Positions 1 through 64,000 of a stretch of 64,000 bases of DNA are shown piece after piece; within the stretch, counting starts at the first letter, position 1; every line of letters starts with the position of its first letter. The stretch lies in contig NZ_CP077062.1 of assembly GCF_019039255.1 (NCBI RefSeq), forward strand, positions 2,790,001 through 2,854,000, in the 5' to 3' direction. The notes beneath the pieces are model-generated. The model was not told the origin of the DNA. It saw only the letters and a list, made by a program, of their open reading frames with translations, and did no database searches. The translations under genes were made by a program, and so were the position numbers. The stretch is from Nocardioides panacis. Lineage in GTDB: Bacteria; Actinomycetota; Actinomycetes; Propionibacteriales; Nocardioidaceae.

Positions 1-133
1 CGCAGATCGCGTTGGCGTTCTGGTCGCGCACCTCGGAGCCGAGGAAGATGATCCGCTCCCGGAGCAGACGCTGGTAGATGTGGTCGTCGAGCCCGTACGT
101 CCCGCCGCCACCGTTCATCTGGGTCTCAGTCAC
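1..133 (-). CDS. clpP: ClpP protease subunit, N-terminal part (cut by window edge)
   Basis: Catalytic subunit of the cytoplasmic ATP-dependent Clp protease, which degrades unfolded or tagged proteins with ClpX/ClpC. Only the first 44 or so residues are present; the Ser-His-Asp residues lie outside the window. The visible part contains YGLDDHIYQRLLRERIIFLG followed by a segment rich in Asn-Ala, which matches the conserved ClpP start around the IIFLG strand. The start is GTG at 133, coding for MTETQMNGGGG. Actinobacteria usually have two clpP genes downstream of tig; here tig lies 4.8 kb upstream on the same strand with three other genes between. Family assignment is firm, the paralogue (clpP1 or clpP2) is not decided. 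Confidence 0.9.
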   Translation of the reverse strand, partial: MTETQMNGGGGTYGLDDHIYQRLLRERIIFLGSEVRDQNANAIC

Positions 134-218
134 GTCCCCGACCCTAGCCGGAACGAGGGACACATCCACGAACTGTCCCGACTTGTTCGCCCACAGCGCA
201 CGGCGTGGTCCGGACGCG

Positions 219-252
219 ACCGTGGCCGGGAGGAGATCCTCCCGGCCACGGT
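219..252. terminator. Strong hairpin after the M6 protease gene
   Basis: Two perfect 16-base arms (219-234 and 237-252) separated by GA. It lies 60 bases beyond the stop of the M6 protease gene and upstream of clpP. There is no T-run, as is common for actinobacterial terminators. It probably ends protease transcription and insulates clpP. Confidence 0.6.
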
Positions 253-312
253 CTGAACGATGCTCGAAGGCCCCTGACCCCCTGCGCCGTCCGTTCTACT
301 CGGTCGAACCGG

Positions 313-2766
313 TCACTTCCGCTGGGAGACCTGGATCCCCATCGTGGTGCCGTTCTGGCTCAGCACCTTGATGTTGGTGCCGGTGTTCGGCACCTTCACG
401 CTCGCGGCGGGCTGGGAGGCGTCCCAGTACGACGCGTTGTCATGGAACAGCGGCTGGGCCGCCTGGCCACGGATGTAGTTGGCCGTCCCGTTGACGTGCA
501 GGGTGAAGGAGTCGGACTTCTCCAGCGAGAACGGCGAGTCGTAGCCGCTCACGCGCGGACGCCACAGGGTGCCGTCGAGCCGGACCAGCGGGCGCGGGTT
601 CGCGTCCACCGGCAGGATCAGGCCCTCACCCGGGTGGGCGCTGGTGTTGTTGTCCGCCTGGGAGGTGTCCCAGTAGCTGACCAGCAGGCCGTTCTGGTAC
701 GGGAACCGCTCCACGAAGTCCGGCTTGGTGTTGGCGTAGCCGAAGTTGTACGGACCCGACTGGAGGTACTTGTCGAACGACACGTACGCCCGGTTGGAGG
801 CGATGTAGTAGTTGGCGAACGACTGCGAGATCGTGCTGCCCACCGAGCTGAACTTGTCCAGCGTCCAGCCGTTGGGGCTGGTCTCGGCGCCGTCGGCGAA
901 CACCTGCGTGCCACCGGCGGTGATGCTGAGCGCGTCCACGAACAGGCCCGGCGTGTACGCCGGGTCGTTGCCCTGCACGCCACCGTCACCGACGTAGCGG
1001 ATCCGGATGTCGACGGTCTTGCCGGCGTACGGCGTCAGGTCGTAGCTCAGCGGCACCCACTTGCCGGCGGAGTCGCCGGTGAGGCCGTTGTTGGCCGCCG
1101 GGTCGGTCGCCGTGCCGGGGATGGTGTTCCAGCCGCTGCCGGTGTTGACCTCGACGTAGGCGTAGTCGTAGTCGGCCTCGATGTTGTAGTTGGCCTGGAA
1201 GTCCAGCTTGGCCGCGCCCGCGGGCAGGGCCACCGAACGGGCCATGGAGGCGACGTAGTCGTCCCCGGTCCCGCTCCACCAGGACTTGCTGCCGGCGTAC
1301 GGCGCGACCAGGTTCGAGGTGACCTGCTTCTTGGGCAGCACCACCACCGCGGCCTGGGCCTTGCTCGAGTTGTACTCGTGCGGGCCGAGCTCCAGCTTGC
1401 GGTTCTGCGACGGGAGCAGGGTCTCGTAGTCGAGCCAGCCGAGCTGCAGCTTGTCCCACGCGCCGAAGTCGGCGGCGCGGGTGCCGAGGGCCTGGTCCTT
1501 CGGGCCGTCGACGCGGCTCTGGGCCATGATCGACCAGTAGTTGACGCTGTTCTCGCCACCGTTGGTGTCGTAGAGGTCCGGCAGACCGAGGTCGTGGCCG
1601 TACTCGTGCGCGAAGACGCTCATCCCGCCGTTCTCGGGCTGGATGGTGTAGTCGCCGACCCACAGGCCGGTGTCACCGATCTGGCTGCCGCCGTACCCGT
1701 TGGGGCCACCGGTGCCGATCGGGGTGGTCTGGGTGTACCAGCGGTGCGACCAGATGGCGTCCTCGCCCTGGATCGGGTCGCCGTCGGCCTCGTCGCCGCC
1801 CGCGTGCACGATCTGGAAGTGGTCGAGGTAGCCGTCGGGCTCGTTGAAGTTGCCGTCACCGTCGGCGTCGTAGCGGTCCCACTGGTCGAACGTCTTCAGC
1901 TCGGCCGTGATGTCGGCGGTGGTGCGGCCGGCGGCCTTCTGGTCGGCGACCCACTGGTTGACCGCGTCCTGGACGAGGTTCCACGTGTTCTGGCAGACGT
2001 GGCCCGAGCACACGGCCGGGTCGTCGCCGTTGGTCTTCGGGTCGTCGCTGGACCGGCCGTAGCGCGCCTCGTTGTAGCGCACCTTCACCCAGTTGGTGAC
2101 GGTGCCGTCGATGCTGTAGCGCCCGGAGGACTGACGCTCGTAGTACTGCTTGACCGACTCCTGGGCCCCGCCGGCGCCGGCGGTGCCGCCCTTGCCGAAG
2201 TACAGGTCCTGGAAGTGTGCGCGGTCGAAGTTCGGCTGCCAGACGGTGCTGTTGTCGACCGCGCGGTTCGGCTGCGGGATCGAGTTGTTCAGCGGGCCGT
2301 TGTAGGTCGTCGGGCCGGGGATCGACGGCTCGGTGTCCTTGTCCGGGAAGTCCGGGTGACGCTCGTTGCCGAAGTCGGCCAGGACCACGAAGATCTTGTC
2401 GGTCTTCTCCCGGCTGAGCTCGACGTACTGGTCCTCGCTGGAGACCGTCTTCTGAGCCTTGCCCTGCTTGTCGAGCGACTTGGGCGAGCGACCGCTGGAC
2501 ACCTTCATCACGGTGCTCGCACCGCGCTTCTCCACCTTCCCCTTGCCGCTCAGGAGCTCGTTGATGGCCTCCTGGCGCAGCGCGCGGCGCTTGTCCTCGA
2601 GCGGGTTCGGGAGCTCGTGGCCGGCCGACTCGTCTGGCTTGTCGGCACTGGTGGCCACGCTCTTCGCAGTGGGGGCTGGGGTGGCGGACACCGCGGGCAT
2701 TCCAAGGGTTGTCCCCAGGCCCGCGGCCACCACCAGGCTCAACAGCCCGGCTGACTTCTTTCGCAC
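313..2766 (-). CDS. Secreted M6-family metalloprotease (immune inhibitor A type)
   Basis: Predicted secreted zinc endopeptidase of 817 residues. The N-terminus KKSAGLLSLVVAAGLGTTLG followed by MPAVSATPAP is a signal peptide with a likely cleavage after the alanine-rich segment. Around residue 385 is HEYGHDLGLPD, the HEXXH zinc motif plus the GLPD extension typical of M6 peptidases. The downstream half contains repeated beta-rich segments with WSGTGDD and GDGGVQG, probably MAM/jelly-roll type accessory domains as in immune inhibitor A. The start is GTG at 2766 because GGAGGAA lies just upstream; an upstream ATG at 2811 would put residues before the signal peptide. It sits alone, with a hairpin downstream. 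Substrate unknown; family is clear. Confidence 0.9.
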   Translation of the reverse strand: MRKKSAGLLSLVVAAGLGTTLGMPAVSATPAPTAKSVATSADKPDESAGHELPNPLEDKRRALRQEAINELLSGKGKVEKRGASTVMKVSSGRSPKSLDKQGKAQKTVSSEDQYVELSREKTDKIFVVLADFGNERHPDFPDKDTEPSIPGPTTYNGPLNNSIPQPNRAVDNSTVWQPNFDRAHFQDLYFGKGGTAGAGGAQESVKQYYERQSSGRYSIDGTVTNWVKVRYNEARYGRSSDDPKTNGDDPAVCSGHVCQNTWNLVQDAVNQWVADQKAAGRTTADITAELKTFDQWDRYDADGDGNFNEPDGYLDHFQIVHAGGDEADGDPIQGEDAIWSHRWYTQTTPIGTGGPNGYGGSQIGDTGLWVGDYTIQPENGGMSVFAHEYGHDLGLPDLYDTNGGENSVNYWSIMAQSRVDGPKDQALGTRAADFGAWDKLQLGWLDYETLLPSQNRKLELGPHEYNSSKAQAAVVVLPKKQVTSNLVAPYAGSKSWWSGTGDDYVASMARSVALPAGAAKLDFQANYNIEADYDYAYVEVNTGSGWNTIPGTATDPAANNGLTGDSAGKWVPLSYDLTPYAGKTVDIRIRYVGDGGVQGNDPAYTPGLFVDALSITAGGTQVFADGAETSPNGWTLDKFSSVGSTISQSFANYYIASNRAYVSFDKYLQSGPYNFGYANTKPDFVERFPYQNGLLVSYWDTSQADNNTSAHPGEGLILPVDANPRPLVRLDGTLWRPRVSGYDSPFSLEKSDSFTLHVNGTANYIRGQAAQPLFHDNASYWDASQPAASVKVPNTGTNIKVLSQNGTTMGIQVSQRK

Positions 2767-3005
2767 GGTTCCTCCGTCAACAGCGATCGTGTCGCGTGAA
2801 GGCGCACCCAAGCGGGGTCACGGGCAGCTCCGGAGCCCAGTCGTGCGGCTGGCATCTGCTGAGCGGGGTCACGCCGCGAACGACGTGCAGGGACGACCCG
2901 CGCCCGAACCTCGGTGCGCGACTGCGGTTGCAGTCGCCCGCAGTCCACACGGCGGTACCGAAACTGACAAGAGCCGCAACCCGGAACATGACCTCATTTT
3001 TGTGC

Positions 3006-3025
3006 GTTTGCACAATCGTGCAAAC
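3006..3025. promoter_or_regulatory. Palindromic operator candidate upstream of the M6 protease
   Basis: GTTTGCACAATCGTGCAAAC has perfect 8-base arms and a 4-base centre in an AT-richer patch, 240 bases before the protease start. The arms resemble those of the Nur-like site at 58238 but the spacing is one base shorter. The protein that binds is unknown. Confidence 0.4.
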
Positions 3026-3057
3026 ACGGGTCACATCCGTTGAAATCTCTGGCCCTC

Positions 3058-3144
3058 GTGTGGGGTACGCCGGGCGGCGGGATCGAGCCCGGCGAGAGCC
3101 CCGAGGACGCTCTGCGTCGCGAGCCGCTCGCGCTGGGCCGCTAG
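3058..3144 (+). pseudogene. Remnant of a Nudix hydrolase gene
   Basis: Reading from 3058 gives VWGTPGGGIEPGESPEDALR followed by RE, then unrelated residues and a stop at 3142. GGGxxPGE...ALRRE is the first half of the Nudix box (GX5EX7REUXEEXGU). The rest of the box and the fold are missing, and the fragment runs into the end of the convergent SRPBCC gene. I read it as a decayed fragment of about 29 codons, not a working gene. A chance match is unlikely given the spacing of the glycines, the two glutamates and RE. Confidence 0.55.
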
Positions 3145-3602
3145 CCGGCCGCCTCGACCGTGCGCTTGATCCGCCCGAGCGTGGTCCGGATGCCGTCGGC
3201 GAGCTCGCGGTCGTGGCCCGCGGCGCCGCCGATCACCGGCCCGAGCACGGTGGTGCCGAGCAAGAACGCGGGCAGGTCGCGCCGGCCGGTCAGCCGGGTG
3301 CCGGCTGCCGTGGCCTCGAGCTCGTAGGTCCAGGAGGCACCGCTCTCGCGGGTCCGCCAGGCCACGGCCCGGCCCGGCTCGAGCCGGGTGACCACCGACG
3401 TGGTGGGCCAGGCGACCCAGCCGCGCCGGTTCAGCCCGAGCATCCTGGAGCCGACCCGCACCGGCTCGCTGCCGAGCACCCGCAGCCGACGCAGCTCGGG
3501 GCTCCACTCGGGCATCCGGGTCACGTCGCCGACGACCGACCACACCCGCTCCGGCGGGGCGTCGATCTCCACGGCGGCACTGATCGGCAGGGGCGGGGGC
3601 AT
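3141..3602 (-). CDS. SRPBCC (START/Bet v1-like) family protein
   Basis: A 153-residue cytoplasmic protein of the polyketide cyclase/dehydrase-like SRPBCC superfamily, which binds hydrophobic ligands in a helix-grip cavity. The N-terminal strand AAVEIDAPPERVWSVVGDV and MPEWSPELRR are the usual first strand, helix and Trp-containing loop. The last 40 residues form the long C-terminal helix. AGGAG lies 4 bases before the ATG. It follows the lipase-like gene by 75 bases on the same strand and could be co-transcribed. No ligand can be inferred. Confidence 0.85.
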   Translation of the reverse strand: MPPPLPISAAVEIDAPPERVWSVVGDVTRMPEWSPELRRLRVLGSEPVRVGSRMLGLNRRGWVAWPTTSVVTRLEPGRAVAWRTRESGASWTYELEATAAGTRLTGRRDLPAFLLGTTVLGPVIGGAAGHDRELADGIRTTLGRIKRTVEAAG

Positions 3603-3677
3603 GCGGTCTCCTCGGCGACGTGGGGCGGGGGCTGCGCCGGCGGGGCTGCGCGGGCGCGGGGTCGTACGACGGGCGGC

Positions 3678-4862
3678 TCAGCCCAGCCAGGTGCGGAGCG
3701 CGTCGTACACGCGAGGGTGGTTCAGCAGGTCGAAGTGGCCGCCCTTGATGTGCAGGACGTCGGCGCCGGGGAACATCTCGCGGCCGCGGCGCGGGCGCCC
3801 GGTGGCCGAGGGGTAGCGCACCAGCAGGTCGCCGAACGCCTCGCTGACCGGGTGCCGGTGCGACGCGGCCAGGGTCGCGGCGACCAGGTGGTAGCGGGCG
3901 TGCGGCAGGTGCTGGACGTCGGGGGCGAGCCCGCCGCGCAGGTCGAGGATGCCGACCGAGCGGTACTCCAGGATCCGGCCGAACGGGGCCGACTCGGGCA
4001 GCAGGCCGAGGGCCTTGGCGCCCAGCGCCACCCCGCGCTCCAGCGGCGCACCGAGGTGCGGGGTCCCGAGGGTGACGACATCGGTGACCAGGCCGGTCCA
4101 GTCGCCCGTGGTCTGCGCGCAGGCGGCGCGCATCACCAGGCCACCCATCGAGTGCCCCACCAGTGCGATCCGGCGGACCTCGGTCGGCCAGGCGGCGACC
4201 AGGTCGTCGAGCAGCGCGGCGAGCGCGACGCCGTTCTCCGCGATCGGGAGGCCGGTGTTGGCGCGCAGGTAGACCGGCGTCCAGGAGGTCTCCGCGGCCA
4301 GCCGGGTGCCGTAGCTGCCGCCGGTCTCCTCGGCGTCCCGGTCCCAGTTGGTCTCGGCCTCGGACAGCCCGTGCAGGAACACCACGAGGTCCCCGGTGGC
4401 GGTGGGGAACGCGGCGGCCAGCGGCTCGGGCTCCAGCGGTACGTCGCTCCCGCGGTGCCGCACCGCGAGCCGGATCGCCAGGCTGGACTGCTGCTCGGCG
4501 AGCCGGTCGCCGATGAAGCCGTTCAGCACCGAGACCACGAGCCGGCCCTGCGGGGAGTCCTCGATCCGGCCGCCGAGACCGCGCCGGTCCGCGGTGCGCA
4601 GCCCCCGGCCGGTCGCCCGCAGGCCACCCCCGACGCCGGCGTACACCGCCGAGGAGAGCCGGTCGTGCGCACGGGCCGGCCCGCGGGCGGCCCCGCCGGT
4701 CAGCCGGTCCGCCAGCCCGAACACCCGGCGGGCCACGGCGCCGTGCACGTCGCGGACCGTGCCGAGCACCAGCTCGTCGACGGTCTCGGCGGCCAGGGCG
4801 AGCGCCTCGAGCAGGCCCGCCCGGTGCGCCTCGGCGGTCGGGTGCGGCGACGTCGGGCTCAT
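3678..4862 (-). CDS. Alpha/beta hydrolase, lipase/esterase-like
   Basis: A protein of about 394 residues. The hydrolase core begins near residue 155 with VVFLHGLSEAETNWDRD; the nucleophile elbow GHSMGG lies near residue 240, and VTLGTPHLGAPLERG follows, a signature of PGAP1/lipase-type esterases. The catalytic His is probably in the C-terminal GGHFDLLNHPRVYD. The first 150 residues are a helical region without a recognised domain. No signal peptide, so a cytoplasmic lipid or ester hydrolase is likely. ATG at 4862 is chosen; an in-frame GTG lies immediately before it, and neither has a good ribosome site. It lies downstream of tig and upstream of the SRPBCC gene, co-oriented with both. Confidence 0.8.
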   Translation of the reverse strand: MSPTSPHPTAEAHRAGLLEALALAAETVDELVLGTVRDVHGAVARRVFGLADRLTGGAARGPARAHDRLSSAVYAGVGGGLRATGRGLRTADRRGLGGRIEDSPQGRLVVSVLNGFIGDRLAEQQSSLAIRLAVRHRGSDVPLEPEPLAAAFPTATGDLVVFLHGLSEAETNWDRDAEETGGSYGTRLAAETSWTPVYLRANTGLPIAENGVALAALLDDLVAAWPTEVRRIALVGHSMGGLVMRAACAQTTGDWTGLVTDVVTLGTPHLGAPLERGVALGAKALGLLPESAPFGRILEYRSVGILDLRGGLAPDVQHLPHARYHLVAATLAASHRHPVSEAFGDLLVRYPSATGRPRRGREMFPGADVLHIKGGHFDLLNHPRVYDALRTWLG

Positions 4863-4932
4863 CACTGGAGTGCGCCGACGACCCGCGCCACAGGACTGCG
4901 GCGCGGGTCGGCGGGGTGCTGCGGGGACGGGA

Positions 4933-6327
4933 TCAGGCGTCGGCCTTCTCCTCCGCGGTCTCGTCGGTGCCGGCCTCGTCGACCTCGTCGGACGGCTCGG
5001 CGATCGTGCCGTCGGGCTGGAGGTTCTTCAGCTCGACGTGGTTGCCGGACTCGTCGGTGACCGTGGCGCCCTCGACGATGCTGGCGAGCGCCTTGCCGCG
5101 GACGACCTCGGACACCATCTCCGGGATGTGGTTGTGCTCCAGCATGTGCTGGATGAACTCCTGCGGGTTCTGGCCGGACTGCTGCGCACGGCGCATCAGG
5201 TGCTCCTGCAGCTCGCCCTCGTTGACGCCGATCTCCTCGGTCTTGGCGACCTGGTCGAGCACGAACTGGGCGGCGACCGCGTCGCGGACCCGCTTCTCCA
5301 GGTCGGCCTCGAACTCGTCGACGGTCTGCTCCTCGGAGTCGAGGTAGGCCTCCATGGTCATGCCGGCCATGGTGAGCTGCTGGGTGATCTGCTCCCTGCG
5401 GGCGGTCAGCTCGGACTCCACGACGGTCTCCGGGAGGGGGACGTCGACCAGGTCGAGCAGCTTCTCCAGGACGGCGTCGCGGGCGGCGGCGGCCTGCTCG
5501 AGGCGCTTGCCGCGGGTCAGCCGGGTGCGGACGTCCTCGGTCAGCTCGGCCACCGTGTCGAACTCCGAGGCGGTCTGCGCGAAGTCGTCGTCGAGCTCGG
5601 GGAGCTCCTGCTCCTTGACCGAGGTGACCTTGACCTCCACGTCGACGTCCTCACCGAGCTGGTCGCCACCGACGAGCTGCGAGGTGAAGGTGGTCTCGTC
5701 GCCGGCGGACAGCCCGGTGAGCGCCTCGTCCAGACCGTCGAGCATGCCGCCCTTGCCGACCTGGTAGCTCAGGCCGGTGGCCTCGGCGCCCTCGACGACC
5801 TCGCCGTCCTTCTTGGCGACCAGGTCCATCACGACGAAGTCGCCGTCGGCCGCGGCCCGCTCGACCTCGGAGAGGCTGGCGAAGCGCTCGCGGAGGTTCT
5901 GCACCTGCTCCTCGACGTCCTGGTCGGAGACCGTGACGTCGTCGACCGTGACGGCCAGCCCGGTGTAGTCGGGGAGCTCCACCTCGGGACGGACGTCGAC
6001 CTCGGCGGTGAACTCGAGGGTCTGGTTGTCCTCGAACTTGGTGATGTCGATCTCCGGCTGGGCCAGCGGCTCGAGCTCGTTGGCCTGCAGCGCCTCGACG
6101 TACAGCTTGGGGAGCGCCTCGTTGATCGCCTCGTCCAGCACGGCCGCGCGGCCGACCTGACGGTCGATGACCATCGGCGGCACCTTGCCGCGGCGGAAGC
6201 CGGGCACGTTGATCTGCTGGGCGATCTTCTTGTACGCCGCGTCGAGGCTCGGCTTGAGCTCCTCGAAGGGCACCTCGACGGTGAGCTTGGCCCGGGTCGG
6301 GCTCAAAGTCTCGACGGCGCTCTTCAC
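4933..6327 (-). CDS. tig: Trigger factor chaperone
   Basis: Ribosome-bound chaperone and peptidyl-prolyl isomerase that receives nascent chains at the exit tunnel. 464 residues, the usual length. The ribosome-binding loop appears as VPGFRRGKVPPMV (family signature GFRxGKxP) near residue 42. The FKBP-like PPIase domain follows (about 155-245: DGDFVVMDLVAKKDGEVVEG), then the long helical C-terminal domain and an acidic tail (SDEVDEAGTDETAEEKADA). The GTG start has GAGGAGAAC upstream. It is the first gene of a minus-strand series leading toward clpP, but three other genes intervene, unlike the common tig-clpP1-clpP2-clpX layout. Confidence 0.98.
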   Translation of the reverse strand: MKSAVETLSPTRAKLTVEVPFEELKPSLDAAYKKIAQQINVPGFRRGKVPPMVIDRQVGRAAVLDEAINEALPKLYVEALQANELEPLAQPEIDITKFEDNQTLEFTAEVDVRPEVELPDYTGLAVTVDDVTVSDQDVEEQVQNLRERFASLSEVERAAADGDFVVMDLVAKKDGEVVEGAEATGLSYQVGKGGMLDGLDEALTGLSAGDETTFTSQLVGGDQLGEDVDVEVKVTSVKEQELPELDDDFAQTASEFDTVAELTEDVRTRLTRGKRLEQAAAARDAVLEKLLDLVDVPLPETVVESELTARREQITQQLTMAGMTMEAYLDSEEQTVDEFEADLEKRVRDAVAAQFVLDQVAKTEEIGVNEGELQEHLMRRAQQSGQNPQEFIQHMLEHNHIPEMVSEVVRGKALASIVEGATVTDESGNHVELKNLQPDGTIAEPSDEVDEAGTDETAEEKADA

Positions 6328-6408
6328 AGGTGGTTCTCCTCAGTCAACTAGCGATGTGGGCGGCGACGTGCGCGCGTGCCCTCGGTCAGTGCAGACAAGT
6401 GGGCGAGA

Positions 6409-6484
6409 TGGTCGGGGCGACAGGACTCGAACCTGCGGTCTCCTGCTCCCAAAGCAGGCGCGCTAGCCACTACGCTACGCCCCG
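6409..6484 (-). tRNA. tRNA-Pro (anticodon TGG)
   Basis: Cloverleaf with acceptor arms CGGGGCG and CGCCCCG, anticodon loop TTTGGGA on a CCTGC/GCAGG stem, T-loop TTCGAGT and discriminator A. CCA is encoded (6411-6409). Reads CCN proline codons. Confidence 0.96.
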
Positions 6485-6678
6485 TTTTCCGGCCACCATT
6501 TCTCACGGCTCCCCTCAGGGAGACCCGGGGAGTCTACGGGAGAGGCGAGCCCGAACCGTAATCGCGAGCACGCCCGCGGACCCGCACTGGGGCGGGTGTC
6601 ACCGATTGGTGGTGGAGTTTCGTGCTGTGGCACGATGGGGACGCTTCCGGCCGGTGAGCTCGACGGCCGGTCCAGCGC

Positions 6679-6752
6679 GCGGATGTAGCTCAATGGTAGA
6701 GCCCTAGTCTTCCAAACTAGCTACGCGGGTTCGATTCCCGTCATCCGCTCCA
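6679..6752 (+). tRNA. tRNA-Gly (anticodon TCC)
   Basis: Acceptor arms GCGGATG and CATCCGC, anticodon loop CTTCCAA on CTAGT/ACTAG, T-loop TTCGATT, discriminator T, CCA encoded. Divergent from tRNA-Pro; the 194 bases between the two tRNAs hold no gene and presumably both promoters. Confidence 0.96.
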
Positions 6753-6795
6753 GCTCCCCCGGTTCTCCCGCTCCCCGGGCGAGCCGGCCCGGCGC

Positions 6796-7908
6796 TCAGC
6801 GCCGGTGCAGCAGCAGCAGGGCCCGGTCGTCGTTCATCGACTCGAGCCGGTCGATGAGCCGGTGGGCGCCCTGCTCCATGCCGACCCGGAGCAGCCGCTC
6901 GCCCTGCCCGAGCAGCTTGTCGATGCCGAGCGAGATGTCCCGCTCGGGGGTCTCGACCAGCCCGTCGGTGAACAGCAGCAGCGCGTCGCCGCGGTCGATC
7001 CGGCCGTGCACCACGCTGAACTCCGCGCGCGGCATCAGCCCGAGCACCGGGCCCTCCGCCTCGTGCACCGCCCAGCGCCCCGACCCGGCGTGCAGCTGCA
7101 CGCCGGGCGGGTGACCGGCCGAGCGCAGCTCGAACGCGCCGGTCAGCAGGTCGATGGTGACGTGCACGGCTGTCGCGAAGCCCTCGGGCCAGTCCTGGCG
7201 CAGCAGGTAGTCGTTGGCGGCCGGCAGGAAGCTGGCGGCCGGCAGGGCACCGAGCAGCCCGCCGAAGGCTCCGGAGAGCAGCAGCGACCGGGACCCGGCC
7301 TGCTCGCCCTTGCCGGAGACGTCGACGACGGCCACCTGGAGCGAGCTGCCGTCCGAGGAGCGGGAGGCCACCAGGAAGTCGCCGGCGAACGACGAGCCGC
7401 CGGCCGAGCGGAGCACCGCCTCGGCGTACCAGTCCTTGGGCAGCGCGGGCATCCTGGCCTGGTTGTGGATCCGGTCGCGCAGGTCCACCAGCATCGACTC
7501 CCCGCGGACCCCGGCGACGCCGAGCCGGGTGCGGCGGAAGGAGGACACCAGGATGATCATCCCGATCAGGAAGATCACCACCACCCCGCCGATCCGCCGG
7601 CCGTCGAGCACGCTCGGGGTCGCGGCGACCACGATCACGAGGACGGACAGCGAGAACACCACGACCCAGGGCAGGACGCGCGGTGCAAGCACGAGGTTCC
7701 CGATCACCATCGGGATGACCAGGGTGGTCAGCGGGACGAACGGGACGACGTACTGCGCGATCCCGATCAGCACCGCCGCCGCCACGAGCAGCAGCGCGGG
7801 GACGAGGTCGGACTCCCGCAGGCGGCGGACCGCACGGTTCCAGCGACGCGTCAGCACCCGGCCGGCCGACAGGCCGGTCGGGCGCCCGGGGTGCGAGGCG
7901 GCGACCAT
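6796..7908 (-). CDS. Membrane PP2C/SpoIIE-type serine/threonine phosphatase
   Basis: A 370-residue protein with four hydrophobic helices (about residues 30-130: LVPALLLVAAAVLIGIAQYV, VLPWVVVFSLSVLVIVVAAT and others) followed by a cytoplasmic PP2C/SpoIIE domain. Metal-binding motifs are visible as GDFLVASRSSDG, VVDVSGKGEQAG, SAGHPPG and LLLFTDGLVET. Such proteins usually dephosphorylate anti-anti-sigma factors in partner-switching pathways; that target is inference, though a SigB-type factor occurs at 53.5 kb. ATG 7908 is chosen because TAGGGT (7916-7921, minus strand) lies 7 bases upstream, a leaderless arrangement; a longer reading would overlap the glycosylase gene. Confidence 0.85.
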   Translation of the reverse strand: MVAASHPGRPTGLSAGRVLTRRWNRAVRRLRESDLVPALLLVAAAVLIGIAQYVVPFVPLTTLVIPMVIGNLVLAPRVLPWVVVFSLSVLVIVVAATPSVLDGRRIGGVVVIFLIGMIILVSSFRRTRLGVAGVRGESMLVDLRDRIHNQARMPALPKDWYAEAVLRSAGGSSFAGDFLVASRSSDGSSLQVAVVDVSGKGEQAGSRSLLLSGAFGGLLGALPAASFLPAANDYLLRQDWPEGFATAVHVTIDLLTGAFELRSAGHPPGVQLHAGSGRWAVHEAEGPVLGLMPRAEFSVVHGRIDRGDALLLFTDGLVETPERDISLGIDKLLGQGERLLRVGMEQGAHRLIDRLESMNDDRALLLLHRR

Positions 7909-7925
7909 CGGTCCGACCCTAGTGC

Positions 7926-8774
7926 TTATCGGCCCGCCCGGGACCGGAACCGCGGCTGGCACCGTGGGCACCAGAAGAGGTTGCGGCCCACCAGCACCTC
8001 GGTGCGCACGGTGCTCCCGCACACGAAGCAGGCCTCGCCGGCGCGGCGGTAGACGTAGACCGGGTGGCCGTCGGTGTCGGCCTGCGGCACCCGGCCGACC
8101 AGCGCCTCCTCGACCGGGACGTGCACGGTGTCGATCCGGCCGCGCCGGACGCCGTCGGCCATCAGCGCGACGAGGTCGTGCCACATCTGCTCGAAGGTGC
8201 CCTGCCGCAGCGAGCTGCCGGGCCGCAGCGGGTCGACGCGGTGCCGGAACAGCACCTCGGCGCGGTAGACGTTCCCGACGCCGGCCAGCACCTTCTGGTC
8301 CATCAGCAGCGCACCGATCGGGGCCCGCGAGCGGTGCACGGTCGCCCAGGCGCGGGTCCAGTCGGCGTCCGGGCGCAGCGGGTCGGGTCCGAGGCGGTCG
8401 AGCAGCAGCCGCTGCTGGTCGCGGGTCATCAGCTCGCAGGCCGTGGCGCCGCGCAGGTCGCCGTACGCCGGCGGGCGCTCGTCGCTGCCGTCGGCCACCA
8501 GCCGCAGCCGGACCTGGCCCCGGGGGTCCTCGGCGACGCCGTCCTGGACCGCGAACTTGCCGTACAGCCCGAGGTGGACGTGCACCTGGCGGTCGCCCTC
8601 GAAGTCCACGAACAGGTGCTTGCCGTAGGACTCCGCGGTCTCCAGCAGGGTGCCGTCGATCAGCGCGGCCGACTCCGCGAACCGGCCCTGCGGGCTGCTG
8701 GCGGACACCACCCGCCCCGCGAAGTGGGCGCTGATGCTGCTGGCGAGCCGGAAGAGCGTGTGGCCCTCGGGCAT
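7926..8774 (-). CDS. Fpg/Nei-family DNA glycosylase/AP lyase
   Basis: Base-excision repair enzyme that removes oxidised bases and cleaves the resulting site. 282 residues. It starts MPEGHTLFRLA: the N-terminal Pro is the Schiff-base nucleophile and PEGHT marks the actinobacterial Nei2-like branch rather than MutM (PELPE). The helix-two-turn-helix region contains QKVLAGVGNVYRAEVLF. The C-terminal zinc finger is CFVCG...CPRCQPRF with four cysteines. Begins 1 base after the rpiB stop, so it is probably co-transcribed with rpiB. Confidence 0.93.
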   Translation of the reverse strand: MPEGHTLFRLASSISAHFAGRVVSASSPQGRFAESAALIDGTLLETAESYGKHLFVDFEGDRQVHVHLGLYGKFAVQDGVAEDPRGQVRLRLVADGSDERPPAYGDLRGATACELMTRDQQRLLLDRLGPDPLRPDADWTRAWATVHRSRAPIGALLMDQKVLAGVGNVYRAEVLFRHRVDPLRPGSSLRQGTFEQMWHDLVALMADGVRRGRIDTVHVPVEEALVGRVPQADTDGHPVYVYRRAGEACFVCGSTVRTEVLVGRNLFWCPRCQPRFRSRAGR

Positions 8775-8775
8775 C

Positions 8776-9276
8776 TCAGGACTGGCCGGGCCGGTGGCCC
8801 AGGGCGGAGTCCGGCAGGTCCGGGAGGTTGCCGGTCTTCTCGTAGTCCGAGAGCATCCGGATCCGGCGGGTGTGCCGCTCCTCGCCGCTGTACGCGGTCT
8901 CCAGGAACACCTCGACGAACCGGATCATGTCCTCGACCGCGTGCATCCGCCCGCCGACCGAGACCACGTTGGCGTCGTTGTGCTCGCGGGCCAGGACCGC
9001 GGTCTCCTCGCTCCACACCAGCGCCGCGCGGACGCCCTTGACCTTGTTGGCTGCGATCGCCTCGCCGTTGCCCGAGCCGCCGATCACGACACCGAGGCTG
9101 CCGTCCTCGTCGGCGGTGGCCTCGGCGGCCCGCAGGCAGAACACCGGGTAGTCGTCGAGGGCGTCGTAGACGAAGGGGCCGTGGTCGACGGCCTCGTAGC
9201 CGTGGTCCGCGAGCCAGTTGAGCAGCTGCTCCTTGAGCTCGAGGCCGGCATGGTCGGAGCCGAGGTGGACGCGCAT
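8776..9276 (-). CDS. rpiB: Ribose-5-phosphate isomerase B
   Basis: Interconverts ribose 5-phosphate and ribulose 5-phosphate in the pentose phosphate pathway. 166 residues of the RpiB/LacAB fold: GSDHAGLELK at the N-terminus binds phosphate, and GGSGNGEAIAANKVKGVRAA contains the active-site loop. As in mycobacterial RpiB, the position of the E. coli catalytic Cys is not Cys here (GSGNG), consistent with the Glu-using actinobacterial type. CAGACT stands 7 bases before the ATG, a near match to the leaderless promoters in this window. Confidence 0.95.
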   Translation of the reverse strand: MRVHLGSDHAGLELKEQLLNWLADHGYEAVDHGPFVYDALDDYPVFCLRAAEATADEDGSLGVVIGGSGNGEAIAANKVKGVRAALVWSEETAVLAREHNDANVVSVGGRMHAVEDMIRFVEVFLETAYSGEERHTRRIRMLSDYEKTGNLPDLPDSALGHRPGQS

Positions 9277-9289
9277 GGGCGAAAGTCTG

Positions 9290-10198
9290 TCAGACGTGCC
9301 GGTCGAGGAAGCCGGCGATCTCCGCCAGCGCCTCCTCCGCGGCGTCGAACAGCTGCGGGTGCCGCCAGAAGCCGTGGATCATCCCGCGGTAGGTGGTGAC
9401 CTCCACCGGCGCGCCCGCGGCGGCGATCCGCCGCGCCAGCTCCAGGTCCTCGTCGGCCAGCACGTCGTGCTCGGCGACCTGCACGAGTGTCGGCGGCAGG
9501 GTGCCGAGGCCGGTCGCGAGGTACGGCGCGAGGTCGGCGTCCTGCAGGTCCTCGGGCCGCGCGGCGTACTGCTCCCAGTACCAGCCGGCCTCGGCCCGGG
9601 TGAGGCCCCCGTCCGGCGCGACGTACGACGGGCAGCCCATCGCCGCGTCGACGAACGGGTAGACCAGCACGGTCGCGGCCAGCGCGTTCGGGTTGCGCAG
9701 CGCGGCGACCAGCGCCAGGTTGCCGCCGGCGCTGTCCCCGCAGGCGACCACCCGGGACAGGTCCAGGCCGTAGGCGGCCGCGTTCACCAGCAGCCAGGAC
9801 AGCGCGGTGTCGACGTCGTCGGGGGCGGCCGGGAACGGGTGCTCGGGTGGGCGCCGGTAGTCCACCGCCAGCACCGCGGACCCGGTCCGGTTGGCGAGCC
9901 GGCGGGCCTGGCCGTCGTGGGTGTCGACGTCACCGAACACGAAGCCGCCGCCGTGCAGGAACAGGATCGTGCGCTGGGCCGTGGCCGGGGCGAGGTCGGG
10001 GACGTAGAGCCGGCAGCGCACCCCGTCGGCGTCCACGTCCTCGACCCGGTCGACCGGCTCCTTGGGCTCCAGCTCCGCGGCGGCGAGCGCCTCGGCGCGC
10101 ATGGCGGCGACGTCGGCCGGCCCGAACCCGGGGTCGGTGACGCTGGGACCGGCCGACCACAGCGCCAGGGCCGCGAGGGCCTGCGGGTGCAGGGTCAC
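9290..10198 (-). CDS. Alpha/beta hydrolase, hormone-sensitive lipase family
   Basis: A 302-residue carboxylesterase. The oxyanion motif HGGGFVFGD and the nucleophile elbow GDSAGGN define the HSL (bacterial family IV) group; the acid is likely the Asp in ADEDLE and the base the His in [10 protein letters not shown]. No signal peptide, so cytoplasmic. The start is GTG at 10198, which overlaps the metG stop by 4 nt (GTGA), so the two genes are translationally coupled. Physiological substrate unknown. Confidence 0.92.
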
Positions 10199-11994
10199 GC
10201 GTGCTGCTCCAGACGGGCCAGCTCCTCGTCGACCACCGAGGGGTCGAGCTTGGTGAACACCGGCACCGGCTTCTCCACCGGGGTGCCCGGCACCACCGGC
10301 CGGCGCTCCCAGGCCGGGAAGCCGGAGTACTCGCCGGTGAGGATCGGGTACGGCGCCCCGCCGTCGAGGTCCTCGACCTCCCGGATCTCCGGCATCGGGG
10401 CGACGTCGCCGGAGCCGCCCAGCACCAGGTCCACGGCGTTCGCGCTGTGCGGCAGGAACGGCGCGAGCAGCACGTTGCAGTCCGCCACGGCCTGGGTGGT
10501 GACGTGCAGGACCGTCGCGAGCCGCTCCCGCTCGTCCTCGCCCTTGAGCTTCCACGGCGCGCTGTCCGAGACGTACTTGTTGACGTCCGCGACGGTGCGC
10601 ATGGCCTCGGCGAGCGCCGCCTTCTGGCGGTGCCGACCGATCAGCCCGCCGACCGTCCCGAACGCCGCGTGCACCGTGTCGAGCAGCGCCTGGTCGGCCG
10701 GCTCGAGGGGCCCGGCCGCCGGGATCTCCCCGAAGCTCTTGGCGACCATCGTGGCGGTCCGGTTGACCAGGTTGCCCCAGCCCGCGACCAGCTCGTCGTT
10801 GGTGCGGCGGACGAACTCCGCCCAGGTGAAGTTGCTGTCCTGGTTCTCCGGCCCGGCCGCGGAGATGAAGTAGCGCAGCGCATCGGGCTGGTAGCGGTCG
10901 AGCACGTCGCGGACGTAGATCACCACGCCCCGCGAGGAGGAGAACTGCTTGCCCTCCATCGTGAGGTACTCCGAGGACACGACCTCCGTGGGGAGGTTCA
11001 GCGCGCCGTACTCCCCCGGCTCGCCGCCCCGGTCGCCCCGGCCGTCGTACGCGAGGAGCTCGGCGGGCCAGATCTGGGAGTGGAAGGTGATGTTGTCCTT
11101 GCCCATGAAGTAGTAGGACAGCGCCTCGGGGTCGTTCCACCACTCGCGCCAGCGGTCCGGCTGGCCGAGCCGGCGGGCCCACTCCACGGAGGCCGACAGG
11201 TAGCCGATGACCGCGTCGAACCAGACGTAGAGCCGCTTGGCCGGGTTGTCCTGCCAGCCCTCGACGGGGACCGGGATGCCCCAGTCGATGTCGCGGGTCA
11301 TCGCCCGGGGGCGGATGTCCTCGAGGATGTTCTGGCTGAACTTGATGACGTTCGGCCGCCAGGTGTCCGACGCCTCGCGCTCGTCGAGCCACGTCTTCAG
11401 AGCGGTCGCCAGCGCGGGCAGGTCGAGGAAGAAGTGCTGGGTCTCGACGAACTCCGGGACCTCGCCGCTGATCTTGCTGCGCGGGTCGATCAGGTCGGTC
11501 GGGTCGAGCTGGTTGCCGCAGTTGTCGCACTGGTCGCCGCGGGCCTCGGCGTAGCCGCAGATCGGGCAGGTGCCCTCGATGTAGCGGTCCGGCAGGGTGC
11601 GCCCGGTCGACGGGGAGATCGCGCCCTTGGTGGTCTGCTCGACCATGTAGCCGTTGCGGTGCACGGTGCGGAACATCTCCTGCACCACGGCGTAGTGGTT
11701 GGCCGTCGTGGTGCGGGTGAACAGGTCGTAGGACAGCCCGAGGGCGTGCAGGTCCTCGACGATCATCCGGTTGTTCGTGTCGGCCAGCTCGCGGGGCGTG
11801 ACGCCGGCCTTGTCGGCGGCGACCAGGATCGGGGTGCCGTGCTCGTCGGTGCCCGAGACCATCAGCACGTCGTGCCCGGCCATCCGCATGTAGCGGCTGA
11901 AGACGTCGGAGGGCACACCGAAACCGGCGACGTGACCGATGTGGCGCGGGCCGTTGGCGTACGGCCAGGCGACGGCGGACAGGACTTTGCTCAT
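10195..11994 (-). CDS. metG: Methionine-tRNA ligase
   Basis: Charges tRNA-Met, including the initiator. 599 residues. The HIGH signature appears as HIGH in [13 protein letters not shown], followed by [10 protein letters not shown]. The zinc-binding insert has CPICGY and CDNCG (four Cys). The KMSKS loop is the variant KQFSSSR near residue 350. The C-terminal anticodon-binding helices follow; no appended EMAP domain is present. The promoter looks leaderless, with TAGGCT (12001-12006, minus) 6 bases before ATG. The esterase gene overlaps its end. Confidence 0.97.
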
Positions 11995-12060
11995 GACGCG
12001 AGCCTAGTGAGCGGCGCAATCCGGTTGCCCCACCAGGTGGCCGGACGAGACGCTGGGGGC

Positions 12061-12435
12061 GTGGCCGACCTCGACGACGTACGCCGGATCGTGGAGTCCC
12101 TGCCGTCCAGCACGTTCGAGCGCAGCGACCTCGACGCGGTGGGCGCCGCCGTCGAGGGCACGGCGTTCGCGTTCACCTGGAACCAGCGCGTCGCCCCGAA
12201 GCAGCCGCGGGTGCCGCGGCCGGACGTGCTGGTGGTCCGGGTCGACGGTCAGGCCGCGAAGCAGGAGCTGCTGGACGCCGACCCGGAGAAGTTCTTCACC
12301 GAGTCGCACTACAACGGCTACCCGGCGGTCCTGGTCCGCCTCGCCGAGGTCGGCGAGGACGAGCTCCGGGAGCTGTTGACCGACGCGTGGCGCACCAAGG
12401 CGCCCAAGCGACTCGTGAAGGAGAGCGGCCTGTGA
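12061..12435 (+). CDS. MmcQ/YjbR family DNA-binding-like protein
   Basis: A 124-residue protein with the CyaY-like YjbR fold: DDVRRIVESLPSSTFE at the start, a central RVDGQAAKQELLDADPEKFF, and FTESHYNGYPAVLVRL then TDAWRTKAPKRLVKES, the typical C-terminal helix. Function in the family is poorly defined. The start is GTG at 12061 behind GGGGGC. The next gene overlaps its stop by 4 nt (GTGA), so they form a pair. Divergent from metG. Confidence 0.85.
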   Translation: MADLDDVRRIVESLPSSTFERSDLDAVGAAVEGTAFAFTWNQRVAPKQPRVPRPDVLVVRVDGQAAKQELLDADPEKFFTESHYNGYPAVLVRLAEVGEDELRELLTDAWRTKAPKRLVKESGL

Positions 12436-13049
12436 GCGACCTCGTGGACGACCTGGAGGGGACGGTGGCCGCGGCGTGCACCGCGCTGCGCACCGCGGAA
12501 GCCCTGGACTGGGACCGGCCGGCGACCGGGCTGACCTGGACCGTGCGGTCGACCGTCGAGCACGTCGCCGACGACCTGTTCGCCTACGCCGGGCAGATCG
12601 CGACCGCCACCCCGGAGCTGGAGGAGTACGTCCCCTTCGCCTACTCCGCCGACCGGCCCGGCGAGGCCGAGGTGACCACCCACGCTCGGCGGGAGGCCGG
12701 CAACGAGGGCGTCGTCCGGGTGCTCGACGCCTGCGGCGGCATGCTGGTGGCGCTGGCCCGCACCCGCCCGGCCGACGTGCGCGGCTACCACCCGTACGGC
12801 GTCTCCGACCCGCCCGGCTTCGCGGCGATGGGCACCGTCGAGACGCTGCTGCACCTGCACGACGTGGCCGACCCGCTGGACCTCTCGTGGCACCCCGACC
12901 CGTCCGTCGTACGACGCGTGCTGGACCGGCTCTTCCCGGACGCGCCGACCGACGACCCGTGGCCGACGCTGCTGCGGCTCACCGGCCGGGACCCCGCCGT
13001 CCCGCTGGACTACTGGCGCTGGGACGGCACGGTCCGCCGCTCGTCCTGA
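12432..13049 (+). CDS. DinB/maleylpyruvate isomerase-like metal-binding protein
   Basis: A 205-residue helical-bundle protein of the DinB/MDMPI superfamily, many members of which are mycothiol-dependent thiol transferases. Candidate metal ligands are the His in STVEHVADDLFAYAGQ and the HLHDVADPLDLSW motif near residue 140. The GTG start overlaps the preceding YjbR gene stop by 4 nt. The reaction is unknown; the superfamily is supported by the spacing of the histidines and by length. Confidence 0.7.
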   Translation: MSDLVDDLEGTVAAACTALRTAEALDWDRPATGLTWTVRSTVEHVADDLFAYAGQIATATPELEEYVPFAYSADRPGEAEVTTHARREAGNEGVVRVLDACGGMLVALARTRPADVRGYHPYGVSDPPGFAAMGTVETLLHLHDVADPLDLSWHPDPSVVRRVLDRLFPDAPTDDPWPTLLRLTGRDPAVPLDYWRWDGTVRRSS

Positions 13050-13056
13050 CCGGGGC

Positions 13057-14037
13057 TCAGGCCCAGCGCTCCAGCAGCCCGGCGACCCGGGCCTCGAGCT
13101 CGCCGAAGCAGCGCCGCTCGTCGGCGCCGTCCTCGTGGGCGCGGGAGAACCGCACCGCGTGCACGGCGATCTCGCCGAGGTGCCGCTCGAGCGCGAACAG
13201 CTCGAGGGTGTCCGGGGAGAGCGGGTCGGGGCGGCCGCCGGACTCCACGTAGGCGAACCACGGCTCGGCGCCCTCGGCCTCGCCCAGCGCCTCACGCAGG
13301 TCCCGCTCGCGCGGCGCCAGGCAGACGTTCCCCCAGTCCACCAGGCGCACCCCGTCGGGGGTGCCGATCAGGTTCTCGGCGTGCGGCTCGCCGTGCGTGA
13401 CCACCCACCGGTCCATCGCGCCGGCGACCGCCGCGCCGAGCAGCACGAACCGGCGCAGCGCCCGCTCGACGACCGGGCGGGCCTCGGCGAGCAGCCGCTG
13501 GGTGGGCCCCGACCAGGGACCGCCGGTCCAGCTGCCGAGCCGCAGGCAGTCCTCGAGCTCCTCGCGGCCGGCGTGCGCGCGGCCCACCCGCGGCCGCCAG
13601 ACCGGCAGGTGCCGCGGGCGGCGCTGGCGGTGCAGGTCGCCGAGCAGGGCGGCCAGGTGGGCGCGGGCGGTGTCGTCGGCGAGCGGGCCGACCCCGGGCG
13701 CGCCCTCCAGGAACGGGGTGATGCTCAGCAGCATCCCGGGCTCGACGTCGACGGCGAGCAGCCCGTCGCGGGCGCGGACCGGCGGCACCACGAACGGCAG
13801 GCTGCCGGCCAGCCGGGTGGCGGCGTCGTACGCCGCGAGGAGGGCCGCGCGCTGGTCGTCGGAGGCGACCGGCTCGACGGTGGCGAACCAGTGCGGGCCG
13901 GCGTCCCCATCGACCCGCCAGTGCCAGGCGGCCGAGCCGACCGAGAGGTGCCGGGACCCCACGACGTCCACGCCCCACCCGGAGCGCACCGCCGCCCCGA
14001 CGCGGTCGGCCGGGAGGCCGGGGGGCTCGACGATCAC
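13057..14037 (-). CDS. Aminoglycoside phosphotransferase-like kinase
   Basis: A 326-residue protein with the APH/choline kinase fold. The catalytic loop is VVTHGEPHAENLI (Brenner HGEPHxxN) and the metal-binding DWG follows in VRLVDWGNVCLAPRERDLREAL. The N-lobe is shorter and degenerate (HWFATVEP could carry the ATP Lys position without a Lys). No antibiotic substrate can be inferred; most such genes act on small-molecule alcohols. GTG start with TAGAGT 6 bases upstream (14044-14049, minus), a leaderless arrangement. Convergent with the DinB gene, 7 bases apart. Confidence 0.8.
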   Translation of the reverse strand: MIVEPPGLPADRVGAAVRSGWGVDVVGSRHLSVGSAAWHWRVDGDAGPHWFATVEPVASDDQRAALLAAYDAATRLAGSLPFVVPPVRARDGLLAVDVEPGMLLSITPFLEGAPGVGPLADDTARAHLAALLGDLHRQRRPRHLPVWRPRVGRAHAGREELEDCLRLGSWTGGPWSGPTQRLLAEARPVVERALRRFVLLGAAVAGAMDRWVVTHGEPHAENLIGTPDGVRLVDWGNVCLAPRERDLREALGEAEGAEPWFAYVESGGRPDPLSPDTLELFALERHLGEIAVHAVRFSRAHEDGADERRCFGELEARVAGLLERWA

Positions 14038-14109
14038 GTCAGCACTCTAGGCAGGCTGTCGAGCCCCCCCGCGGGCGTTTCGTCCCGCACAGCGGACCGA
14101 GCGGTCCGC

Positions 14110-14748
14110 TCAGGAGAAGTCGGGACCCTGGGTCCGGGTGCGCTTGAGCTCGTAGAAGCCGGGGGTCGCCGCGACCAGCACGACGCCGTCCCAGAGCAGG
14201 CCGGCGGCCTCGCCCTTGGGGGCCGGGGTGACGACCGGTCCGAAGAACGCGACGCCCTCGACGCTGATGACCGGGGTGCCGACCTCCATGCCGACCTGGT
14301 CCATGCCCGCGTGGTGGGACTTCTTCAGCTCCTCGTCGTAGGCCGTGGAGTCGGCCGCGTCGGCCAGCGAGGTGGGCAGCCCGACCTCGGTCAGCGCCTC
14401 CTCGATCAGCGCGCGGTCGATGGAGCGGCCCTCGAGGTGGATCCGGTTGCCGAGCGCGGTGTAGAGCGGCAGCAGGACCTGGTCGCCCTCGGCCTGCGCG
14501 GCGGCGATCGCCACCCGCACCGGGCCCCAGGCGGTCTCCATCATCGCGCGGTACTCCTCGGGGATGTCCTTGTCCGCGTTGAGGTACGCCAGGCTCATCA
14601 CGTGGAAGCTCGGCGCGATCGGACGGACCTTCTCGACCTCCAGCAGCCAGCGCGAGGACATCCACGCCCAGGGGCACAGCGGGTCGAACCAGAAGTCGAC
14701 GGGGGTGCGGTCCTGCTCGGTCGTGGTGGTCTCGGCGGTCTGGGTCAC
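14110..14748 (-). CDS. DsbA-fold mycothiol-type oxidoreductase (Rv2466c-like)
   Basis: A 212-residue cytoplasmic thioredoxin-fold protein. [19 protein letters not shown] near residue 17 is the hallmark of the actinobacterial Rv2466c-type nitroreductase family; here the second cysteine of CPWC is replaced by Ala, leaving one active-site Cys. The helical insert and [16 protein letters not shown] (cis-Pro loop TPV) complete the DsbA fold. Members reduce substrates using mycothiol. The GTG start lies after CAGGAG. Divergent from pepN. Confidence 0.85.
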
Positions 14749-14867
14749 GGGTGCTCCTGGGGTGGGTCGGTGCGGTCGAAAAGGGGGCGTCCGAGGTCAG
14801 GACACGTGTCAGTTCAACCACCTCCGTCGATTCGGTTATTCCCCGTACCGGATGGGAGAATGCGGGC

Positions 14868-17450
14868 ATGCCTGGAACAAACCTCACGCGGGACGAGGCG
14901 CGCGACCGCGCCGCTCTCCTCGACATCGAGTCCTACACCGTGGACCTCGACCTGGACCCTGCCCGCACCACGACCTTCGGCTCGACGACCGTGATCCGGT
15001 TCCGCAGCCGGCAGGGCGCCTCGACCTTCGCCGACCTCGTCGGTGCCACGATCCACGAGGTGACGCTGAACGGCCGGTCCCTGGACCCCGCCGCCGTGTA
15101 CGCCGACCACCGGATCCGCCTGGACGACCTCGCCGAGGACAACGAGCTGCGGGTCGTCGCGGACTGCGCCTACAGCCACACCGGCGAGGGCCTGCACCGC
15201 TTCGTCGACCCCGCCGACGACCGGGTTTACCTCTACTCCCAGATGGAGGTGCCGGACGCCCGTCGGGTGTTCACCACCTTCGAGCAGCCCGACCTCAAGT
15301 CGGTCTTCCACTTCACGGTGACCGCACCCGCGCACTGGGTGGTCGTGTCCAACGCCCCCACCCCCGAGCCGCAGCCCGCCGGGGACGAGCGGTCCGTGTG
15401 GCGCTTCCCGGCGACCGAGCGGATGTCGACCTACGTCACCGCGATCGTCGCCGGTGAGTACCACCAGGTCCACGACACCTACGTCGGCAAGCACGGCGAG
15501 ATCCCGATGGGGCACTACTGCCGCCAGTCGATGGTGCCGTACTTCGACACCGACGAGCTGGTCGAGGTCACCAAGCAGGGCTTCGCGTTCTTCGAGGACG
15601 CCTTCGACTACCCCTACCCCTTCCACAAGTACGACCAGCTCTACGTCCCCGAGTTCAACAACGGGGCCATGGAGAACGCCGGCTGCGTCACGCTGCGCGA
15701 CGAGTACCTCCCCCGCAGCCGCCAGGCGACCTGGTTCTACGAGCAGCGCGCCAACACCGTGCTGCACGAGATGGCGCACATGTGGTTCGGCGACCTGGTC
15801 ACCATGCGGTGGTGGGACGACCTCTGGCTCAACGAGTCCTTCGCGGAGTGGGCCTCCCACCACGCGCTGGTCGAGGCCACGAAGTACGACGAGGCGTGGA
15901 CCGGCTTCACCAACGCCCGCAAGAACTGGGCCTACCGCCAGGACCAGCTGCCCTCCACGCACCCGATCGCGGCCGACAACCACGACCTGGAGGCCGTCGA
16001 GGTGAGCTTCGACGGCATCACCTACGCCAAGGGCGCCTCCGCGCTCAAGCAGCTGGTCGCCTGGGTGGGCGAGCAGGAGTCCTTCGCCGGCCTGAAGGCC
16101 TACTTCCGCCGGCACGCGTTCGGCAACTCCGAGTTCCAGGACCTGCTCTCGGCGCTGGAGGAGACCTCCGGGCGCGACCTGCAGCCGTGGGCCGAGGAGT
16201 GGCTGCAGACCAGCGGAGTGAACACCCTGGCGGTGGACGCCACCGTCGACGAGGACGGCCGCTACAGCTCCTTCGCCGTCGTGCAGAGCGCGCACCCCGA
16301 CCACCCGACGCTGCGCCGGCACCGGATCGGCGTGGGCCTCTACGACCGGGCCGAGGACGGCCGGCTGGTCCGTCGTACGACGGTCGAGACCGACGTCGTG
16401 GGCGCCCGCACCGAGGTGACCAAGCTCGTCGGCACGACCCAGCCGGACCTGGTGCTGCTCAACGACGGCGACCTGTCCTACGCGAAGATCCGCTTCGACG
16501 AGCGGTCGCTGGCGACGGTGCGCGAGTCGATCCACCGCATCGAGAGCTCGCTGGCCCGGGCGCTGTGCTGGGGCGCGCTGTGGGACATGACCCGCGACGC
16601 CGAGCTCTCCGCCGGCGACTTCGTCGCGCTGGTCCTGCAGGGCCTCCCTGCCGAGACCGACGAGACCGCGGTCAAGCAGCTGCCGGTCTACGTGCAGATC
16701 GCCATCGACCAGTTCTCGCACCCGGCGAAGCGCGACGCGCTGCGGGCGACCTGGGAGAAGGGCCTGCGCGAGCTGATCGAGGACGCCGAGCCGGGCAGCG
16801 ACCACCAGCTGACGTTCGTGAAGTCGTTCGCCGGCACCTCCGGCAAGCGGGTCCCGCCGTCGTCGTACGGCGGCGCGGCGCGCAGCGAGGAGGGCCTCGA
16901 CCTGGTCGCCGCCCTGCTCGACGGCAGCGTCCGTCTCGAGGGCCTCGAGGTCGCACCCGACCTGCGCTGGGCCCTGGTCACCGCGCTGGCCCGCGGCGGC
17001 CGCGCGGACGTGGACCGGGTCGCCGAGGAGCTGGCCCGCGACAACACGATCTCCGGGCAGGAGCGGGCCGCCGCGGCGCGCGCGGTGATCCCGTCCGCCG
17101 AGACCAAGGCGCAGGCCTGGGCCGACGCCGCGCTCAGCAACGAGGTCTCCAACGAGACGATGCGCAGCATCGCCTACGTGTTCGACGCCTCCGAGCAGGC
17201 CGACGTGCTCGAGCCCTACCTCGAGAAGTACCTCGCGGTGGCGGACACGATCTGGGAGGACCAAGGCACCCAGATCGCCTCGACGATGCTGGAGTACATG
17301 TTCCCGCGCGCGCTGACCAGCCGGGCGACCCTCGACCGGGTCGACGCCTGGCTGGCGACCTCGCAGGCGAACCCGGCGGCCCAGCGGCTGGTCGGCGAGG
17401 CCCGGGCCGACATCGCCCGCGCCCTGGCCGCGCAGGACGCCGACGCCTGA
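14868..17450 (+). CDS. pepN: Aminopeptidase N (M1 zinc metallopeptidase)
   Basis: Cytoplasmic enzyme of 860 residues that removes N-terminal amino acids from peptides. GAMEN (near residue 266) recognises the peptide N-terminus; HEMAHMWFGDLV with the downstream NESFAE (about 300-325) supplies the HEXXH-X18-E zinc site; a catalytic Tyr is expected in FDGITYAKGASALKQL. The long C-terminal helical ERAP-like domain follows. The ATG at 14868 has GGGAGA 8 bases upstream; a longer in-frame reading has no conserved residues. Ends in a shared hairpin with the convergent DUF5130 gene. Confidence 0.97.
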   Translation: MPGTNLTRDEARDRAALLDIESYTVDLDLDPARTTTFGSTTVIRFRSRQGASTFADLVGATIHEVTLNGRSLDPAAVYADHRIRLDDLAEDNELRVVADCAYSHTGEGLHRFVDPADDRVYLYSQMEVPDARRVFTTFEQPDLKSVFHFTVTAPAHWVVVSNAPTPEPQPAGDERSVWRFPATERMSTYVTAIVAGEYHQVHDTYVGKHGEIPMGHYCRQSMVPYFDTDELVEVTKQGFAFFEDAFDYPYPFHKYDQLYVPEFNNGAMENAGCVTLRDEYLPRSRQATWFYEQRANTVLHEMAHMWFGDLVTMRWWDDLWLNESFAEWASHHALVEATKYDEAWTGFTNARKNWAYRQDQLPSTHPIAADNHDLEAVEVSFDGITYAKGASALKQLVAWVGEQESFAGLKAYFRRHAFGNSEFQDLLSALEETSGRDLQPWAEEWLQTSGVNTLAVDATVDEDGRYSSFAVVQSAHPDHPTLRRHRIGVGLYDRAEDGRLVRRTTVETDVVGARTEVTKLVGTTQPDLVLLNDGDLSYAKIRFDERSLATVRESIHRIESSLARALCWGALWDMTRDAELSAGDFVALVLQGLPAETDETAVKQLPVYVQIAIDQFSHPAKRDALRATWEKGLRELIEDAEPGSDHQLTFVKSFAGTSGKRVPPSSYGGAARSEEGLDLVAALLDGSVRLEGLEVAPDLRWALVTALARGGRADVDRVAEELARDNTISGQERAAAARAVIPSAETKAQAWADAALSNEVSNETMRSIAYVFDASEQADVLEPYLEKYLAVADTIWEDQGTQIASTMLEYMFPRALTSRATLDRVDAWLATSQANPAAQRLVGEARADIARALAAQDADA

Positions 17451-17463
17451 CCCGCAGGACATG

Positions 17464-17499
17464 ACGAAGGGCCGTACCCGACCGGGTGCGGCCCTTCGT
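17464..17499. terminator. Hairpin between pepN and the DUF5130 gene
   Basis: Sixteen-base arms ACGAAGGGCCGTACCC and GGGTGCGGCCCTTCGT with one T-G wobble, 4-base loop. Placed between convergent genes, so it can serve both. Confidence 0.8.
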
Positions 17500-17517
17500 C
17501 GTGGCTGAGGAGCGCGG

Positions 17518-17907
17518 TCAGCCGTGCCGCACCTGCGGGCGGTGCGCGTGCTCGGCGAGCTGGTGCACGCCCTGGGTGATGCCGCCGACCAGGTCGCCGG
17601 CGGCGAAGGCGCTCTGCATGGTCAGCGCGGCCAGCTCGACCTGGGTGTCGTCGAGCACCTGGCGGGCCTGCCGGCCGGTGACGATCTCGAGCTGCTTGGC
17701 GGCCGGGTCGACCATCACGAGCACGGAGCGCTCGGGGGCGACCAGCGCGGCGTGCAGCCGCTCGGCGAACGGCCGGGACTCACCGTCCGCGCGACCCACG
17801 AAGACCGAGAACTCGAAGCGGCACAGCGTCTCCGCGTCCCGGATGGCCTTGTCGATCTCGTGGCGCTGCGACGGGGAGAACGCGTCACCACCGGCCACTT
17901 GCGCCAC
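17518..17907 (-). CDS. DUF5130 family protein (TPM-like)
   Basis: A 129-residue actinobacterial protein. HEIDKAIRDAETLCRFEFSV, then a central LVMVDPAAKQLEIVTGRQAR resemble the TPM-type alpha/beta fold. It lacks membrane helices. The start is GTG at 17907, inside the last codons of the upstream membrane-protein gene (23-nt overlap), so the two are co-expressed. Function unknown; a role linked to the neighbouring envelope protein is only inference. Confidence 0.75.
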   Translation of the reverse strand: MAQVAGGDAFSPSQRHEIDKAIRDAETLCRFEFSVFVGRADGESRPFAERLHAALVAPERSVLVMVDPAAKQLEIVTGRQARQVLDDTQVELAALTMQSAFAAGDLVGGITQGVHQLAEHAHRPQVRHG

Positions 17908-18277
17908 CCCGGTCCGGGTCGGTGTCCGTGGCGGAGCCGGCCCCGACGAAGCCGGGCTGCGAGACGTCCGCCGACTCGGCGCCGCCGCGCGGGCCGCCGA
18001 ACCACTCGGGCTCGTTGCGCCACGCGAGGCCGGGCTGGTAGAGCTGGCCCTTCTTCATCGAGGGCAGGTAGACCAGCAGGCAGATCAGCGCGAACAGCGC
18101 CACCGGGATCACCACCAGCACCATGAGCACGTGCAGCGGGGACACCGAGCCGTTGTCCTGCCACTGCTCGGGCGCCTCGGCGAAGGCAGATCCTGTGGCG
18201 CTCGTCACGAGGATCGCTGGGACCAGCGCGAGCGCGCGGGCGGCCCGTCGTACGACGGTGGTGGAGGGGTGATTCAT
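17885..18277 (-). CDS. Small secreted/membrane protein of unknown function
   Basis: A 130-residue protein. The N-terminus (VVRRAARALALVPAILVTSA) is a signal peptide ending near TGSAFA. A transmembrane helix, LHVLMVLVVIPVALFALICL, spans about residues 48-70, followed by a cytoplasmic tail rich in Gly, Ser and Asp (YLPSMKKGQLYQPGLAWRNE, WFGGPRGG). The arrangement recurs beside DUF5130 genes in actinobacteria to my knowledge, but no function is known. ATG 18277 is preceded directly by an in-frame GTG. Divergent from mscS. Confidence 0.7.
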   Translation of the reverse strand: MNHPSTTVVRRAARALALVPAILVTSATGSAFAEAPEQWQDNGSVSPLHVLMVLVVIPVALFALICLLVYLPSMKKGQLYQPGLAWRNEPEWFGGPRGGAESADVSQPGFVGAGSATDTDPDRGGASGRW

Positions 18278-18340
18278 CACGCACCCAGGGTACCGAACTT
18301 CGGTTTGGTCCCGGAGATCACGTCTCGTAACGTCGCGCGC

Positions 18341-19306
18341 ATGAGCCTCTTGGAGACGACACCGACCTGCGCCAGCAGCGACACCTGGTGCGTGTGGGTG
18401 GACCACCTCACCGGGAACGCGTGGCTGGCCCAGGCCGCCACCTGGCTGATCGCCAAGCCGCTGGCCCTGGTCGTGCTGGTGCTGCTCGCGCTGGGCATCC
18501 GGTGGTTCCTGCACCGGGTCATCGACCGGCTGGTGCGCCGGGCCGCCGAGGGACTGCCCAGCCCGGTGCTGCGCCGGCGCCGGGAGCGCACCGCCCCGCA
18601 GCCGGCGGCTCTGCTGGCCGGGCGCCGGGTGCAGCGCGCCGAGACGATGGGCTCGCTGCTCAAGAGCATCGCCTCGATCGTGATCTTCGCGGTCTTCGGG
18701 ATCACCGCCATCGCCGAGCTCGGCTACCCGGTCGGCCCGCTGATCGCCAGCGCCGGCGTGGTCGGCGTCGCGGTCGGCTTCGGCGCGCAGAGCCTGGTCA
18801 AGGACTTCCTGTCCGGCATCTTCATGATCTTCGAGGACCAGTACGGCGTCGGCGACTCGGTCGACCTCGGCGAGGCCGGCGGCACCGTCGAGGCGGTCGG
18901 CCTGCGGGTCACCCGGCTCCGCGACGTCGAGGGCACCGTCTGGTACGTCCGCAACGGCGAGATCCTGCGGGTCGGCAACCAGAGCCAGAACTGGGCGCGC
19001 ACCGTGCTCGACATCCCGGTCGCCCTCGACCAGGACCTGGCCCGGGTCCAGCAGGTGCTCCAGGACGTCGCCCACGACCTGTGGGAGGACGAGGCCTTCA
19101 CGCACCTGATCCTCGAGGAGCCGTCGGTGTGGGGCGTGCAGGACCTCACCCCGAACTGGATCACCGTCCGGGTCACCCTGAAGACCGCCCCGCTCGAGCA
19201 GTGGGCCGTCGCCCGCGAGATGCGTCAGCGGATCAAGCAGCGCTTCGACGCCGACGGCATCGACTTCGCACACCCGAACGGGCGGCTCTGGGGCCAACCT
19301 GCCTGA
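18341..19306 (+). CDS. MscS-family mechanosensitive ion channel
   Basis: A 321-residue channel that opens under membrane tension to release solutes. Hydrophobic helices at about 30-55 (LVVLVLLALGIRWFLHRVID) and 105-150, the latter containing the pore helix GVVGVAVGFGAQSLVKDFLSG, the MscS TM3 signature. The beta domain follows with IFEDQYGVGDSVDLGEAGG and the C-terminal alpha/beta domain ends at residue 321. TAACGT (18328-18333) lies 7 bases before ATG, so the transcript is probably leaderless. Confidence 0.93.
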   Translation: MSLLETTPTCASSDTWCVWVDHLTGNAWLAQAATWLIAKPLALVVLVLLALGIRWFLHRVIDRLVRRAAEGLPSPVLRRRRERTAPQPAALLAGRRVQRAETMGSLLKSIASIVIFAVFGITAIAELGYPVGPLIASAGVVGVAVGFGAQSLVKDFLSGIFMIFEDQYGVGDSVDLGEAGGTVEAVGLRVTRLRDVEGTVWYVRNGEILRVGNQSQNWARTVLDIPVALDQDLARVQQVLQDVAHDLWEDEAFTHLILEEPSVWGVQDLTPNWITVRVTLKTAPLEQWAVAREMRQRIKQRFDADGIDFAHPNGRLWGQPA

Positions 19307-19341
19307 CCCCGGAACCGCCCGTCGTACGTCGACCGGGCCGG

Positions 19342-19767
19342 TCAGGCCAGGGAGGCGGTCAGCGTGATCGTCGTACCGGTCAGCGCCGCCGACACGGGGC
19401 AGTTCTTCTTGGCGTCCTCGGCGGCGGCCGCGAAGGCGTCGGCGTCGATGCCCTCGACGCTGCCGACCACGGTCAGGTGGATGCCGGTGATGCCGGTGCC
19501 GGGCTGGAACGTCACGTCGGCCTGGGTGTCGAGCGCCTGCGGCGGGGTGCCCGCCTGGGCCAGTCCGTTGGACAGCGCCATCGAGTAGCACGCCGAGTGC
19601 GCCGCCGCGATGAGCTCCTCGGGGCTGGTCTTGCCGTTCGGGGCCTCCGCGCGGGCGGGCCACGAGACGTCGTAGGTCCCGAGGCCGGACGACTCCAGGC
19701 TGACCTGCCCGGCGCCCTCCATCAGCGAGCCTTCCCAGTGGGTCTTCGAGGTGCGAGTGGTGGCCAT
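19342..19767 (-). CDS. OsmC-family peroxiredoxin
   Basis: A 141-residue OsmC/Ohr-type thiol peroxidase acting on organic hydroperoxides. The two redox cysteines are visible in AAHSACYSMALS (about residue 60) and AKKNCPVSAAL (about residue 124); the Glu/Arg positions around SPEELIAAA fit the OsmC branch. AAGGAGAGG precedes the ATG. Convergent with mscS, divergent from the haemoglobin gene. Confidence 0.92.
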   Translation of the reverse strand: MATTRTSKTHWEGSLMEGAGQVSLESSGLGTYDVSWPARAEAPNGKTSPEELIAAAHSACYSMALSNGLAQAGTPPQALDTQADVTFQPGTGITGIHLTVVGSVEGIDADAFAAAAEDAKKNCPVSAALTGTTITLTASLA

Positions 19768-19838
19768 GGGCCTCTCCTTCGTGGTGCGTCGGCGGGGTGT
19801 GCGTCGTCGAGCCTTGCCGGGTCGGCGACAATAGACAA

Positions 19839-20249
19839 GTGACGACCTCGCCGGATGGACAGCAGGAGCAGACGTTCTACGACGCGATCGGGGGGTACCC
19901 CACGATCGCGAAGATCGTCGACGTCTTCTACGCCGGCGTGGCCGACGACGAGGTGCTGCGGCCGCTCTACCCCGAGCAGGACCTCGGCCCGGCCCAGGAG
20001 CGGTTCACGCTGTTCCTGGTGCAGTACTGGGGCGGCCCGACGACGTACAACGAGACCCGGGGCCACCCGCGGCTGCGGATGCGGCACGCGCCGTTCGCGG
20101 TCACCCCGAAGGCGAAGGACCACTGGCTGCTGCACTTCCGCGCCGGCCTGGACGCCGCGAACCTGTCCCCCGAGCACGACGCGCAGTTCTGGGACTACGT
20201 CACGCACGCCGCGCAGTTCATGGTGAACACCTTCGAGGAGCCGGCCTAG
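19839..20249 (+). CDS. Group II truncated haemoglobin (trHbO type)
   Basis: A 136-residue 2/2 haemoglobin. TFYDAIGGYPTIAKIVDVFY contains the B10 Tyr region; YWGGPTTYNETRGHPRLRMRHAPF carries the CD/E region and the proximal His F8 in MRHAPFAV; DHWLLHF supplies the Trp G8 diagnostic for group II. Roles in the family include oxygen/peroxide chemistry and supporting respiration. GTG 19839 is chosen; GACAAT sits 6 bases upstream, a weak leaderless promoter. The stop overlaps the stop of the convergent thioesterase (shared CTAG). Confidence 0.93.
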   Translation: MTTSPDGQQEQTFYDAIGGYPTIAKIVDVFYAGVADDEVLRPLYPEQDLGPAQERFTLFLVQYWGGPTTYNETRGHPRLRMRHAPFAVTPKAKDHWLLHFRAGLDAANLSPEHDAQFWDYVTHAAQFMVNTFEEPA

Positions 20250-20662
20250 GACTCCAGCGCGGTCTCCAGCCGGCTGCGCTCGGTGTCCCTGAGCGGCCGG
20301 GAGCGCTGCGTGGACACGTCGAAGGCGACCAGCCGCACCTCGGCCTTGGAGTAGACGGTGCCGTCCGCGTCGACGATCCGGCAGGCCAGGTCGTACGACG
20401 AGGTGCCGATCCGGGTCACCCAGGTCTCGACGCCGTAGGGCTCGGGACGGAACAGGATCGGGCGCTTGTAGTCGACGTCGATGCGGGCCACCACCTGGCG
20501 CATCGTCGGGTCCGCACCGGGGTCGAGCATCGGGTCCCCCAGCGACACCAGGAACGCGATGCGGGCCTCCTGGAAGTACTCGAAGTACTTCACGTTGTTC
20601 ACGTGCCCGTAGATGTCCACGTCGGAGAACCGGATGTGGCAGTCGTAGACGTGCCGGCTCAT
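20246..20662 (-). CDS. Hotdog-fold acyl-CoA thioesterase (second of a tandem pair)
   Basis: A 138-residue 4HBT-type thioesterase. HIRFSDVDIYGHVNNVKYFEY is the YbgC/FadM-like signature, with the catalytic Asp in SDVD and HVNN following. WVTRIGTSSYDLACRIVDAD is the central strand pair. Starts with an ATG that overlaps the stop of the upstream paralogue by 4 nt, so both are made from one transcript. Likely hydrolyses acyl-CoA in the cytoplasm; substrate length is unknown. Confidence 0.88.
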   Translation of the reverse strand: MSRHVYDCHIRFSDVDIYGHVNNVKYFEYFQEARIAFLVSLGDPMLDPGADPTMRQVVARIDVDYKRPILFRPEPYGVETWVTRIGTSSYDLACRIVDADGTVYSKAEVRLVAFDVSTQRSRPLRDTERSRLETALES

Positions 20663-21096
20663 GAGGCCGCCTCCTCGGGCTCCAGGAACCGCTCCAGGAC
20701 CGCTCGCTCGTGGTCGTGGATGCGCCGCGGCCGCTCCTCGGTGAACACGAACGGCGTGAGCACCGTGCGCGCCCGGGCGTACACCCGCCGGACGCCGTCG
20801 GGCTGCTCGTCGAGGATCTCGTAGGCCATCGTGAACGAGGCGGCCCGGATCCGGGTCACCCACGACTCGATGCGCACCGGCTCGGGCCGGAACACCAGGG
20901 GCGAGACGAACTCCACCTCGTGGCGGACGACGACCGTCCCCTCCGCGAGCTGCTCGCCGCCCGTCGTGGGGGCGTGCACGCGCAGCATGTCGACGCGCGA
21001 CTCCTGCAGGTAGTCGACGTACGTCACGTTGTTGACGTGTCCGAGGGAGTCCATGTCGGCCCACCTCAGCGGGCACAGGTAAATGTGTCGAGCCAC
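20659..21096 (-). CDS. Hotdog-fold acyl-CoA thioesterase (first of a tandem pair)
   Basis: A 145-residue paralogue of the next gene, with LRWADMDSLGHVNNVTYVDY (catalytic Asp, HVNN) and WVTRIRAASFTMAYEILDE in the same positions. The two share the core but differ in the loop after residue 45, so they may form a heteromeric pair or differ in substrate. GTG start with GAGGA upstream. Divergent from the thiolase gene by 85 bases. Confidence 0.88.
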   Translation of the reverse strand: MARHIYLCPLRWADMDSLGHVNNVTYVDYLQESRVDMLRVHAPTTGGEQLAEGTVVVRHEVEFVSPLVFRPEPVRIESWVTRIRAASFTMAYEILDEQPDGVRRVYARARTVLTPFVFTEERPRRIHDHERAVLERFLEPEEAAS

Positions 21097-21181
21097 ACAG
21101 CCATCCTCGCAGCACCGGCACCTAGGCTGGCGGCACGTCCCACGCTACGCATGGGTAACCGACAGACCAGGAGTTCCACAC

Positions 21182-22399
21182 ATGCCTGAGGCAGTGATCG
21201 TTTCCGCGGCCCGCTCCCCCATCGGCCGCGCGTTCAAGGGGTCGTTGAAGGACCTGCGTCCCGACGACCTCACCGCGACGATCGTGCGCGCCGCGCTGGA
21301 GAAGATCCCGGCGCTGGACCCGAAGGACATCGACGACCTCTACCTCGGCTGCGGCCTGCCCGGCGGGGAGAGCGGGTTCAACATGGGCCGGATCGTCTCG
21401 GTGCTGCTCGGCTACGACCACCTGCCCGGAGCGACGATCACGCGGTACTGCTCCTCGTCGGTCCAGACCACCCGGATGGCGTTCCACGCGATCAAGGCCG
21501 GCGAGGGCGACGTGTTCATCAGCGCCGGCGTGGAGACCGTCTCGCGGTTCGCCAAGGGCAACTCCGACAGCCTGCCGGACACCATGAACCCGGTGTTCGC
21601 GGACGCCAAGGCCCGCACTGACGAGCTCGCCCAGGGCGGCCAGGACTGGCTCGACCCGCGGGAGAAGGACGCGATCCCGGACGCCTACATCGCGATGGGC
21701 CAGACCGCCGAGAACGTGGCGCGGCTGCGCGGGCTGACCCGCCGGGAGCTCGACGAGTTCGGCGTGCGCAGCCAGAACCTGGCGGAGAAGGCGATCGACG
21801 AGGGGTTCTGGGCCCGCGAGATCACCCCGGTCACCACCCCGGACGGCACCGTGGTCTCCGCGGACGACGGCCCGCGCGCCGGCGTCACGCTCGAGGGCGT
21901 CCAGGACCTGAAGCCGGTCTTCCGTCCCGACGGCGTGGTCACGGCCGGCAACTGCTGCGCGCTCAACGACGGCGCGGCGGCGGTGGTGATCATGTCCGAC
22001 ACCAAGGCCGCGGAGCTCGGCCTCACCCCGCTCGCGCGGATCGTGTCCACCGGCGTGACCGGCCTGTCCCCCGAGATCATGGGCCTCGGTCCCGTCGAGG
22101 CGACCAAGCAGGCGCTGCGGCGCGCGAACATGAGCATCGCCGACATCGACCTCGTCGAGATCAACGAGGCGTTCGCGGCCCAGGTGGTGCCGTCCTACCA
22201 GGAGCTCGGCATCGACCTGGACCGGCTCAACGTCAACGGCGGGGCGATCGCGGTCGGCCACCCGTTCGGCATGACCGGTGCGCGGCTGCAGAACACGATG
22301 ATCAACTCGCTGCAGACCCACGACAAGCAGACCGGCCTGATCACGATGTGCGTGGGCGGCGGCCAGGGCATGGCTCTTGTCCTGGAGCGGATGAGCTAG
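21182..22399 (+). CDS. Acetyl-CoA C-acyltransferase (thiolase)
   Basis: A 405-residue thiolase that cleaves 3-ketoacyl-CoA or condenses acyl-CoAs. The acylated Cys is at residue 90 in [14 protein letters not shown] (instead of the more usual CASG). The C-terminal motifs [20 protein letters not shown] (His base) and [12 protein letters not shown] (second Cys) are intact. AGGAG lies 7-11 bases before the ATG. Together with the thioesterases and the acyl-CoA dehydrogenase at 23.7 kb it suggests fatty acid oxidation capacity. Followed by a strong terminator. Confidence 0.95.
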
Positions 22400-22455
22400 C
22401 GAAGACGCGACGTCGGACGGGGAGCGGATGAGCTGACCCTGTCGTACGACGTGCG

Positions 22456-22489
22456 ACGGCCCCCGGTTCCGACAGGAACCGGGGGCCGT
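22456..22489. terminator. Terminator between thiolase and yceI genes
   Basis: Perfect 15-base arms (ACGGCCCCCGGTTCC and its complement) around GACA, followed by TT on the plus strand. Lies between convergent genes. Confidence 0.85.
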
Positions 22490-22507
22490 TTCGCCTGGGG
22501 GTGCTGG

Positions 22508-23068
22508 TCAGGCGGTCGGGGCCTGGTCCTGCTCGAGGACCGCCTCGATGCCGATGATGATGTCGATCTTGTCGCCGATCATCAGGCGGCCACCGTCGAG
22601 CGGGATGTTGAAGTCCACGCCGAAGTCCTTGCGGGAGATGCTCGTGGTGCCCTCGAAGCCCACGCGGGTGCCGCCCCACGGGTCGCCCTCGGAGCCGAGG
22701 ACCTCGACGTCGAGGGTGACGGCCTTGGTGACGCCCTTCAGGGACAGGTCGCCGGTGACCAGCAGGCCACGGCCGCCGGCGTCGACCTGGGTGGAGGTGA
22801 AGGTCATCGGGCCGTTCTTCTCGACGTCGAAGAAGTCGCCGGAGCGCAGGTGCGCGTCACGGTTCTCCTCGCGGGTGTTGATCGAGTTGAGGTCGACCGT
22901 CACGGTCGCGCTGGGCGCGTCGCCGGTCACGATCTTGCCCTCGAACTTCTCGAACTGGCCGCGGACCTTGCTCATCAGGTGACGGGCGGTGAAGCCGATC
23001 TCGGAGTGGCTCGGGTCGATGTTCCAGGTGCCGACCGGGACGGTGCTGCTCAGGACGTCGATGCTCAT
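22508..23068 (-). CDS. YceI-family polyisoprenoid-binding-like protein
   Basis: A 186-residue lipocalin-like YceI protein. VPVGTWNIDPSHSEIGFTAR is the typical first strand, followed by SKVRGQFEKFEGKIV, TREENRDAHLRSGDFFDVE and SISRKDFGVDFN, all in family order. There is no signal peptide, so it is cytoplasmic, as in many actinobacterial members. ATG 23068 follows GAGGAG. Divergent from marR; the shared intergenic region has a probable operator (23125-23143). Confidence 0.93.
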   Translation of the reverse strand: MSIDVLSSTVPVGTWNIDPSHSEIGFTARHLMSKVRGQFEKFEGKIVTGDAPSATVTVDLNSINTREENRDAHLRSGDFFDVEKNGPMTFTSTQVDAGGRGLLVTGDLSLKGVTKAVTLDVEVLGSEGDPWGGTRVGFEGTTSISRKDFGVDFNIPLDGGRLMIGDKIDIIIGIEAVLEQDQAPTA

Positions 23069-23124
23069 GTGTACTCCTCGAAGCTTTGGTTGTTTCTTCA
23101 ACTGTCACCTACGGTACAGGCAAC

Positions 23125-23143
23125 ATGTTCAACCTTCAACTAC
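23125..23143 (+). promoter_or_regulatory. Candidate MarR operator between yceI and marR
   Basis: Reads ATGTT-N5-TTCAACTAC. The same 19-bp pattern occurs before the pirin gene (48074-48092, minus strand). It ends 8 bases before the -10 box of marR (TAATCT, 23152-23157), a position suited to repression. A further TTCAAC occurs at 23097. Confidence 0.55.
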
Positions 23144-23164
23144 AGAACCGGTAATCTTGTTCCC

Positions 23165-23656
23165 ATGACGGAGGACTCCTCGGACGTGGCCTGGCTCGAC
23201 CAGCACCAGCAGCGCTCCTGGCGCGCCTTCCTGGTCGGCACCACCCTGCTCATGGACCGCCTCGACCGGGACCTGCGCGAGCAGCACCGGTTGTCCCTGC
23301 CGGAGTACGAGATCCTCGTCCGGCTGGCCGAGGCCGAGGGCAACCGGATGCGGATGGCGAACCTCGCCGACTCGGTGAGCCACTCGCGCTCCCGGGTGAC
23401 GCACACGGTCAGCCGCATGGAGACCGCCGGCCTGGTCGCCCGGGACGCCTGCCTCTCCGACGGCCGCGGGGTCGAGGCAGTGCTCACCGACCAGGGACGG
23501 GCGGCCCTCGAGGCCGCCGCGCCCACCCACGTGGCCGGCGTACGCCAGTTCATGGTCGACCTGGTCGACGAGGACGACTTCGAGGCGCTGGGCCGGGTCT
23601 TCGACGCGGTGACCGACCGGCTCATCGAGGCCAACCCGGCGATGGACATCCGCTGA
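23165..23656 (+). CDS. MarR-family transcriptional regulator
   Basis: A 163-residue winged-helix regulator. The core MRMANLADSVSHSRSRVTHT (recognition helix) and VSRMETAGLVARDACLSDGR (wing) is typical; the N- and C-terminal helices form the dimer interface. One Cys (ARDACLSD) lies near the wing, but no clear OhrR-type sensing pair is seen. TAATCT lies 7 bases before the ATG, so the mRNA is probably leaderless. It is divergent from yceI and probably regulates both genes and pirin through the shared motif. Confidence 0.92.
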   Translation: MTEDSSDVAWLDQHQQRSWRAFLVGTTLLMDRLDRDLREQHRLSLPEYEILVRLAEAEGNRMRMANLADSVSHSRSRVTHTVSRMETAGLVARDACLSDGRGVEAVLTDQGRAALEAAAPTHVAGVRQFMVDLVDEDDFEALGRVFDAVTDRLIEANPAMDIR

Positions 23657-23692
23657 CGCACCGTTCTCCGCCCGGCTGACATGCTTGCGGCC

Positions 23693-25141
23693 ATGACCGC
23701 CTGGCACCGCCACAACCTCGACCCGGTCCACACCGTCTACCCGTCGGCCACCCCCTACGACACCCCGGCGCGTACGGCGCTGCTGGAGACCGTCCGCGCG
23801 TTCGCGATGGACGAGGTGCTCCCGGTCGCCAACGAGCTCGACCCGCGGCACGAGGACATCCCCGACGTGCTGCTGGCGCGGATGGGTGAGCTCGGGCTGT
23901 TCGGCGTGCTGATCCCCGAGGACGAGGGCGGTCTCGGGCTCGGGGTGCTGGAGTACTGCCTGGTCTCCGAGGAGCTCGCCCGGGCCTGGATGAGCGTCGG
24001 CAGCATCATCGCGCGCGGCAACGGCACCGGCTGCGACAGCGCCGACCCCGCCCGACGGCTCGAGCTGCGCCGCGAGAGCGCGGCCGGCCGGCGGATCGGG
24101 GCGATCGCCTTCTCCGAGCCCGACGCCGGCTCCGACCTGGCGAATGCCCAGTGCGCGGCCGTCCGCGACGGGGACGGGTGGGTCGTCACCGGCACCAAGC
24201 GCTGGGTCGGTCACGCCCGCTCCGCCGACTTCGTGCACCTGCTCGCCCGGACCCGGCCGCCCGGCGAGGGCCGGGGCCCCTCCGACGGGCTCGAGCTGTT
24301 CCTCGTCGAGAAGGACCGCGGCGCCTTCCCCAACGGCGTCACCGGCACCCCGATCGACAAGATCGGCTACTTCGGCCTGACCACCTGGCAGCTCGAGCTC
24401 GACGGGCTGCGGCTGCCGGCCGACGCGCTGCAGGACACCGGCGAGGAGGAGGGCCAGGGCTTCAAGCACAGCCTGGGCTGGCTGCACGTCGCGCGGGCCC
24501 AGACCGCGGCGCGCGCGGTCGGCCTGGCCCGCGGCGCCCTCGAGGACGCGCTGACCTACTGCCAGCAGCGGGTGCAGTTCGGGGAGCCGATCGGCAACCA
24601 GCAGGTGATCCGGCACGTGCTCGCCGACATGTCGGCCGACGTCGCCGCCGCGCGGCAGCTCTACCAGCACGCGGCCTGGCTGGTGGACTCCGGCGCCCCG
24701 GCGAACACCGAGACCTCACAGGCGAAGCTGTTCGCGTCGGAGATGGCCGAGCGGGTCACCAGCCAGGCGCTGCAGATCTTCGGCGGCAACGGCTACACCA
24801 CGGAGTACTCCGTGGAGCGCTACTGGCGCGACGCCCGGCTCACCAAGATCTTCGAGGGCACCTCGGAGATCCAGCGCAAGATCATCGCCGACAGCCTGCT
24901 GGCCGACGCCCCGCTCGACGCCACCCCCTCGACCGGTGAGCGACCCGCGACCGGTCCTCGAGGCCGCGCTGCGCCGGGCCCGCGCCCGGCTCGCGGCCCT
25001 GACCGGCGACTACGCCGGCATGGTCGAGGCGTCCCGGGACTCCAACGCCGACGACGAGCACGACCCGGAGGGCGCCACCATCGCGTTCGAACGCTCGCAG
25101 GTGGGCGCGCTCGTCGAGGACGCCCGCCACCAGGTCAGTGA
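23693..25141 (+). CDS. Acyl-CoA dehydrogenase, with suspicious C-terminal run-on
   Basis: FAD enzyme of beta-oxidation or amino-acid breakdown. The flavin-binding middle domain ([27 protein letters not shown]), the helical C-domain ([20 protein letters not shown]) and the catalytic Glu segment ([20 protein letters not shown]) are complete. The normal protein would end about 15 residues after this motif. Here the frame runs on for about 70 residues, Arg- and Pro-rich, through the start of the next gene. One extra base in CCCCC at 24924-24928 would give an end ATPLDR and stop at 24937-24939, overlapping the next GTG by 4 nt. I suspect a frameshift or a sequencing error. Start ATG 23693 or 23681 is not settled. 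Confidence 0.8.
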
Positions 25142-25271
25142 GCTGGAGGCCGCGCTGGGCCGGGTCGCGGACGGGACGTACGGCCTCTGCGAGGTCTGCG
25201 GTACGGCGATCCCGTCGGCCCGCCTGGAGGCGCGGCCGGCCGCCCGGACCTGCATCGCGCACGCCCGCTGA
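24936..25271 (+). CDS. TraR/DksA-type zinc-finger protein
   Basis: A 111-residue protein. A coiled-coil-like helical N-terminal part ([19 protein letters not shown] ... [18 protein letters not shown]) is followed by [20 protein letters not shown] and AARTCIAH, the zf-dskA signature in which the fourth ligand may be the His. Such proteins bind RNA polymerase via the secondary channel or act as general zinc proteins. GTG start at 24936, inside the apparent reading frame of the upstream dehydrogenase (see that entry). Confidence 0.88.
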
Positions 25272-25300
25272 GGCGTCGCACCGTCGAGGCGCGACGCCTC
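25270..25300. terminator. Hairpin between the DksA-like gene and ettA
   Basis: Perfect 10-base arms GAGGCGTCGC and GCGACGCCTC around an 11-base loop, starting at the last bases of the DksA-like gene. The gene to the right is convergent, so it can act both ways. Confidence 0.7.
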
Positions 25301-25307
25301 TGGCGGG

Positions 25308-26990
<1,683 letters not shown>

Positions 26991-27060
26991 GCCGCGAGCC
27001 TACGGTGGCGGGCCGACCGGGAAGAAATCAGCCCGCCCCGCCGCAGCGCTCACCGACCCC

Positions 27061-27546
27061 TCAGGCGACCCGGCCCGGCTGAGCCCGCTGCTCGCCGAAG
27101 CTGGTGAGCTGCGGCATCTCGGCGCCGTGCTCGTGCAGCAGCTCCTTGACGGCCTGGTCGGTCTCGTCCTCGGCGTCGGTCCGCTCGGGCCGGACCGCCT
27201 TGAGGAACGTGGCGGTCCCCCGGGCCAGGTCGTGACCGACGTACGTCGCCTCGACGACGTACGTCACCGAGCTCTGGCCGTCCTCACGCTCCCAGACGTC
27301 GGTGCGCAGCCGGCCGTGCACCAGCACGGGCTCGCCCTTGTGCACCGAGTCGCGCACGTTGTCGGCCAGCGTGCGCCAGCAGGTGACCGAGAACCAGGAC
27401 GTCGGGCCGTCCACCCAGTCGCCGTTGCGCTTGCGGATCCGGGGCGTCGACCCCACCCGGAGGTTGGCGACGTTGCCCTGCGCGGTCTCCCGGTGGACGA
27501 CGTCGTTGCCCACCCATCCCTGGAACGTCACGGACGCTTCGTTCAT
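27061..27546 (-). CDS. ssb: Single-stranded DNA-binding protein (SsbB type)
   Basis: A 161-residue SSB with an OB fold: VTFQGWVGNDVVHRETAQGN, then WFSVTCWRTLADNV and HKGEPVLVHGRLRTDVWERE are the usual strands. The C-terminal acidic DDDIPF-like tip of the main replicative SSB is absent, so this is probably an accessory paralogue, as in Streptomyces SsbB. ATG has GAGGAGA upstream. It lies downstream of the two GTPase genes with a 22-bp repeat in the 247-base gap. Confidence 0.9.
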   Translation of the reverse strand: MNEASVTFQGWVGNDVVHRETAQGNVANLRVGSTPRIRKRNGDWVDGPTSWFSVTCWRTLADNVRDSVHKGEPVLVHGRLRTDVWEREDGQSSVTYVVEATYVGHDLARGTATFLKAVRPERTDAEDETDQAVKELLHEHGAEMPQLTSFGEQRAQPGRVA

Positions 27547-27686
27547 CGTGCTGTCTCCTCGTCTCACGTGGGTGTGTACGACGGACAGGCTGCCCCCGCC
27601 GTACGACGGACGGGGCGGCCGGCGACGGGGCGGTGCACAACTCGGGCTCCCGGAGGCCTGGGGGCGCTTTCGGGCCGGACCCGGCG

Positions 27687-27790
27687 CACGGCCCGGGTCG
27701 ACGTGGACCACGGCCCGGGTCGACGTGGACCACGGCCCGGGTCGACGTGGACCACGGCCCGGGTCGGCGTGGAGCACGGCCCGGGTCGAC
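27687..27790. repeat. 22-bp tandem repeat, about 4.7 copies
   Basis: Unit CACGGCCCGGGTCGACGTGG plus AC. Copies at 27687, 27709, 27731, 27753 (two changes) and a partial at 27775. Each unit contains palindromic CCCGGG and GTCGAC. It starts 3 bases past the stop of the GTPase gene and fills the space before ssb; the remaining gap (27547-27686) holds no gene. Confidence 0.95.
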
Positions 27791-27793
27791 GGG

Positions 27794-29452
27794 CTACTTG
27801 AGGGCGGCGGCCAGGCCGGCGCGGGTGGCGCGGTAGGCCTCCACCTCGGCCTCGACGGGCTCGACGACCAGCCGCTCGGTGACCTCGCCGATCGCGGCCC
27901 GCAGCCGCCGGTCGGCCGAGCGCGCCTTGGACCGGGCGGACAGGCCGACCACGGCCTTGCACACCAGGCCGAGCAGGATCCCGAGCGCGACCCCGCCGAG
28001 CAGCAGCAGGGTGGGCAGCGGCAGGCCGCCGGCCGAGTCGGGGGCGGACGGCACGGAGAGCTGGAGGTACCCCAGCACCGCGAGCCCGAGCAGCCACAGC
28101 CCGCCGACCAGGGCCGCGAGCATCAGCAGCCACTGCAGGACCCGCACCAGCCGCCACCACAGCGGCGTCCGGGCCACGCCGAGGTCGGTGGAGGAGACCG
28201 CCTTGTCCAGGGCGTCGTTGAGGTCGGGCAGCCGCGAGACGGAGGCGCGTCGCACCGCGTCGGCCCACGGCTGCGAGAGCTCGGCGCCGACGTCGTCGGC
28301 GACCGACCGCACCGCGGTGTCGACCCGGGCGCGCTGCACCCGGCTGGCCTCCGGGACCGAGGCGCGGGCGCTGCCGGTGAGCTCCTTGCCGCCGGAGCCG
28401 AGGTCGAGGTGCAGCCGCTTGAGCGGGTCGGGCTTGAACCGGCTGAGCCAGGCGGTCACCGGCCAGCCGGTCGCCTGGGAGGCGCGTCGCCGGGTGGACT
28501 TCTCGACCGCCTCGACCACCGTCGGCACGCCGGCCGCGTCCGCGAACGCGTCGACGAGCTCGCTCTTGCGCGCCCGGGCCAGGTCGCCGGGCTTGGCGTC
28601 GCCGTTGGCCTGCTGCATCCGCTGCGCGACCGACGCCACGTCGGCCATCAGCCGGGTCCTCACGGCCTTCTTCTCGCCGACCTGCTGGGCGATCGCCCGC
28701 TTGAGGTCGGGGATGCCGTCGCCGTGCCGGGCGGAGGTGGCGATCACCTTCACGGTCCCGAGGCCGTCCTCGGCGAGCAGCCGCTCGAGGTCGGCGACCA
28801 TCGCCGGGCGCCGGGCCTCGGGCACGGTGTCGATGTGGTTGAGCACCACCAGCATGATGTCGCGGTGCGAGGCGAGCGGCTTGAGGTAGCGGTCGTGGAT
28901 CGCCGCGTCGGCGTACTTCTGCGGGTCGAGCACCCACACGAGCAGGTCGGCCAGCTTGACCAGCCGGTCCACCTCGACGTGGTGGGCGACCTCGGTCGAG
29001 TCGTGGTCGGGCAGGTCCAGCAGCACCAGCCCGTTGAGCCCACGGTCCTCGCGCGGCTCGTCGAGCATGCTGTCGCGCATCACCTGGTGACGCTTGGGGA
29101 CGCCCAGCCAGTCGAGCAGCTCCGCGGCCCCGTCGGCACCCCAGGCGCACGCCATCGTCCACGACGTGGTCGGGCGGCGCACGCCGATGGCGGCGAGCTC
29201 CAGCCCGGTGACGGCGTTGAACGTCGAGGACTTGCCCGACCCGGTCGCGCCGGCCAGCGCGACGACCGTGTGGTCGCCGGACAGCCGGAGCCGGGCACCG
29301 GCGCGCTCGGCGACCGCGGCGGCCTCGTCGACCAGCGCGTCGTCGAGGCGTCCCCGGGCGGAGCGGGCCGCCTCGTCCAGGCCGTCGATGCGGTCCACCA
29401 CGTCCGAGCGCCTGCCCACGAGCTTCTTGGCCCCTTCCACCAGCGCGGTCAC
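27794..29452 (-). CDS. Dynamin-like membrane GTPase (second of pair)
   Basis: A 552-residue GTPase. G1 is GATGSGKSST near residue 70, G3 is DLPDHDS near 147, and G4 is LNHIDTV near 205, so the nucleotide site is complete. Two hydrophobic helices near the C-terminus (LQWLLMLAALVGGLWLLGLA and LPTLLLLGGVALGILLGLVC) are separated by a short Pro/Ser-rich loop, followed by a coiled-coil-like tail. The GTG start overlaps the stop of the upstream GTPase by 4 nt. The pair resembles actinobacterial DynA/DynB-type dynamin-like proteins that act on membranes at division, which is inference from architecture. Confidence 0.8.
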   Translation of the reverse strand: MTALVEGAKKLVGRRSDVVDRIDGLDEAARSARGRLDDALVDEAAAVAERAGARLRLSGDHTVVALAGATGSGKSSTFNAVTGLELAAIGVRRPTTSWTMACAWGADGAAELLDWLGVPKRHQVMRDSMLDEPREDRGLNGLVLLDLPDHDSTEVAHHVEVDRLVKLADLLVWVLDPQKYADAAIHDRYLKPLASHRDIMLVVLNHIDTVPEARRPAMVADLERLLAEDGLGTVKVIATSARHGDGIPDLKRAIAQQVGEKKAVRTRLMADVASVAQRMQQANGDAKPGDLARARKSELVDAFADAAGVPTVVEAVEKSTRRRASQATGWPVTAWLSRFKPDPLKRLHLDLGSGGKELTGSARASVPEASRVQRARVDTAVRSVADDVGAELSQPWADAVRRASVSRLPDLNDALDKAVSSTDLGVARTPLWWRLVRVLQWLLMLAALVGGLWLLGLAVLGYLQLSVPSAPDSAGGLPLPTLLLLGGVALGILLGLVCKAVVGLSARSKARSADRRLRAAIGEVTERLVVEPVEAEVEAYRATRAGLAAALK

Positions 29453-31224
29453 GCGGAGTCGCCGGTGCCGTGCAGCGTGCCGGGTCCCTTGTCGGCGAAC
29501 CGCAGGTCGTCGACCCGCCGGGACACCTCACGCAGCCGGTCCACGTCGCCCTCCTCGATGCCCAGGTCGTCGAGGACCGTGACGAAGCGGGCCCGCTCGG
29601 CGTCCATCAGGGCGGTGACCCGTTCGTTCAGGTCCTCGCGGGCGGCGGCGGCCAGCCGGCGGACGGCCTGGTCGCCGAACACCGCCTCCAGGAGCTTCTG
29701 CCCGACCACGGCGCTGCCGCCGGCGATGCCGACCTCGGCACCGGAGACGCCGGCGGTGTGCGCGAAGACCACCACCATCAGCGCGACCGAGAGACCGTTG
29801 ACCCCGAAGGCCAGGAACCGCGCGGTGGAGCGCTTCTCGGCGCCCTCCGAGCGCACCATCTCCAGCACGCCGTGCTGCCAGTCGCGCACCGACCGCTCGG
29901 CGCGGACCCGGAAGTCGCGGGAGGCGCGGCCCAGCTCGCGACCGGAGTCCTCGGCGAGGTGCTGCCCCGCGGTCACCGAGCGCCAGGAGGCCTCGGCCCG
30001 CTCGGCGGCGCTCTCGGCGTGCTCCAGGATCAGGGTCTCCAGGCCGGACTCGACGGCGACGGTCACCCGCTCGGCCTGCATCGGCTTGCCGCGCACCCAG
30101 CCGACGACCCGGTCCCGCAGCCAACCGACCTTGGTCTCCAGCGAGCGCAGCAGCTCGCCGGTGCCGACGAACTCCTGCCAGCGGGCCAGCACCTCGCCGC
30201 GCAGCAGGGTGCCGTCCGCCGACGCGTCGTCGATCCGGGCGATCGCCTCGTCGTAGGCGCGGTGCACGTCCTCGCGCAGCCGGCGCTCCATCACGAGCTG
30301 CTCGGCAGCCGCGTCGGCGATGTCGTGGGTACGCCGCGACACGGACCGCACGGCCCCGTCGAGGGTCTTCTTCACCACCGCCGCCCGTGCCGAGGAGTCG
30401 GAGGCGAGCCCGTCGAGCCAGCCGCGGATCTCCGCCACCTCCGCGGCGGGGAGCAGGCCGTCGTCGTCGACGGTGCCCTCGGTGACCGCGAACAGCGGGG
30501 AGTCGCGCAGGCCGCGGGAGGTGAGCATCCGGGCGAGGTGGCCGCTGACCTCCTCGACGGCCTCGGGGGCGGTGCGGTCGAGCACGATCGCCACCGCGGT
30601 GCTCCGCTCCGCGGCCGCCTTGAGGTAGTCCCACGGCACCTGGTCGGCGTAGCGCGCGGCCGACGTCACGAACAGCCAGAGGTCCGCGGCGGCGAGCAGC
30701 TCGGCCGCGAGCGTGCGGTTGCGCTCCTCCACCGAGTCGATGTCGGGGGCGTCCAGGATGGCCAGGCCCTCCGGGACGCTGTCGGCGGCGACCAGCTGCA
30801 GGGCGCCGGGGTCACCGGTCGCCCCGGTGGTGCGGGCCAGCCCCGGCAGGATCCGCTCCTTGTCGAACCAGTCGACGTCGGCCGGGTTGTGCACCAGCAC
30901 CGGCGAGCGGGTCGTCGGGCGCAACACGCCGGGCTCGGTGACGCGGCGGCCGACCAGCGAGTTCACCAGGGTGGACTTGCCGGCGCCGGTCGAGCCGCCG
31001 ACCACGGTCAGCAGCGGGGCCTCGATCTGGATCAGCCGCGGCAGGACGTAGTCCTCGAGCTGGTCGACCATCGCGCGCCGCATCACGCGGTGCTCCTCGG
31101 CCCCGGGGACGTCGAGCGGCAGCGCGACCCCGTCGAGGGCGGCGCGCAGCCGGATCAGCGCGGCCACCATGTCGGTGGTCGCCACGGAGTCGACGTGGCC
31201 GGAGGGGGTCACCGGGGCGGTCAC
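29449..31224 (-). CDS. Dynamin-like GTPase (first of pair)
   Basis: A 591-residue protein. G1 is GGSTGAGKSTLVNSL near residue 78, a switch-I Thr lies in LRPTTRSPVL, G3 is DAPDIDSVEERN near 143. The G4 NKxD is degenerate (VLDRTAPE), so nucleotide specificity may be relaxed. A hydrophobic segment (LAFGVNGLSVALMVVVFAHT) lies near residue 460 between long helical stretches, as in dynamin-like proteins. GTG start at 31224 overlaps the prsW stop by 4 nt and its own end overlaps the next GTPase, so all three are coupled. Confidence 0.8.
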   Translation of the reverse strand: MTAPVTPSGHVDSVATTDMVAALIRLRAALDGVALPLDVPGAEEHRVMRRAMVDQLEDYVLPRLIQIEAPLLTVVGGSTGAGKSTLVNSLVGRRVTEPGVLRPTTRSPVLVHNPADVDWFDKERILPGLARTTGATGDPGALQLVAADSVPEGLAILDAPDIDSVEERNRTLAAELLAAADLWLFVTSAARYADQVPWDYLKAAAERSTAVAIVLDRTAPEAVEEVSGHLARMLTSRGLRDSPLFAVTEGTVDDDGLLPAAEVAEIRGWLDGLASDSSARAAVVKKTLDGAVRSVSRRTHDIADAAAEQLVMERRLREDVHRAYDEAIARIDDASADGTLLRGEVLARWQEFVGTGELLRSLETKVGWLRDRVVGWVRGKPMQAERVTVAVESGLETLILEHAESAAERAEASWRSVTAGQHLAEDSGRELGRASRDFRVRAERSVRDWQHGVLEMVRSEGAEKRSTARFLAFGVNGLSVALMVVVFAHTAGVSGAEVGIAGGSAVVGQKLLEAVFGDQAVRRLAAAAREDLNERVTALMDAERARFVTVLDDLGIEEGDVDRLREVSRRVDDLRFADKGPGTLHGTGDSA

Positions 31225-32465
31225 CGGCCACCGTCCCACTGCACGGCGGCCGGGAAGGCGGGCACCGGCGCCGCGTGCGGGAACTGGACGTAGGGCCGCA
31301 GGGCGTGCAGCCGCTGGACCATCGCGGTGCCGCGCTCGGCGAAGTCCGCCGGCGCGGTGCCGCGCAGGTAGCGGTCGTGCAGGAAGCCGAGCTCGATGGC
31401 CTGCTGCTGGTACTCGCGCATCACCCGCTCGGCGACCGGGCCGCCGTAGGCGCGCGCCCCGCGACGGCTCGCCCGGCGGGCCGAGAGCCGCACCAGCCAG
31501 GGCACCTCGGCGGCGCCGATCAGCCCGCGCCGGGCGCAGTCGGACAGCGAGCGGGTGAGCATCCGGCCCTCCCGGTTGCGGGCCCACACGGCGAAGCCGA
31601 CGAGCAGCAGGAACGCCGGCACCATCGCCAGCACGTAGGTGAGCACGAACGTGCCGCCGCCCCCGAAGAACGCGGACGCGTTCCAGGTGGCGTGGGCGAC
31701 GACGGCGGCGACGTACCCCAGGAGCGGCGCGAGGACCCGCCAGCCCTTGTGCCTGGTGACGACGGCGAAGCCCACGCCGAGCCCGATGAAGGCGGTGAAG
31801 AGCGGGTGCGCGAACGGGCTGAAGATGCCGCGTACGACGAACAGGCCGGTCGCCGAGCCGAGGCCGCCGTCCTGTCCCTCGCCGCCCATGTAGGCGCCGC
31901 CGAGGTAGAGGATGTTCTCGGTGAACGCGAAGCCCACGCCGACCAGCCCGGCGTAGACGATCCCGTCGAGGACCCCGTCGATGACCCGCCGGCGGAACCA
32001 CAGCAGCAGCAGGATGAACAGTCCCTTGGCGCCCTCCTCGGTGACCGGCGCGACGATCGCGGCCGACCAGTCGTCGGGGGTGCCGAGCACGATCTGGTCC
32101 AGGGACTGCAGCACCAGCGCGGCGGCGGTCGCCACCACGGCGCCCCAGAAGAACGCGAGCACCAGGAGCCGCACCGGCTCGGGCTCGTAGCGGTCCAGCC
32201 ACAGGAAGGACGCGATCACCGGTCCGACGGGCAGCGCGGCGAGCACCACCCCGACCGCGAGGGCACCGGGTGCGTTCGCGAGCACGAGGACCAGGCACAT
32301 CACCCCGGCGCCGAGCAGCATCAGGACCGAGACGACGACGGTGAACACGGCGCAGCCCCGCCGACGGGGGCGGCGCAGCAGGTCCGGGGGCACGGCCGCG
32401 GGCGCGACGGCAGCCGGGCCCGGTCCGCCGGACTGCTTGCTGGTGTGCTGACCCGAGCCGTTCAC
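31221..32465 (-). CDS. PrsW-family intramembrane metalloprotease
   Basis: A 414-residue membrane protein of the PrsW/CPBP-like group (site-1 type protease for anti-sigma factors in Bacillus). At least eight hydrophobic helices. The proteolytic motifs are in order: VTEEGAKG (EExxK), FAFTENILY, HPLFTAFIG and HATWNAS, supplying Glu and His ligands. The cytoplasmic N-terminus is Pro/Ala-rich. GTG 32465 is chosen because TAGGCT (32473-32478, minus) lies 7 bases before it. First gene of a three-gene chain with two dynamin-like GTPases. Substrate unknown; no anti-sigma gene is adjacent. Confidence 0.88.
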   Translation of the reverse strand: MNGSGQHTSKQSGGPGPAAVAPAAVPPDLLRRPRRRGCAVFTVVVSVLMLLGAGVMCLVLVLANAPGALAVGVVLAALPVGPVIASFLWLDRYEPEPVRLLVLAFFWGAVVATAAALVLQSLDQIVLGTPDDWSAAIVAPVTEEGAKGLFILLLLWFRRRVIDGVLDGIVYAGLVGVGFAFTENILYLGGAYMGGEGQDGGLGSATGLFVVRGIFSPFAHPLFTAFIGLGVGFAVVTRHKGWRVLAPLLGYVAAVVAHATWNASAFFGGGGTFVLTYVLAMVPAFLLLVGFAVWARNREGRMLTRSLSDCARRGLIGAAEVPWLVRLSARRASRRGARAYGGPVAERVMREYQQQAIELGFLHDRYLRGTAPADFAERGTAMVQRLHALRPYVQFPHAAPVPAFPAAVQWDGGR

Positions 32466-32535
32466 AGGCGCCAGCCTAACGGGGCGGCGCACCTGCACCG
32501 TCCCGCGAGGGTGCCTGCGTCGTACAGTGGGCGCC

Positions 32536-33948
32536 GTGAACGAGCAGCCGAAGACCACCCTGACCACGGAGTCGCACGACCAGGGCGTGCCCGAGGCCTA
32601 CGCCGCCTTCATGCGTGAGGGGTGGGGCGAGCGTGAGCTGCACCTCCCCCGTCACCCCGTGGCCGACTGGTCCGCACGTCGTCGCCAGGCCCTGGCCGAC
32701 GCCTTCCCGGGCGAGCGGCTGGTCGTCCCGGCGGGCCAGTTCAAGGTCCGCGCCAACGACACCGACTACCGGTTCCGCGCCGACACCGCGCACGTGCACC
32801 TGACCGGCAACCAGACCAGCGACGCGGTCCTGGTGGTGGAGGACGGCGAGTCGGTGCTCTACGCCCGGCCGCGCTCGTCGAGGCAGACCGACGAGTTCTT
32901 CCGCGACCGCCGGTACGGCGAGCTGTGGGCCGGCCGTCGCCCCTCCCTCAAGGAGATCTCCGACTCGCTCGGCTTCGAGGTCCGCCACCTCGAGGAGCTC
33001 GAGGCCCGCCTCGGCACCTCCGCCAAGACCCGCGTGCTCCGCGACGTCGACCCGTACGTCGACCAGGCGGTGCCCGGCGACGGCGCCCGCGACCACGACT
33101 TCGCCCGGGTGCTCTCCGAGATGCGGCTGGTCAAGGACGCCTGGGAGCTCGAGCAGCTGCAGGAGGCCTGCGACATCACCGCGCTCGGCTTCTCCGACAG
33201 CGTCCGCGAGTGGGACAACGTCCTGGAGCACGGCGAGCGTTGGCTCGAGGGCACGTTCTTCCGCCGGGCCCGCACGATGGGCAACGACCTCGGCTACGAC
33301 TCGATCGTGGCCGGCGGGAGCCACGCCACGACGCTGCACTGGACCGAGAACAGCGGCCCGGTCACCCCCGGCCAGCTCCTGCTGCTCGACATGGGCGTCG
33401 AGGGCAACAACCTCTACACCGCCGACGTCACGCGCACGCTGCCCGTGGACGGCACGTTCACCACGCTGCAGCGCGACCTCTACACGCTGGTGCTGACCGC
33501 CCAGCAGGCCGGCATCGACACCATCCGGCCGGGCGCCGACTTCCAGGCGCCGCACGACGCCGCGATGCACGTCATCGCCCACGGGCTCGAGGACCTCGGT
33601 CTGCTGCCGGTCTCCGCCGAGGAGGCGCTCGCCCCCGACAGCAAGGTCTACACCCGCTGGACGCTGCACTCGACGAGCCACATGCTCGGCCTCGACGTGC
33701 ACGACTGCGCGGCCGCGGCCCCCGAGCGCTACAAGAACGGCGAGCTCGCCGCGGGCATGGTGCTCACCGTCGAGCCGGGCCTGTACTTCCAGGAGGACGA
33801 CCTGCTGGTGCCCGAGGAGCTGCGCGGCATCGGCATCCGCATCGAGGACGACATCGCGGTCACCGACGACGGCTGGACCAACCTGTCCGCGTCGCTGCCC
33901 CGTGAGCCGGACGCCCTCGAGGCGTGGATGGCCGACCTGCGCGGCTGA
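32536..33948 (+). CDS. pepP: Xaa-Pro aminopeptidase (aminopeptidase P)
   Basis: A 470-residue M24 metallopeptidase that removes N-terminal residues preceding proline. N-terminal creatinase-like domain about 1-190, catalytic pita-bread domain after. Metal ligands are in LLLLDMGVEGNNLYTADVTR (two Asp), HSTSHMLGLDVHDC (His), VEPGLYF (Glu) and GIRIEDDIAV (Glu), all present. TACAGT (32523-32528) lies 7 bases before GTG 32536, a leaderless promoter; an upstream GTG at 32527 falls inside that promoter. Divergent from prsW. Confidence 0.95.
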   Translation: MNEQPKTTLTTESHDQGVPEAYAAFMREGWGERELHLPRHPVADWSARRRQALADAFPGERLVVPAGQFKVRANDTDYRFRADTAHVHLTGNQTSDAVLVVEDGESVLYARPRSSRQTDEFFRDRRYGELWAGRRPSLKEISDSLGFEVRHLEELEARLGTSAKTRVLRDVDPYVDQAVPGDGARDHDFARVLSEMRLVKDAWELEQLQEACDITALGFSDSVREWDNVLEHGERWLEGTFFRRARTMGNDLGYDSIVAGGSHATTLHWTENSGPVTPGQLLLLDMGVEGNNLYTADVTRTLPVDGTFTTLQRDLYTLVLTAQQAGIDTIRPGADFQAPHDAAMHVIAHGLEDLGLLPVSAEEALAPDSKVYTRWTLHSTSHMLGLDVHDCAAAAPERYKNGELAAGMVLTVEPGLYFQEDDLLVPEELRGIGIRIEDDIAVTDDGWTNLSASLPREPDALEAWMADLRG

Positions 33949-33968
33949 CCCCCCGGCGGCGGGTCAGC
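33944..33968. terminator. Small hairpin spanning both stop codons of pepP and dppDF
   Basis: GCTGACCC at 33944-33951 and its complement at 33961-33968 with a 9-base loop; it includes both TGA stops of the convergent genes. Confidence 0.5.
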
Positions 33969-35592
33969 CGACGAGCCCCGCGGTCCTCTTCTCGCGCCGC
34001 GCCCGCTGCTGCTGCGGGTCGGCCACGGGGGCTGCCGCGAGCAGCCCGGCGGTGTAGGGGTGCTCGGGACGGTGCAGGACCTGGGCGGTCTCGCCGTGCT
34101 CGACGATCACCCCCTCGTGCATCACCGCGACGCGGTCGGCCACCGCGCCCACGACCGCGAGGTCGTGGGTGATGAACAGGCAGGCGAAGCCGAGCTCGTC
34201 CTGCAGCCGGCCCAGGAGCGCGAGCACGCGGGCCTGCACGGAGACGTCGAGCGCGCTGGTCGGCTCGTCGGCCACGACCAGCCGGGGGCGCAGCACCAGC
34301 GCCCGGGCGATCGCGACGCGCTGCCGCTGGCCGCCGGACAGCTGGTGCGGGAACCGGGTCGCGAAGCCGGGGTCCAGGTCGACCGACGAGAGCACCTCGG
34401 CGACCCGGGCCCGGGCAGCCGCGCCCGGCACGGACGCCAGCCGCAGGGGCTCGGCGATCGAGCGGCCGACGGGGTGCCGGGGGTTGAGCGAGGAGCTGGG
34501 GTCCTGGAAGACGATGCCGACCTCGCGCAGCAGGGTGCGCCGCCGGGCTCGTGACGAGGTCGTGAGGTCCGTGCCGCCGAGCGTGGCGCGCCCCTCGGTC
34601 GGTCGCACCAGCCCGGTCAGCGCGCGGCCGAGCGTGGACTTCCCCGACCCGGACTCCCCCACCAGGCCCAGCGTCTCGCCCTGCCGGAGCGAGAGGTCGA
34701 CGCCGCGGACGGCGTGCACGGCGCCGGGGCCGCGCCCGTAGCGGACACCGACCTGCTCGAGCCGGACGACCTCCCGCGCGTCGGGACGGCCCGCGGCGCT
34801 CCGGTCCTCGGGCAGCGCCGGCACCGCTGCGAGCAGGGTGCGGGTGTACGCCTCGCGCGGCGCGCCCAGCACCTCCTCGACCGGGCCCCGCTCGACGACC
34901 CGGCCGTCGTGCATCACCGCCACGTCGTCGGCGAGGTCGGCGACCACGCCCATGTCGTGGGTGATCAGCAGCACCGCCGTCCCTCGCGCGGCCAGGCCGC
35001 GGAGCAGGTCGAGGATGCCGGCCTGCACGGTGACGTCGAGCGCGGTGGTCGGCTCGTCCGCGATCAGCAGCTCGGGCTCGCACCCGGTCGCCATCGCGAT
35101 CATCGCCCGTTGCAGCTGGCCACCCGAGAGCTCGTGCGGGTACGACGCGGCGACCCGCTCGGGCGCGTCGAGGCCGACCGAGGCGAGCAGCTCCCGCACG
35201 GTGCCCGCGCTGCCGCCCCGGGCCCGGCCGTGCGCCTGCAGGGCCTCCTCGATCTGCCGCCCGATCCGGTGCACGGGGTTCCAGGCCGACATCGGCTCCT
35301 GGAACACCGTGCCGACCCGAGCCCCGCGCACCGCCCGGAGCGCGGCGTCGTCCACGGTGAGCAGGTCGTCGTCCCCCAGCAGCACCCGGCCGCCGACCCG
35401 CACGTCCGGCGGGTGCAGCCGCAGCACCGACTGGGCCGTGACCGACTTGCCGGAGCCGGACTCCCCCACGAGTGCGAGGACACGCCCGCGTCGTACGTCG
35501 AGGTCGATGCCGTGCACGACCTCCCGCGGGCCGGCCCGGTCCGGGAAGGCGACCGTCAGCCCACGGATCCGCAGGAGAGCCGGTGCGGTCAC
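33964..35592 (-). CDS. Peptide ABC transporter ATPase, fused DppD-DppF type
   Basis: A 542-residue protein with two complete oligopeptide-type ABC cassettes. First: Walker A GESGSGKSV near 43, signature LSGGQLQRAM, Walker B LLIADEPTTALD. Second (from about residue 285): GESGSGKST, LSGGQRQRVAIARAL, LVVADEPTSALD. Each ends with the Pro-rich HPYTAGLL/EAYTRTLL tail of the OppD/F family. GTG start overlaps the binding-protein stop by 4 nt. It energises the permease of the same operon in a cytoplasmic complex. Confidence 0.95.
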   Translation of the reverse strand: MTAPALLRIRGLTVAFPDRAGPREVVHGIDLDVRRGRVLALVGESGSGKSVTAQSVLRLHPPDVRVGGRVLLGDDDLLTVDDAALRAVRGARVGTVFQEPMSAWNPVHRIGRQIEEALQAHGRARGGSAGTVRELLASVGLDAPERVAASYPHELSGGQLQRAMIAMATGCEPELLIADEPTTALDVTVQAGILDLLRGLAARGTAVLLITHDMGVVADLADDVAVMHDGRVVERGPVEEVLGAPREAYTRTLLAAVPALPEDRSAAGRPDAREVVRLEQVGVRYGRGPGAVHAVRGVDLSLRQGETLGLVGESGSGKSTLGRALTGLVRPTEGRATLGGTDLTTSSRARRRTLLREVGIVFQDPSSSLNPRHPVGRSIAEPLRLASVPGAAARARVAEVLSSVDLDPGFATRFPHQLSGGQRQRVAIARALVLRPRLVVADEPTSALDVSVQARVLALLGRLQDELGFACLFITHDLAVVGAVADRVAVMHEGVIVEHGETAQVLHRPEHPYTAGLLAAAPVADPQQQRARREKRTAGLVG

Positions 35593-37250
35593 TTCGAGAT
35601 CGAGACGCGCAGGTAGTTCGGGTAGTTGGGGAACCCGGACACGTCGAAGTTCTGCACGCCGGAGCCCCGCAGGAACGCGTTGCGCGCGTAGAGCAGGGGC
35701 ACGACGGGCGCGTCCTGCATGATCCGCCGGTCGGCCTGCGCCCAGGTGCGCTGCGCCACCGACGGGTCCACCTCGCCGGTCGCCCTGGCGATCAGGGCGT
35801 CGACCTGCGGGACGGAGTAGCGCGAGAGGTTGAAGTTCCCGCCACCGATCTGGTTGGAGGCGAACAGCGGGGAGATGTTGCCGTTCGCACTGGGGAAGTC
35901 GGGCTGCCAGCTGCCGACGGTGAGGTCGTAGTCGCCCTTGTCGTCGGTGATCGCGTCGTAGTAGACGTTGACGTCCTTGGGCTCGATCTTCACGGTGATG
36001 CCGGCGCGCTGGAGGCCCTGCTGGATCGCCTCGGCCTTGGCGACCGACCCGGTGTCGTTGGCGGTCACCAGGGTGAGCTGCAGGTTCTCGGCCCCCGCTG
36101 CCGCGAGCAGCGACTTGGCCTTCGCGACGTCACCGGTCTCGTCGGCCGGGTAGAGGTCGTAGTCCTGACGGCCGGGGATACCGGGCGTGATCAGGGTGCT
36201 GGCGATCTCGCCGCCCTGCGAGCCGCCGGTCGCGAGCTGGAACGCCCGCTTGTCCACGGCGTACTCGATGGCCCGGCGGACCCGGACGTCCTTGAGTCCC
36301 GGGCGCCGGTTGTTGAGCGCGAGGTACTGCAGCGCGCCGGGCTTCGACAGCGCGAGCCGGGCCTTGGCGCCGGGGTTGCTGGTGATCTGCTTGAGCTGCG
36401 CGGGCGGCACGAACCCGGCCCCGAACGCGTTCTTGGCGTCCCCGGAGTCGGCGATCAGCTGCTGGGCCGCGACGGTGTCCTCCTGGCTGAGCTTGAACAC
36501 GACCGTGTCGGGCCCACCGGTGCGGATCTCGTCGGTCTCCCTGCTCCACTCCGGGTTGCGGACCAGGGTGACCGCGGTGCCGGGCTTGCTGCTCTTGACC
36601 TCGTAGGGCCCCGAGGCGACCGGGTCGTTGCCGTAGGTGGCCGGCTTGGTGTCGGCCGACTTCGGGACCGGCGCGAACGCGGGCATCGACGCGATCCAGG
36701 GCCAGTCGCCGTACGCCGTGCCGAGCTTGAACACGATCGTGCGGTCGTCGGGCGTCTCGACGGAGGAGAGCTCCTTGCCGTCGTACGGGCCGGTGTACTT
36801 GTCGCCGCCGACCAGCAGCGTCTTGTGGTAGCCGAGGCCGCCGGAGAGCTCGGGCGCGAAGGACCGCTCGAGGCCGTACTTGATGTCGGCCGAGGTGATC
36901 GGCGAGCCGTCGGAGAACTTCAGGCCGGGCTTCAGGGTGTAGGTCCAGGTGCGGCCGCCGTCGCTGGCCCGGCCGGTGTCGGTCGCGAGGTCCGGGACGA
37001 CCCGCGGCTCCTGGCCGGGCCGGATGTCCCAGGTGGTGAGCCGCCGGTGGACCAGGCCCTGCGAGGTGATGGCCAGGCTCTGGCTCTTCGCGGGGTCGAA
37101 GCTCTGCTCGTCGGCCGAGCTGTAGATGGTGAGAGTCCCGCCCTTGTGGAAGCCGGACGACGACGACTCCTGGGGGGAGTTGGCGTTGCAGGCCGTCGTG
37201 GTCAGGGCGAGGGCAGCCGTGGCCACGAGGGCACGGAGGGTGCGGTTCAC
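35589..37250 (-). CDS. Peptide ABC transporter substrate-binding lipoprotein
   Basis: A 553-residue SBP family 5 (DppA/OppA) lipoprotein. The signal LRALVATAALALTTTAC ends in the lipobox TTAC, whose Cys is lipidated, anchoring it outside the membrane. The mature part has the SBP_bac_5 features: GGTLTIYSSADEQSFDPAKS, TWTYTLKPGLKFSDGSPITS and DVRVRRAIEYAVDK. GTG start behind AGAGAGGAAC. It probably binds peptides or nickel-type ligands; peptides are favoured by the DppDF type. 39 bases separate it from the permease gene. Confidence 0.95.
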   Translation of the reverse strand: MNRTLRALVATAALALTTTACNANSPQESSSSGFHKGGTLTIYSSADEQSFDPAKSQSLAITSQGLVHRRLTTWDIRPGQEPRVVPDLATDTGRASDGGRTWTYTLKPGLKFSDGSPITSADIKYGLERSFAPELSGGLGYHKTLLVGGDKYTGPYDGKELSSVETPDDRTIVFKLGTAYGDWPWIASMPAFAPVPKSADTKPATYGNDPVASGPYEVKSSKPGTAVTLVRNPEWSRETDEIRTGGPDTVVFKLSQEDTVAAQQLIADSGDAKNAFGAGFVPPAQLKQITSNPGAKARLALSKPGALQYLALNNRRPGLKDVRVRRAIEYAVDKRAFQLATGGSQGGEIASTLITPGIPGRQDYDLYPADETGDVAKAKSLLAAAGAENLQLTLVTANDTGSVAKAEAIQQGLQRAGITVKIEPKDVNVYYDAITDDKGDYDLTVGSWQPDFPSANGNISPLFASNQIGGGNFNLSRYSVPQVDALIARATGEVDPSVAQRTWAQADRRIMQDAPVVPLLYARNAFLRGSGVQNFDVSGFPNYPNYLRVSISK

Positions 37251-37289
37251 GAGGTTCCTCTCTGGTGGTGCTTCGGATGGTGGGCGGCG

Positions 37290-38288
37290 TCAGCCGCTGC
37301 GGGAGACCCGCGGGTCGAGACGGGAGTAGGCGAGGTCGACGACCAGGTTGGCCAGCACGATCAGGAAGGCGGAGAAGAGAGTCACGCCGAGCACGACCGG
37401 GAGGTCGAGGTTGCCGACGGAGTCGACCAGCAGCGCACCGACGCCCTGCATGCTGAAGATCTTCTCGGTGATGACGGCGCCGCCGAGTAGGCCGCCGAGG
37501 TCGAGGCCGAACAGCGTGACCACCGGCAGCAGCGCGTTGCGCAGCGCGTGCCGGAGCACGACCTGGCGCTCGGAGAGCCCCTTGGCCCGGGCCGTCCGGA
37601 CGTAGTTCTCCTCGAGCACGTCGAGCATCTGGCTGCGCGTCATCCGGGTGTAGACCGCGGCGCTGGCCACCGCGAGCACCACCCAGGGCAGCACGAGGTG
37701 CCACGCCCAGCCGACCGGGTCCTCGCGGAACGGCACGAACGTCCCGACCGGCAGCACGTTGAGCTTGAACCCGAAGACGTAGATGCCGACCAGGCCGACC
37801 AGGTACGTCGGGGTCGAGACGCCGACGACCGTCGACCCCATCGCCACCCGGTCGACCCAGGTCCCCCGACGGAGCGCGGCCAGCACCCCGGTGCCGACCC
37901 CGACGACCGACCAGATCACCGCGGCACCGAGCGCGATCGAGGCGGTGATCCCGAACCGCTCCCCGATCAGCGACGTGACCGGCTCGTTCAGCCGGAAGGA
38001 GTAGCCGAAGCACGGTGCCGAGCAGTGCACCGTGGCGGCCGCGGTGCCGTAGCTGCGACCGGCCACGATCCCGCGCAGGAACTCACCGAGCTGGACGAGC
38101 ACCGGCTGGTCGTAGCCGAGGAAGTGCCGCACCACCTCGCGCCGTTCCGCGGTGCACGGCTTGCCGCAGGACGCCTGGGACACGTCGTTGGGCAGCAGGT
38201 GGAAGACGAGGAAGGTCAGGGCCGCGATCGTGAGCAGCACCAGCACCGCCGCGACCAGGCGCTTGACGACGTACGACGCGCCGGTCAT
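37290..38288 (-). CDS. Peptide ABC transporter permease (DppB type)
   Basis: A 332-residue inner-membrane permease with six predicted helices. The EAA loop near the C-terminus (YVRTARAKGLSERQVVLRHA) is the DppB signature. A large external loop with four cysteines (SQASCGKPCTAERRE and VHCSAPCFGY) is unusual and may be disulfide bonded. ATG overlaps the dppC stop by 4 nt. Confidence 0.94.
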   Translation of the reverse strand: MTGASYVVKRLVAAVLVLLTIAALTFLVFHLLPNDVSQASCGKPCTAERREVVRHFLGYDQPVLVQLGEFLRGIVAGRSYGTAAATVHCSAPCFGYSFRLNEPVTSLIGERFGITASIALGAAVIWSVVGVGTGVLAALRRGTWVDRVAMGSTVVGVSTPTYLVGLVGIYVFGFKLNVLPVGTFVPFREDPVGWAWHLVLPWVVLAVASAAVYTRMTRSQMLDVLEENYVRTARAKGLSERQVVLRHALRNALLPVVTLFGLDLGGLLGGAVITEKIFSMQGVGALLVDSVGNLDLPVVLGVTLFSAFLIVLANLVVDLAYSRLDPRVSRSG

Positions 38289-39202
38289 CGCTTGCCCACC
38301 AGCCGCGGGTCGACCGCGTCGCGCAGCCCGTCGCCGACGAGGTTGAACGCGAAGGTCACCACGAACAGCGCGGCGGCCGGGGCGAGGAGGTACCACGGGT
38401 CGGTGGCGATCCACGCGACGGCGGTGCCGATCGTGCGACCCCAGGCCGGGGTCGGCGGCGGGACCCCGACGCCCAGGAAGGACAGCGCGGCCTCGGCCCC
38501 GATGTTGCCGGGGACGGCCATCGTTGTGAACACGATGACGGTGCCGGTGAGGTTGGGCAGCAGCTGCTCGCGCAGCACGTGCCACGGCCCCGCGCCCATC
38601 GCCCGGCTGGCCGCCACGAAGTTGCGCTGCATCAGGGTGAGCGACTGGGCCCGGACCACGCGGGCGATCGACGGCCACCCGAACAGCCCGATCACGCCGA
38701 CGACCAGCAGCCACTTGGGGATCGACGACGGCGCGAACGCGCCGAGCGCGATCATGAAGATGAGGCTGGGGAAGCCCAGCAGGACGTCGGTCAGCCGGCT
38801 GACCACCCGGTCGTACCACCCGCCGAACAGCGCGGCCGTGGTGCCGAGCAGCACCCCGATCGACACCGAGATCACGGTCGCCGCCACGCCGACCAGGATC
38901 GACGTGCGCGCGCCGTACACGACGATCGCGAACAGGTCGCGCCCGGTCAGCGGCTCGACCCCGAACCAGTGGTCCGCGCTGACCCCGCCCAGCGCCCCGA
39001 GCGGCGACCCGTCGTCGCCGAGCGCCTGCGCGTCGTAGGTGAAGGGGTCGTGGCCGCCCAGCCGGGCCACCCACGGCGCCGCGAGCGCCACGAGGACCGC
39101 GAGTCCCACCACCGCCAGACCGACCATCGCAGCGCGGTCGCGGCGGAAGCCGGACCACGCCGACGGGTCGGCGTCGGGCCGGCGGTGCAGCAGGGAGGAC
39201 AC
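38285..39202 (-). CDS. Peptide ABC transporter permease (DppC type)
   Basis: A 305-residue permease, first gene of the dpp-type operon (dppC-dppB-SBP-dppDF). Six helices; the EAA loop is FVAASRAMGAGPWHVLREQL. GTG 39202 is chosen because GGAG lies 6 bases upstream; the longest frame begins at a TTG (39232) inside the presumed promoter. Partner of DppB in the membrane channel. Confidence 0.93.
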   Translation of the reverse strand: MSSLLHRRPDADPSAWSGFRRDRAAMVGLAVVGLAVLVALAAPWVARLGGHDPFTYDAQALGDDGSPLGALGGVSADHWFGVEPLTGRDLFAIVVYGARTSILVGVAATVISVSIGVLLGTTAALFGGWYDRVVSRLTDVLLGFPSLIFMIALGAFAPSSIPKWLLVVGVIGLFGWPSIARVVRAQSLTLMQRNFVAASRAMGAGPWHVLREQLLPNLTGTVIVFTTMAVPGNIGAEAALSFLGVGVPPPTPAWGRTIGTAVAWIATDPWYLLAPAAALFVVTFAFNLVGDGLRDAVDPRLVGKR

Positions 39203-39231
39203 GAAAGGCTCCTGTCGGACGGCGGTGGGCA

Positions 39232-39290
39232 ACGGGTCATTTAGCCCACCAAAGCAATGTACTTTCGCCCAAATCTATTTCGTGACCCGT
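39232..39290. promoter_or_regulatory. AT-rich dpp promoter region flanked by an inverted repeat
   Basis: ACGGGTCA (39232-39239) and TGACCCGT (39283-39290) flank 43 AT-richer bases upstream of dppC. TACATT and TAAAT-like -10 sequences lie inside on the minus strand. Could be a regulatory site; nothing identifies the regulator. Confidence 0.35.
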
Positions 39291-39338
39291 CTCACGACCC
39301 GACGGCAAGGCCGACGCAGCCTGGCCGGGGTGTGCCGG

Positions 39339-40032
39339 CTACGCCTTCGGGACCGTCCGGGTCTCCACGATCTGCTCCGCAAGCTGGCGCAGCTTCCACG
39401 TTCTTGTGCTTGGACAGCCGGATGAGGACGCTGAAGGCGCGGTCGGCGGTCAGCTCGAACCGCTCCATCAAGATGCCGGTGGCCTGACCGATGACCGTCC
39501 GGCCGCCGAGCGCCTTCTCGAGGTTCTCGACCTCCTGCGCCGCGGCGAGGGCGACGCCGATGTGGGCGGCCAGCGCGACGCCGTCATGGATGTCGTCGCT
39601 GCTGAAGGCCGCTCGGCTCCTGCCGTAGAGGTTCAACGCACCGAGGTTGTCACCGGTGGAGAACAACCGGTAGCTGACGATGCTGAACAGCCCGAGCCGA
39701 CGGGCGACCTCGGGACCCCACCGGGGCCACCGCTCATCGGTGGACAGGTCGTCGCTGTGCACGGTGTCGTGGTGCTGGAGCGCGTCGAGGCAGGGTCCCT
39801 CCCCCAGCTCGTGCTGCAGCGCGTCGACCTGGCGCAGCTCGTCGTTGCTCGTGGCATGGGTGTCGATGCGATCGCCACGATGGACGACGCACGCCCCTGC
39901 TGCGTCGCACCCGGGCAGGATCTCCGTCGCGACCGCCACCGCCCGCTCCATCGCCTGCCTGGCGCCGTCCTCGTCCTGCATGCCTCGGGCCGCGGCCGCC
40001 AGCTCGACGTTGAACTCGGTGCTGTTCGGCAT
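39339..40032 (-). pseudogene. GAF-ANTAR regulator with a +1 frameshift
   Basis: An RNA-binding antitermination regulator in two frames. GAF domain about residues 25-170 (GCDAAGACVVHRGDRIDTHA, LNLYGRSRAAFSS); the ANTAR helices start at LEKALGGRTVIGQATGILME. After LSKHKNV an extra G (CC at 39396-39397 on the plus strand) moves the frame. Removing one base restores KLRQLAEQIVETRTVPKA and a stop at 39339, the proper ANTAR end. As written, the frame continues to 39292 with an unrelated tail. GAGG precedes the ATG. Either a real mutation or a sequence error; the domain call is firm. Confidence 0.85.
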
Positions 40033-41224
40033 GCCTCAGCATGACCGATGACCGACGCGGCCCCGACGGCCGCCCACGACCGCGACCGTCGAGGAGGGCC
40101 GTCGCCGCCCAGAGGGAGAAGGCGAGGGCGGCCAGGAGGTAGGCGTTGCCGACCACGTGGTCGAGAGGGGTCCACCCGTACTCGCGGTGCTGGCCGTAGG
40201 GCGGCCAGACGATGGGACGGGCCACGAACACCGCGGCCCACCCGACGCTCGCCCCCTGGCTGCGCTCCCACAGCGCCAGCGCGACCGGGACCGCCCACAC
40301 CCAGTGGTGCGACCACGAGACCGGCGAGGCGAGCAGCATCGCCACCGCACCCAGGCACGTGCCGAGCACCCGGTCGCCGCGACGCCACCACCCGGCGCCG
40401 ACGACCAGGACCGCCAGCGCGAGGGGACCGGCGACGGCGAGCCACGGCAGGGTCGGCGGCGGGCCGTCGAGGAGACGGGTGAGCGCGCCGTACACCGACT
40501 GGTTGTGGGCCAGTGCCGGAGGGCCCACCCGGCTCGCGTCGACGAGCCCGCGGGTCCAGTACGTCGCCGACCAGCCGGGCATCGCCACGAACCCGATCGC
40601 GACGGTGCCGGCGAACGCCAGCGCCGCCCGTCCGGCGGCCGCCCGACGTCCGACCATCACGAGCAGCACCACGAACACGAGCGGGGTCAGCTTCACACCG
40701 GCGGCGATGCCGACCAGCACGCCGGACCAGCGCCGTTCGGGGCGGACCAGGTCGACCAGCACCGCCACCACGAGGAAGAGGTTGACCTGTCCGAACGTGA
40801 GGTTCTGCCACACCGGCTCCAGGGCAGCCGCGCCGCCGGTCACGAGCGCGACCCACCACCCGGGTGCGGGCCGGCCGGACGCGCGGCGTACCACCACGAC
40901 AGCGGCGGCGAGCGCACCCACCGACAGGCCGGTCCACAGCGCGGCCGCGAGCCACGCCGGCAGCAGGGCCAGGGGAACCATCGCGACCGCGGCGAACGGC
41001 GGGTAGGTGAACGGCAGCCCCGTCACCGGGTCGCCGGACCCGAGGGACGGCAGCCCGTCGAGCACCGCCCGGCCGCCGTACCGGTAGACGAGGAGATCCT
41101 TCGGGCCGCCGCGGAGCGCGGCCGCCACTGCCACGGCGACGGACAGGACCAGCACCGGCGCAGCACCGCCGACCAGCCGGCCCGGCCCCCGGGCGCGGCC
41201 GGCGGGCGACGCTTCAGTTCTCAC
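39734..41224 (-). CDS. GT87-like membrane glycosyltransferase, C-terminus doubtful
   Basis: Polytopic protein resembling the GT87/DUF2029 polyprenyl-phosphate-mannose-dependent mannosyltransferases of actinobacterial lipoglycan assembly. About ten hydrophobic helices between residues 15 and 380. The external acidic motif region FTYPPFAAVAMVPLALLPAW, WQNLTFGQVNLFL and GVKLTPLVFVVLL are family features. GTG 41224 is chosen. The open frame continues for about 100 Arg/Gly-rich residues into the ANTAR gene on the same strand, which is not believable. A one-base shift near 40060-40090 would end it at 40036, 3 bases before the ANTAR start. Confidence 0.7.
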   Translation of the reverse strand: MRTEASPAGRARGPGRLVGGAAPVLVLSVAVAVAAALRGGPKDLLVYRYGGRAVLDGLPSLGSGDPVTGLPFTYPPFAAVAMVPLALLPAWLAAALWTGLSVGALAAAVVVVRRASGRPAPGWWVALVTGGAAALEPVWQNLTFGQVNLFLVVAVLVDLVRPERRWSGVLVGIAAGVKLTPLVFVVLLVMVGRRAAAGRAALAFAGTVAIGFVAMPGWSATYWTRGLVDASRVGPPALAHNQSVYGALTRLLDGPPPTLPWLAVAGPLALAVLVVGAGWWRRGDRVLGTCLGAVAMLLASPVSWSHHWVWAVPVALALWERSQGASVGWAAVFVARPIVWPPYGQHREYGWTPLDHVVGNAYLLAALAFSLWAATALLDGRGRGRPSGPRRSSVMLRHAEQHRVQRRAGGRGPRHAGRGRRQAGDGAGGGGRDGDPARVRRSRGVRRPSWRSHRHPCHEQRRAAPGRRAAARAGGGTLPRRAPAPRHRAQRRPVHR

Positions 41225-41422
41225 CTGCACGAGGTCTCCCGGGACCGGTCCACTCCGCCGCACCGAGAAGTCGAGCCACACCGATTCTCCCGCCGGACGG
41301 CGCCGACCGCCACCGACGTCCCGGGGTCCCCCGGACCGCGTGCGCTGCCCGGCCGCGGCCCACGCCTCCGGCATACTGGGCCTCGGATCGGACCGCGCGA
41401 TGTCCAAGAGTCCCGGTCCCCC

Positions 41423-41496
41423 GCCCCCGTAGCTCAGCTGGATAGAGCGTCGGACTTCTAATCCGGTGGTCGCAGGTTCGAGTCCTGCCGGGGGCG
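41423..41496 (+). tRNA. tRNA-Arg (anticodon TCT)
   Basis: Acceptor arms GCCCCCG and CGGGGGC, anticodon loop CTTCTAA on TCGGA/TCCGG, T-loop TTCGAGT, discriminator G. CCA is not encoded. Its 3' end is 2 bases from the stop of the convergent add gene. Confidence 0.96.
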
Positions 41497-41498
41497 CT

Positions 41499-42551
41499 TC
41501 ACCCAGCCAAGGGCCCGGTGCCGGCCGTGTAGGCGTCGATCTCGGCGGCCAGCGCGGCCTGCTCCTGCGCGGGCAGGAACGACGCGTGCACCGTGTTCTT
41601 CGCGAGGTCGGCGATGCCCTGCTCGTCGAGGCCGAGCAGGTCGGCGGCGATCTCGTACTCCCGGTTCAGCGTGGTGCCGAACATCGGCGGGTCGTCGCTG
41701 TTGATCGTCACGGTCACCCCGGCGTCGTACATCTGCTTGAGCGGGTGGTTCTCCAGCACGTCGACCGCACGGGTGGCGATGTTCGAGGTCGGGCAGACCT
41801 CGAGGGGGATGCCGTGCTCGACGAGGTAGGCGAGGAGCTCCGGGTCCTGCACCGAGGAGGTGCCGTGCCCGATCCGCTCGGCGCCGAGCACGTGGATCGC
41901 GTCCCACACGGTCTGCGGACCGGTGGTCTCCCCGGCGTGCGGGACGCTGTGCAGCCCGGCCGCCCGGGCCTGGTCGAACACGTCCTTGAACTGGGGCCGG
42001 TCGACGCCGACCTCGGGTCCGCCGAGACCGAAGCCGATCAGTGTCTCGGGCGCGTGGTCGAGCGCGAAGCCGAGGGTGTCGACGGCCGACGGCAGGCCGG
42101 ACTCGCCCGGGATGTCGTAGACCCAGCGCAGCCGGATGCCGTGGTCCCGCTCGGCCGCCACCCGACCGTCCTCGACCGCCTCGACGTAGGCCTCGATCGG
42201 GACGCCGGCCTGCACCGAGGTCCAGGGCGTCAGGGTCATCTCGGCGTACCGGATGTTCTGCGCGGCCATCTCGGTGGCGACCTCGTAGGTGAGCAGCCGG
42301 ATGTCCTCGGGCTCGCGGAGCAGGTCGACCACGGCGAGGTAGACCTCGATGAAGTGGCCGAAGTCGCGGAACGTGTAGAAGTCGCGCAGCGCGTCGAGGT
42401 CGGCGGGCACGGTGCCGGGGTGCCGCGCGGCCAGCTCGGAGACGATCCGCGGCGAGGCGGACCCGACGTGGTGGACGTGGATCTCGGCCTTGGGCAGGCC
42501 CGCGACGAACGCGGCGTGCGGAGAGGTCGGGGTGGGGGTGGCGTCGGACAT
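41499..42551 (-). CDS. add: Adenosine deaminase
   Basis: A 350-residue zinc enzyme of the adenosine/AMP deaminase fold in purine salvage. Metal ligands: HVH in KAEIHVHHVG, His in SVPHAGETTG, Asp in NSDDPPMFGT; catalytic Glu in HAGET and His in ERIGHGTSS. The N-terminal motif reads HVHHVGSAS rather than HVHLEGTL, as in an actinobacterial subgroup; an aminofutalosine deaminase is a less likely alternative. CAGACT lies 7 bases before ATG, close to the leaderless pattern. Confidence 0.9.
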   Translation of the reverse strand: MSDATPTPTSPHAAFVAGLPKAEIHVHHVGSASPRIVSELAARHPGTVPADLDALRDFYTFRDFGHFIEVYLAVVDLLREPEDIRLLTYEVATEMAAQNIRYAEMTLTPWTSVQAGVPIEAYVEAVEDGRVAAERDHGIRLRWVYDIPGESGLPSAVDTLGFALDHAPETLIGFGLGGPEVGVDRPQFKDVFDQARAAGLHSVPHAGETTGPQTVWDAIHVLGAERIGHGTSSVQDPELLAYLVEHGIPLEVCPTSNIATRAVDVLENHPLKQMYDAGVTVTINSDDPPMFGTTLNREYEIAADLLGLDEQGIADLAKNTVHASFLPAQEQAALAAEIDAYTAGTGPLAG

Positions 42552-42706
42552 GCCGCACAGTCTGCCGTGCCCGTCGGTCTAGCCCGAGGGTGGCTGCGCG
42601 GCCGCGGATTGTTTGGACCGGCGGCCGGTGGCCACAGACAGGTCAGGCGTCCGGAAGCCCCGGCGTGTCGCGGCGGGCCGTCCCGGACGGTCGCGGTACA
42701 AAAGGT

Positions 42707-42739
42707 GAGGCCCCGCAAAGTATGAGTTTGCGGGGCCTC
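42707..42739. terminator. Strong terminator in the add-dsbA gap
   Basis: Perfect 13-base arms GAGGCCCCGCAAA and complement with a 7-base loop. On the minus strand it is followed by ACCTTTTGT, a T-rich tail, so it ends a minus-strand transcript from the right. Confidence 0.85.
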
Positions 42740-42956
42740 TGCTTTGAGTCGTCCGTGACGCTCCGACTCTCACGGTCGGGCCGGTGATCCCTGGCCCCGT
42801 CACGGGCCGTCCGGCAGATCGCTCCGCCGGCCTGGATCTCGGTTTCCGTCCGATCCCGCCTCCGGGTCTCCCCGTCGGCGTGAGGTAGTTCTATCCCCGG
42901 AAACCCCTCTGCCGCAAGGGATTCACCGCGACTTTCTCGGGCAGTTCCCGGGCCCT
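42740..42956 (-). other. Structured non-coding stretch, candidate small RNA
   Basis: No gene is seen between add and dsbA (453 bases). After a first hairpin (42957-42980) the minus strand carries a closing stem CCGTGACG (42798-42805) with CGTCACGG (42753-42760) that encloses two smaller helices (GGGCC/GGCCC and CGAC/GTCG), and then a second terminator with a T-rich tail. A weak TTGCGG/TAGAAC promoter lies near 42890-42930. I know no RNA family that fits. It could instead be a leftover 3' UTR. Confidence 0.3.
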
Positions 42957-42980
42957 CGGCGTGTCGGTCCTGACACGCCG
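42957..42980. terminator. Hairpin after dsbA
   Basis: CGGCGTGTC and GACACGCCG, perfect 9-base arms, 6-base loop, 24 bases past the dsbA stop. No T-run. Confidence 0.55.
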
Positions 42981-43004
42981 CGATGCCGGTTCCCACCCGA
43001 GGGC

Positions 43005-43772
43005 TCAGCCGGCCGCGACCGCCTTCTCGACCTTGCTGACGAGCTCGTCGGTCGTGGTGAACTTCACGACCGTGCCGTCGATCTTGACCGTGGGGGTGCT
43101 GTTCACGCCGTCCTTGGAGGCCTGGTCGTTGACGTTCTTGACCCACTGCGCGAACGTCCGGTCGTCGATCCCCTTCTGCACCGCCGACGCCTCGGCCCCG
43201 GCCTGGACCGCGAGCGAGACCAGCTTGGCGTCGCTGAGACCGGCGCTGCCCTCGGCCGGCTGGTTCTCGAAGAGCAGGTCGTGGAACTTCTTGGCGACCT
43301 CGGGGCCGGAGGTGTCGAGCACCACGGCGAGCGCGTTGGCGGCCCGGCTGGAGTACTCGGTGCTGGTGCTGCCGTCCAGGAAGCTGAGCACGTGGTACTG
43401 CAGCTGCACCTTGCCGGCCTCCACCTGCTTCTCCAGCGCGTCCCGGCTGGCCGCCTCGAACTGGCCGCAGAACGGGCACAGGAAGTCCTCGTAGACCGCG
43501 ACCTTCACCGGGGCCGAGTCCGGGCCGGCGGGCACGGCGTACCCCACCGCACCCGTCGGCGGGGTGCCGGCCGCCGTCGAGGTGTCGCGGCGGGACTGGA
43601 CGGCGTACCCGATGCCGAGGACCAGCGCGAGCACGACGACCACGACCGCGGACACCACCGCCGTACGCCGCCGCCGCTCCTTGCGCTCCTGCTCTGCCCG
43701 GATCGCGGCGGCGCGCGACCGAGCCGCCTCCGACTCGGCGCGGCGGGTGGCGGTGGACTTCCTCTTGGCCAT
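43005..43772 (-). CDS. Membrane-anchored DsbA-like thiol oxidoreductase
   Basis: A 255-residue protein. A charged cytoplasmic N-terminus (MAKRKSTATRRAESEAARSR), one transmembrane helix (AVVSAVVVVVLALVLGIGYA, about 38-58), then an extracytoplasmic thioredoxin domain with VAVYEDFLCPFCGQFEA (CPFC active site) and STPTVKIDGT (cis-Pro). It likely forms or handles disulfides outside the membrane. The MauE-type gene 32 bases upstream could supply the electron path, an arrangement common in actinobacteria. Confidence 0.93.
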   Translation of the reverse strand: MAKRKSTATRRAESEAARSRAAAIRAEQERKERRRRTAVVSAVVVVVLALVLGIGYAVQSRRDTSTAAGTPPTGAVGYAVPAGPDSAPVKVAVYEDFLCPFCGQFEAASRDALEKQVEAGKVQLQYHVLSFLDGSTSTEYSSRAANALAVVLDTSGPEVAKKFHDLLFENQPAEGSAGLSDAKLVSLAVQAGAEASAVQKGIDDRTFAQWVKNVNDQASKDGVNSTPTVKIDGTVVKFTTTDELVSKVEKAVAAG

Positions 43773-43804
43773 CGGTGTCTCGTCTCTCGGTCGATGGTGC
43801 GGTC

Positions 43805-44488
43805 TCAGGCGGGCAGCAGCCGGTTGTCGAGCGCCAGCGGGGTGCGCGGCCGCCAGACCAGCCAGGCGCTGAGCGCCAGCAGGCCCACGTCCCGGGCGAC
43901 CTCCCAGGGGTACTTCGCGGCGGCGTTCTGGGCCGGGCCCGCTCCCCCGCCGAAGCAGCCGCACTCGATCGACAGGCCGCGGGCCCACGCCGAGCCGATG
44001 CCGACGACGAACGCCACCAGCAGCACGGCGGACAGCGCGGCCGCGCCCCGCGTCAGCAGCCCGGCCAGCAGGCAGAGCCCGACGAGGATCTCCAGCACCG
44101 GCAGCGCGTGCCCGACGACGGGAACGAGGCTCTCCGGGAGGAGCTGGTAGGCCCGGACCGCCCGAACGTTCTCGCTCGGGTCCGGCAGCTTCAGGACGCC
44201 CGCGACCACCCACACCCCACCGACGACGAGCCTGGCCAGCAGCACGGCGGACAGCGCGGCCGCGCCCCGCGTCAGCAGCCCGGCCAGCAGGCAGAGCCCG
44301 ACGAGGATCTCCAGCACCGGCAGCGCGTGCCCGACGACGGGAACGAGGCTCTCCGGGAGGAGCTGGTAGGCCCGGACCGCCCGAACGTTCTCGCTCGGGT
44401 CCGGCAGCTTCAGGACGCCCGCGACCACCCACACCCCACCGACGACGAGCCTGGCCAGCAGCCCTGCCCAGGCACCCGTACGACGCAT
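43805..44488 (-). CDS. MauE/DoxX-type redox membrane protein with internal tandem duplication
   Basis: A 227-residue membrane protein. A single-copy version would be 154 residues: helices VVGGVWVVAGVL, LVPVVGHALPVLEILVGLCL, ALSAVLLVAFVVGIG, then SIECGCFGGG (the MauE CxC motif) and a last helix. Here 73 residues starting ARLVVGGVWVVAGVLKLPDP occur twice without a change, because 219 bases are exactly duplicated (44017-44462). The frame stays open. The extra copy adds helices, so topology of the CxC end could be altered. TAGAGT (44495-44500, minus) 6 bases before ATG: leaderless. Co-oriented with the dsbA-like gene. Confidence 0.85.
   Translation of the reverse strand: MRRTGAWAGLLARLVVGGVWVVAGVLKLPDPSENVRAVRAYQLLPESLVPVVGHALPVLEILVGLCLLAGLLTRGAAALSAVLLARLVVGGVWVVAGVLKLPDPSENVRAVRAYQLLPESLVPVVGHALPVLEILVGLCLLAGLLTRGAAALSAVLLVAFVVGIGSAWARGLSIECGCFGGGAGPAQNAAAKYPWEVARDVGLLALSAWLVWRPRTPLALDNRLLPA
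44017..44462. repeat. Exact 219-bp tandem duplication inside mauE
   Basis: Bases 44017-44243 and 44236-44462 are identical over 227 positions at an offset of 219. Both ends and the junction carry CCAGCAGC, an 8-base direct repeat that would explain slippage or unequal recombination. Confidence 0.95.
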
Positions 44489-44538
44489 GGCCCCACTCTA
44501 GGAAGGCTCTCTGAGAGCACACTGAGTAGGGTGACGAC

Positions 44539-45171
44539 GTGAACGACCGACTTGTGTGGATCGACTGTGAGATGACCGGGCTCGACCTCGGCGCCGACGC
44601 GCTCATCGAGGTCGCCGCCCTGGTGACCGACTTCGAGCTCAACGTGCTCGGCGACGGCGTGGACGTGATCGTCAAGCCGCCGCCGGAGGCGCTCGCGCAG
44701 ATGGACGACTTCGTGCGCAACATGCACGTGTCCTCCGGGCTCCTCGACGAGCTCGACGGTGGGATGACGATGGCCGAGGCCGAGGAGAGGGTGCTCGCCT
44801 ACATCAAGGAGCACTGCCCCGACGGCAGCCGGCCGCCGCTGGCCGGCAACACCGTCGCCACGGACCGGTCCTTCCTGGCCCGCGACATGCCGGCGCTCGA
44901 GTCGTTCCTGCACTACCGGATCGTGGACGTCTCCTCGATCAAGGAGCTGGCCCGCCGGTGGTACCCCCGTGCCTACTTCAACGCGCCCGCCAAGTCCGGC
45001 AACCACCGGGCGCTCGCGGACATCCAGGAGAGCATCGAGGAGCTCCGCTACTACCGCGCCGCGGTGTTCGTCCCGGCCCCCGGGCCGGACTCCGACACGG
45101 CCAAGGGGCTGGCCGCCGAGCACGGCGGCTCGCTCACCGGCGCGGGCGGCCCGGGTCCGACCACCGGCTGA
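44539..45171 (+). CDS. orn: Oligoribonuclease
   Basis: A 210-residue DEDDh 3'-5' exonuclease that degrades 2-5 nt RNAs (including pGpG). Exo [21 protein letters not shown], Exo [17 protein letters not shown], Exo [23 protein letters not shown] hold the catalytic Asp, Glu, Asp, His and Asp. The tail after residue 182 is low complexity (Gly, Pro, Thr). TAGGGT (44527-44532) lies 6 bases before GTG 44539: leaderless. Divergent from mauE. Confidence 0.97.
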
Positions 45172-45244
45172 CATCGCGTACACTTTTCCCTGCTTCGGCT
45201 TCTCCTGATCGTCTCGCCACGGTCCCGGAGGGGCCGACAGCCAT

Positions 45245-45321
45245 GGTGGGCGTAGCTCAGCTGGTAGAGCGCCGCGTTGTGGTCGCGGATGTCGCGGGTT
45301 CAAGTCCCGTCGTTCACCCCA
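45245..45321 (+). tRNA. tRNA-His (anticodon GTG)
   Basis: Acceptor arm GTGGGCG with CGTTCAC (two G-T pairs), preceded by the G-1 typical of tRNA-His (45245) opposite discriminator C. Anticodon loop TTGTGGT on CCGCG/CGCGG, T-loop TTCAAGT. CCA encoded. Confidence 0.96.
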
Positions 45322-45327
45322 CGCAGA

Positions 45328-45364
45328 AGAGCCGCAGGCCGGACCTCGTCCGACCTGCGGCTCT
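45328..45364 (+). terminator. Terminator after tRNA-His
   Basis: Eleven-base arms AGAGCCGCAGG and CCTGCGGCTCT, 15-base loop, 7 bases after the tRNA. Confidence 0.8.
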
Positions 45365-45413
45365 CGTCGTTCTCGCCCGTTCTGGGCGTGTTTGGTAAAG
45401 GTTTCGCCAGAGG

Positions 45414-45442
45414 CTCAAGAAGTCCCCGGCCCCGGTCGATAC
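45414..45442 (+). promoter_or_regulatory. Possible sigma-28-type promoter before the small orphan gene
   Basis: CTCAAG at 45414 and GGTCGATAC at 45434 resemble the CTCA-N15-17-GCCGAT form described for motility-type sigma factors in actinobacteria (from memory). The next gene starts 34 bases on. Speculative. Confidence 0.3.
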
Positions 45443-45475
45443 ACCAGTTACCAAGACGTCCAGGGAGGGCCAGTC

Positions 45476-45739
45476 ATGAGCGTTATGCAGAGTGCACGTA
45501 GCCAGCGTGACCACCTCAGCCCGGTGTCCCCCGCGCCGTTCAAGCACGGCGAGCGCGTCCGCCTCTCCGGCCCCGACGGCGAGCAGTACGTCGTCCGCGT
45601 CGAGTCGATCACGCCCCGCGCCAGCGACCTCTTCGCCCTCGTCGCCGCGGTCGTCGAGCCCCGCAACCTGCGCAACCGGCTGATCTCCACCACCGTGGAC
45701 TCCTTCGGCTCCACGCTGCGCGTCCCCGCCACCGCCTGA
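45476..45739 (+). CDS. Small protein of unknown function (87 aa)
   Basis: I do not recognise this gene. The start ATG at 45476 has a strong GGGAGGG 8 bases upstream. The product is soluble and basic-acidic mixed: after a polar N-terminus (MSVMQSARSQRDHLSPVSPA) comes a likely small beta domain (FKHGERVRLSGPDGEQYVVR, then SITPRASDLFALVAAVVEPR), suggestive of an OB or PilZ-like barrel, but without clear motifs. Third-position GC is high and coding is convincing. It stands alone between tRNA-His and the M29 peptidase gene. Confidence 0.7.
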   Translation: MSVMQSARSQRDHLSPVSPAPFKHGERVRLSGPDGEQYVVRVESITPRASDLFALVAAVVEPRNLRNRLISTTVDSFGSTLRVPATA

Positions 45740-45795
45740 GCCTCCCCCGGTTCGCCCTGACCGCTCGGGCCGCTCCCGACCGGTAGGTTTCGCGC

Positions 45796-47034
45796 ATGAG
45801 CGCCGATACCGACCGCATCGACTCCTACGCCGCCCTCGTCGTGCACGTGGGCGCCCACGTGCAGCCCGGCCAGGAGGTCCTGGTCTCGGCCGACGTGTCG
45901 CACGCCCCGATCGCCCGTGCCGTGGCCGAGCAGGCCTACGCGGCCGGCGCCGCGCGGGTCCTCGTGGAGTACCACGACCCCTACGTACGGCGGTCCGCCC
46001 TCCGGCACGCCCCCGAGGCGGCGCTGACGTCGTCGTCGCGCTGGGAGCTCGACCGCATCGACGAGTGGACCACCCAGGGACTCGCCTACATCCGGCTCAC
46101 CGGCAACCCCGACCCGCACGTGTTCGACGGGATCGACCCGGCCCGCACGGTGCTGGTGAGCCGTGAGCTGGCGAACCGGAGCCGCGAGATGATGATGAGC
46201 GGCCAGGTGCAGTGGACGATCGTCGCGGCCCCCAACGAGGGCTGGGCGACCCAGGTGTTCGGCGAGCCGGACCTGGAGCGGCTGTGGGAGGCCGTGTCGG
46301 TGGCGATGCGGCTCGACGCGGGCGGTCCGGAGGACGTCGTCGAGGAGTGGCGCCGGCACCGGGACCGGCTCGGCGCCCGCGCCCGGGTGCTGACCGACCT
46401 CGGGCTGGACGCCGTGCGCTACCACGGCGAGGGCACCGACCTGACCGTCGGCCTGATCGACGACTGCGTCTGGACCGGCGGCGGCCTGGCCACGTCGGCG
46501 GGCGTGGCCTACATGCCCAACCTGCCGACCGAGGAGGTCTTCACCAGCCCGGACCGCCAGCGGGCCGACGGGGTGATCCGGACCACCCGGCCGCTCGTCC
46601 TGCCCGGGGCCGGCGTCCTGGTCGAGGACCTCGTGGTGACGTTCGCCAACGGCCGGATCGTGGACGCGACCGCGTCGACCGGGGTCGAGGCGGTCCGGGC
46701 CCAGCTCGACAGCGACGAGGGCGCCCGCAGCCTCGGCGAGGTGTCGCTGGTGGAGGGCTCCTCGCGGGTCCGGGCCGCCGGTGTCACGTTCCACGACACC
46801 CTGTTCGACGAGAACACCGGCTGCCACGTCGCCTGGGGCCAGGGCTTCCCGTTCTGCGTGCCCGACGGCCTGTCCCGCAGCGCCGACGAGCTGCGCGCCC
46901 TCGGCCTGAACTTCTCCGCGGCGCACACCGACGTGGTGATCGGTGGTCCGGGCGTCGACGTGGACGGCCTCACCGCCGACGGGACCGTCGTACCCCTGGT
47001 CCGCGAGGACGCCTGGGCGCTGCCCGAGGCCTGA
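45796..47034 (+). CDS. M29-family aminopeptidase
   Basis: A 412-residue cytoplasmic metallo-aminopeptidase (thermophilic aminopeptidase family). Metal and catalytic residues appear in order: NLPTEEVFTSPDR (two Glu), SLGEVSLV (Glu), LFDENTGCHVAWG (His) and SAAHTDVVIGG (His, Asp). TAGGTT (45784-45789) lies 6 bases before ATG, so leaderless. Convergent with pirin, 21 bases between stops. Confidence 0.95.
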   Translation: MSADTDRIDSYAALVVHVGAHVQPGQEVLVSADVSHAPIARAVAEQAYAAGAARVLVEYHDPYVRRSALRHAPEAALTSSSRWELDRIDEWTTQGLAYIRLTGNPDPHVFDGIDPARTVLVSRELANRSREMMMSGQVQWTIVAAPNEGWATQVFGEPDLERLWEAVSVAMRLDAGGPEDVVEEWRRHRDRLGARARVLTDLGLDAVRYHGEGTDLTVGLIDDCVWTGGGLATSAGVAYMPNLPTEEVFTSPDRQRADGVIRTTRPLVLPGAGVLVEDLVVTFANGRIVDATASTGVEAVRAQLDSDEGARSLGEVSLVEGSSRVRAAGVTFHDTLFDENTGCHVAWGQGFPFCVPDGLSRSADELRALGLNFSAAHTDVVIGGPGVDVDGLTADGTVVPLVREDAWALPEA

Positions 47035-47055
47035 GCAGCGCCGGCGGGCTGTGCG

Positions 47056-48036
47056 TCAGCCCTCGGTGACGTCGTTGGAGAGGCCGTGCACGACGGGCAC
47101 CTGGCCCATCCGGCCCTTCTGGAAGTCCTCGAACGCCTGCAGCACCTCGGCCTTGGTGTTCATCACGAACGGGCCGCCCCAGGCGACCGGCTCCCGGATC
47201 GGGCGGCCGCCGAGCACCAGCACCTCCATCGTGGGGGTGCGGCCGTCCTGCCGGTCCGCGGCGCTCACCGAGACGAAGTCGCCGGCGCCGAGCACGGCGA
47301 GCTGGCCCGCCTGCACCGGGGTGCGCTCGAGCCCGACGGTGCCGGTGCCGGCCAGCACGTAGACCAGGGCGTTGAACTCCGGGTTCCAGGGCAGGTCGAG
47401 CCGGGCACCGGGCGCCAGCGATCCGTGCACCATCGCCATCGGGGTGTGCGTGGAGCCCGGGCCGGTGTGCCCGGCCACGTCGCCGGCGATGATCCGGGCG
47501 AGCGCGCCGGCGTCCGCGGTGGTCACGAGACCGAGCTGGCTGGAGCGGAGGTCCTGGTAGCGCGGGGTCGCCCACTTCTGGTCGCGCGGCAGGTTCACCC
47601 ACAGCTGCACGCCATGGAACAGGCCGCCGGAGGCGACCAGCCACTCCGGGGGCGTCTCGATGTGCAGCATCCCCGAGCCGGCGGTCATCCACTGGGTGTC
47701 GCCGTTGGTGATCGAGCCGCCGCCACCCTGGCTGTCCTGGTGGTCCATGACGCCGTCGATCATGTAGGTGACGGTCTCGAAGCCGCGGTGCGGGTGCCAC
47801 GGGGTGCCCTTGGGCTCGCCCGGGGCGTACTCCACCTCGCCCATCTGGTCCATGTGCACGAACGGGTCGAGCAGGCTGAGGTCGACGCCGGCGAAGGCCC
47901 GGCGGACCGGGAAGCCCTCCCCCTCGAAGCCGCGCGGGGCGGTCGTCACGCCCTGCACGGGCCGGACGGTGTCGCCGAGCCCGGGTGCGTGCAGGCGGGG
48001 CAGGACGGTCAGATCTTCGACGGTGACGGCGGGCAT
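47056..48036 (-). CDS. Pirin family protein
   Basis: A 326-residue bicupin. The metal-binding N-domain motif is PHRGFETVTYMIDGVMDHQD with HPH and a His and Glu later in MLHIETPP, matching the quercetinase-like YhhW group. Family members bind Fe and some act as dioxygenases. CGAGGAGGC lies before ATG. The upstream region carries the motif shared with yceI/marR, so a MarR regulator probably controls it. Confidence 0.93.
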   Translation of the reverse strand: MPAVTVEDLTVLPRLHAPGLGDTVRPVQGVTTAPRGFEGEGFPVRRAFAGVDLSLLDPFVHMDQMGEVEYAPGEPKGTPWHPHRGFETVTYMIDGVMDHQDSQGGGGSITNGDTQWMTAGSGMLHIETPPEWLVASGGLFHGVQLWVNLPRDQKWATPRYQDLRSSQLGLVTTADAGALARIIAGDVAGHTGPGSTHTPMAMVHGSLAPGARLDLPWNPEFNALVYVLAGTGTVGLERTPVQAGQLAVLGAGDFVSVSAADRQDGRTPTMEVLVLGGRPIREPVAWGGPFVMNTKAEVLQAFEDFQKGRMGQVPVVHGLSNDVTEG

Positions 48037-48073
48037 GGTGCCTCCTCGGGTGGCAACGGACCTCGGGGCAACA

Positions 48074-48092
48074 GTAGTTGAATCCTAAACAT
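48074..48092 (-). promoter_or_regulatory. Candidate MarR operator before pirin
   Basis: On the minus strand ATGTT-N5-TTCAACTAC, the same pattern as at 23125. It lies 38 bases before the pirin ATG. Confidence 0.5.
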
Positions 48093-48141
48093 TCCACCAG
48101 GGTCGTCCGGACCAGGTAGGCCGACCGGTAGCGTTCCGACG

Positions 48142-49722
48142 ATGAGCACCGACACCCTGCAGTCCTACGACGTCGTGATCGTCGGCGGCGGCCACAACGG
48201 CCTCGTCGCCGCGACGTACCTCGCCCAGGCGGACCTGTCGGTGCTCGTCCTCGAGCGGCTCGACACCACCGGCGGGGCCGCCGTCAGCGCCAGCCCGTTC
48301 GCCGGCCTGCCGGCGCGGCTCTCGCGCTACTCCTACCTCGTCAGCGTGATGCCGGACCGGATCATCTCCGACCTGGGGCTCGACCTCGACCTGCGCTCGC
48401 GGACGGTGGCCTCCTACACCCCGGTGCACCGCGACGGCACCCACTCGGGACTGTTCGTCGAGCGCACCGAGGGCACCGCCACCGCCGAGTCCTTCCGGAA
48501 GCTGACCGGCTCCGACCAGGAGTACGACGCCTGGCGGGCGTTCTACGGCGAGGTCCGCGAGTTCACCGAGGCGCTCGCGCCCACGCTGCTGGAGCCGCTG
48601 CGCACCGCGCGGGAGGCCCGGGCGCTCGTGGACGGACGGACGTGGGACCACCTGGTCGAGGAGCCGCTGGGCCGGGTCATCGAGGACCGCTTCGCCGACG
48701 ACACCGTGCGCGGGGTGGTCGCCACCGACGCGCTCATCGGCACCTTCGCCGACATGAACGCCGAGTCCCTGGTGCAGAACCGCTGCTTCCTCTACCACCT
48801 GATCGGCAACGGCTCGGGCGAGTGGCGGGTGCCGGTCGGCGGCATGGGCGCGGTCACCGACTCGCTCGCGGCGGCCGCCCGCAAGGCCGGGGCGACGATC
48901 GTCACCGGCGCCGGCGTGAGCGGCATCGAGTCGGACGGCACCCGCGCGAGCGTGACCTGGCACGACGGCGAGTCGTCGCGGACCACCTCCTGCGAGTGGG
49001 TGCTGTCCAACGTGGCCCCGTGGGTGCTGCAGCTGCTGCTCGGCCAGGACGCCGGCGAGCGGCCCGAGGGCTCGCAGCTCAAGATCAACCTGCTGCTCGA
49101 CCGGCTGCCCCGGCTGAAGTCCGGCGAGACGCCGTCGAACGCGTTCGCCGGGACGTTCCACGTCGCCGAGGACTACAGCGAGCTGCAGCAGGCCTACGCG
49201 GAGGCCGAGGCGGGCGGACTGCCCACCCGGCAGCCCGGCGAGCTCTACTGCCACTCCCTGACCGACCCCTCGATCCTCGGGCCGCTGGCCGCCCGGGGGA
49301 TGCACACGCTGACCTACTTCGGGGTGCACACGCCCGCGCGGGCGTTCGCCGGCGACGTCGCCGGCCGCCGCGACGTGGCCGTGCAGCGGGCCCTCGACGC
49401 CATCGACGAGGTCCTCGAGGAGCCGCTGGAGTCACTGCTCGCGGTGGACCGCGACGGACGGCCGTGCCTCGAGGCGAAGGCGCCCCAGGACATCGACGAG
49501 GCGCTCGCGATGCCGGGCGGGCACATCTTCCACGGCGACCTGGCGTGGCCGTGGGCCCCGAACCGGGCCCGCCTGGACTCCCCCGCCCAGCGGTGGGGCG
49601 TGGCCACCGACCTGCCGAACGTGCTGCTCTGCGGCTCCGGCGCACGCCGGGGTGGTGCGGTCAGCGGGCTCGGCGGTCACAACGCGGCACAGGCCGTGCT
49701 GGACTCGCTCCGGGACCGCTGA
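48142..49722 (+). CDS. FAD-dependent oxidoreductase (phytoene desaturase-like)
   Basis: A 526-residue NAD(P)/FAD-dependent protein of the CrtI/PYNOD-like group. The dinucleotide motif VVIVGGGHNGLVAATYLA (GxGxxG) is at residues 11-28, followed by VLERLDTTGGAAVS. The C-terminus GARRGGAVSGLGGHNAAQAV is the second FAD contact. A catalytic role in carotenoid or retinal metabolism cannot be read from sequence. TAGCGT (48129-48134) stands 7 bases before ATG: leaderless. Divergent from pirin. Confidence 0.9.
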   Translation: MSTDTLQSYDVVIVGGGHNGLVAATYLAQADLSVLVLERLDTTGGAAVSASPFAGLPARLSRYSYLVSVMPDRIISDLGLDLDLRSRTVASYTPVHRDGTHSGLFVERTEGTATAESFRKLTGSDQEYDAWRAFYGEVREFTEALAPTLLEPLRTAREARALVDGRTWDHLVEEPLGRVIEDRFADDTVRGVVATDALIGTFADMNAESLVQNRCFLYHLIGNGSGEWRVPVGGMGAVTDSLAAAARKAGATIVTGAGVSGIESDGTRASVTWHDGESSRTTSCEWVLSNVAPWVLQLLLGQDAGERPEGSQLKINLLLDRLPRLKSGETPSNAFAGTFHVAEDYSELQQAYAEAEAGGLPTRQPGELYCHSLTDPSILGPLAARGMHTLTYFGVHTPARAFAGDVAGRRDVAVQRALDAIDEVLEEPLESLLAVDRDGRPCLEAKAPQDIDEALAMPGGHIFHGDLAWPWAPNRARLDSPAQRWGVATDLPNVLLCGSGARRGGAVSGLGGHNAAQAVLDSLRDR

Positions 49723-49730
49723 CCGCGCCC

Positions 49731-49763
49731 GCGTTCCAGCAGCACCCCCCGGGGCTGGAACGC
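49731..49763. terminator. Hairpin between the FAD gene and rskA
   Basis: GCGTTCCAGC and GCTGGAACGC, perfect 10-base arms, 13-base loop, between convergent genes. Confidence 0.75.
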
Positions 49764-49771
49764 GCGCCGGG

Positions 49772-50473
49772 TCAGACCTGCTCGGGGTCGACCGTGACGA
49801 TGGGCTTGCTCGTGGGCTCGGTCGACCCGCCGGCCGGCTCGACCGTGATCGCGACCGTCGTACCGGCGCTCGGCATGGACATCACCTTGCCGGCCTTGAG
49901 GTTCTCGATCAGGCCGGCCGAGGTCGCCGTGCCGGCGTGGATGGTCCACATCTGGTAGGCCCGGCTCGTGGGCAGCTTCTGCAGGCCGTCGGTCTGCACC
50001 GCCATCCGGCCCAGGCTGGGTGACGTGGCGACCGTGAGCGAGCCGCGGTCGGTCTTCACCGTCTTGGTGTGGGCATCCTGCGCCGCGAAGACCGTGGCGG
50101 TCGAGGCGGTGATGCTCGGCTGGTCCGGACGGTTCTGGCTGACCGCGAAGCCCGCGGCGACGACCAGGACGACCGCGGCGGCCGCGGACAGCACCCGCGC
50201 CGTCCACCGACGGCTGGGCGCGGCGTCGAGGGAGGTCACCTTCGGCGGCAGCTGCGGGAGCTGGTCGGCGGCGGCGAGCACCCGGGCCTTGAGAGCCGGC
50301 GGGGCGGCACGCGCCTCGCTGGCGCCCATCATGGCCGCGGCCTCCTGCAGCTCGCGGACCTCGTCGCGGCAGGCCTGGCACTCCTCCAGGTGGGTGTCGA
50401 ATGCCTGGGCCTCCTCGGCGCTCAGCGCGTCGACGGCGTAGGCACCCGAGAGCGTGTGCAGATCGGTGCTCAT
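49772..50473 (-). CDS. rskA: Anti-sigma-K factor RskA
   Basis: A 233-residue membrane anti-sigma factor. The N-terminal zinc anti-sigma domain has HLEECQACRDEV (HXXXCXXC) near residue 28, binding SigK in the cytoplasm. One transmembrane helix VLSAAAAVVLVVAAGFAV about 92-110, then the extracytoplasmic RskA domain ending VAITVEPAGGSTEPTSKPIV. Regulated intramembrane proteolysis would release SigK. ATG overlaps the sigK stop by 4 nt. Confidence 0.94.
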   Translation of the reverse strand: MSTDLHTLSGAYAVDALSAEEAQAFDTHLEECQACRDEVRELQEAAAMMGASEARAAPPALKARVLAAADQLPQLPPKVTSLDAAPSRRWTARVLSAAAAVVLVVAAGFAVSQNRPDQPSITASTATVFAAQDAHTKTVKTDRGSLTVATSPSLGRMAVQTDGLQKLPTSRAYQMWTIHAGTATSAGLIENLKAGKVMSMPSAGTTVAITVEPAGGSTEPTSKPIVTVDPEQV

Positions 50474-51048
50474 CGTTGCCCCTCCAGGCAGTCTCGGAGA
50501 CGGATCAGTCCGTCCCTCATTCTCGTCTTGATGGTGGGCAGCGGCTTGTCCAGGAGACTCGCCACCTCGCTGTAGGTGTAGCCGTTGAAGTAGGCCAGCC
50601 GCACCGACTCGAGCTGCAGGTCGGTGAGGGTCTCCATGCACTCCCGCACCGCGCCGTGCTCCTCGGCCGCGATCAGCGTGTCCGCCGGCTCGTCGTGGCT
50701 GACCTCGTCGGGCATCGACCTCACGTCCTGGCGCTTCTGCGACTCGTTGCGCCGTACGGCGTCCACGGCGCGCCGGTGGGCGATGGTCATCACCCAGGTC
50801 TTCGCCTTGCCCAGCCCGCTGTCGAACCGGGCCGCCTTGCGCCAGACCTCGAGGAAGACCTCCTGCGTCACGTCCTCGGCCCGGGCGGGATCGCGCACCA
50901 CGCGGCGGGCGAGCCCGAACACGGCCGAGGACAGCTCGTCGTACAGGGCCTCGAAGGCACGGGAGTCGCCCAGTGCGACGCGACCCACCAGCGCCTCCAC
51001 GTCGGCGCCGCCGTGAGCAGGCACCAGTCTCAGACCCGGCTCGGACAT
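50470..51048 (-). CDS. sigK: ECF sigma factor SigK
   Basis: A 192-residue extracytoplasmic-function sigma factor. Region 2 (VFGLARRVVRDPARAEDVTQ, EVFLEVWRKA, TWVMTIAHRRAVDAVRRNE) and region 4 (LTDLQLESVRLAYFNGYTYS, LLDKPLPTIKTRMRDGLIRL) are intact, joined by an acidic linker. Co-transcribed with rskA, which would sequester it. GGAGG stands before the ATG at 51048. A CCATCC/CGAAC promoter at 51096-51123 suggests autoregulation. Likely redox or envelope-stress linked, as in mycobacteria. Confidence 0.94.
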   Translation of the reverse strand: MSEPGLRLVPAHGGADVEALVGRVALGDSRAFEALYDELSSAVFGLARRVVRDPARAEDVTQEVFLEVWRKAARFDSGLGKAKTWVMTIAHRRAVDAVRRNESQKRQDVRSMPDEVSHDEPADTLIAAEEHGAVRECMETLTDLQLESVRLAYFNGYTYSEVASLLDKPLPTIKTRMRDGLIRLRDCLEGQR

Positions 51049-51095
51049 GCGTGCGCCTCCTTCGACATCCCCAGATCGACCGTCGTTCTGAGGGT

Positions 51096-51123
51096 GGTTC
51101 GCGGCCCCATGCCGTGCGGATGG
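51096..51123 (-). promoter_or_regulatory. Likely SigK-dependent promoter of sigK
   Basis: On the minus strand CCATCC (51118-51123), then 16 bases, then CGAACC (51096-51101). Mycobacterial SigK promoters use CCATCC and CCGAAT. The 5' untranslated region would be about 40 bases. Confidence 0.5.
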
Positions 51124-51274
51124 GTCGAGATCCGAGATCGTGCCGCGAAATCCCCGCGCTGCTCCCACTCTGCAGGATTCCCGTCCCCCGCGGGGCGCGA
51201 AACGTCACGAAGCGCCCAGGGGGGCTCCGATTTCATGCCGGGCCGGTCCGCTGCTAATGTTTGCCTCGCTTCGC

Positions 51275-51350
<76 letters not shown>

Positions 51351-51360
51351 GCAGACGATC

Positions 51361-51384
51361 AGCCCCGGTCCTCGGACCGGGGCT
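51361..51384 (+). terminator. Terminator after tRNA-Lys
   Basis: AGCCCCGGTC and GACCGGGGCT with a CTCG loop, followed by CTTCGCTT. Confidence 0.85.
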
Positions 51385-51435
51385 CTTCGCTTGTCGTCGC
51401 AGGAAGCGGACCAGCGAGTCTCTAGAGTGGCACCC

Positions 51436-52323
51436 GTGAACGCGCTCGCGGTGACCCTCGCCCTGCTGAGCGCTGCGACGTTCGCGATCTCCTCCTCGGT
51501 GCAGCACCAGGCCGCCGAGAAGGCGCCCGCCTCGGCGGCCAGCGTGTTCGCGCTGCTCGGCTACCTGGTCCGCCGTCCGCCGTGGCTGGTCGGCCAGGTG
51601 CTCGCCACCTGCGCATTCGCGCTGCACGCGAGCGCGCTGCACGCCGGCCCGATCGCCGTGGTCCAGCCGATCGTGGTCAGCGGCATCGTCTGGGCGGTGC
51701 CCGCGCGGGCGGCGATCAGCCGCCGGCTGCCCTCGCTGAGCGAGCTGCGGGCCGTGCTGGTCACCGCCCTCGGTCTCGCGGTGTTCCTGGTCGCCTCCGA
51801 CCCCACGGAGGGCGAGCCCGCGGGTCTCGGTGCGGGAACCGTCGCGCTCGCCGCTGTCGGCGTGGTGGTCGCGCTCGCCGCGAACGTGGCCGCCGGGCGG
51901 GTGGGCGACGACCCGCGTCGCAAGGCCTTCTTCCTCGGCTGCGTGGGCGGCGTGCTGTTCGGGCTGGTGGCCGGCTTCATGAAGCTCGCCCTCCAGGAGC
52001 TCAACGACGGCGGCGTGGACGCGATGCTGACCGCCTGGCCGACGTACGCGCTGCTGCTGGTCGGCGCCGGAGGCGTGCTCACCAACCAGCGGGCCTACCG
52101 CACCGCCGGTCTCTCGGCGTCGATGCCGGCGCTGAACATCGTCAACGGGCTCACCTCGCTGGTCTTCGGGTTCACGGTGTTCTCCGAGGTCCCGCGCCAC
52201 TCGCCGCTGTTCCTGGTCATCGAGGTCGGGGCGCTGGCCTGCATGGCCGTCGGGCTGTGGATGCTGATGCGGTTCGAGGAGGCGCACCAGCGCGTCACCC
52301 AGCCGGAGCTCGCCCACGACTGA
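51436..52323 (+). CDS. DMT-superfamily membrane transporter
   Basis: A 295-residue polytopic protein with about nine hydrophobic helices from the N-terminus on (VTLALLSAATFAISSSVQHQ ... MAVGLWMLMRF). Pattern and length fit the EamA/DMT group (paired repeat near ALHAGPIAVVQPIVVSGIVW). Substrate unknown. TAGAGT (51423-51428) lies 7 bases before GTG: leaderless. The next gene follows on the same strand. Confidence 0.85.
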   Translation: MNALAVTLALLSAATFAISSSVQHQAAEKAPASAASVFALLGYLVRRPPWLVGQVLATCAFALHASALHAGPIAVVQPIVVSGIVWAVPARAAISRRLPSLSELRAVLVTALGLAVFLVASDPTEGEPAGLGAGTVALAAVGVVVALAANVAAGRVGDDPRRKAFFLGCVGGVLFGLVAGFMKLALQELNDGGVDAMLTAWPTYALLLVGAGGVLTNQRAYRTAGLSASMPALNIVNGLTSLVFGFTVFSEVPRHSPLFLVIEVGALACMAVGLWMLMRFEEAHQRVTQPELAHD

Positions 52324-52367
52324 GCCGGGCCGGAACCCGGGAACCGGCCGGGTGGTTGGGTGGGGAC

Positions 52368-53357
52368 ATGAGCGACATGACCTACCGCCCTCTCGGCCCC
52401 AGCGGCCTGATGGTCTCCACCATCGGCCTCGGCACCAACGCCTTCGGCTCCCGCATCGACGAGCAGCAGTCCCGGACCGTCGTCGACGCCGCGATCGACG
52501 CCGGCGTGACGCTGTTCGACACCTCGGACACCTACGGCACCGGCGCGAGCGAGGAGGTGCTCGGCCGCGCCCTGGGCAGCCGCCGCGACGACGTGGTGCT
52601 GGCCACCAAGTTCGGCATGGACATGGGCGGCGCGAACGGGCCGGACTGGGGAGCGCGGGCGTCGCGGCGCTACGTGCGCCGGGCGGTCGAGGCCAGCCTG
52701 CGCCGGCTCGGCACCGACCACATCGACCTCTACCAGCTGCACCAGCCCGACCTGGTCACGCCCGTCGAGGAGACCCTCGAGGCGCTGACCGAGCTCGTCA
52801 CCGAGGGCAAGGTGCGGTACGTCGGCTGCTCGAACTTCGCGGCCTGGGAGGTCGTCGACGCCCACTGGACGGCGACGACGGCCGGCCTGCGCCCGTTCGT
52901 GTCCGCGCAGAACGAGTACTCGCTCTACAACCGGGCCGCCGAGGAGGAGCTGCTGCCGGCCCTGTCGCACCTGGGGATGAGCCTGATCGCCTACTTCCCG
53001 CTGGCCTACGGCCTGCTCACCGGGAAGTACCGCCGCGGCGAGGACGCCCCCGCCGGCAGCCGCCTCGGCGCGGACAACCAGGCGCACCGGCTCGCGGGCG
53101 CCGACTGGGACCGCATCGAGGCGCTGCAGGCCTACGCCGACGAACGCGGCGTGGGCCTCCTCGACGTCGCCCTGGGCGGCCTCGCCGGCCAGCCGTCGGT
53201 GGGCAGCGTGATCGCCGGTGCCACCCGGCCCGAGCAGGTCGTGGCCAACGTCCGCGCCGGGCTGTGGGAGCCCACGGCCGAGGATCTGGTCGCCCTGGCC
53301 GAGGTCAATGCGGGCCGCGGAGCGGGCATGACGCACGCCTCGTTCACCCGCGGCTGA
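52368..53357 (+). CDS. Aldo/keto reductase
   Basis: A 329-residue TIM-barrel NADPH oxidoreductase. The catalytic tetrad is visible: Asp in LFDTSDTYGTG, Tyr in the same segment, Lys in VLATKFGMDM and His in YQLHQPD. The cofactor-binding C-terminus has GSVIAGATRPEQVVANV. GGGTGGGGAC precedes the ATG. Belongs to the AKR group related to potassium channel beta subunits; substrate unknown. Confidence 0.94.
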   Translation: MSDMTYRPLGPSGLMVSTIGLGTNAFGSRIDEQQSRTVVDAAIDAGVTLFDTSDTYGTGASEEVLGRALGSRRDDVVLATKFGMDMGGANGPDWGARASRRYVRRAVEASLRRLGTDHIDLYQLHQPDLVTPVEETLEALTELVTEGKVRYVGCSNFAAWEVVDAHWTATTAGLRPFVSAQNEYSLYNRAAEEELLPALSHLGMSLIAYFPLAYGLLTGKYRRGEDAPAGSRLGADNQAHRLAGADWDRIEALQAYADERGVGLLDVALGGLAGQPSVGSVIAGATRPEQVVANVRAGLWEPTAEDLVALAEVNAGRGAGMTHASFTRG

Positions 53358-53413
53358 GCCGTCCCGCGCGGCCGGCGCTCGCCTAGACCAGCGGGGCCGA
53401 CGCCCGTCCTGGT

Positions 53414-53438
53414 GTTTTGCGGCCACCACCCCGGGTAG
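53414..53438 (+). promoter_or_regulatory. SigB/F-type promoter of the sigma factor gene
   Basis: GTTT at 53414-53417, 15 bases, GGGTAG at 53433-53438, matching the GTTT-N14-17-GGGTA form of SigB/SigF-group promoters. Implies autoregulation. Confidence 0.6.
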
Positions 53439-53515
53439 ACGACTGCACAACTCGGGGGCTGCAACAAGGATCGGTTCCCCCGGCCGGTCCCTCGCTCAGA
53501 CAAGAGGCGGAGACC

Positions 53516-54340
53516 ATGGTGGCCAGCCCGGTAGAGCTCGTCGACGTACGACCAGCACCCCTGGACGAGCTCGACTCCTTCGACATCGAGATCCCAGGAA
53601 GCCGGACCGCGGTCAGCGCCCGGCTCCTCCAGCGCGCGGCCCGCGAGAGCGACCCGGTGGAGCGCAAGCGGCTCCAGGACGAGGTGGTGGTGCTGCACAT
53701 GGGCCTCGCCCGGGCGATCGCCAGCCGCTACCGCGGGCGCGGCATCGCCGACGAGGACCTCACCCAGGCCGCCTCGATGGCGCTGCTGAAGGCGGCCCGC
53801 AACTTCGACGCGGACCGTGGCGTGGAGTTCCTCTCCTACGCCGTGGTCACCATGAAGGGCGAGGTCAAGCGGCAGTTCCGCGACTTCGGCTGGATGGTCC
53901 GCCCGCCCCGCCCGATCCAGAAGCTGCAGGCCGACGTGAGCCGCGCCGACAGCGAGCTCACCCACCAGCTGGGCCGCTCCCCCAAGGTCGGCGAGGTCGC
54001 GGCGTACCTCGACGTGCCCGAGGACGACGTGGTCGAGGCGCTCTCCGCGGACGGCTGCTTCACCCCCACCTCGCTCGACAGCCCGGTCGGTGCCGACGGC
54101 AGCGCGGTGCTCGGCGAGCTGATCCCCGGGGAGGACTCCGGGCTGAGCGACGCCGAGGCGCGGGTGATGCTGGCCCCGGCCGTGCGCGCACTCCCCGAGC
54201 GTGAGCGGGAGGTGCTCTACCTACGGTTCTTCCGGCAGCAGACCCAGGCGCAGATCGCCGAGGAGATCGGGGTGACCCAGATGCAGGTCTCCCGGATCCT
54301 GGCCCGGGTGCTGGCCGAGCTGCGCGGACAGCTCGGCTGA
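53516..54340 (+). CDS. SigB/SigF-type RNA polymerase sigma factor
   Basis: A 274-residue alternative sigma factor of the general-stress group. Region 2 (GLARAIASRYRGRGIADEDL and AASMALLKAARNFDADRGVE), region 3 (LTHQLGRSPKVGEVAAYLDV) and region 4 (LPEREREVLYLRFFRQQTQA, EIGVTQMQVSRILARVLAEL) are all present. No anti-sigma (RsbW) or anti-anti-sigma gene is next to it, so control is elsewhere. ATG 53516 follows GGCGGAG. Its own promoter matches its group's consensus. Confidence 0.94.
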   Translation: MVASPVELVDVRPAPLDELDSFDIEIPGSRTAVSARLLQRAARESDPVERKRLQDEVVVLHMGLARAIASRYRGRGIADEDLTQAASMALLKAARNFDADRGVEFLSYAVVTMKGEVKRQFRDFGWMVRPPRPIQKLQADVSRADSELTHQLGRSPKVGEVAAYLDVPEDDVVEALSADGCFTPTSLDSPVGADGSAVLGELIPGEDSGLSDAEARVMLAPAVRALPEREREVLYLRFFRQQTQAQIAEEIGVTQMQVSRILARVLAELRGQLG

Positions 54341-54345
54341 CGGTT

Positions 54346-54370
54346 GTTTGCTCGCTCGGGTGGGGGGTAC
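54346..54370 (+). promoter_or_regulatory. SigB/F-type promoter before the coiled-coil protein gene
   Basis: GTTT at 54346-54349, 15 bases, GGGTAC at 54365-54370, same form and spacing as at 53414. Lies 6 bases past the sigma gene stop. Confidence 0.6.
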
Positions 54371-54404
54371 CCGCAGGGTCGTCCGAACGAATGGGAGTCT
54401 CATC

Positions 54405-54974
54405 ATGCCGTCCTGGGTCATCTGGGTCATCGTCGCCATCGTGGTGATCGCCGTGATCGCGGCCGTCGTCGCCGCGGCCAGCAAGAAGAAGCAGGAGCGC
54501 AACCGCACGCGGGCCGGTGAGCTGCGCGAGCAGGCCGCCGCCCAGGCCGCCGGCGTCCAGCAGCGGGAGGCGCACGCCAAGGAGACCGAGGCCCGCGCCG
54601 CCGAGGCCCGCGCCGAGGCCGACCGCAAGCAGGCCGAGGCCGAGCGCCTCCAGGCCGAGGCACGGGACCGCCAGCAGACCGCCGCGGGCTACCGCGACCA
54701 GCACGCCGAGAACCTGCGTCAGGCCGACGAGCTGGACCCCGACGTGGACACCCGCAGCGAGGACTACACCCGCCCCGAGGGCCTGACGGGCCACGAGACC
54801 GGCCACGAGTCCGCCACGCGGGAGACCGGCAGCCACGAGTCCGCCACGCGGGAGACCGGCACGCACACCGACGAGACCACCACGGTCACGCACCCCGACG
54901 GCAGCACCGAGGCGGTCAGCGCACCCGACGCGGGCACCGAGGGCACCACCGACGGCGGCAGCCACCGCGCCTGA
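54405..54974 (+). CDS. Membrane-anchored coiled-coil protein of unknown function
   Basis: A 189-residue protein. An N-terminal helix (VIWVIVAIVVIAVIAAVVAA) anchors it; after a Lys-rich stop (SKKKQERNR) comes a 70-residue Ala/Glu/Arg coiled coil (EARAAEARAEADRKQAEAER) and then a disordered tail with two copies of HESATRETGS and Asp/Thr-rich residues. I know no named family. The upstream SigB-type promoter suggests stress induction. GGGAG precedes the ATG. Confidence 0.75.
   Translation: MPSWVIWVIVAIVVIAVIAAVVAAASKKKQERNRTRAGELREQAAAQAAGVQQREAHAKETEARAAEARAEADRKQAEAERLQAEARDRQQTAAGYRDQHAENLRQADELDPDVDTRSEDYTRPEGLTGHETGHESATRETGSHESATRETGTHTDETTTVTHPDGSTEAVSAPDAGTEGTTDGGSHRA
54802..54861 (+). 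repeat. 30-bp direct repeat, two copies, in the coiled-coil gene
   Basis: Copies 54802-54831 and 54832-54861 are identical. They code twice for HESATRETGS in the disordered tail. Confidence 0.9.
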
Positions 54975-54994
54975 CCCGTCACCCGTACCGCACA

Positions 54995-55032
54995 CAGGAA
55001 GGGCCCCGCCGGATCCGGCGGGGCCCTTCCTG
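54995..55032. terminator. Perfect 38-bp palindrome between convergent genes
   Basis: Arms of 19 bases without loop beyond the centre (core CCGCCGGATCCGGCGG). Serves the coiled-coil gene and the GroES-like gene from both sides. Confidence 0.9.
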
Positions 55033-55040
55033 CATGTCCG

Positions 55041-55361
55041 TCAGAGGTACAGGCCGGTCTGGCTGTCGCCGAGGCGCTCGGCGGCCACCGCGTGCAGGTC
55101 GCGCTCGCGCAGCAGCACGTAGGTCTCCGCGTTCACCTCGACCTCGGCCTTGTCCTCGGGGTCGAACAGCACCCGGTCGCCGACCTCGACCATCCGCACG
55201 TGCGGCCCGATCGCGGCCACCCTCGACCAGGCGAGGCGGCGACCGCCCATCGCAGCCGTCGCCGGGATGACGATGCCGCCGCTCGAGCGGCGCTCGCCGT
55301 CCTTGTCGACCGAGACCAGCACCCGGTCGTGCAGCATCCGGATCGGCGTCTTGTCGGTCAC
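55041..55361 (-). CDS. GroES-like co-chaperonin protein
   Basis: A 106-residue Cpn10 fold protein: IRMLHDRVLVSVDKDGERRS, then SGGIVIPATA and GDRVLFDPEDKAEVEVNAET are the usual strands. The mobile loop (SSGGIVIP) is kept, so interaction with a GroEL is possible. No groEL is adjacent, so it is a second, orphan copy. GTG start 3 bases downstream of the DUF3618 gene stop; the two are one transcript. Confidence 0.88.
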   Translation of the reverse strand: MTDKTPIRMLHDRVLVSVDKDGERRSSGGIVIPATAAMGGRRLAWSRVAAIGPHVRMVEVGDRVLFDPEDKAEVEVNAETYVLLRERDLHAVAAERLGDSQTGLYL

Positions 55362-55363
55362 GC

Positions 55364-55618
55364 CTACCGGGTCACCTTGCGCATCACGACCACGAAGACG
55401 ACGAAGCCGAGCGCGCCGCCGGCGACCTTGAGGATGTTGTCGGTGCGCGGGCTGCCCTGCGCGTCGACGAAGTGCGCCTTGAAGCCGTTGACCTCGCGCT
55501 TGAGGATCGTCTTGGGGCTGGCCCGGTAGGCGAGCTGGTCGATGGTGGCGGCAAGCCGCGCGCGGGTGGCCTCGATGTCGCTCTCGAGCGTGTCGGGCTT
55601 CGCGTCGGTGGTGGCCAC
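55364..55618 (-). CDS. DUF3618 family membrane protein
   Basis: An 84-residue actinobacterial protein. ESDIEATRARLAATIDQLAY is the DUF3618 signature helix, followed by RASPKTILKREV, and a C-terminal transmembrane helix (VAGGALGFVVFVVVMRKVTR). Function unknown. GTG 55618 with GAGGAG upstream. Confidence 0.85.
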   Translation of the reverse strand: MATTDAKPDTLESDIEATRARLAATIDQLAYRASPKTILKREVNGFKAHFVDAQGSPRTDNILKVAGGALGFVVFVVVMRKVTR

Positions 55619-55673
55619 GGTGTTCTCCTCGGGTCGCGCTGTGCCCACGTCGTCGCAGGCGTCGACCCGAACG

Positions 55674-56429
<756 letters not shown>

Positions 56430-56433
<4 letters not shown>

Positions 56434-57128
56434 GCGCGGTCGCTCCTGGTGTCGGGCCTGGTGTCGGGCATCGTGCCGGTGTAGCCGCGCGCCAGCATCG
56501 CGAGGTGGACCCGCTCGCCGCGCTCGTAGGACCGGATGAACAGGGCGCCCGACGAGCGGGCCAGGACCGGCCAGTGCCAGACGTGGGAGGCCCGGAAGCC
56601 GCGGGACTCGCGCGCGACCTTCATCCGGCCCATCTCGTCGGTGACCACGTCGAGGTAGCGGATCATGAAGCCCATGATCTGCACCAGCAGGTTCGGCACC
56701 CGCAGCCGCTCCAGGCCCGCGAGCAGGTGCCGGGGCTCGGTGGTGGCGGCCAGCGTCAGGCTGGCCAGCACGCCGAGCGTGCCCTTCGCCAGCAGCGCGC
56801 CCGCCGCGGCGAGCCCGGGCTCGCTGACGGGGACCCCGAGGACCTCGACGCGCGGCCCGCTGGCGAGGAACGGCATCAGCACCGCGAACACCACGAACGG
56901 CACCTCGACGACCATCCGCCGCAGGAGGTAGGCCGGCGGGACGTGGCTGACCGCGACCACCGCGACCAGCACCAGCAGGAACCCGGCGTAGGCGGGCCAC
57001 CAGCCCGGGGGGACCGCGACCACGAGCAGCATGAAGCCGAGCAGCGCGAGGACCTTGAGGTGCGCGGGTGCGCGGTGCACCGGCGAGTGGCCGTGGAAGT
57101 GCAGCTTGTGACCGTGCCCCGCGCCCAC
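56430..57128 (-). CDS. cbiQ: CbiQ-type ECF transmembrane protein
   Basis: A 232-residue T-component of the cobalt/nickel ECF transporter, connecting CbiO with CbiM. Several membrane helices and the conserved coupling motif ARESRGFRA plus a second ARGYTG. The N-terminus is His-rich (GHGHKLHFHGHSPVH), which may bind Ni or Co. GTG start, 1 base after the preceding gene. Confidence 0.92.
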
Positions 57129-57129
57129 G

Positions 57130-57474
57130 TCAGGCCCCGCTGTGCTCGGCGTGCTGGCGGGGCCGCTCGTCGGCGGTGCCCCGGCGTCGTACGACGTAGG
57201 TCAGGCCGCCCGCGAGGGTGAGGACCACGACGCAGCCCAGCACGCCGGCGAGGCCCCGGGAGAGCCGCTGGTCGGCGACGCCCGCGGTGCCGTAGCCGGC
57301 CAGCGGGCTGCCGTCGGAGGCGTGCCTGGTCTGGGTGCCGGAGAAGCCCTTGTCCTCGGCGACCCGGTTCAGGCCGTCGGGGCTGCGGGAGGCGTAGAAG
57401 CTGACCACCCCGGCGAGGAGCAGCGCGACGAGCAGGCCGGTGACGACCAGGGCACGCGTGGAGACCTTGCTCAT
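57130..57474 (-). CDS. PDGLE-domain protein (CbiN-like)
   Basis: A 114-residue membrane protein with two helices (VVTGLLVALLLAGVVSFYAS and LAGVLGCVVVLTLAGGLTYV) around an external domain containing SPDGLNRVAEDKGF, the PDGL motif of CbiN/CbiK-like ancillary subunits. It replaces CbiN in the metal-specific part. ATG overlaps the cbiM stop by 4 nt. Confidence 0.88.
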   Translation of the reverse strand: MSKVSTRALVVTGLLVALLLAGVVSFYASRSPDGLNRVAEDKGFSGTQTRHASDGSPLAGYGTAGVADQRLSRGLAGVLGCVVVLTLAGGLTYVVRRRGTADERPRQHAEHSGA

Positions 57475-58166
57475 GCGGCGACCCCCCGGCCGTCGCGGAC
57501 CTCGAGGGTGCGCCTGTCCAGCACCCGCCGGGCACCGTGCACCAGGTCGGGCCGGACCGCGACGATGCTGCCGACCGCCAGGCCGGTGATCACGGCCTCG
57601 CCCACGCCGATCAGCACGTGCCAGCCGACCATCGCGGTGGCCAGGGCGCCGAGCGGGATCGGGGCCTGGCCGCCCACGGCGTACAGGCCGACGAAGCAGA
57701 GCGCAGCGGCCGGGACCGAGACCAGGGCGCTGACGGCGGCGGCCGGCGCGACCATCGACAGCCGCTTGGGCAGCGCCGCCTGGAGCAGCCGGAAGACGAG
57801 GTAGCCGACCACCACGGTGACCAGGCCCATCAGGTCGATGTTGGTGCCCAGCGCGGTGATGCCGCCGTCGGCGAACAGCAGCGCCTGGACCAGGAAGACC
57901 ACGCTCATGCAGAGCAGCCCGGTGAACGGTCCGACCAGGATCGCGGCCAGCGCCCCGCCGAGCAGGTGCCCGCTGGTGCCGGCGCCGACCGGGAAGTTCA
58001 GCATCTGGGTGGCGAACACGAAGGTGGCGACCAGGCCGGCCAGCGGCGCGGTCCTGTCGTCGAGCTCGTGCCGCGCGCCGCGCAGCGCCACTCCGACGGC
58101 GACGACCGCCACCGCGCCAGTCGCGACCGAGGTCGGTGCGTCGAGGAACCCGTCCGGGACGTGCAT
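57471..58166 (-). CDS. cbiM: CbiM-type substrate-specific ECF component
   Basis: A 231-residue, six- to seven-helix protein that binds Ni2+ or Co2+. The N-terminus MHVPDGFLDAP carries the metal-binding Met-His and PDG; the conserved LNFPVGAGTSGHLLGGALAA follows. First gene of cbiM-cbiN-like-cbiQ-cbiO. CAAGGAG precedes the ATG. The promoter (TAACGT at 58232-58237, minus) is next to a Nur-like operator, so nickel is the more likely ion. Confidence 0.93.
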   Translation of the reverse strand: MHVPDGFLDAPTSVATGAVAVVAVGVALRGARHELDDRTAPLAGLVATFVFATQMLNFPVGAGTSGHLLGGALAAILVGPFTGLLCMSVVFLVQALLFADGGITALGTNIDLMGLVTVVVGYLVFRLLQAALPKRLSMVAPAAAVSALVSVPAAALCFVGLYAVGGQAPIPLGALATAMVGWHVLIGVGEAVITGLAVGSIVAVRPDLVHGARRVLDRRTLEVRDGRGVAA

Positions 58167-58237
58167 GCGGCACTCCTTGTACGTTGAGCCTCAGCCGGGT
58201 GCGAGCCCGGAACCGTCTTGATGCACAGGCTACGTTA

Positions 58238-58254
58238 TTGCACACGATGTGCAA
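58238..58254. promoter_or_regulatory. Nur-like operator between cbiM and bcp
   Basis: TTGCACACGATGTGCAA, perfect 7-base arms. The Nur (nickel-uptake regulator) box of Streptomyces is of the type TTGCA-N7-TGCAA, the same here. It abuts the cbiM -10 box TAACGT. The leader between TSS and cbiM (58167-58230) contains a CCGGG/CCCGG hairpin. Confidence 0.6.
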
Positions 58255-58290
58255 CAAGGACTCTCCGTCCGGCCAGGAAGGGACCCACCC

Positions 58291-58768
58291 GTGAGCGACT
58301 CCCGCCTCTCCCCCGGTGACACCGCACCGGACTTCACGCTGACCTCGGACACCGGCGAGGAGGTGACGCTGTCCCACCTGCGCGGCCGCAAGGTGATCGT
58401 GTACTTCTACCCGGCCGCGATGACCCCCGGGTGCACCACCCAGGCCTGCGACTTCACCGACTCCCTCGACGCGCTCCAGGCGTCCGGCTACGAGGTGCTC
58501 GGCGTCTCCCCCCGACCAGCCGGCCAAGCTCGCGAAGTTCCGGGAGCGCGACTCGCTGACGATCACGCTGCTCTCCGACCCCGACAAGGAGACGCTGACG
58601 GCGTACGGCGCGTACGGCGAGAAGAAGCTCTACGGGAAGGTCGTCCAGGGCGTCATCCGCTCGACGGTCGTCGTCGACGAGACCGGGGTGGTCGAGCTGG
58701 CGCAGTACAACGTCAAGGCCACCGGCCACGTCGCCAAGCTGCGGCGCGACCTCGGCCTCGCCTCCTAG
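58291..58768 (+). pseudogene. bcp: Bcp-type thiol peroxidase, frameshifted in a C run
   Basis: Atypical 2-Cys peroxiredoxin (bacterioferritin comigratory protein). The first frame, from GTG 58291, gives SPGDTAPDFTLTSDTGEEVT and the active site YPAAMTPGCTTQACDFTDSL (peroxidatic Cys, resolving Cys five later). In six C at 58508-58513 the frame breaks after VLGVSP; with five C it continues DQPAKLAKFRERDSLTITLL and ends LGLAS at 58768, the normal length of about 158. The uncorrected frame runs through the next tRNA. GGAAGGG precedes the GTG. Confidence 0.88.
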
Positions 58769-58780
58769 ACTCTGGCCTGC

Positions 58781-58853
58781 GCGCCCGTAGCCCAATGGCA
58801 GAGGCAGTCGGTTTAGGTCCGGCCCAGTGTGAGTTCGAATCTCATCGGGCGCA
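58781..58853 (+). tRNA. Class I tRNA-like gene with UAG anticodon (Leu-like)
   Basis: Acceptor arms GCGCCCG and CGGGCGC, D-arm GCC/GGC with loop containing AATGGCAGA, anticodon stem GTCGG/CCGGC and loop TTTAGGT (anticodon TAG), variable region of only 5 bases (CCAGT), T-stem GTGAG/CTCAT, T-loop TTCGAAT, discriminator A. UAG decodes CUA leucine codons, but bacterial tRNA-Leu have a long variable arm, which is absent here. The D-arm (3 pairs, AATGGCAGA) resembles tRNA-Leu. CCA is not encoded. It lies 12 bases after the bcp stop. Charging identity is unknown. Confidence 0.8.
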
Positions 58854-58877
58854 CCCCCACCCGTCCCGGGACCGGTC

Positions 58878-59270
58878 ATGAGCTCGGTGGAGATCGTGCC
58901 GTTCGAGGAATGGCACGCCGCGGGCATCGCCCGGCTGAGCACCGCGGTGCAGTGGCCGTCGCTGGCCGACCCGGCGACCGTGCGGGCGGTCTGCACGGCC
59001 CCGGGCTCCGCGGCGTACGTCGCGCTCGTCGACGACGCGGTCGTCGGCTGGGCGCAGGCCCTCGGCGACGGGGTGCTGCAGTCGCACCTCAGCTTCGTCG
59101 CCGTGCACCCCGCCCACCGGCGCCGGGGCATCGCCCGGCTGCTCACGGTCGCGACGTTCCAGGCCACCCACACCGTGCGGATGGACCTGATCACCGACGG
59201 CGCGGAGGCGTTCTACGAGGCCTTCGAGCACCGGCGGATGCACGGGTTCCGGATCTACCCCGGGGCGTGA
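58878..59270 (+). CDS. GNAT-family N-acetyltransferase
   Basis: A 130-residue GNAT protein. The acetyl-CoA pocket is in SFVAVHPAHRRRGIARLLTV (motif A, RRRGIA), followed by FYEAFEHRRMHGFRIYP. Substrate unknown. The ATG lies 25 bases after the tRNA; no good ribosome site. Convergent with rdgB, 1 base between stops. Confidence 0.85.
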   Translation: MSSVEIVPFEEWHAAGIARLSTAVQWPSLADPATVRAVCTAPGSAAYVALVDDAVVGWAQALGDGVLQSHLSFVAVHPAHRRRGIARLLTVATFQATHTVRMDLITDGAEAFYEAFEHRRMHGFRIYPGA

Positions 59271-59271
59271 G

Positions 59272-59892
59272 TCACAGCCCGGTGAGCACGTCCGCGACGA
59301 CGGGGGCGATCTCGCGCAGCGCCTTGCCGCGGTGGGAGATCGCGTCCTTCTCCTCGACCGACAGCTCGGCCGACGTGCGCTCGCCGCCGTCCGCGACGAA
59401 CAGCACGTCGTAGCCGAACCCGCCGCTCCCCCGCAGCTCGCGGATGATCCGGCCGGGCATCTCGCCCAGCACGACGTGCTCGGCGGTGCCGCCCGCGCCC
59501 ACCGGGTAGGCGAAGGCGACCGCGGCGGTGAAGTGCGCGGTCCGCCGCTCGTCGGGCACGTCGGCGAGCTGCTCGAGCAGCAGCCGGTTGTTCGCGCCGT
59601 CGTCCTTGGCGACCCCGGCCCACCGGGCCGACAGCACGCCCGGCATCCCGTTCAGCTCGTCGACGCACAGCCCGCTGTCGTCGGCCAGCGACGGCAGACC
59701 CGTGGCCGCGACCGCCGCGCGCGCCTTGAGCAGCGCGTTGCCGGCGAACGTGTTCTCGGTCTCCGCCGGCTCGTCGTACGGCGTCACGTCGTCGAGGCCG
59801 AGCACCTCCACGTCGGGGACGTACTCCACGAGGATGCGGCGCATCTCGACCAGCTTCTTGGGGTTGCGGGACGCGAGGAAGACCTGGGTCAT
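59272..59892 (-). CDS. rdgB: XTP/dITP pyrophosphatase
   Basis: A 206-residue house-cleaning enzyme that hydrolyses XTP, dITP and ITP. The N-terminal [13 protein letters not shown] binds the nucleotide; [18 protein letters not shown] and [20 protein letters not shown] contain the metal and base contacts; [12 protein letters not shown] and SHRGKALRE end the family set. ATG overlaps the rph stop by 4 nt, a conserved pairing. Confidence 0.96.
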
Positions 59893-60608
59893 CCCGCGAG
59901 TGCCTCGCGCTGCATCCGGGTGAGGTCGACGCAGCCCTTCTCGGCCAGGGTCAGCAGGCTGTCCAGCATCTTCCGGTCGAACGGGGCGCCCTCGGCGGTG
60001 CCCTGGACCTCGACGTAGGCGCCGTCGCCGGTCATCACCACGTTCATGTCGGTCTCGGCGCGGACGTCCTCCTCGTAGGGCAGGTCCAGGCGCGGCTCGC
60101 CGTCGATGATCCCGACGGAGATCGCGGCCACCGAGCCGGTGAGCGGCTCGCCCTTGAGCGCGCCGATGCCCTTGAGGTGCGCACACGCGTCGGCGAGCGC
60201 GACGTACGCGCCGGTGATCGCCGCCGTCCGGGTGCCGCCGTCGGCCTGCAGCACGTCGCAGTCCAGCACGATGGTGTTCTCGCCGAGGGCCTGGTAGTCG
60301 ATCACCGCGCGCAGCGAGCGGCCGACCAGCCGGGAGATCTCGTGGGTGCGACCGCCGATGCGGCCCTTGACCGACTCGCGGTCGGAACGGGTGTTGGTGG
60401 AGGCCGGGAGCATGGCGTACTCCGCGGTCACCCAGCCCAGGCCGGAGCCCTTGCGCCAGCGCGGCACGCCCTCGTTGGCGCTCGCGGCGCACAGCACCCG
60501 GGTCCGCCCGAACTCGACCAGCACCGAGCCGGCCGCGTGGTCCAGCCAGTTGCGGGTGATGGTCACGGGGCGGAGCTCGTCGTTGGTTCGTCCGTCTGCT
60601 CGGGTCAT
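59889..60608 (-). CDS. rph: Ribonuclease PH
   Basis: A 239-residue phosphorolytic 3'-5' exoribonuclease that trims tRNA precursors. [20 protein letters not shown] and [20 protein letters not shown], then [17 protein letters not shown] (phosphate-binding region) are the family motifs. The start at 60608 has TAGGGT (60616-60621, minus) 7 bases before it, so leaderless; a longer reading starting at 60632 lies across the promoter. Followed by rdgB. Confidence 0.96.
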
Positions 60609-60618
60609 GCGGGCGACC

Positions 60619-61605
60619 CTACCGACCACCACCGCCCGCCCCGTGGGCGCGGTAGTAGCGCCGCCAGACCAGGCTGTGCACCGGGATCCAGCGCGGGATC
60701 GAGCGCAGACCGGGGATCAGCGGCAGGAACATCAGCCCTGCGGTCAGCAGGAGCATCAGGCCCCACACCTGCGCGTCGGCGTTGTCGGAGGTGGAGAACG
60801 GCTTGACCTGGTACCAGAACGTGTAGAGCCACATCCAGGGCTGACCGGGGTAGTTGCCGGTCTCGTTCATCATCCCCCACTGGTCGCCGCCGAGCTGCTG
60901 GGCCCGGGCGGTGTCCTCGAGGTACGCGCCGTCGGAGAGCAGCAGCAGCGGACGGGTCTGGTCCGTGCCGTAGAAGGTGCCGGCGGAGGTCAGGCTGCCC
61001 TCCAGGCCGCCGGACCGGGCCAGGGCGAGGAAGCGGGTCGCCAGGAGCGGCACCGGGCCGAACCCGGCCGCCGGCGGCACCGCGCCGTTCCCCGCCGTGG
61101 CGAGCGCGTCCGCGTAGCGGGTGGCCCAGGCCTGCCGCTGGGCCGGGCCCGCGGCGGCCCACCGGGCCAGCGCCAGGCGCAGCGGGGCGTCGCCGGAGGC
61201 CATCGCGAGCGGCTGCAGCACCAGCGACGCGGAGTCCACCGGGATCCGCACGCCGCCGAGCTTCTGGGTCGGGATGCCGAGCAGCTTCTGTCCCTCTGCG
61301 GCGGAGTTGTACGGCGGACCGTAGGTGGCGCTGGCGCTGGTGCCGGCGAGCTCGGCGGTGGCCGTCGCGAGCACGTCGGCGGGAGCGGCCTGCGCCCACG
61401 ACCGCATCGTGATCGCGGGCTCGTCCGGGGACGAGAAGGCCGCGGCCAGCCCGGTGGTGAGCAGGCTGACGGCGACGAGGGCGAGCACGAACTCCTTGAC
61501 CAGGTCGTAGGGCCGGGTGGGGAAGTCGTGCGTGTCGGGGGTGCCCGCGGCCGACGTGGACGAGGTGCCGCGGCGCCGCACGCTGGTGGTGGCCACGTCA
61601 CTCAC
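60619..61605 (-). CDS. Membrane protein of a cytochrome b module, function unknown
   Basis: A 328-residue protein. A helix near the N-terminus ([20 protein letters not shown]), a large external domain of about 200 residues (containing [20 protein letters not shown] and the [20 protein letters not shown] segment), and a C-terminal helix ([20 protein letters not shown]). It follows cytochrome b with an 8-base overlap, so it is probably a partner subunit like subunit IV or a structural element of a cytochrome b complex. No haem motif. GTG 61605 chosen. Confidence 0.7.
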
Positions 61606-62245
61606 CCGGCTCGACGTCGAAGGGCGGCACCACGCCGTGCCGGCGCACCAGCACGACGTGCCACAGGGTGACCACGCCGACCGCCACCGGGAGCAGCACC
61701 ACGTGCCACAAGAGCATCTGGCCCGGGTTGAGCACGTTGAACCACGCTCCGATGCCCACGGCGTTCAGGCCGTCCTTGGCCTGGGTGCTGATCCACTGGG
61801 CGTCGAAGTTCGACTGGGTCAGGTAGCCGGTGAACGCGGTGCCGATCGAGGTGACGAACGCCAGCACGCCGACCACCCAGGTCAGCACCCGCTTGCCGCG
61901 CCAGGCCGCCATCCAGAACTTGCCCCACAGGTGGATGACCATGAACGCGAACATCAGCTCGACGCTCCACAGGTGCAGGGAGTTGACGAAGTGCCCCACT
62001 CCGGAGACGTGCCACCAGGCGACCCCGCCGGCGGCGAGGACCGCGCCGGAGGCCAGGACCACGACGAGGGCGGCGAGCGTCAGCACGCCGAACACGTAGA
62101 TCCAGGACACCACGTAGGCAGGCTGGCGGTCCGGCAGCGCCTCCCCGGGCGGGACGAGCCCGCTGATCCGGGCGCGCAGCCGGGTGGTCCAGTTCGTCGG
62201 CTCGTGGCCGGCCGCGCCGACGGTCGTCGTGCGCAGCGCGGTCAT
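61598..62245 (-). CDS. Cytochrome b N-terminal-type subunit
   Basis: A 215-residue, four- to five-helix cytochrome b like the N-terminal half of Rieske/cytb complexes. Haem-ligand histidines lie in HFVNSLHLWSVELMFAFMVI and IHLWGKFWMAAWRGKR, and in LLWHVVLLPVAVGVVTLWHV. Only part of a normal bc1 b subunit; no Rieske or cytochrome c gene is adjacent. It sits between a 53-residue membrane peptide and the 328-residue protein in an overlapping chain. Confidence 0.85.
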   Translation of the reverse strand: MTALRTTTVGAAGHEPTNWTTRLRARISGLVPPGEALPDRQPAYVVSWIYVFGVLTLAALVVVLASGAVLAAGGVAWWHVSGVGHFVNSLHLWSVELMFAFMVIHLWGKFWMAAWRGKRVLTWVVGVLAFVTSIGTAFTGYLTQSNFDAQWISTQAKDGLNAVGIGAWFNVLNPGQMLLWHVVLLPVAVGVVTLWHVVLVRRHGVVPPFDVEPGE

Positions 62246-62403
62246 GACCGGTCACCCGAGCCCGGGAACGGCAGCAGCAGCGCGAGCACGAACACCACGA
62301 CCATCGCCGCGATGATCAGTAGGTTGGTGACGCTGACGTGGAAGACGCCCACGTGGACGTAGCTGCCCGAGGAGGCAGCCGAGAGGAGTTCCAGCGATGA
62401 CAT
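62242..62403 (-). CDS. Small membrane protein (53 aa) starting the cytochrome b operon
   Basis: Reads MSSLELLSAASSGSYVHVGV and then one transmembrane helix (VTNLLIIAAMVVVFVLALLL) ending PFPGSGDRS, and its TGA overlaps the cytochrome b ATG by 4 nt (ATGA). The coupling and the single helix support a real gene. Its role may be as a small subunit of the cytochrome complex. A GGTGG sequence lies before its ATG. Confidence 0.75.
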   Translation of the reverse strand: MSSLELLSAASSGSYVHVGVFHVSVTNLLIIAAMVVVFVLALLLPFPGSGDRS

Positions 62404-62418
62404 GACAACCACCGGTGA

Positions 62419-62447
62419 GAAGGGGACGCACGGGCTGCGTCCCCTTC
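62419..62447. terminator. Hairpin between the metallo-hydrolase and cytochrome b genes
   Basis: Perfect 12-base arms GAAGGGGACGCA and complement, 5-base loop. Ends the murI/hydrolase transcript on the minus strand. Confidence 0.75.
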
Positions 62448-62491
62448 ATCGTGGGCTCGGGCGCAACACCCCCACAGGGGCTTAGGTCCCC

Positions 62492-63253
62492 TCAGCCCAG
62501 GTCGTACGTCGACCCGGTGACCGCGGCCTCGAGCGGGCCGTCGAAGGCCTCCCGGGCCTCGGCCAGCAGCACGGCCGGGTCGTGCCAGGGCGGCACGTGG
62601 GTGAGCACCAGCCGGCCGGCCCCGGCCTCGGCGGCGGTGGCGCCGGCCTGCTTGCCGGTGAGGTGCAGGTCGACGGGGTTGTCGCCGCCCTCCACGAACG
62701 CCGACTCGCAGAGCAGCAGGTCGGCGCGGCTGGCGAGGTCGACGAGCTCCTGGCAGGGGCCGGTGTCCCCGGAGTAGGCGACGACCCGCCCGTCCGCCTC
62801 GACGCGCAGCCCGTAGGCGGCGATCGGGTGCACGACGCGGGTGGGCCGGATCGTGAACGGGCCGAGCCGGATCGGCTGGTCGTCGTACTCGTGGAAGTCG
62901 AACTCGGCGGACATGCCGCTCGCCGGGTCGAGGCCGTAGGCGCGGGCGCACTGGGCGGCGACCCCGCGCGGGCCCCAGACCGGGATCGGGGGGCGGGCGC
63001 CGTCGGGGTGGTACTTCCACATGACGTAGAGACCGCTGATGTCGAAGTAGTGGTCGGGGTGCAGGTGGCTGAGCAGCACCGCGTCGATGCTCAGCGGGTC
63101 GACGTAGCGGTGCAGCGTGCCGAGGGCGCCGCTGCCGAGGTCGAGCAGCACCCGCCAGGTCCGGCCGTCCTGCTCGCCCTCGAGCAGGTAGCAGGAGGCG
63201 GCCGAGTCGGGGCCGGCGAAGGAGCCCGAGCAGCCGATGACGGTGAGCCTCAC
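62492..63253 (-). CDS. MBL-fold metallo-hydrolase (Rv1339-like, atypical cAMP phosphodiesterase)
   Basis: A 253-residue metallo-beta-lactamase fold enzyme. [17 protein letters not shown] carries the HxHxDH metal site, [16 protein letters not shown] has the Asp, and [15 protein letters not shown] the last His. Mycobacterial Rv1339, next to murI and rph, is a class II-like cAMP phosphodiesterase; this gene has the same context (murI before it, rph-rdgB after). GTG 63253 overlaps the murI stop by 4 nt. Confidence 0.88.
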
Positions 63254-64000
63254 ACGGCCGCCCAGGTCGTGGCCTGCGCGAGCTGGTGCACGGACTCCAG
63301 CTCGGGGCCGAGGAACCGCCGGCCGATCGCGGCGAACTCGGAGGGCTGACCGGTGGTCAGGAACCGGTGCTCGGGGGCCTGCAGGGCCGGGTCGCGCTCG
63401 AGGTCGTGCTGGACGAGCAGCCGGTAGACGTCCTTGGCGGTCTCCTCGGCGCTCGAGACGAGCGTCACCTGGTCGCCCATCACGTAGGACACGATGCCGG
63501 TGAGCAGCGGGTAGTGGGTGCAGCCGAGGATCAGGGTGTCGATGCCGACCGAGGTCAGCGGGTCGAGGTACTCGTGCGCGGCGTCCATCAGCTCGGGGCC
63601 GCTGGTCACGCCGGCCTCGACGAACTCGACGAAGCGCGGGCACGCCCGGGTGTGCAGCGTGACGTGCGGGGCGGCGGTGAACGCGTCGTCGTAGGCCATC
63701 GAGTCGGCGGTCGCGCGGGTGCAGATCACCCCGATCCGGCCGGTGCGGGACGCGGCCACCGCGCGACGGGTCGCGGGGTGGATCACCTCGACCACCGGCA
63801 CCGGGTAGCGCTCGCGGGCGTCGCGCAGGACCGCGGCGCTGGCGGAGTTGCAGGCGATGACCAGGGCCTTGACGCCCTGGGCCACGAGGTGGTCGAGGCA
63901 CTCGAGGGCGTACTCCCGCACCTCGCCGATCGGCAGCGGGCCGTAGGGCTGGCGGGCGGTGTCGCCGAGGTAGAGCACCGGCTCGTGCGGCAGCTGGTCC
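63250..64000 (-). CDS. murI: Glutamate racemase, N-terminus beyond window edge
   Basis: Makes D-glutamate for peptidoglycan. The 250 residues present include the two catalytic cysteines ([12 protein letters not shown] and [11 protein letters not shown]) and the [10 protein letters not shown] loop near the start. The true start lies to the right of the window (the frame is open to 64000, reading [13 protein letters not shown] at the edge). First gene of murI-hydrolase. Confidence 0.95.

Follow-up and report, generated by a model that had tools for sequence, protein, structure and literature searches.

The window analyzed here is a stretch of 64,000 nucleotides of the Nocardioides panacis genome (contig NZ_CP077062.1, positions 2,790,001 to 2,854,000 of the forward strand), and all coordinates in Table 1 are counted from its first letter. 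A tRNA gene with the anticodon UAG begins 12 bases past the stop codon of bcp, and 24 bases separate its end from an acetyltransferase-like frame. Genes rdgB and rph come next, on the opposite strand. The names bcp, rdgB, and rph were given by recognition; these genes have tblastn matches in relatives. The bcp frame breaks inside a run of C residues (58508-58513) and the copy in a relative (genome G006, locus L032) is intact, which leaves a frameshift or a fault of the assembly as the cause. An apparent cobalt transporter cluster (CbiM, CbiN, CbiQ, and CbiO, recognized by eye) lies at 55674-58166 on the minus strand.

Table 1. Features of the bcp-tRNA region, in window coordinates
Feature	Position	Strand	Remarks
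bcp, peroxiredoxin-like, upstream neighbor	58291..58768	+	Start codon by eye
tRNA-Leu(UAG), class I	58781..58853	+	73 nt, without encoded CCA; ARAGORN, Rfam, and direct reading
D-arm, three pairs GCC/GGC; loop with A14 A15 and G18 G19	58790..58805	+	Numbering by hand
Anticodon UAG, followed by G37	58814..58816	+	Position 34 from ARAGORN; sequence reading
Variable region CCAGU, 5 nt; U48 can pair with A15	58824..58828	+	
Discriminator A73	58853..58853	+	
Acetyltransferase-like frame, 130 aa, directly downstream	58878..59270	+	Label by eye
rdgB-like gene, neighbor in several relatives too	59272..59892	-	Start approximate

Direct reading of the UAG tRNA gave a complete cloverleaf. The acceptor stem (GCGCCCG/CGGGCGC) has seven pairs, the anticodon stem (GUCGG/CCGGC) closes the loop UUUAGGU, and the T-arm (GUGAG-UUCGAAU-CUCAU) has the normal form. 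ARAGORN called a tRNA-Leu(tag) at 58781-58855, and Rfam family RF00005, which has a gathering score of 29, matched 58781-58853 over model positions 1-71 of 71 with 50.5 bits (E 7.5e-8), the lowest score among the six tRNAs in the window. The preliminary description, made from the letters of the window, had proposed a cloverleaf with a UAG anticodon, a 5-nucleotide variable region, a three-pair D-stem, and A73, and all of these features were confirmed by the reading, ARAGORN, and RF00005. Unconstrained folding (z-score -2.31; 4 of 200 shuffles folded equally well) recovered the acceptor, anticodon, and T helices but gave other pairings in the D region. Among 126 distinct short UAG sequences, 14 of the 20 cloverleaf pairs had compensatory (double) changes and 99.9% of the cells paired. 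The D-stem helix provides no independent covariation evidence because the search patterns fixed its 3' side. Scans for promoters and terminators returned no match, a result that carries no information, as none was expected from shuffled sequences either.

With 5 nucleotides, the variable region falls short of the 10 or more that mark class II tRNAs. The arrangement of the tRNA is 7/5, not the 8/4 or 9/3 branch with an acceptor of 8 or 9 pairs that characterizes allo-tRNAs. Instead, A9, CCAA before the D-loop, A26, the 5-nucleotide variable region, and A73 place it in a class I leucine tRNA lineage of Actinomycetota, a category defined in the present analysis.

The genome is a single contig of 4.90 Mb that is 99.96% complete. 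It had 46 tRNA family matches, from which 46 distinct tRNAs were read. Five of these are leucine tRNAs: a long Leu(CAG) and Leu(GAG), and a short Leu(UAG), Leu(CAA), and Leu(UAA). Each of the three short tRNAs is the only one found with its anticodon among the 46, and a normal long Leu(UAG) elsewhere in the genome, which the preliminary description had recommended looking for, was not found among them. One LeuRS gene scored above the family cutoff, covering profile positions 2-568 and 606-841 of 843, and Pfam recognized editing, catalytic, and anticodon-binding domains in it; LeuRS-profile matches below the cutoff are probably related synthetases. Leu(GAG) and Leu(CAG) of N. panacis (L050 and L051) each have one apparent surplus base in the C run of the T-arm, possibly a homopolymer error. 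These two tRNAs were excluded from the readings of positions 15 and 73, as the extra base shifts the register. The only tRNA-Gln(UUG) found (L052, C1:60813-60892) has an unusually long variable region, about 10 nucleotides by hand. Matches in 61 Streptomyces phage records covered 80% or more of it, with identities of 80-90%, and the one record that was read is annotated as tRNA-Gln(ttg).

The preliminary description had allowed that correction of the sequence might restore a long arm or that the gene might be missing from all relatives. The identical 5-nucleotide region in relatives argues against the former, and the presence of the short UAG tRNA in all seven genomes of the genus that were searched, N. 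panacis included, against the latter. In the class, 285 of 345 genomes matched a pattern for short leucine tRNAs with the three anticodons UAG, CAA, and UAA; this pattern tolerated one mismatch, and some of the matches are clearly due to chance. A strict short-UAG pattern in a scan of named genomes returned at least 119 stretches, which bore out the mention of similar odd UAG tRNAs in actinobacteria in the preliminary description. Among the 119 matches listed, ARAGORN called Leu(tag) in 118, the remaining one (L098) being broken by a contig end, and a long Leu(UAG) was found in the same stretch in none. The label was Actinomycetota for 116 of the 119 listed, and one was unlabeled; they included 42 Pseudonocardiaceae, 17 Nocardioidaceae, 9 Micromonosporaceae, 5 Acidimicrobiaceae, 4 Ilumatobacteraceae, and 3 Streptomycetaceae, plus others. 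Two listed contigs from metagenome-assembled genomes (L098 and L166) are labeled Thermomicrobiota (Thermomicrobiales) and Acidobacteriota, a result of either transfer or mis-binning.

In a sample of 217 genomes of the phylum, the short UAG tRNA was present in 6 (N. panacis and five members of family f29), the long UAG tRNA in 110 with a strict pattern, and short Leu(UUR) tRNAs in 46. A seventh match to the short pattern, in G204, contained no tRNA according to ARAGORN and is not among these 6. A one-mismatch match on a bacterial chromosome (G472:C4:585812-585852) resembles a short-armed Leu(CAG). Because many actinobacteria and, as described below, many phages carry the same short type, the short-type leucine tRNA is a real and widespread exception, not an oddity of one genome.

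The short and long forms of Leu(UAG) exclude each other. Among 197 genomes of the class scanned with strict patterns, 29 had the short form, 135 the long form, 33 neither, and none both. Under independence about 20 genomes with both forms would be expected; the sampled genomes are related, and the strict long pattern misses some genuine long genes, for example, that of G199. The short-UAG pattern had 30 matches at first; the one in G351 was not counted because its anticodon is UAA. The long-armed tRNA near bcp in G199 (L229) reads as Leu(UAG) and is called Pro(agg) by ARAGORN, likely an annotation error.

The two forms also share a site. Comparison of the locus beside bcp across relatives, another suggestion of the preliminary description, revealed either a short or a long Leu(UAG) there, even inside one genus. 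A set of 60 bcp loci, retrieved through the protein, comprised 17 with the short form, 21 with the long form (including the one that ARAGORN calls Pro(agg)), and 22 with no Leu(UAG) in the fetched flank; the genomes were chosen by hand, some were already known as short or long, and loci L247 and L248 are second bcp copies. For example, among 11 sampled members of genus g200, four (G339, G367, G403, and G432) have the short form and seven the long form. Near bcp in this genus, G339, G367, and G403 carry the short form, and G354, G412, G422, G442, and G461 carry the long form. In genus g10, G472 has the short form and G210 the long form.

Genes for Bcp and Leu(UAG) lay within 2.6 kb of each other in 83 of 177 loci examined, 63 with the short form and 20 with the long form, a ratio that does not represent a frequency because many of the 83 loci were fetched on account of their short form. 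The tRNA was on the bcp strand in 56 of the 63 short loci and 19 of the 20 long loci, and the spacing was at most 300 bases in 45 of 63 and 14 of 20, respectively. On a tree of Bcp from the 83 linked loci, no fewer than 15 switches between the forms were needed, and well-supported branches make 5 of these unavoidable. With shuffled labels 18.0 changes were required, and 20 of 500 shuffles were as low as 15; clustering is barely above chance. The number of type changes is rough because the Bcp tree is weak, with 13 of its 79 inner branches starred.

Short leucine tRNAs are also carried by phages. Viral contigs with a short Leu(UAG) numbered at least 120 stretches. Among the viral matches listed, 118 were Leu(tag) according to ARAGORN, 46 of these had 10 or more other tRNAs in the stretch, and the median G+C was 0.44. 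A blastn search with the tRNA of the window matched 217 phage records, and seven regions were read. Gordonia phage GodonK has short UAG and CAA tRNAs, Streptomyces phage Peebs has the UAG tRNA twice, and the short UAG tRNA is also present in a Felixounavirus of Escherichia coli, an Enterobacter phage, and Lactobacillus phage Bacchae. In an Enterococcus phage a short UAA tRNA is next to a long UAG tRNA. Mycobacterium phage BeanWater (L514) has short CAG, GAG, and CAA leucine tRNAs in a row.

Most of the short phage leucine tRNAs read share with the tRNA of N. panacis the UAGCCCAA...GAGGCA body, a variable region of 5 to 6 nucleotides, and A73. Unlike that tRNA, they sit in phage tRNA arrays and also come with the anticodons CAG, GAG, CAA, and UAA. 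Other bodies are found in the GAG and CAA tRNAs of BeanWater and in one of the two Peebs UAG tRNAs, and the GodonK UAG tRNA and the Enterobacter phage tRNA, as parsed by program, have a 6-nucleotide region without U48. Because phages carry short leucine tRNAs, phage arrays are plausible carriers of this type. Furthermore, phages of hosts with an ordinary LeuRS carry short tRNAs, which suggests that an ordinary LeuRS may accept them.

Leucine identity in E. coli depends on A73, A15-U48, G18G19, and A20a, and the sequence and folding of the long arm do not govern charging, armless variants remaining active, according to the available part of one review (PMC9976931). The UAG tRNA has a leucine anticodon and A73, A15-U48, G18G19, and A20a, the last two by hand numbering. 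In the 126 distinct short UAG sequences, A73 was present in all and A15-U48 in 122, with U48 fixed by the pattern for the loci brought by the named-genome scan. Each of the two features was present in 48 of 48 long UAG tRNAs. Among the viral matches listed, in which U48 was not fixed by the pattern, A73 and U48 occurred together in 117 of 118 short UAG tRNAs. A15-U48 and A73 are insufficient for leucine identity because Arg(ACG) and both Lys tRNAs of N. panacis have them as well.

Codons expected to be read by this tRNA were compared in 220 gene pairs of N. panacis and the relative G002, in which the frequency of CUA was 0.38 per 1,000 aligned codons. The 27 CUA sites of N. panacis faced another leucine codon at 12, CUA at 11 (mostly out-of-frame readings), and a non-leucine codon at 4, a thin test; with the 11 CUA-CUA sites removed, 12 of 16 faced leucine, still few sites. 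In the reverse direction, 27 CUA sites of G002 faced leucine at 20 and other amino acids at 7, with shadow frames still included. The conserved CUA codons (11 of 27) were considered as a bldA-type switch and rejected, as their contexts were mostly Tyr TAC read out of frame, and a codon test on the window alone was set aside for the same fault. Of the earlier suggestion of a CUA-decoding specialist, there remains the ordinary sense that this is the sole tRNA found with a UAG anticodon; CUA is simply rare.

Several alternative explanations have to be weighed. The unconstrained fold missed the D-arm and the assembly may carry homopolymer errors, as illustrated by the frame break of bcp, which could be taken as signs of a pseudogene, a chance hairpin, or an assembly artefact. 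However, conservation of the gene throughout the genomes searched in the genus and in the stretches from named genomes refutes an artefact, the compensatory changes also speak against one, and the probability of such an explanation is minimal. Another alternative is that a class II Leu(UAG) beside bcp shed its long arm without being replaced, possibly in several independent events. The two forms have the site and the anticodon in common, their anticodon loops are similar, and both occur inside genus g200, all of which speak for such a loss. However, over the 45 columns outside the anticodon arm and variable region, the identity of short UAG tRNAs is 0.758 to short UAA tRNAs and 0.637 to long UAG tRNAs (0.718 to short CAA tRNAs, from 4 CAA sequences only). 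Short UAG tRNAs of different families are 0.836 identical among themselves, a single common body. At position 9, all 126 short UAG, all 26 short UAA, and all 4 short CAA sequences have A, and all 48 long UAG sequences have G; the pattern fixed this position only for the long loci of the 197-genome long-UAG scan. Replacement fits better than deletion of the arm because the body is nearer to short Leu(UUR) than to long Leu(UAG) and because position 9 is A rather than G. Loss of the arm in place is therefore unlikely, and these comparisons favor the view that a separate short leucine lineage would have taken over both the UAG job and the site. The earlier idea of a leucine tRNA that lost its arm is half right: a leucine tRNA with a class I body is supported by the identity elements, the sole UAG anticodon found, the exclusion of the long form, and, thinly, the CUA sites, and the loss is the less likely part.

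The tRNA might alternatively be charged with another amino acid, with CUA recoded. Leucine tRNAs do not usually have a class I shape; in some yeast mitochondria, tRNAs with a UAG anticodon have come to serve Thr or Ala, according to the available part of one source (PMC7609411); and non-leucine partners were present at 4 of the 27 N. panacis and 7 of the 27 G002 CUA sites. However, the leucine identity elements are in place, 12 of the 27 N. panacis CUA sites face other leucine codons, and the tRNA interchanges with a normal Leu(UAG) among relatives. Recoding is consequently highly improbable. The preliminary description had also raised a regulatory or amino-acid-donor tRNA outside translation, for which the probability is very low, if slightly higher. 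Nothing in the sequence comparisons gave support to either role. The rarity of CUA would permit a codon-based switch like bldA, which is described as such a switch for UUA in the portion available of another source (PMC12772374), but the tRNA is the sole one found in the genome with a UAG anticodon, and the apparent conservation of CUA is mostly a matter of out-of-frame readings.

Judged from sequence comparisons, the UAG tRNA is very probably a working class I leucine tRNA, charged by LeuRS, at the bcp-linked site of the class II gene of its relatives. As an expressed elongator tRNA, it would decode CUA and, through wobble, probably CUG. Its lineage, that of class I leucine tRNAs found widely among Actinomycetota and phages, would occupy the site. 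The single detected bacterial-type LeuRS is expected to charge the tRNA via A73, A15-U48, and the corner of the D- and T-loops, with no need for the long arm. A more general proposal, that the two structural classes are interchangeable at a fixed site and have changed places on many occasions, with a reservoir in phage tRNA arrays, is tentative, and we consider it somewhat doubtful.

If these proposals are true, the armless form may gain by escaping enzymes that grip the long arm, with mischarging by SerRS and arm-reading toxins and nucleases as examples, and the long-arm rule for bacterial tRNA-Leu would be wrong across a large part of a phylum. The interest of the locus lies in this exception over much of a phylum and in a repeated exchange of forms at one site. 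Nature supplies a large collection of armless leucine tRNAs, and close relatives carry long-armed versions at the matching site, so that the purpose of the arm can be tested directly. This collection also matters for how tRNAs are annotated and how orthogonal tRNAs are designed.

The available part of a 2023 review describes tRNA-Leu as long-armed everywhere except in animal mitochondria (PMC9976931), and tRNA-Leu is placed in class II in the parts available of two further sources (PMC7609411 and PMC4033280). In the partly available literature searched, remarks contrary to the long-arm rule are incidental only. For example, a short-loop tRNA-Leu(TAG) in a tRNA cluster of Mycobacterium mucogenicum is the subject of a one-sentence remark in the accessible text of PMC6582537. 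tRNA-Leu-2, 3, and 5 of Mycobacterium tuberculosis have long loops according to an excerpt of PMC11541572, which suggests that the remaining leucine tRNAs lack them. The accessible portions of PMC6297222, PMC4932002, and PMC12772374 contain nothing on short leucine tRNAs. Among the literature matches listed, no title or start of an abstract presented such tRNAs as a feature of Actinomycetota or phages; subscription journals were largely outside the scope of this search, which is no proof of novelty.

A close comparison is with the class II tRNA-Leu(UAG) of bacteria, which has the same anticodon, G37, A73, A15-U48, and bcp-linked site as the present tRNA. It differs in the sequences of the acceptor and D-stem, in having G9 rather than A9, and in its variable region of 11 to 17 nucleotides instead of 5, lengths that in part reflect the fixed-spacing patterns used to fetch many of the loci. 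The tRNA-Leu(TAG) of M. mucogenicum is like the present tRNA in its UAG anticodon and short variable loop, but, as far as the accessible text goes, it lies in a tRNA cluster and a normal long Leu(TAG) is present elsewhere (PMC6582537), whereas in N. panacis no second Leu(UAG) was found and the gene is linked to bcp. The leucine tRNA of animal mitochondria also lacks the long arm and is charged by LeuRS there, according to the available part of the review (PMC9976931), but in contrast to the present tRNA it belongs to an organelle.
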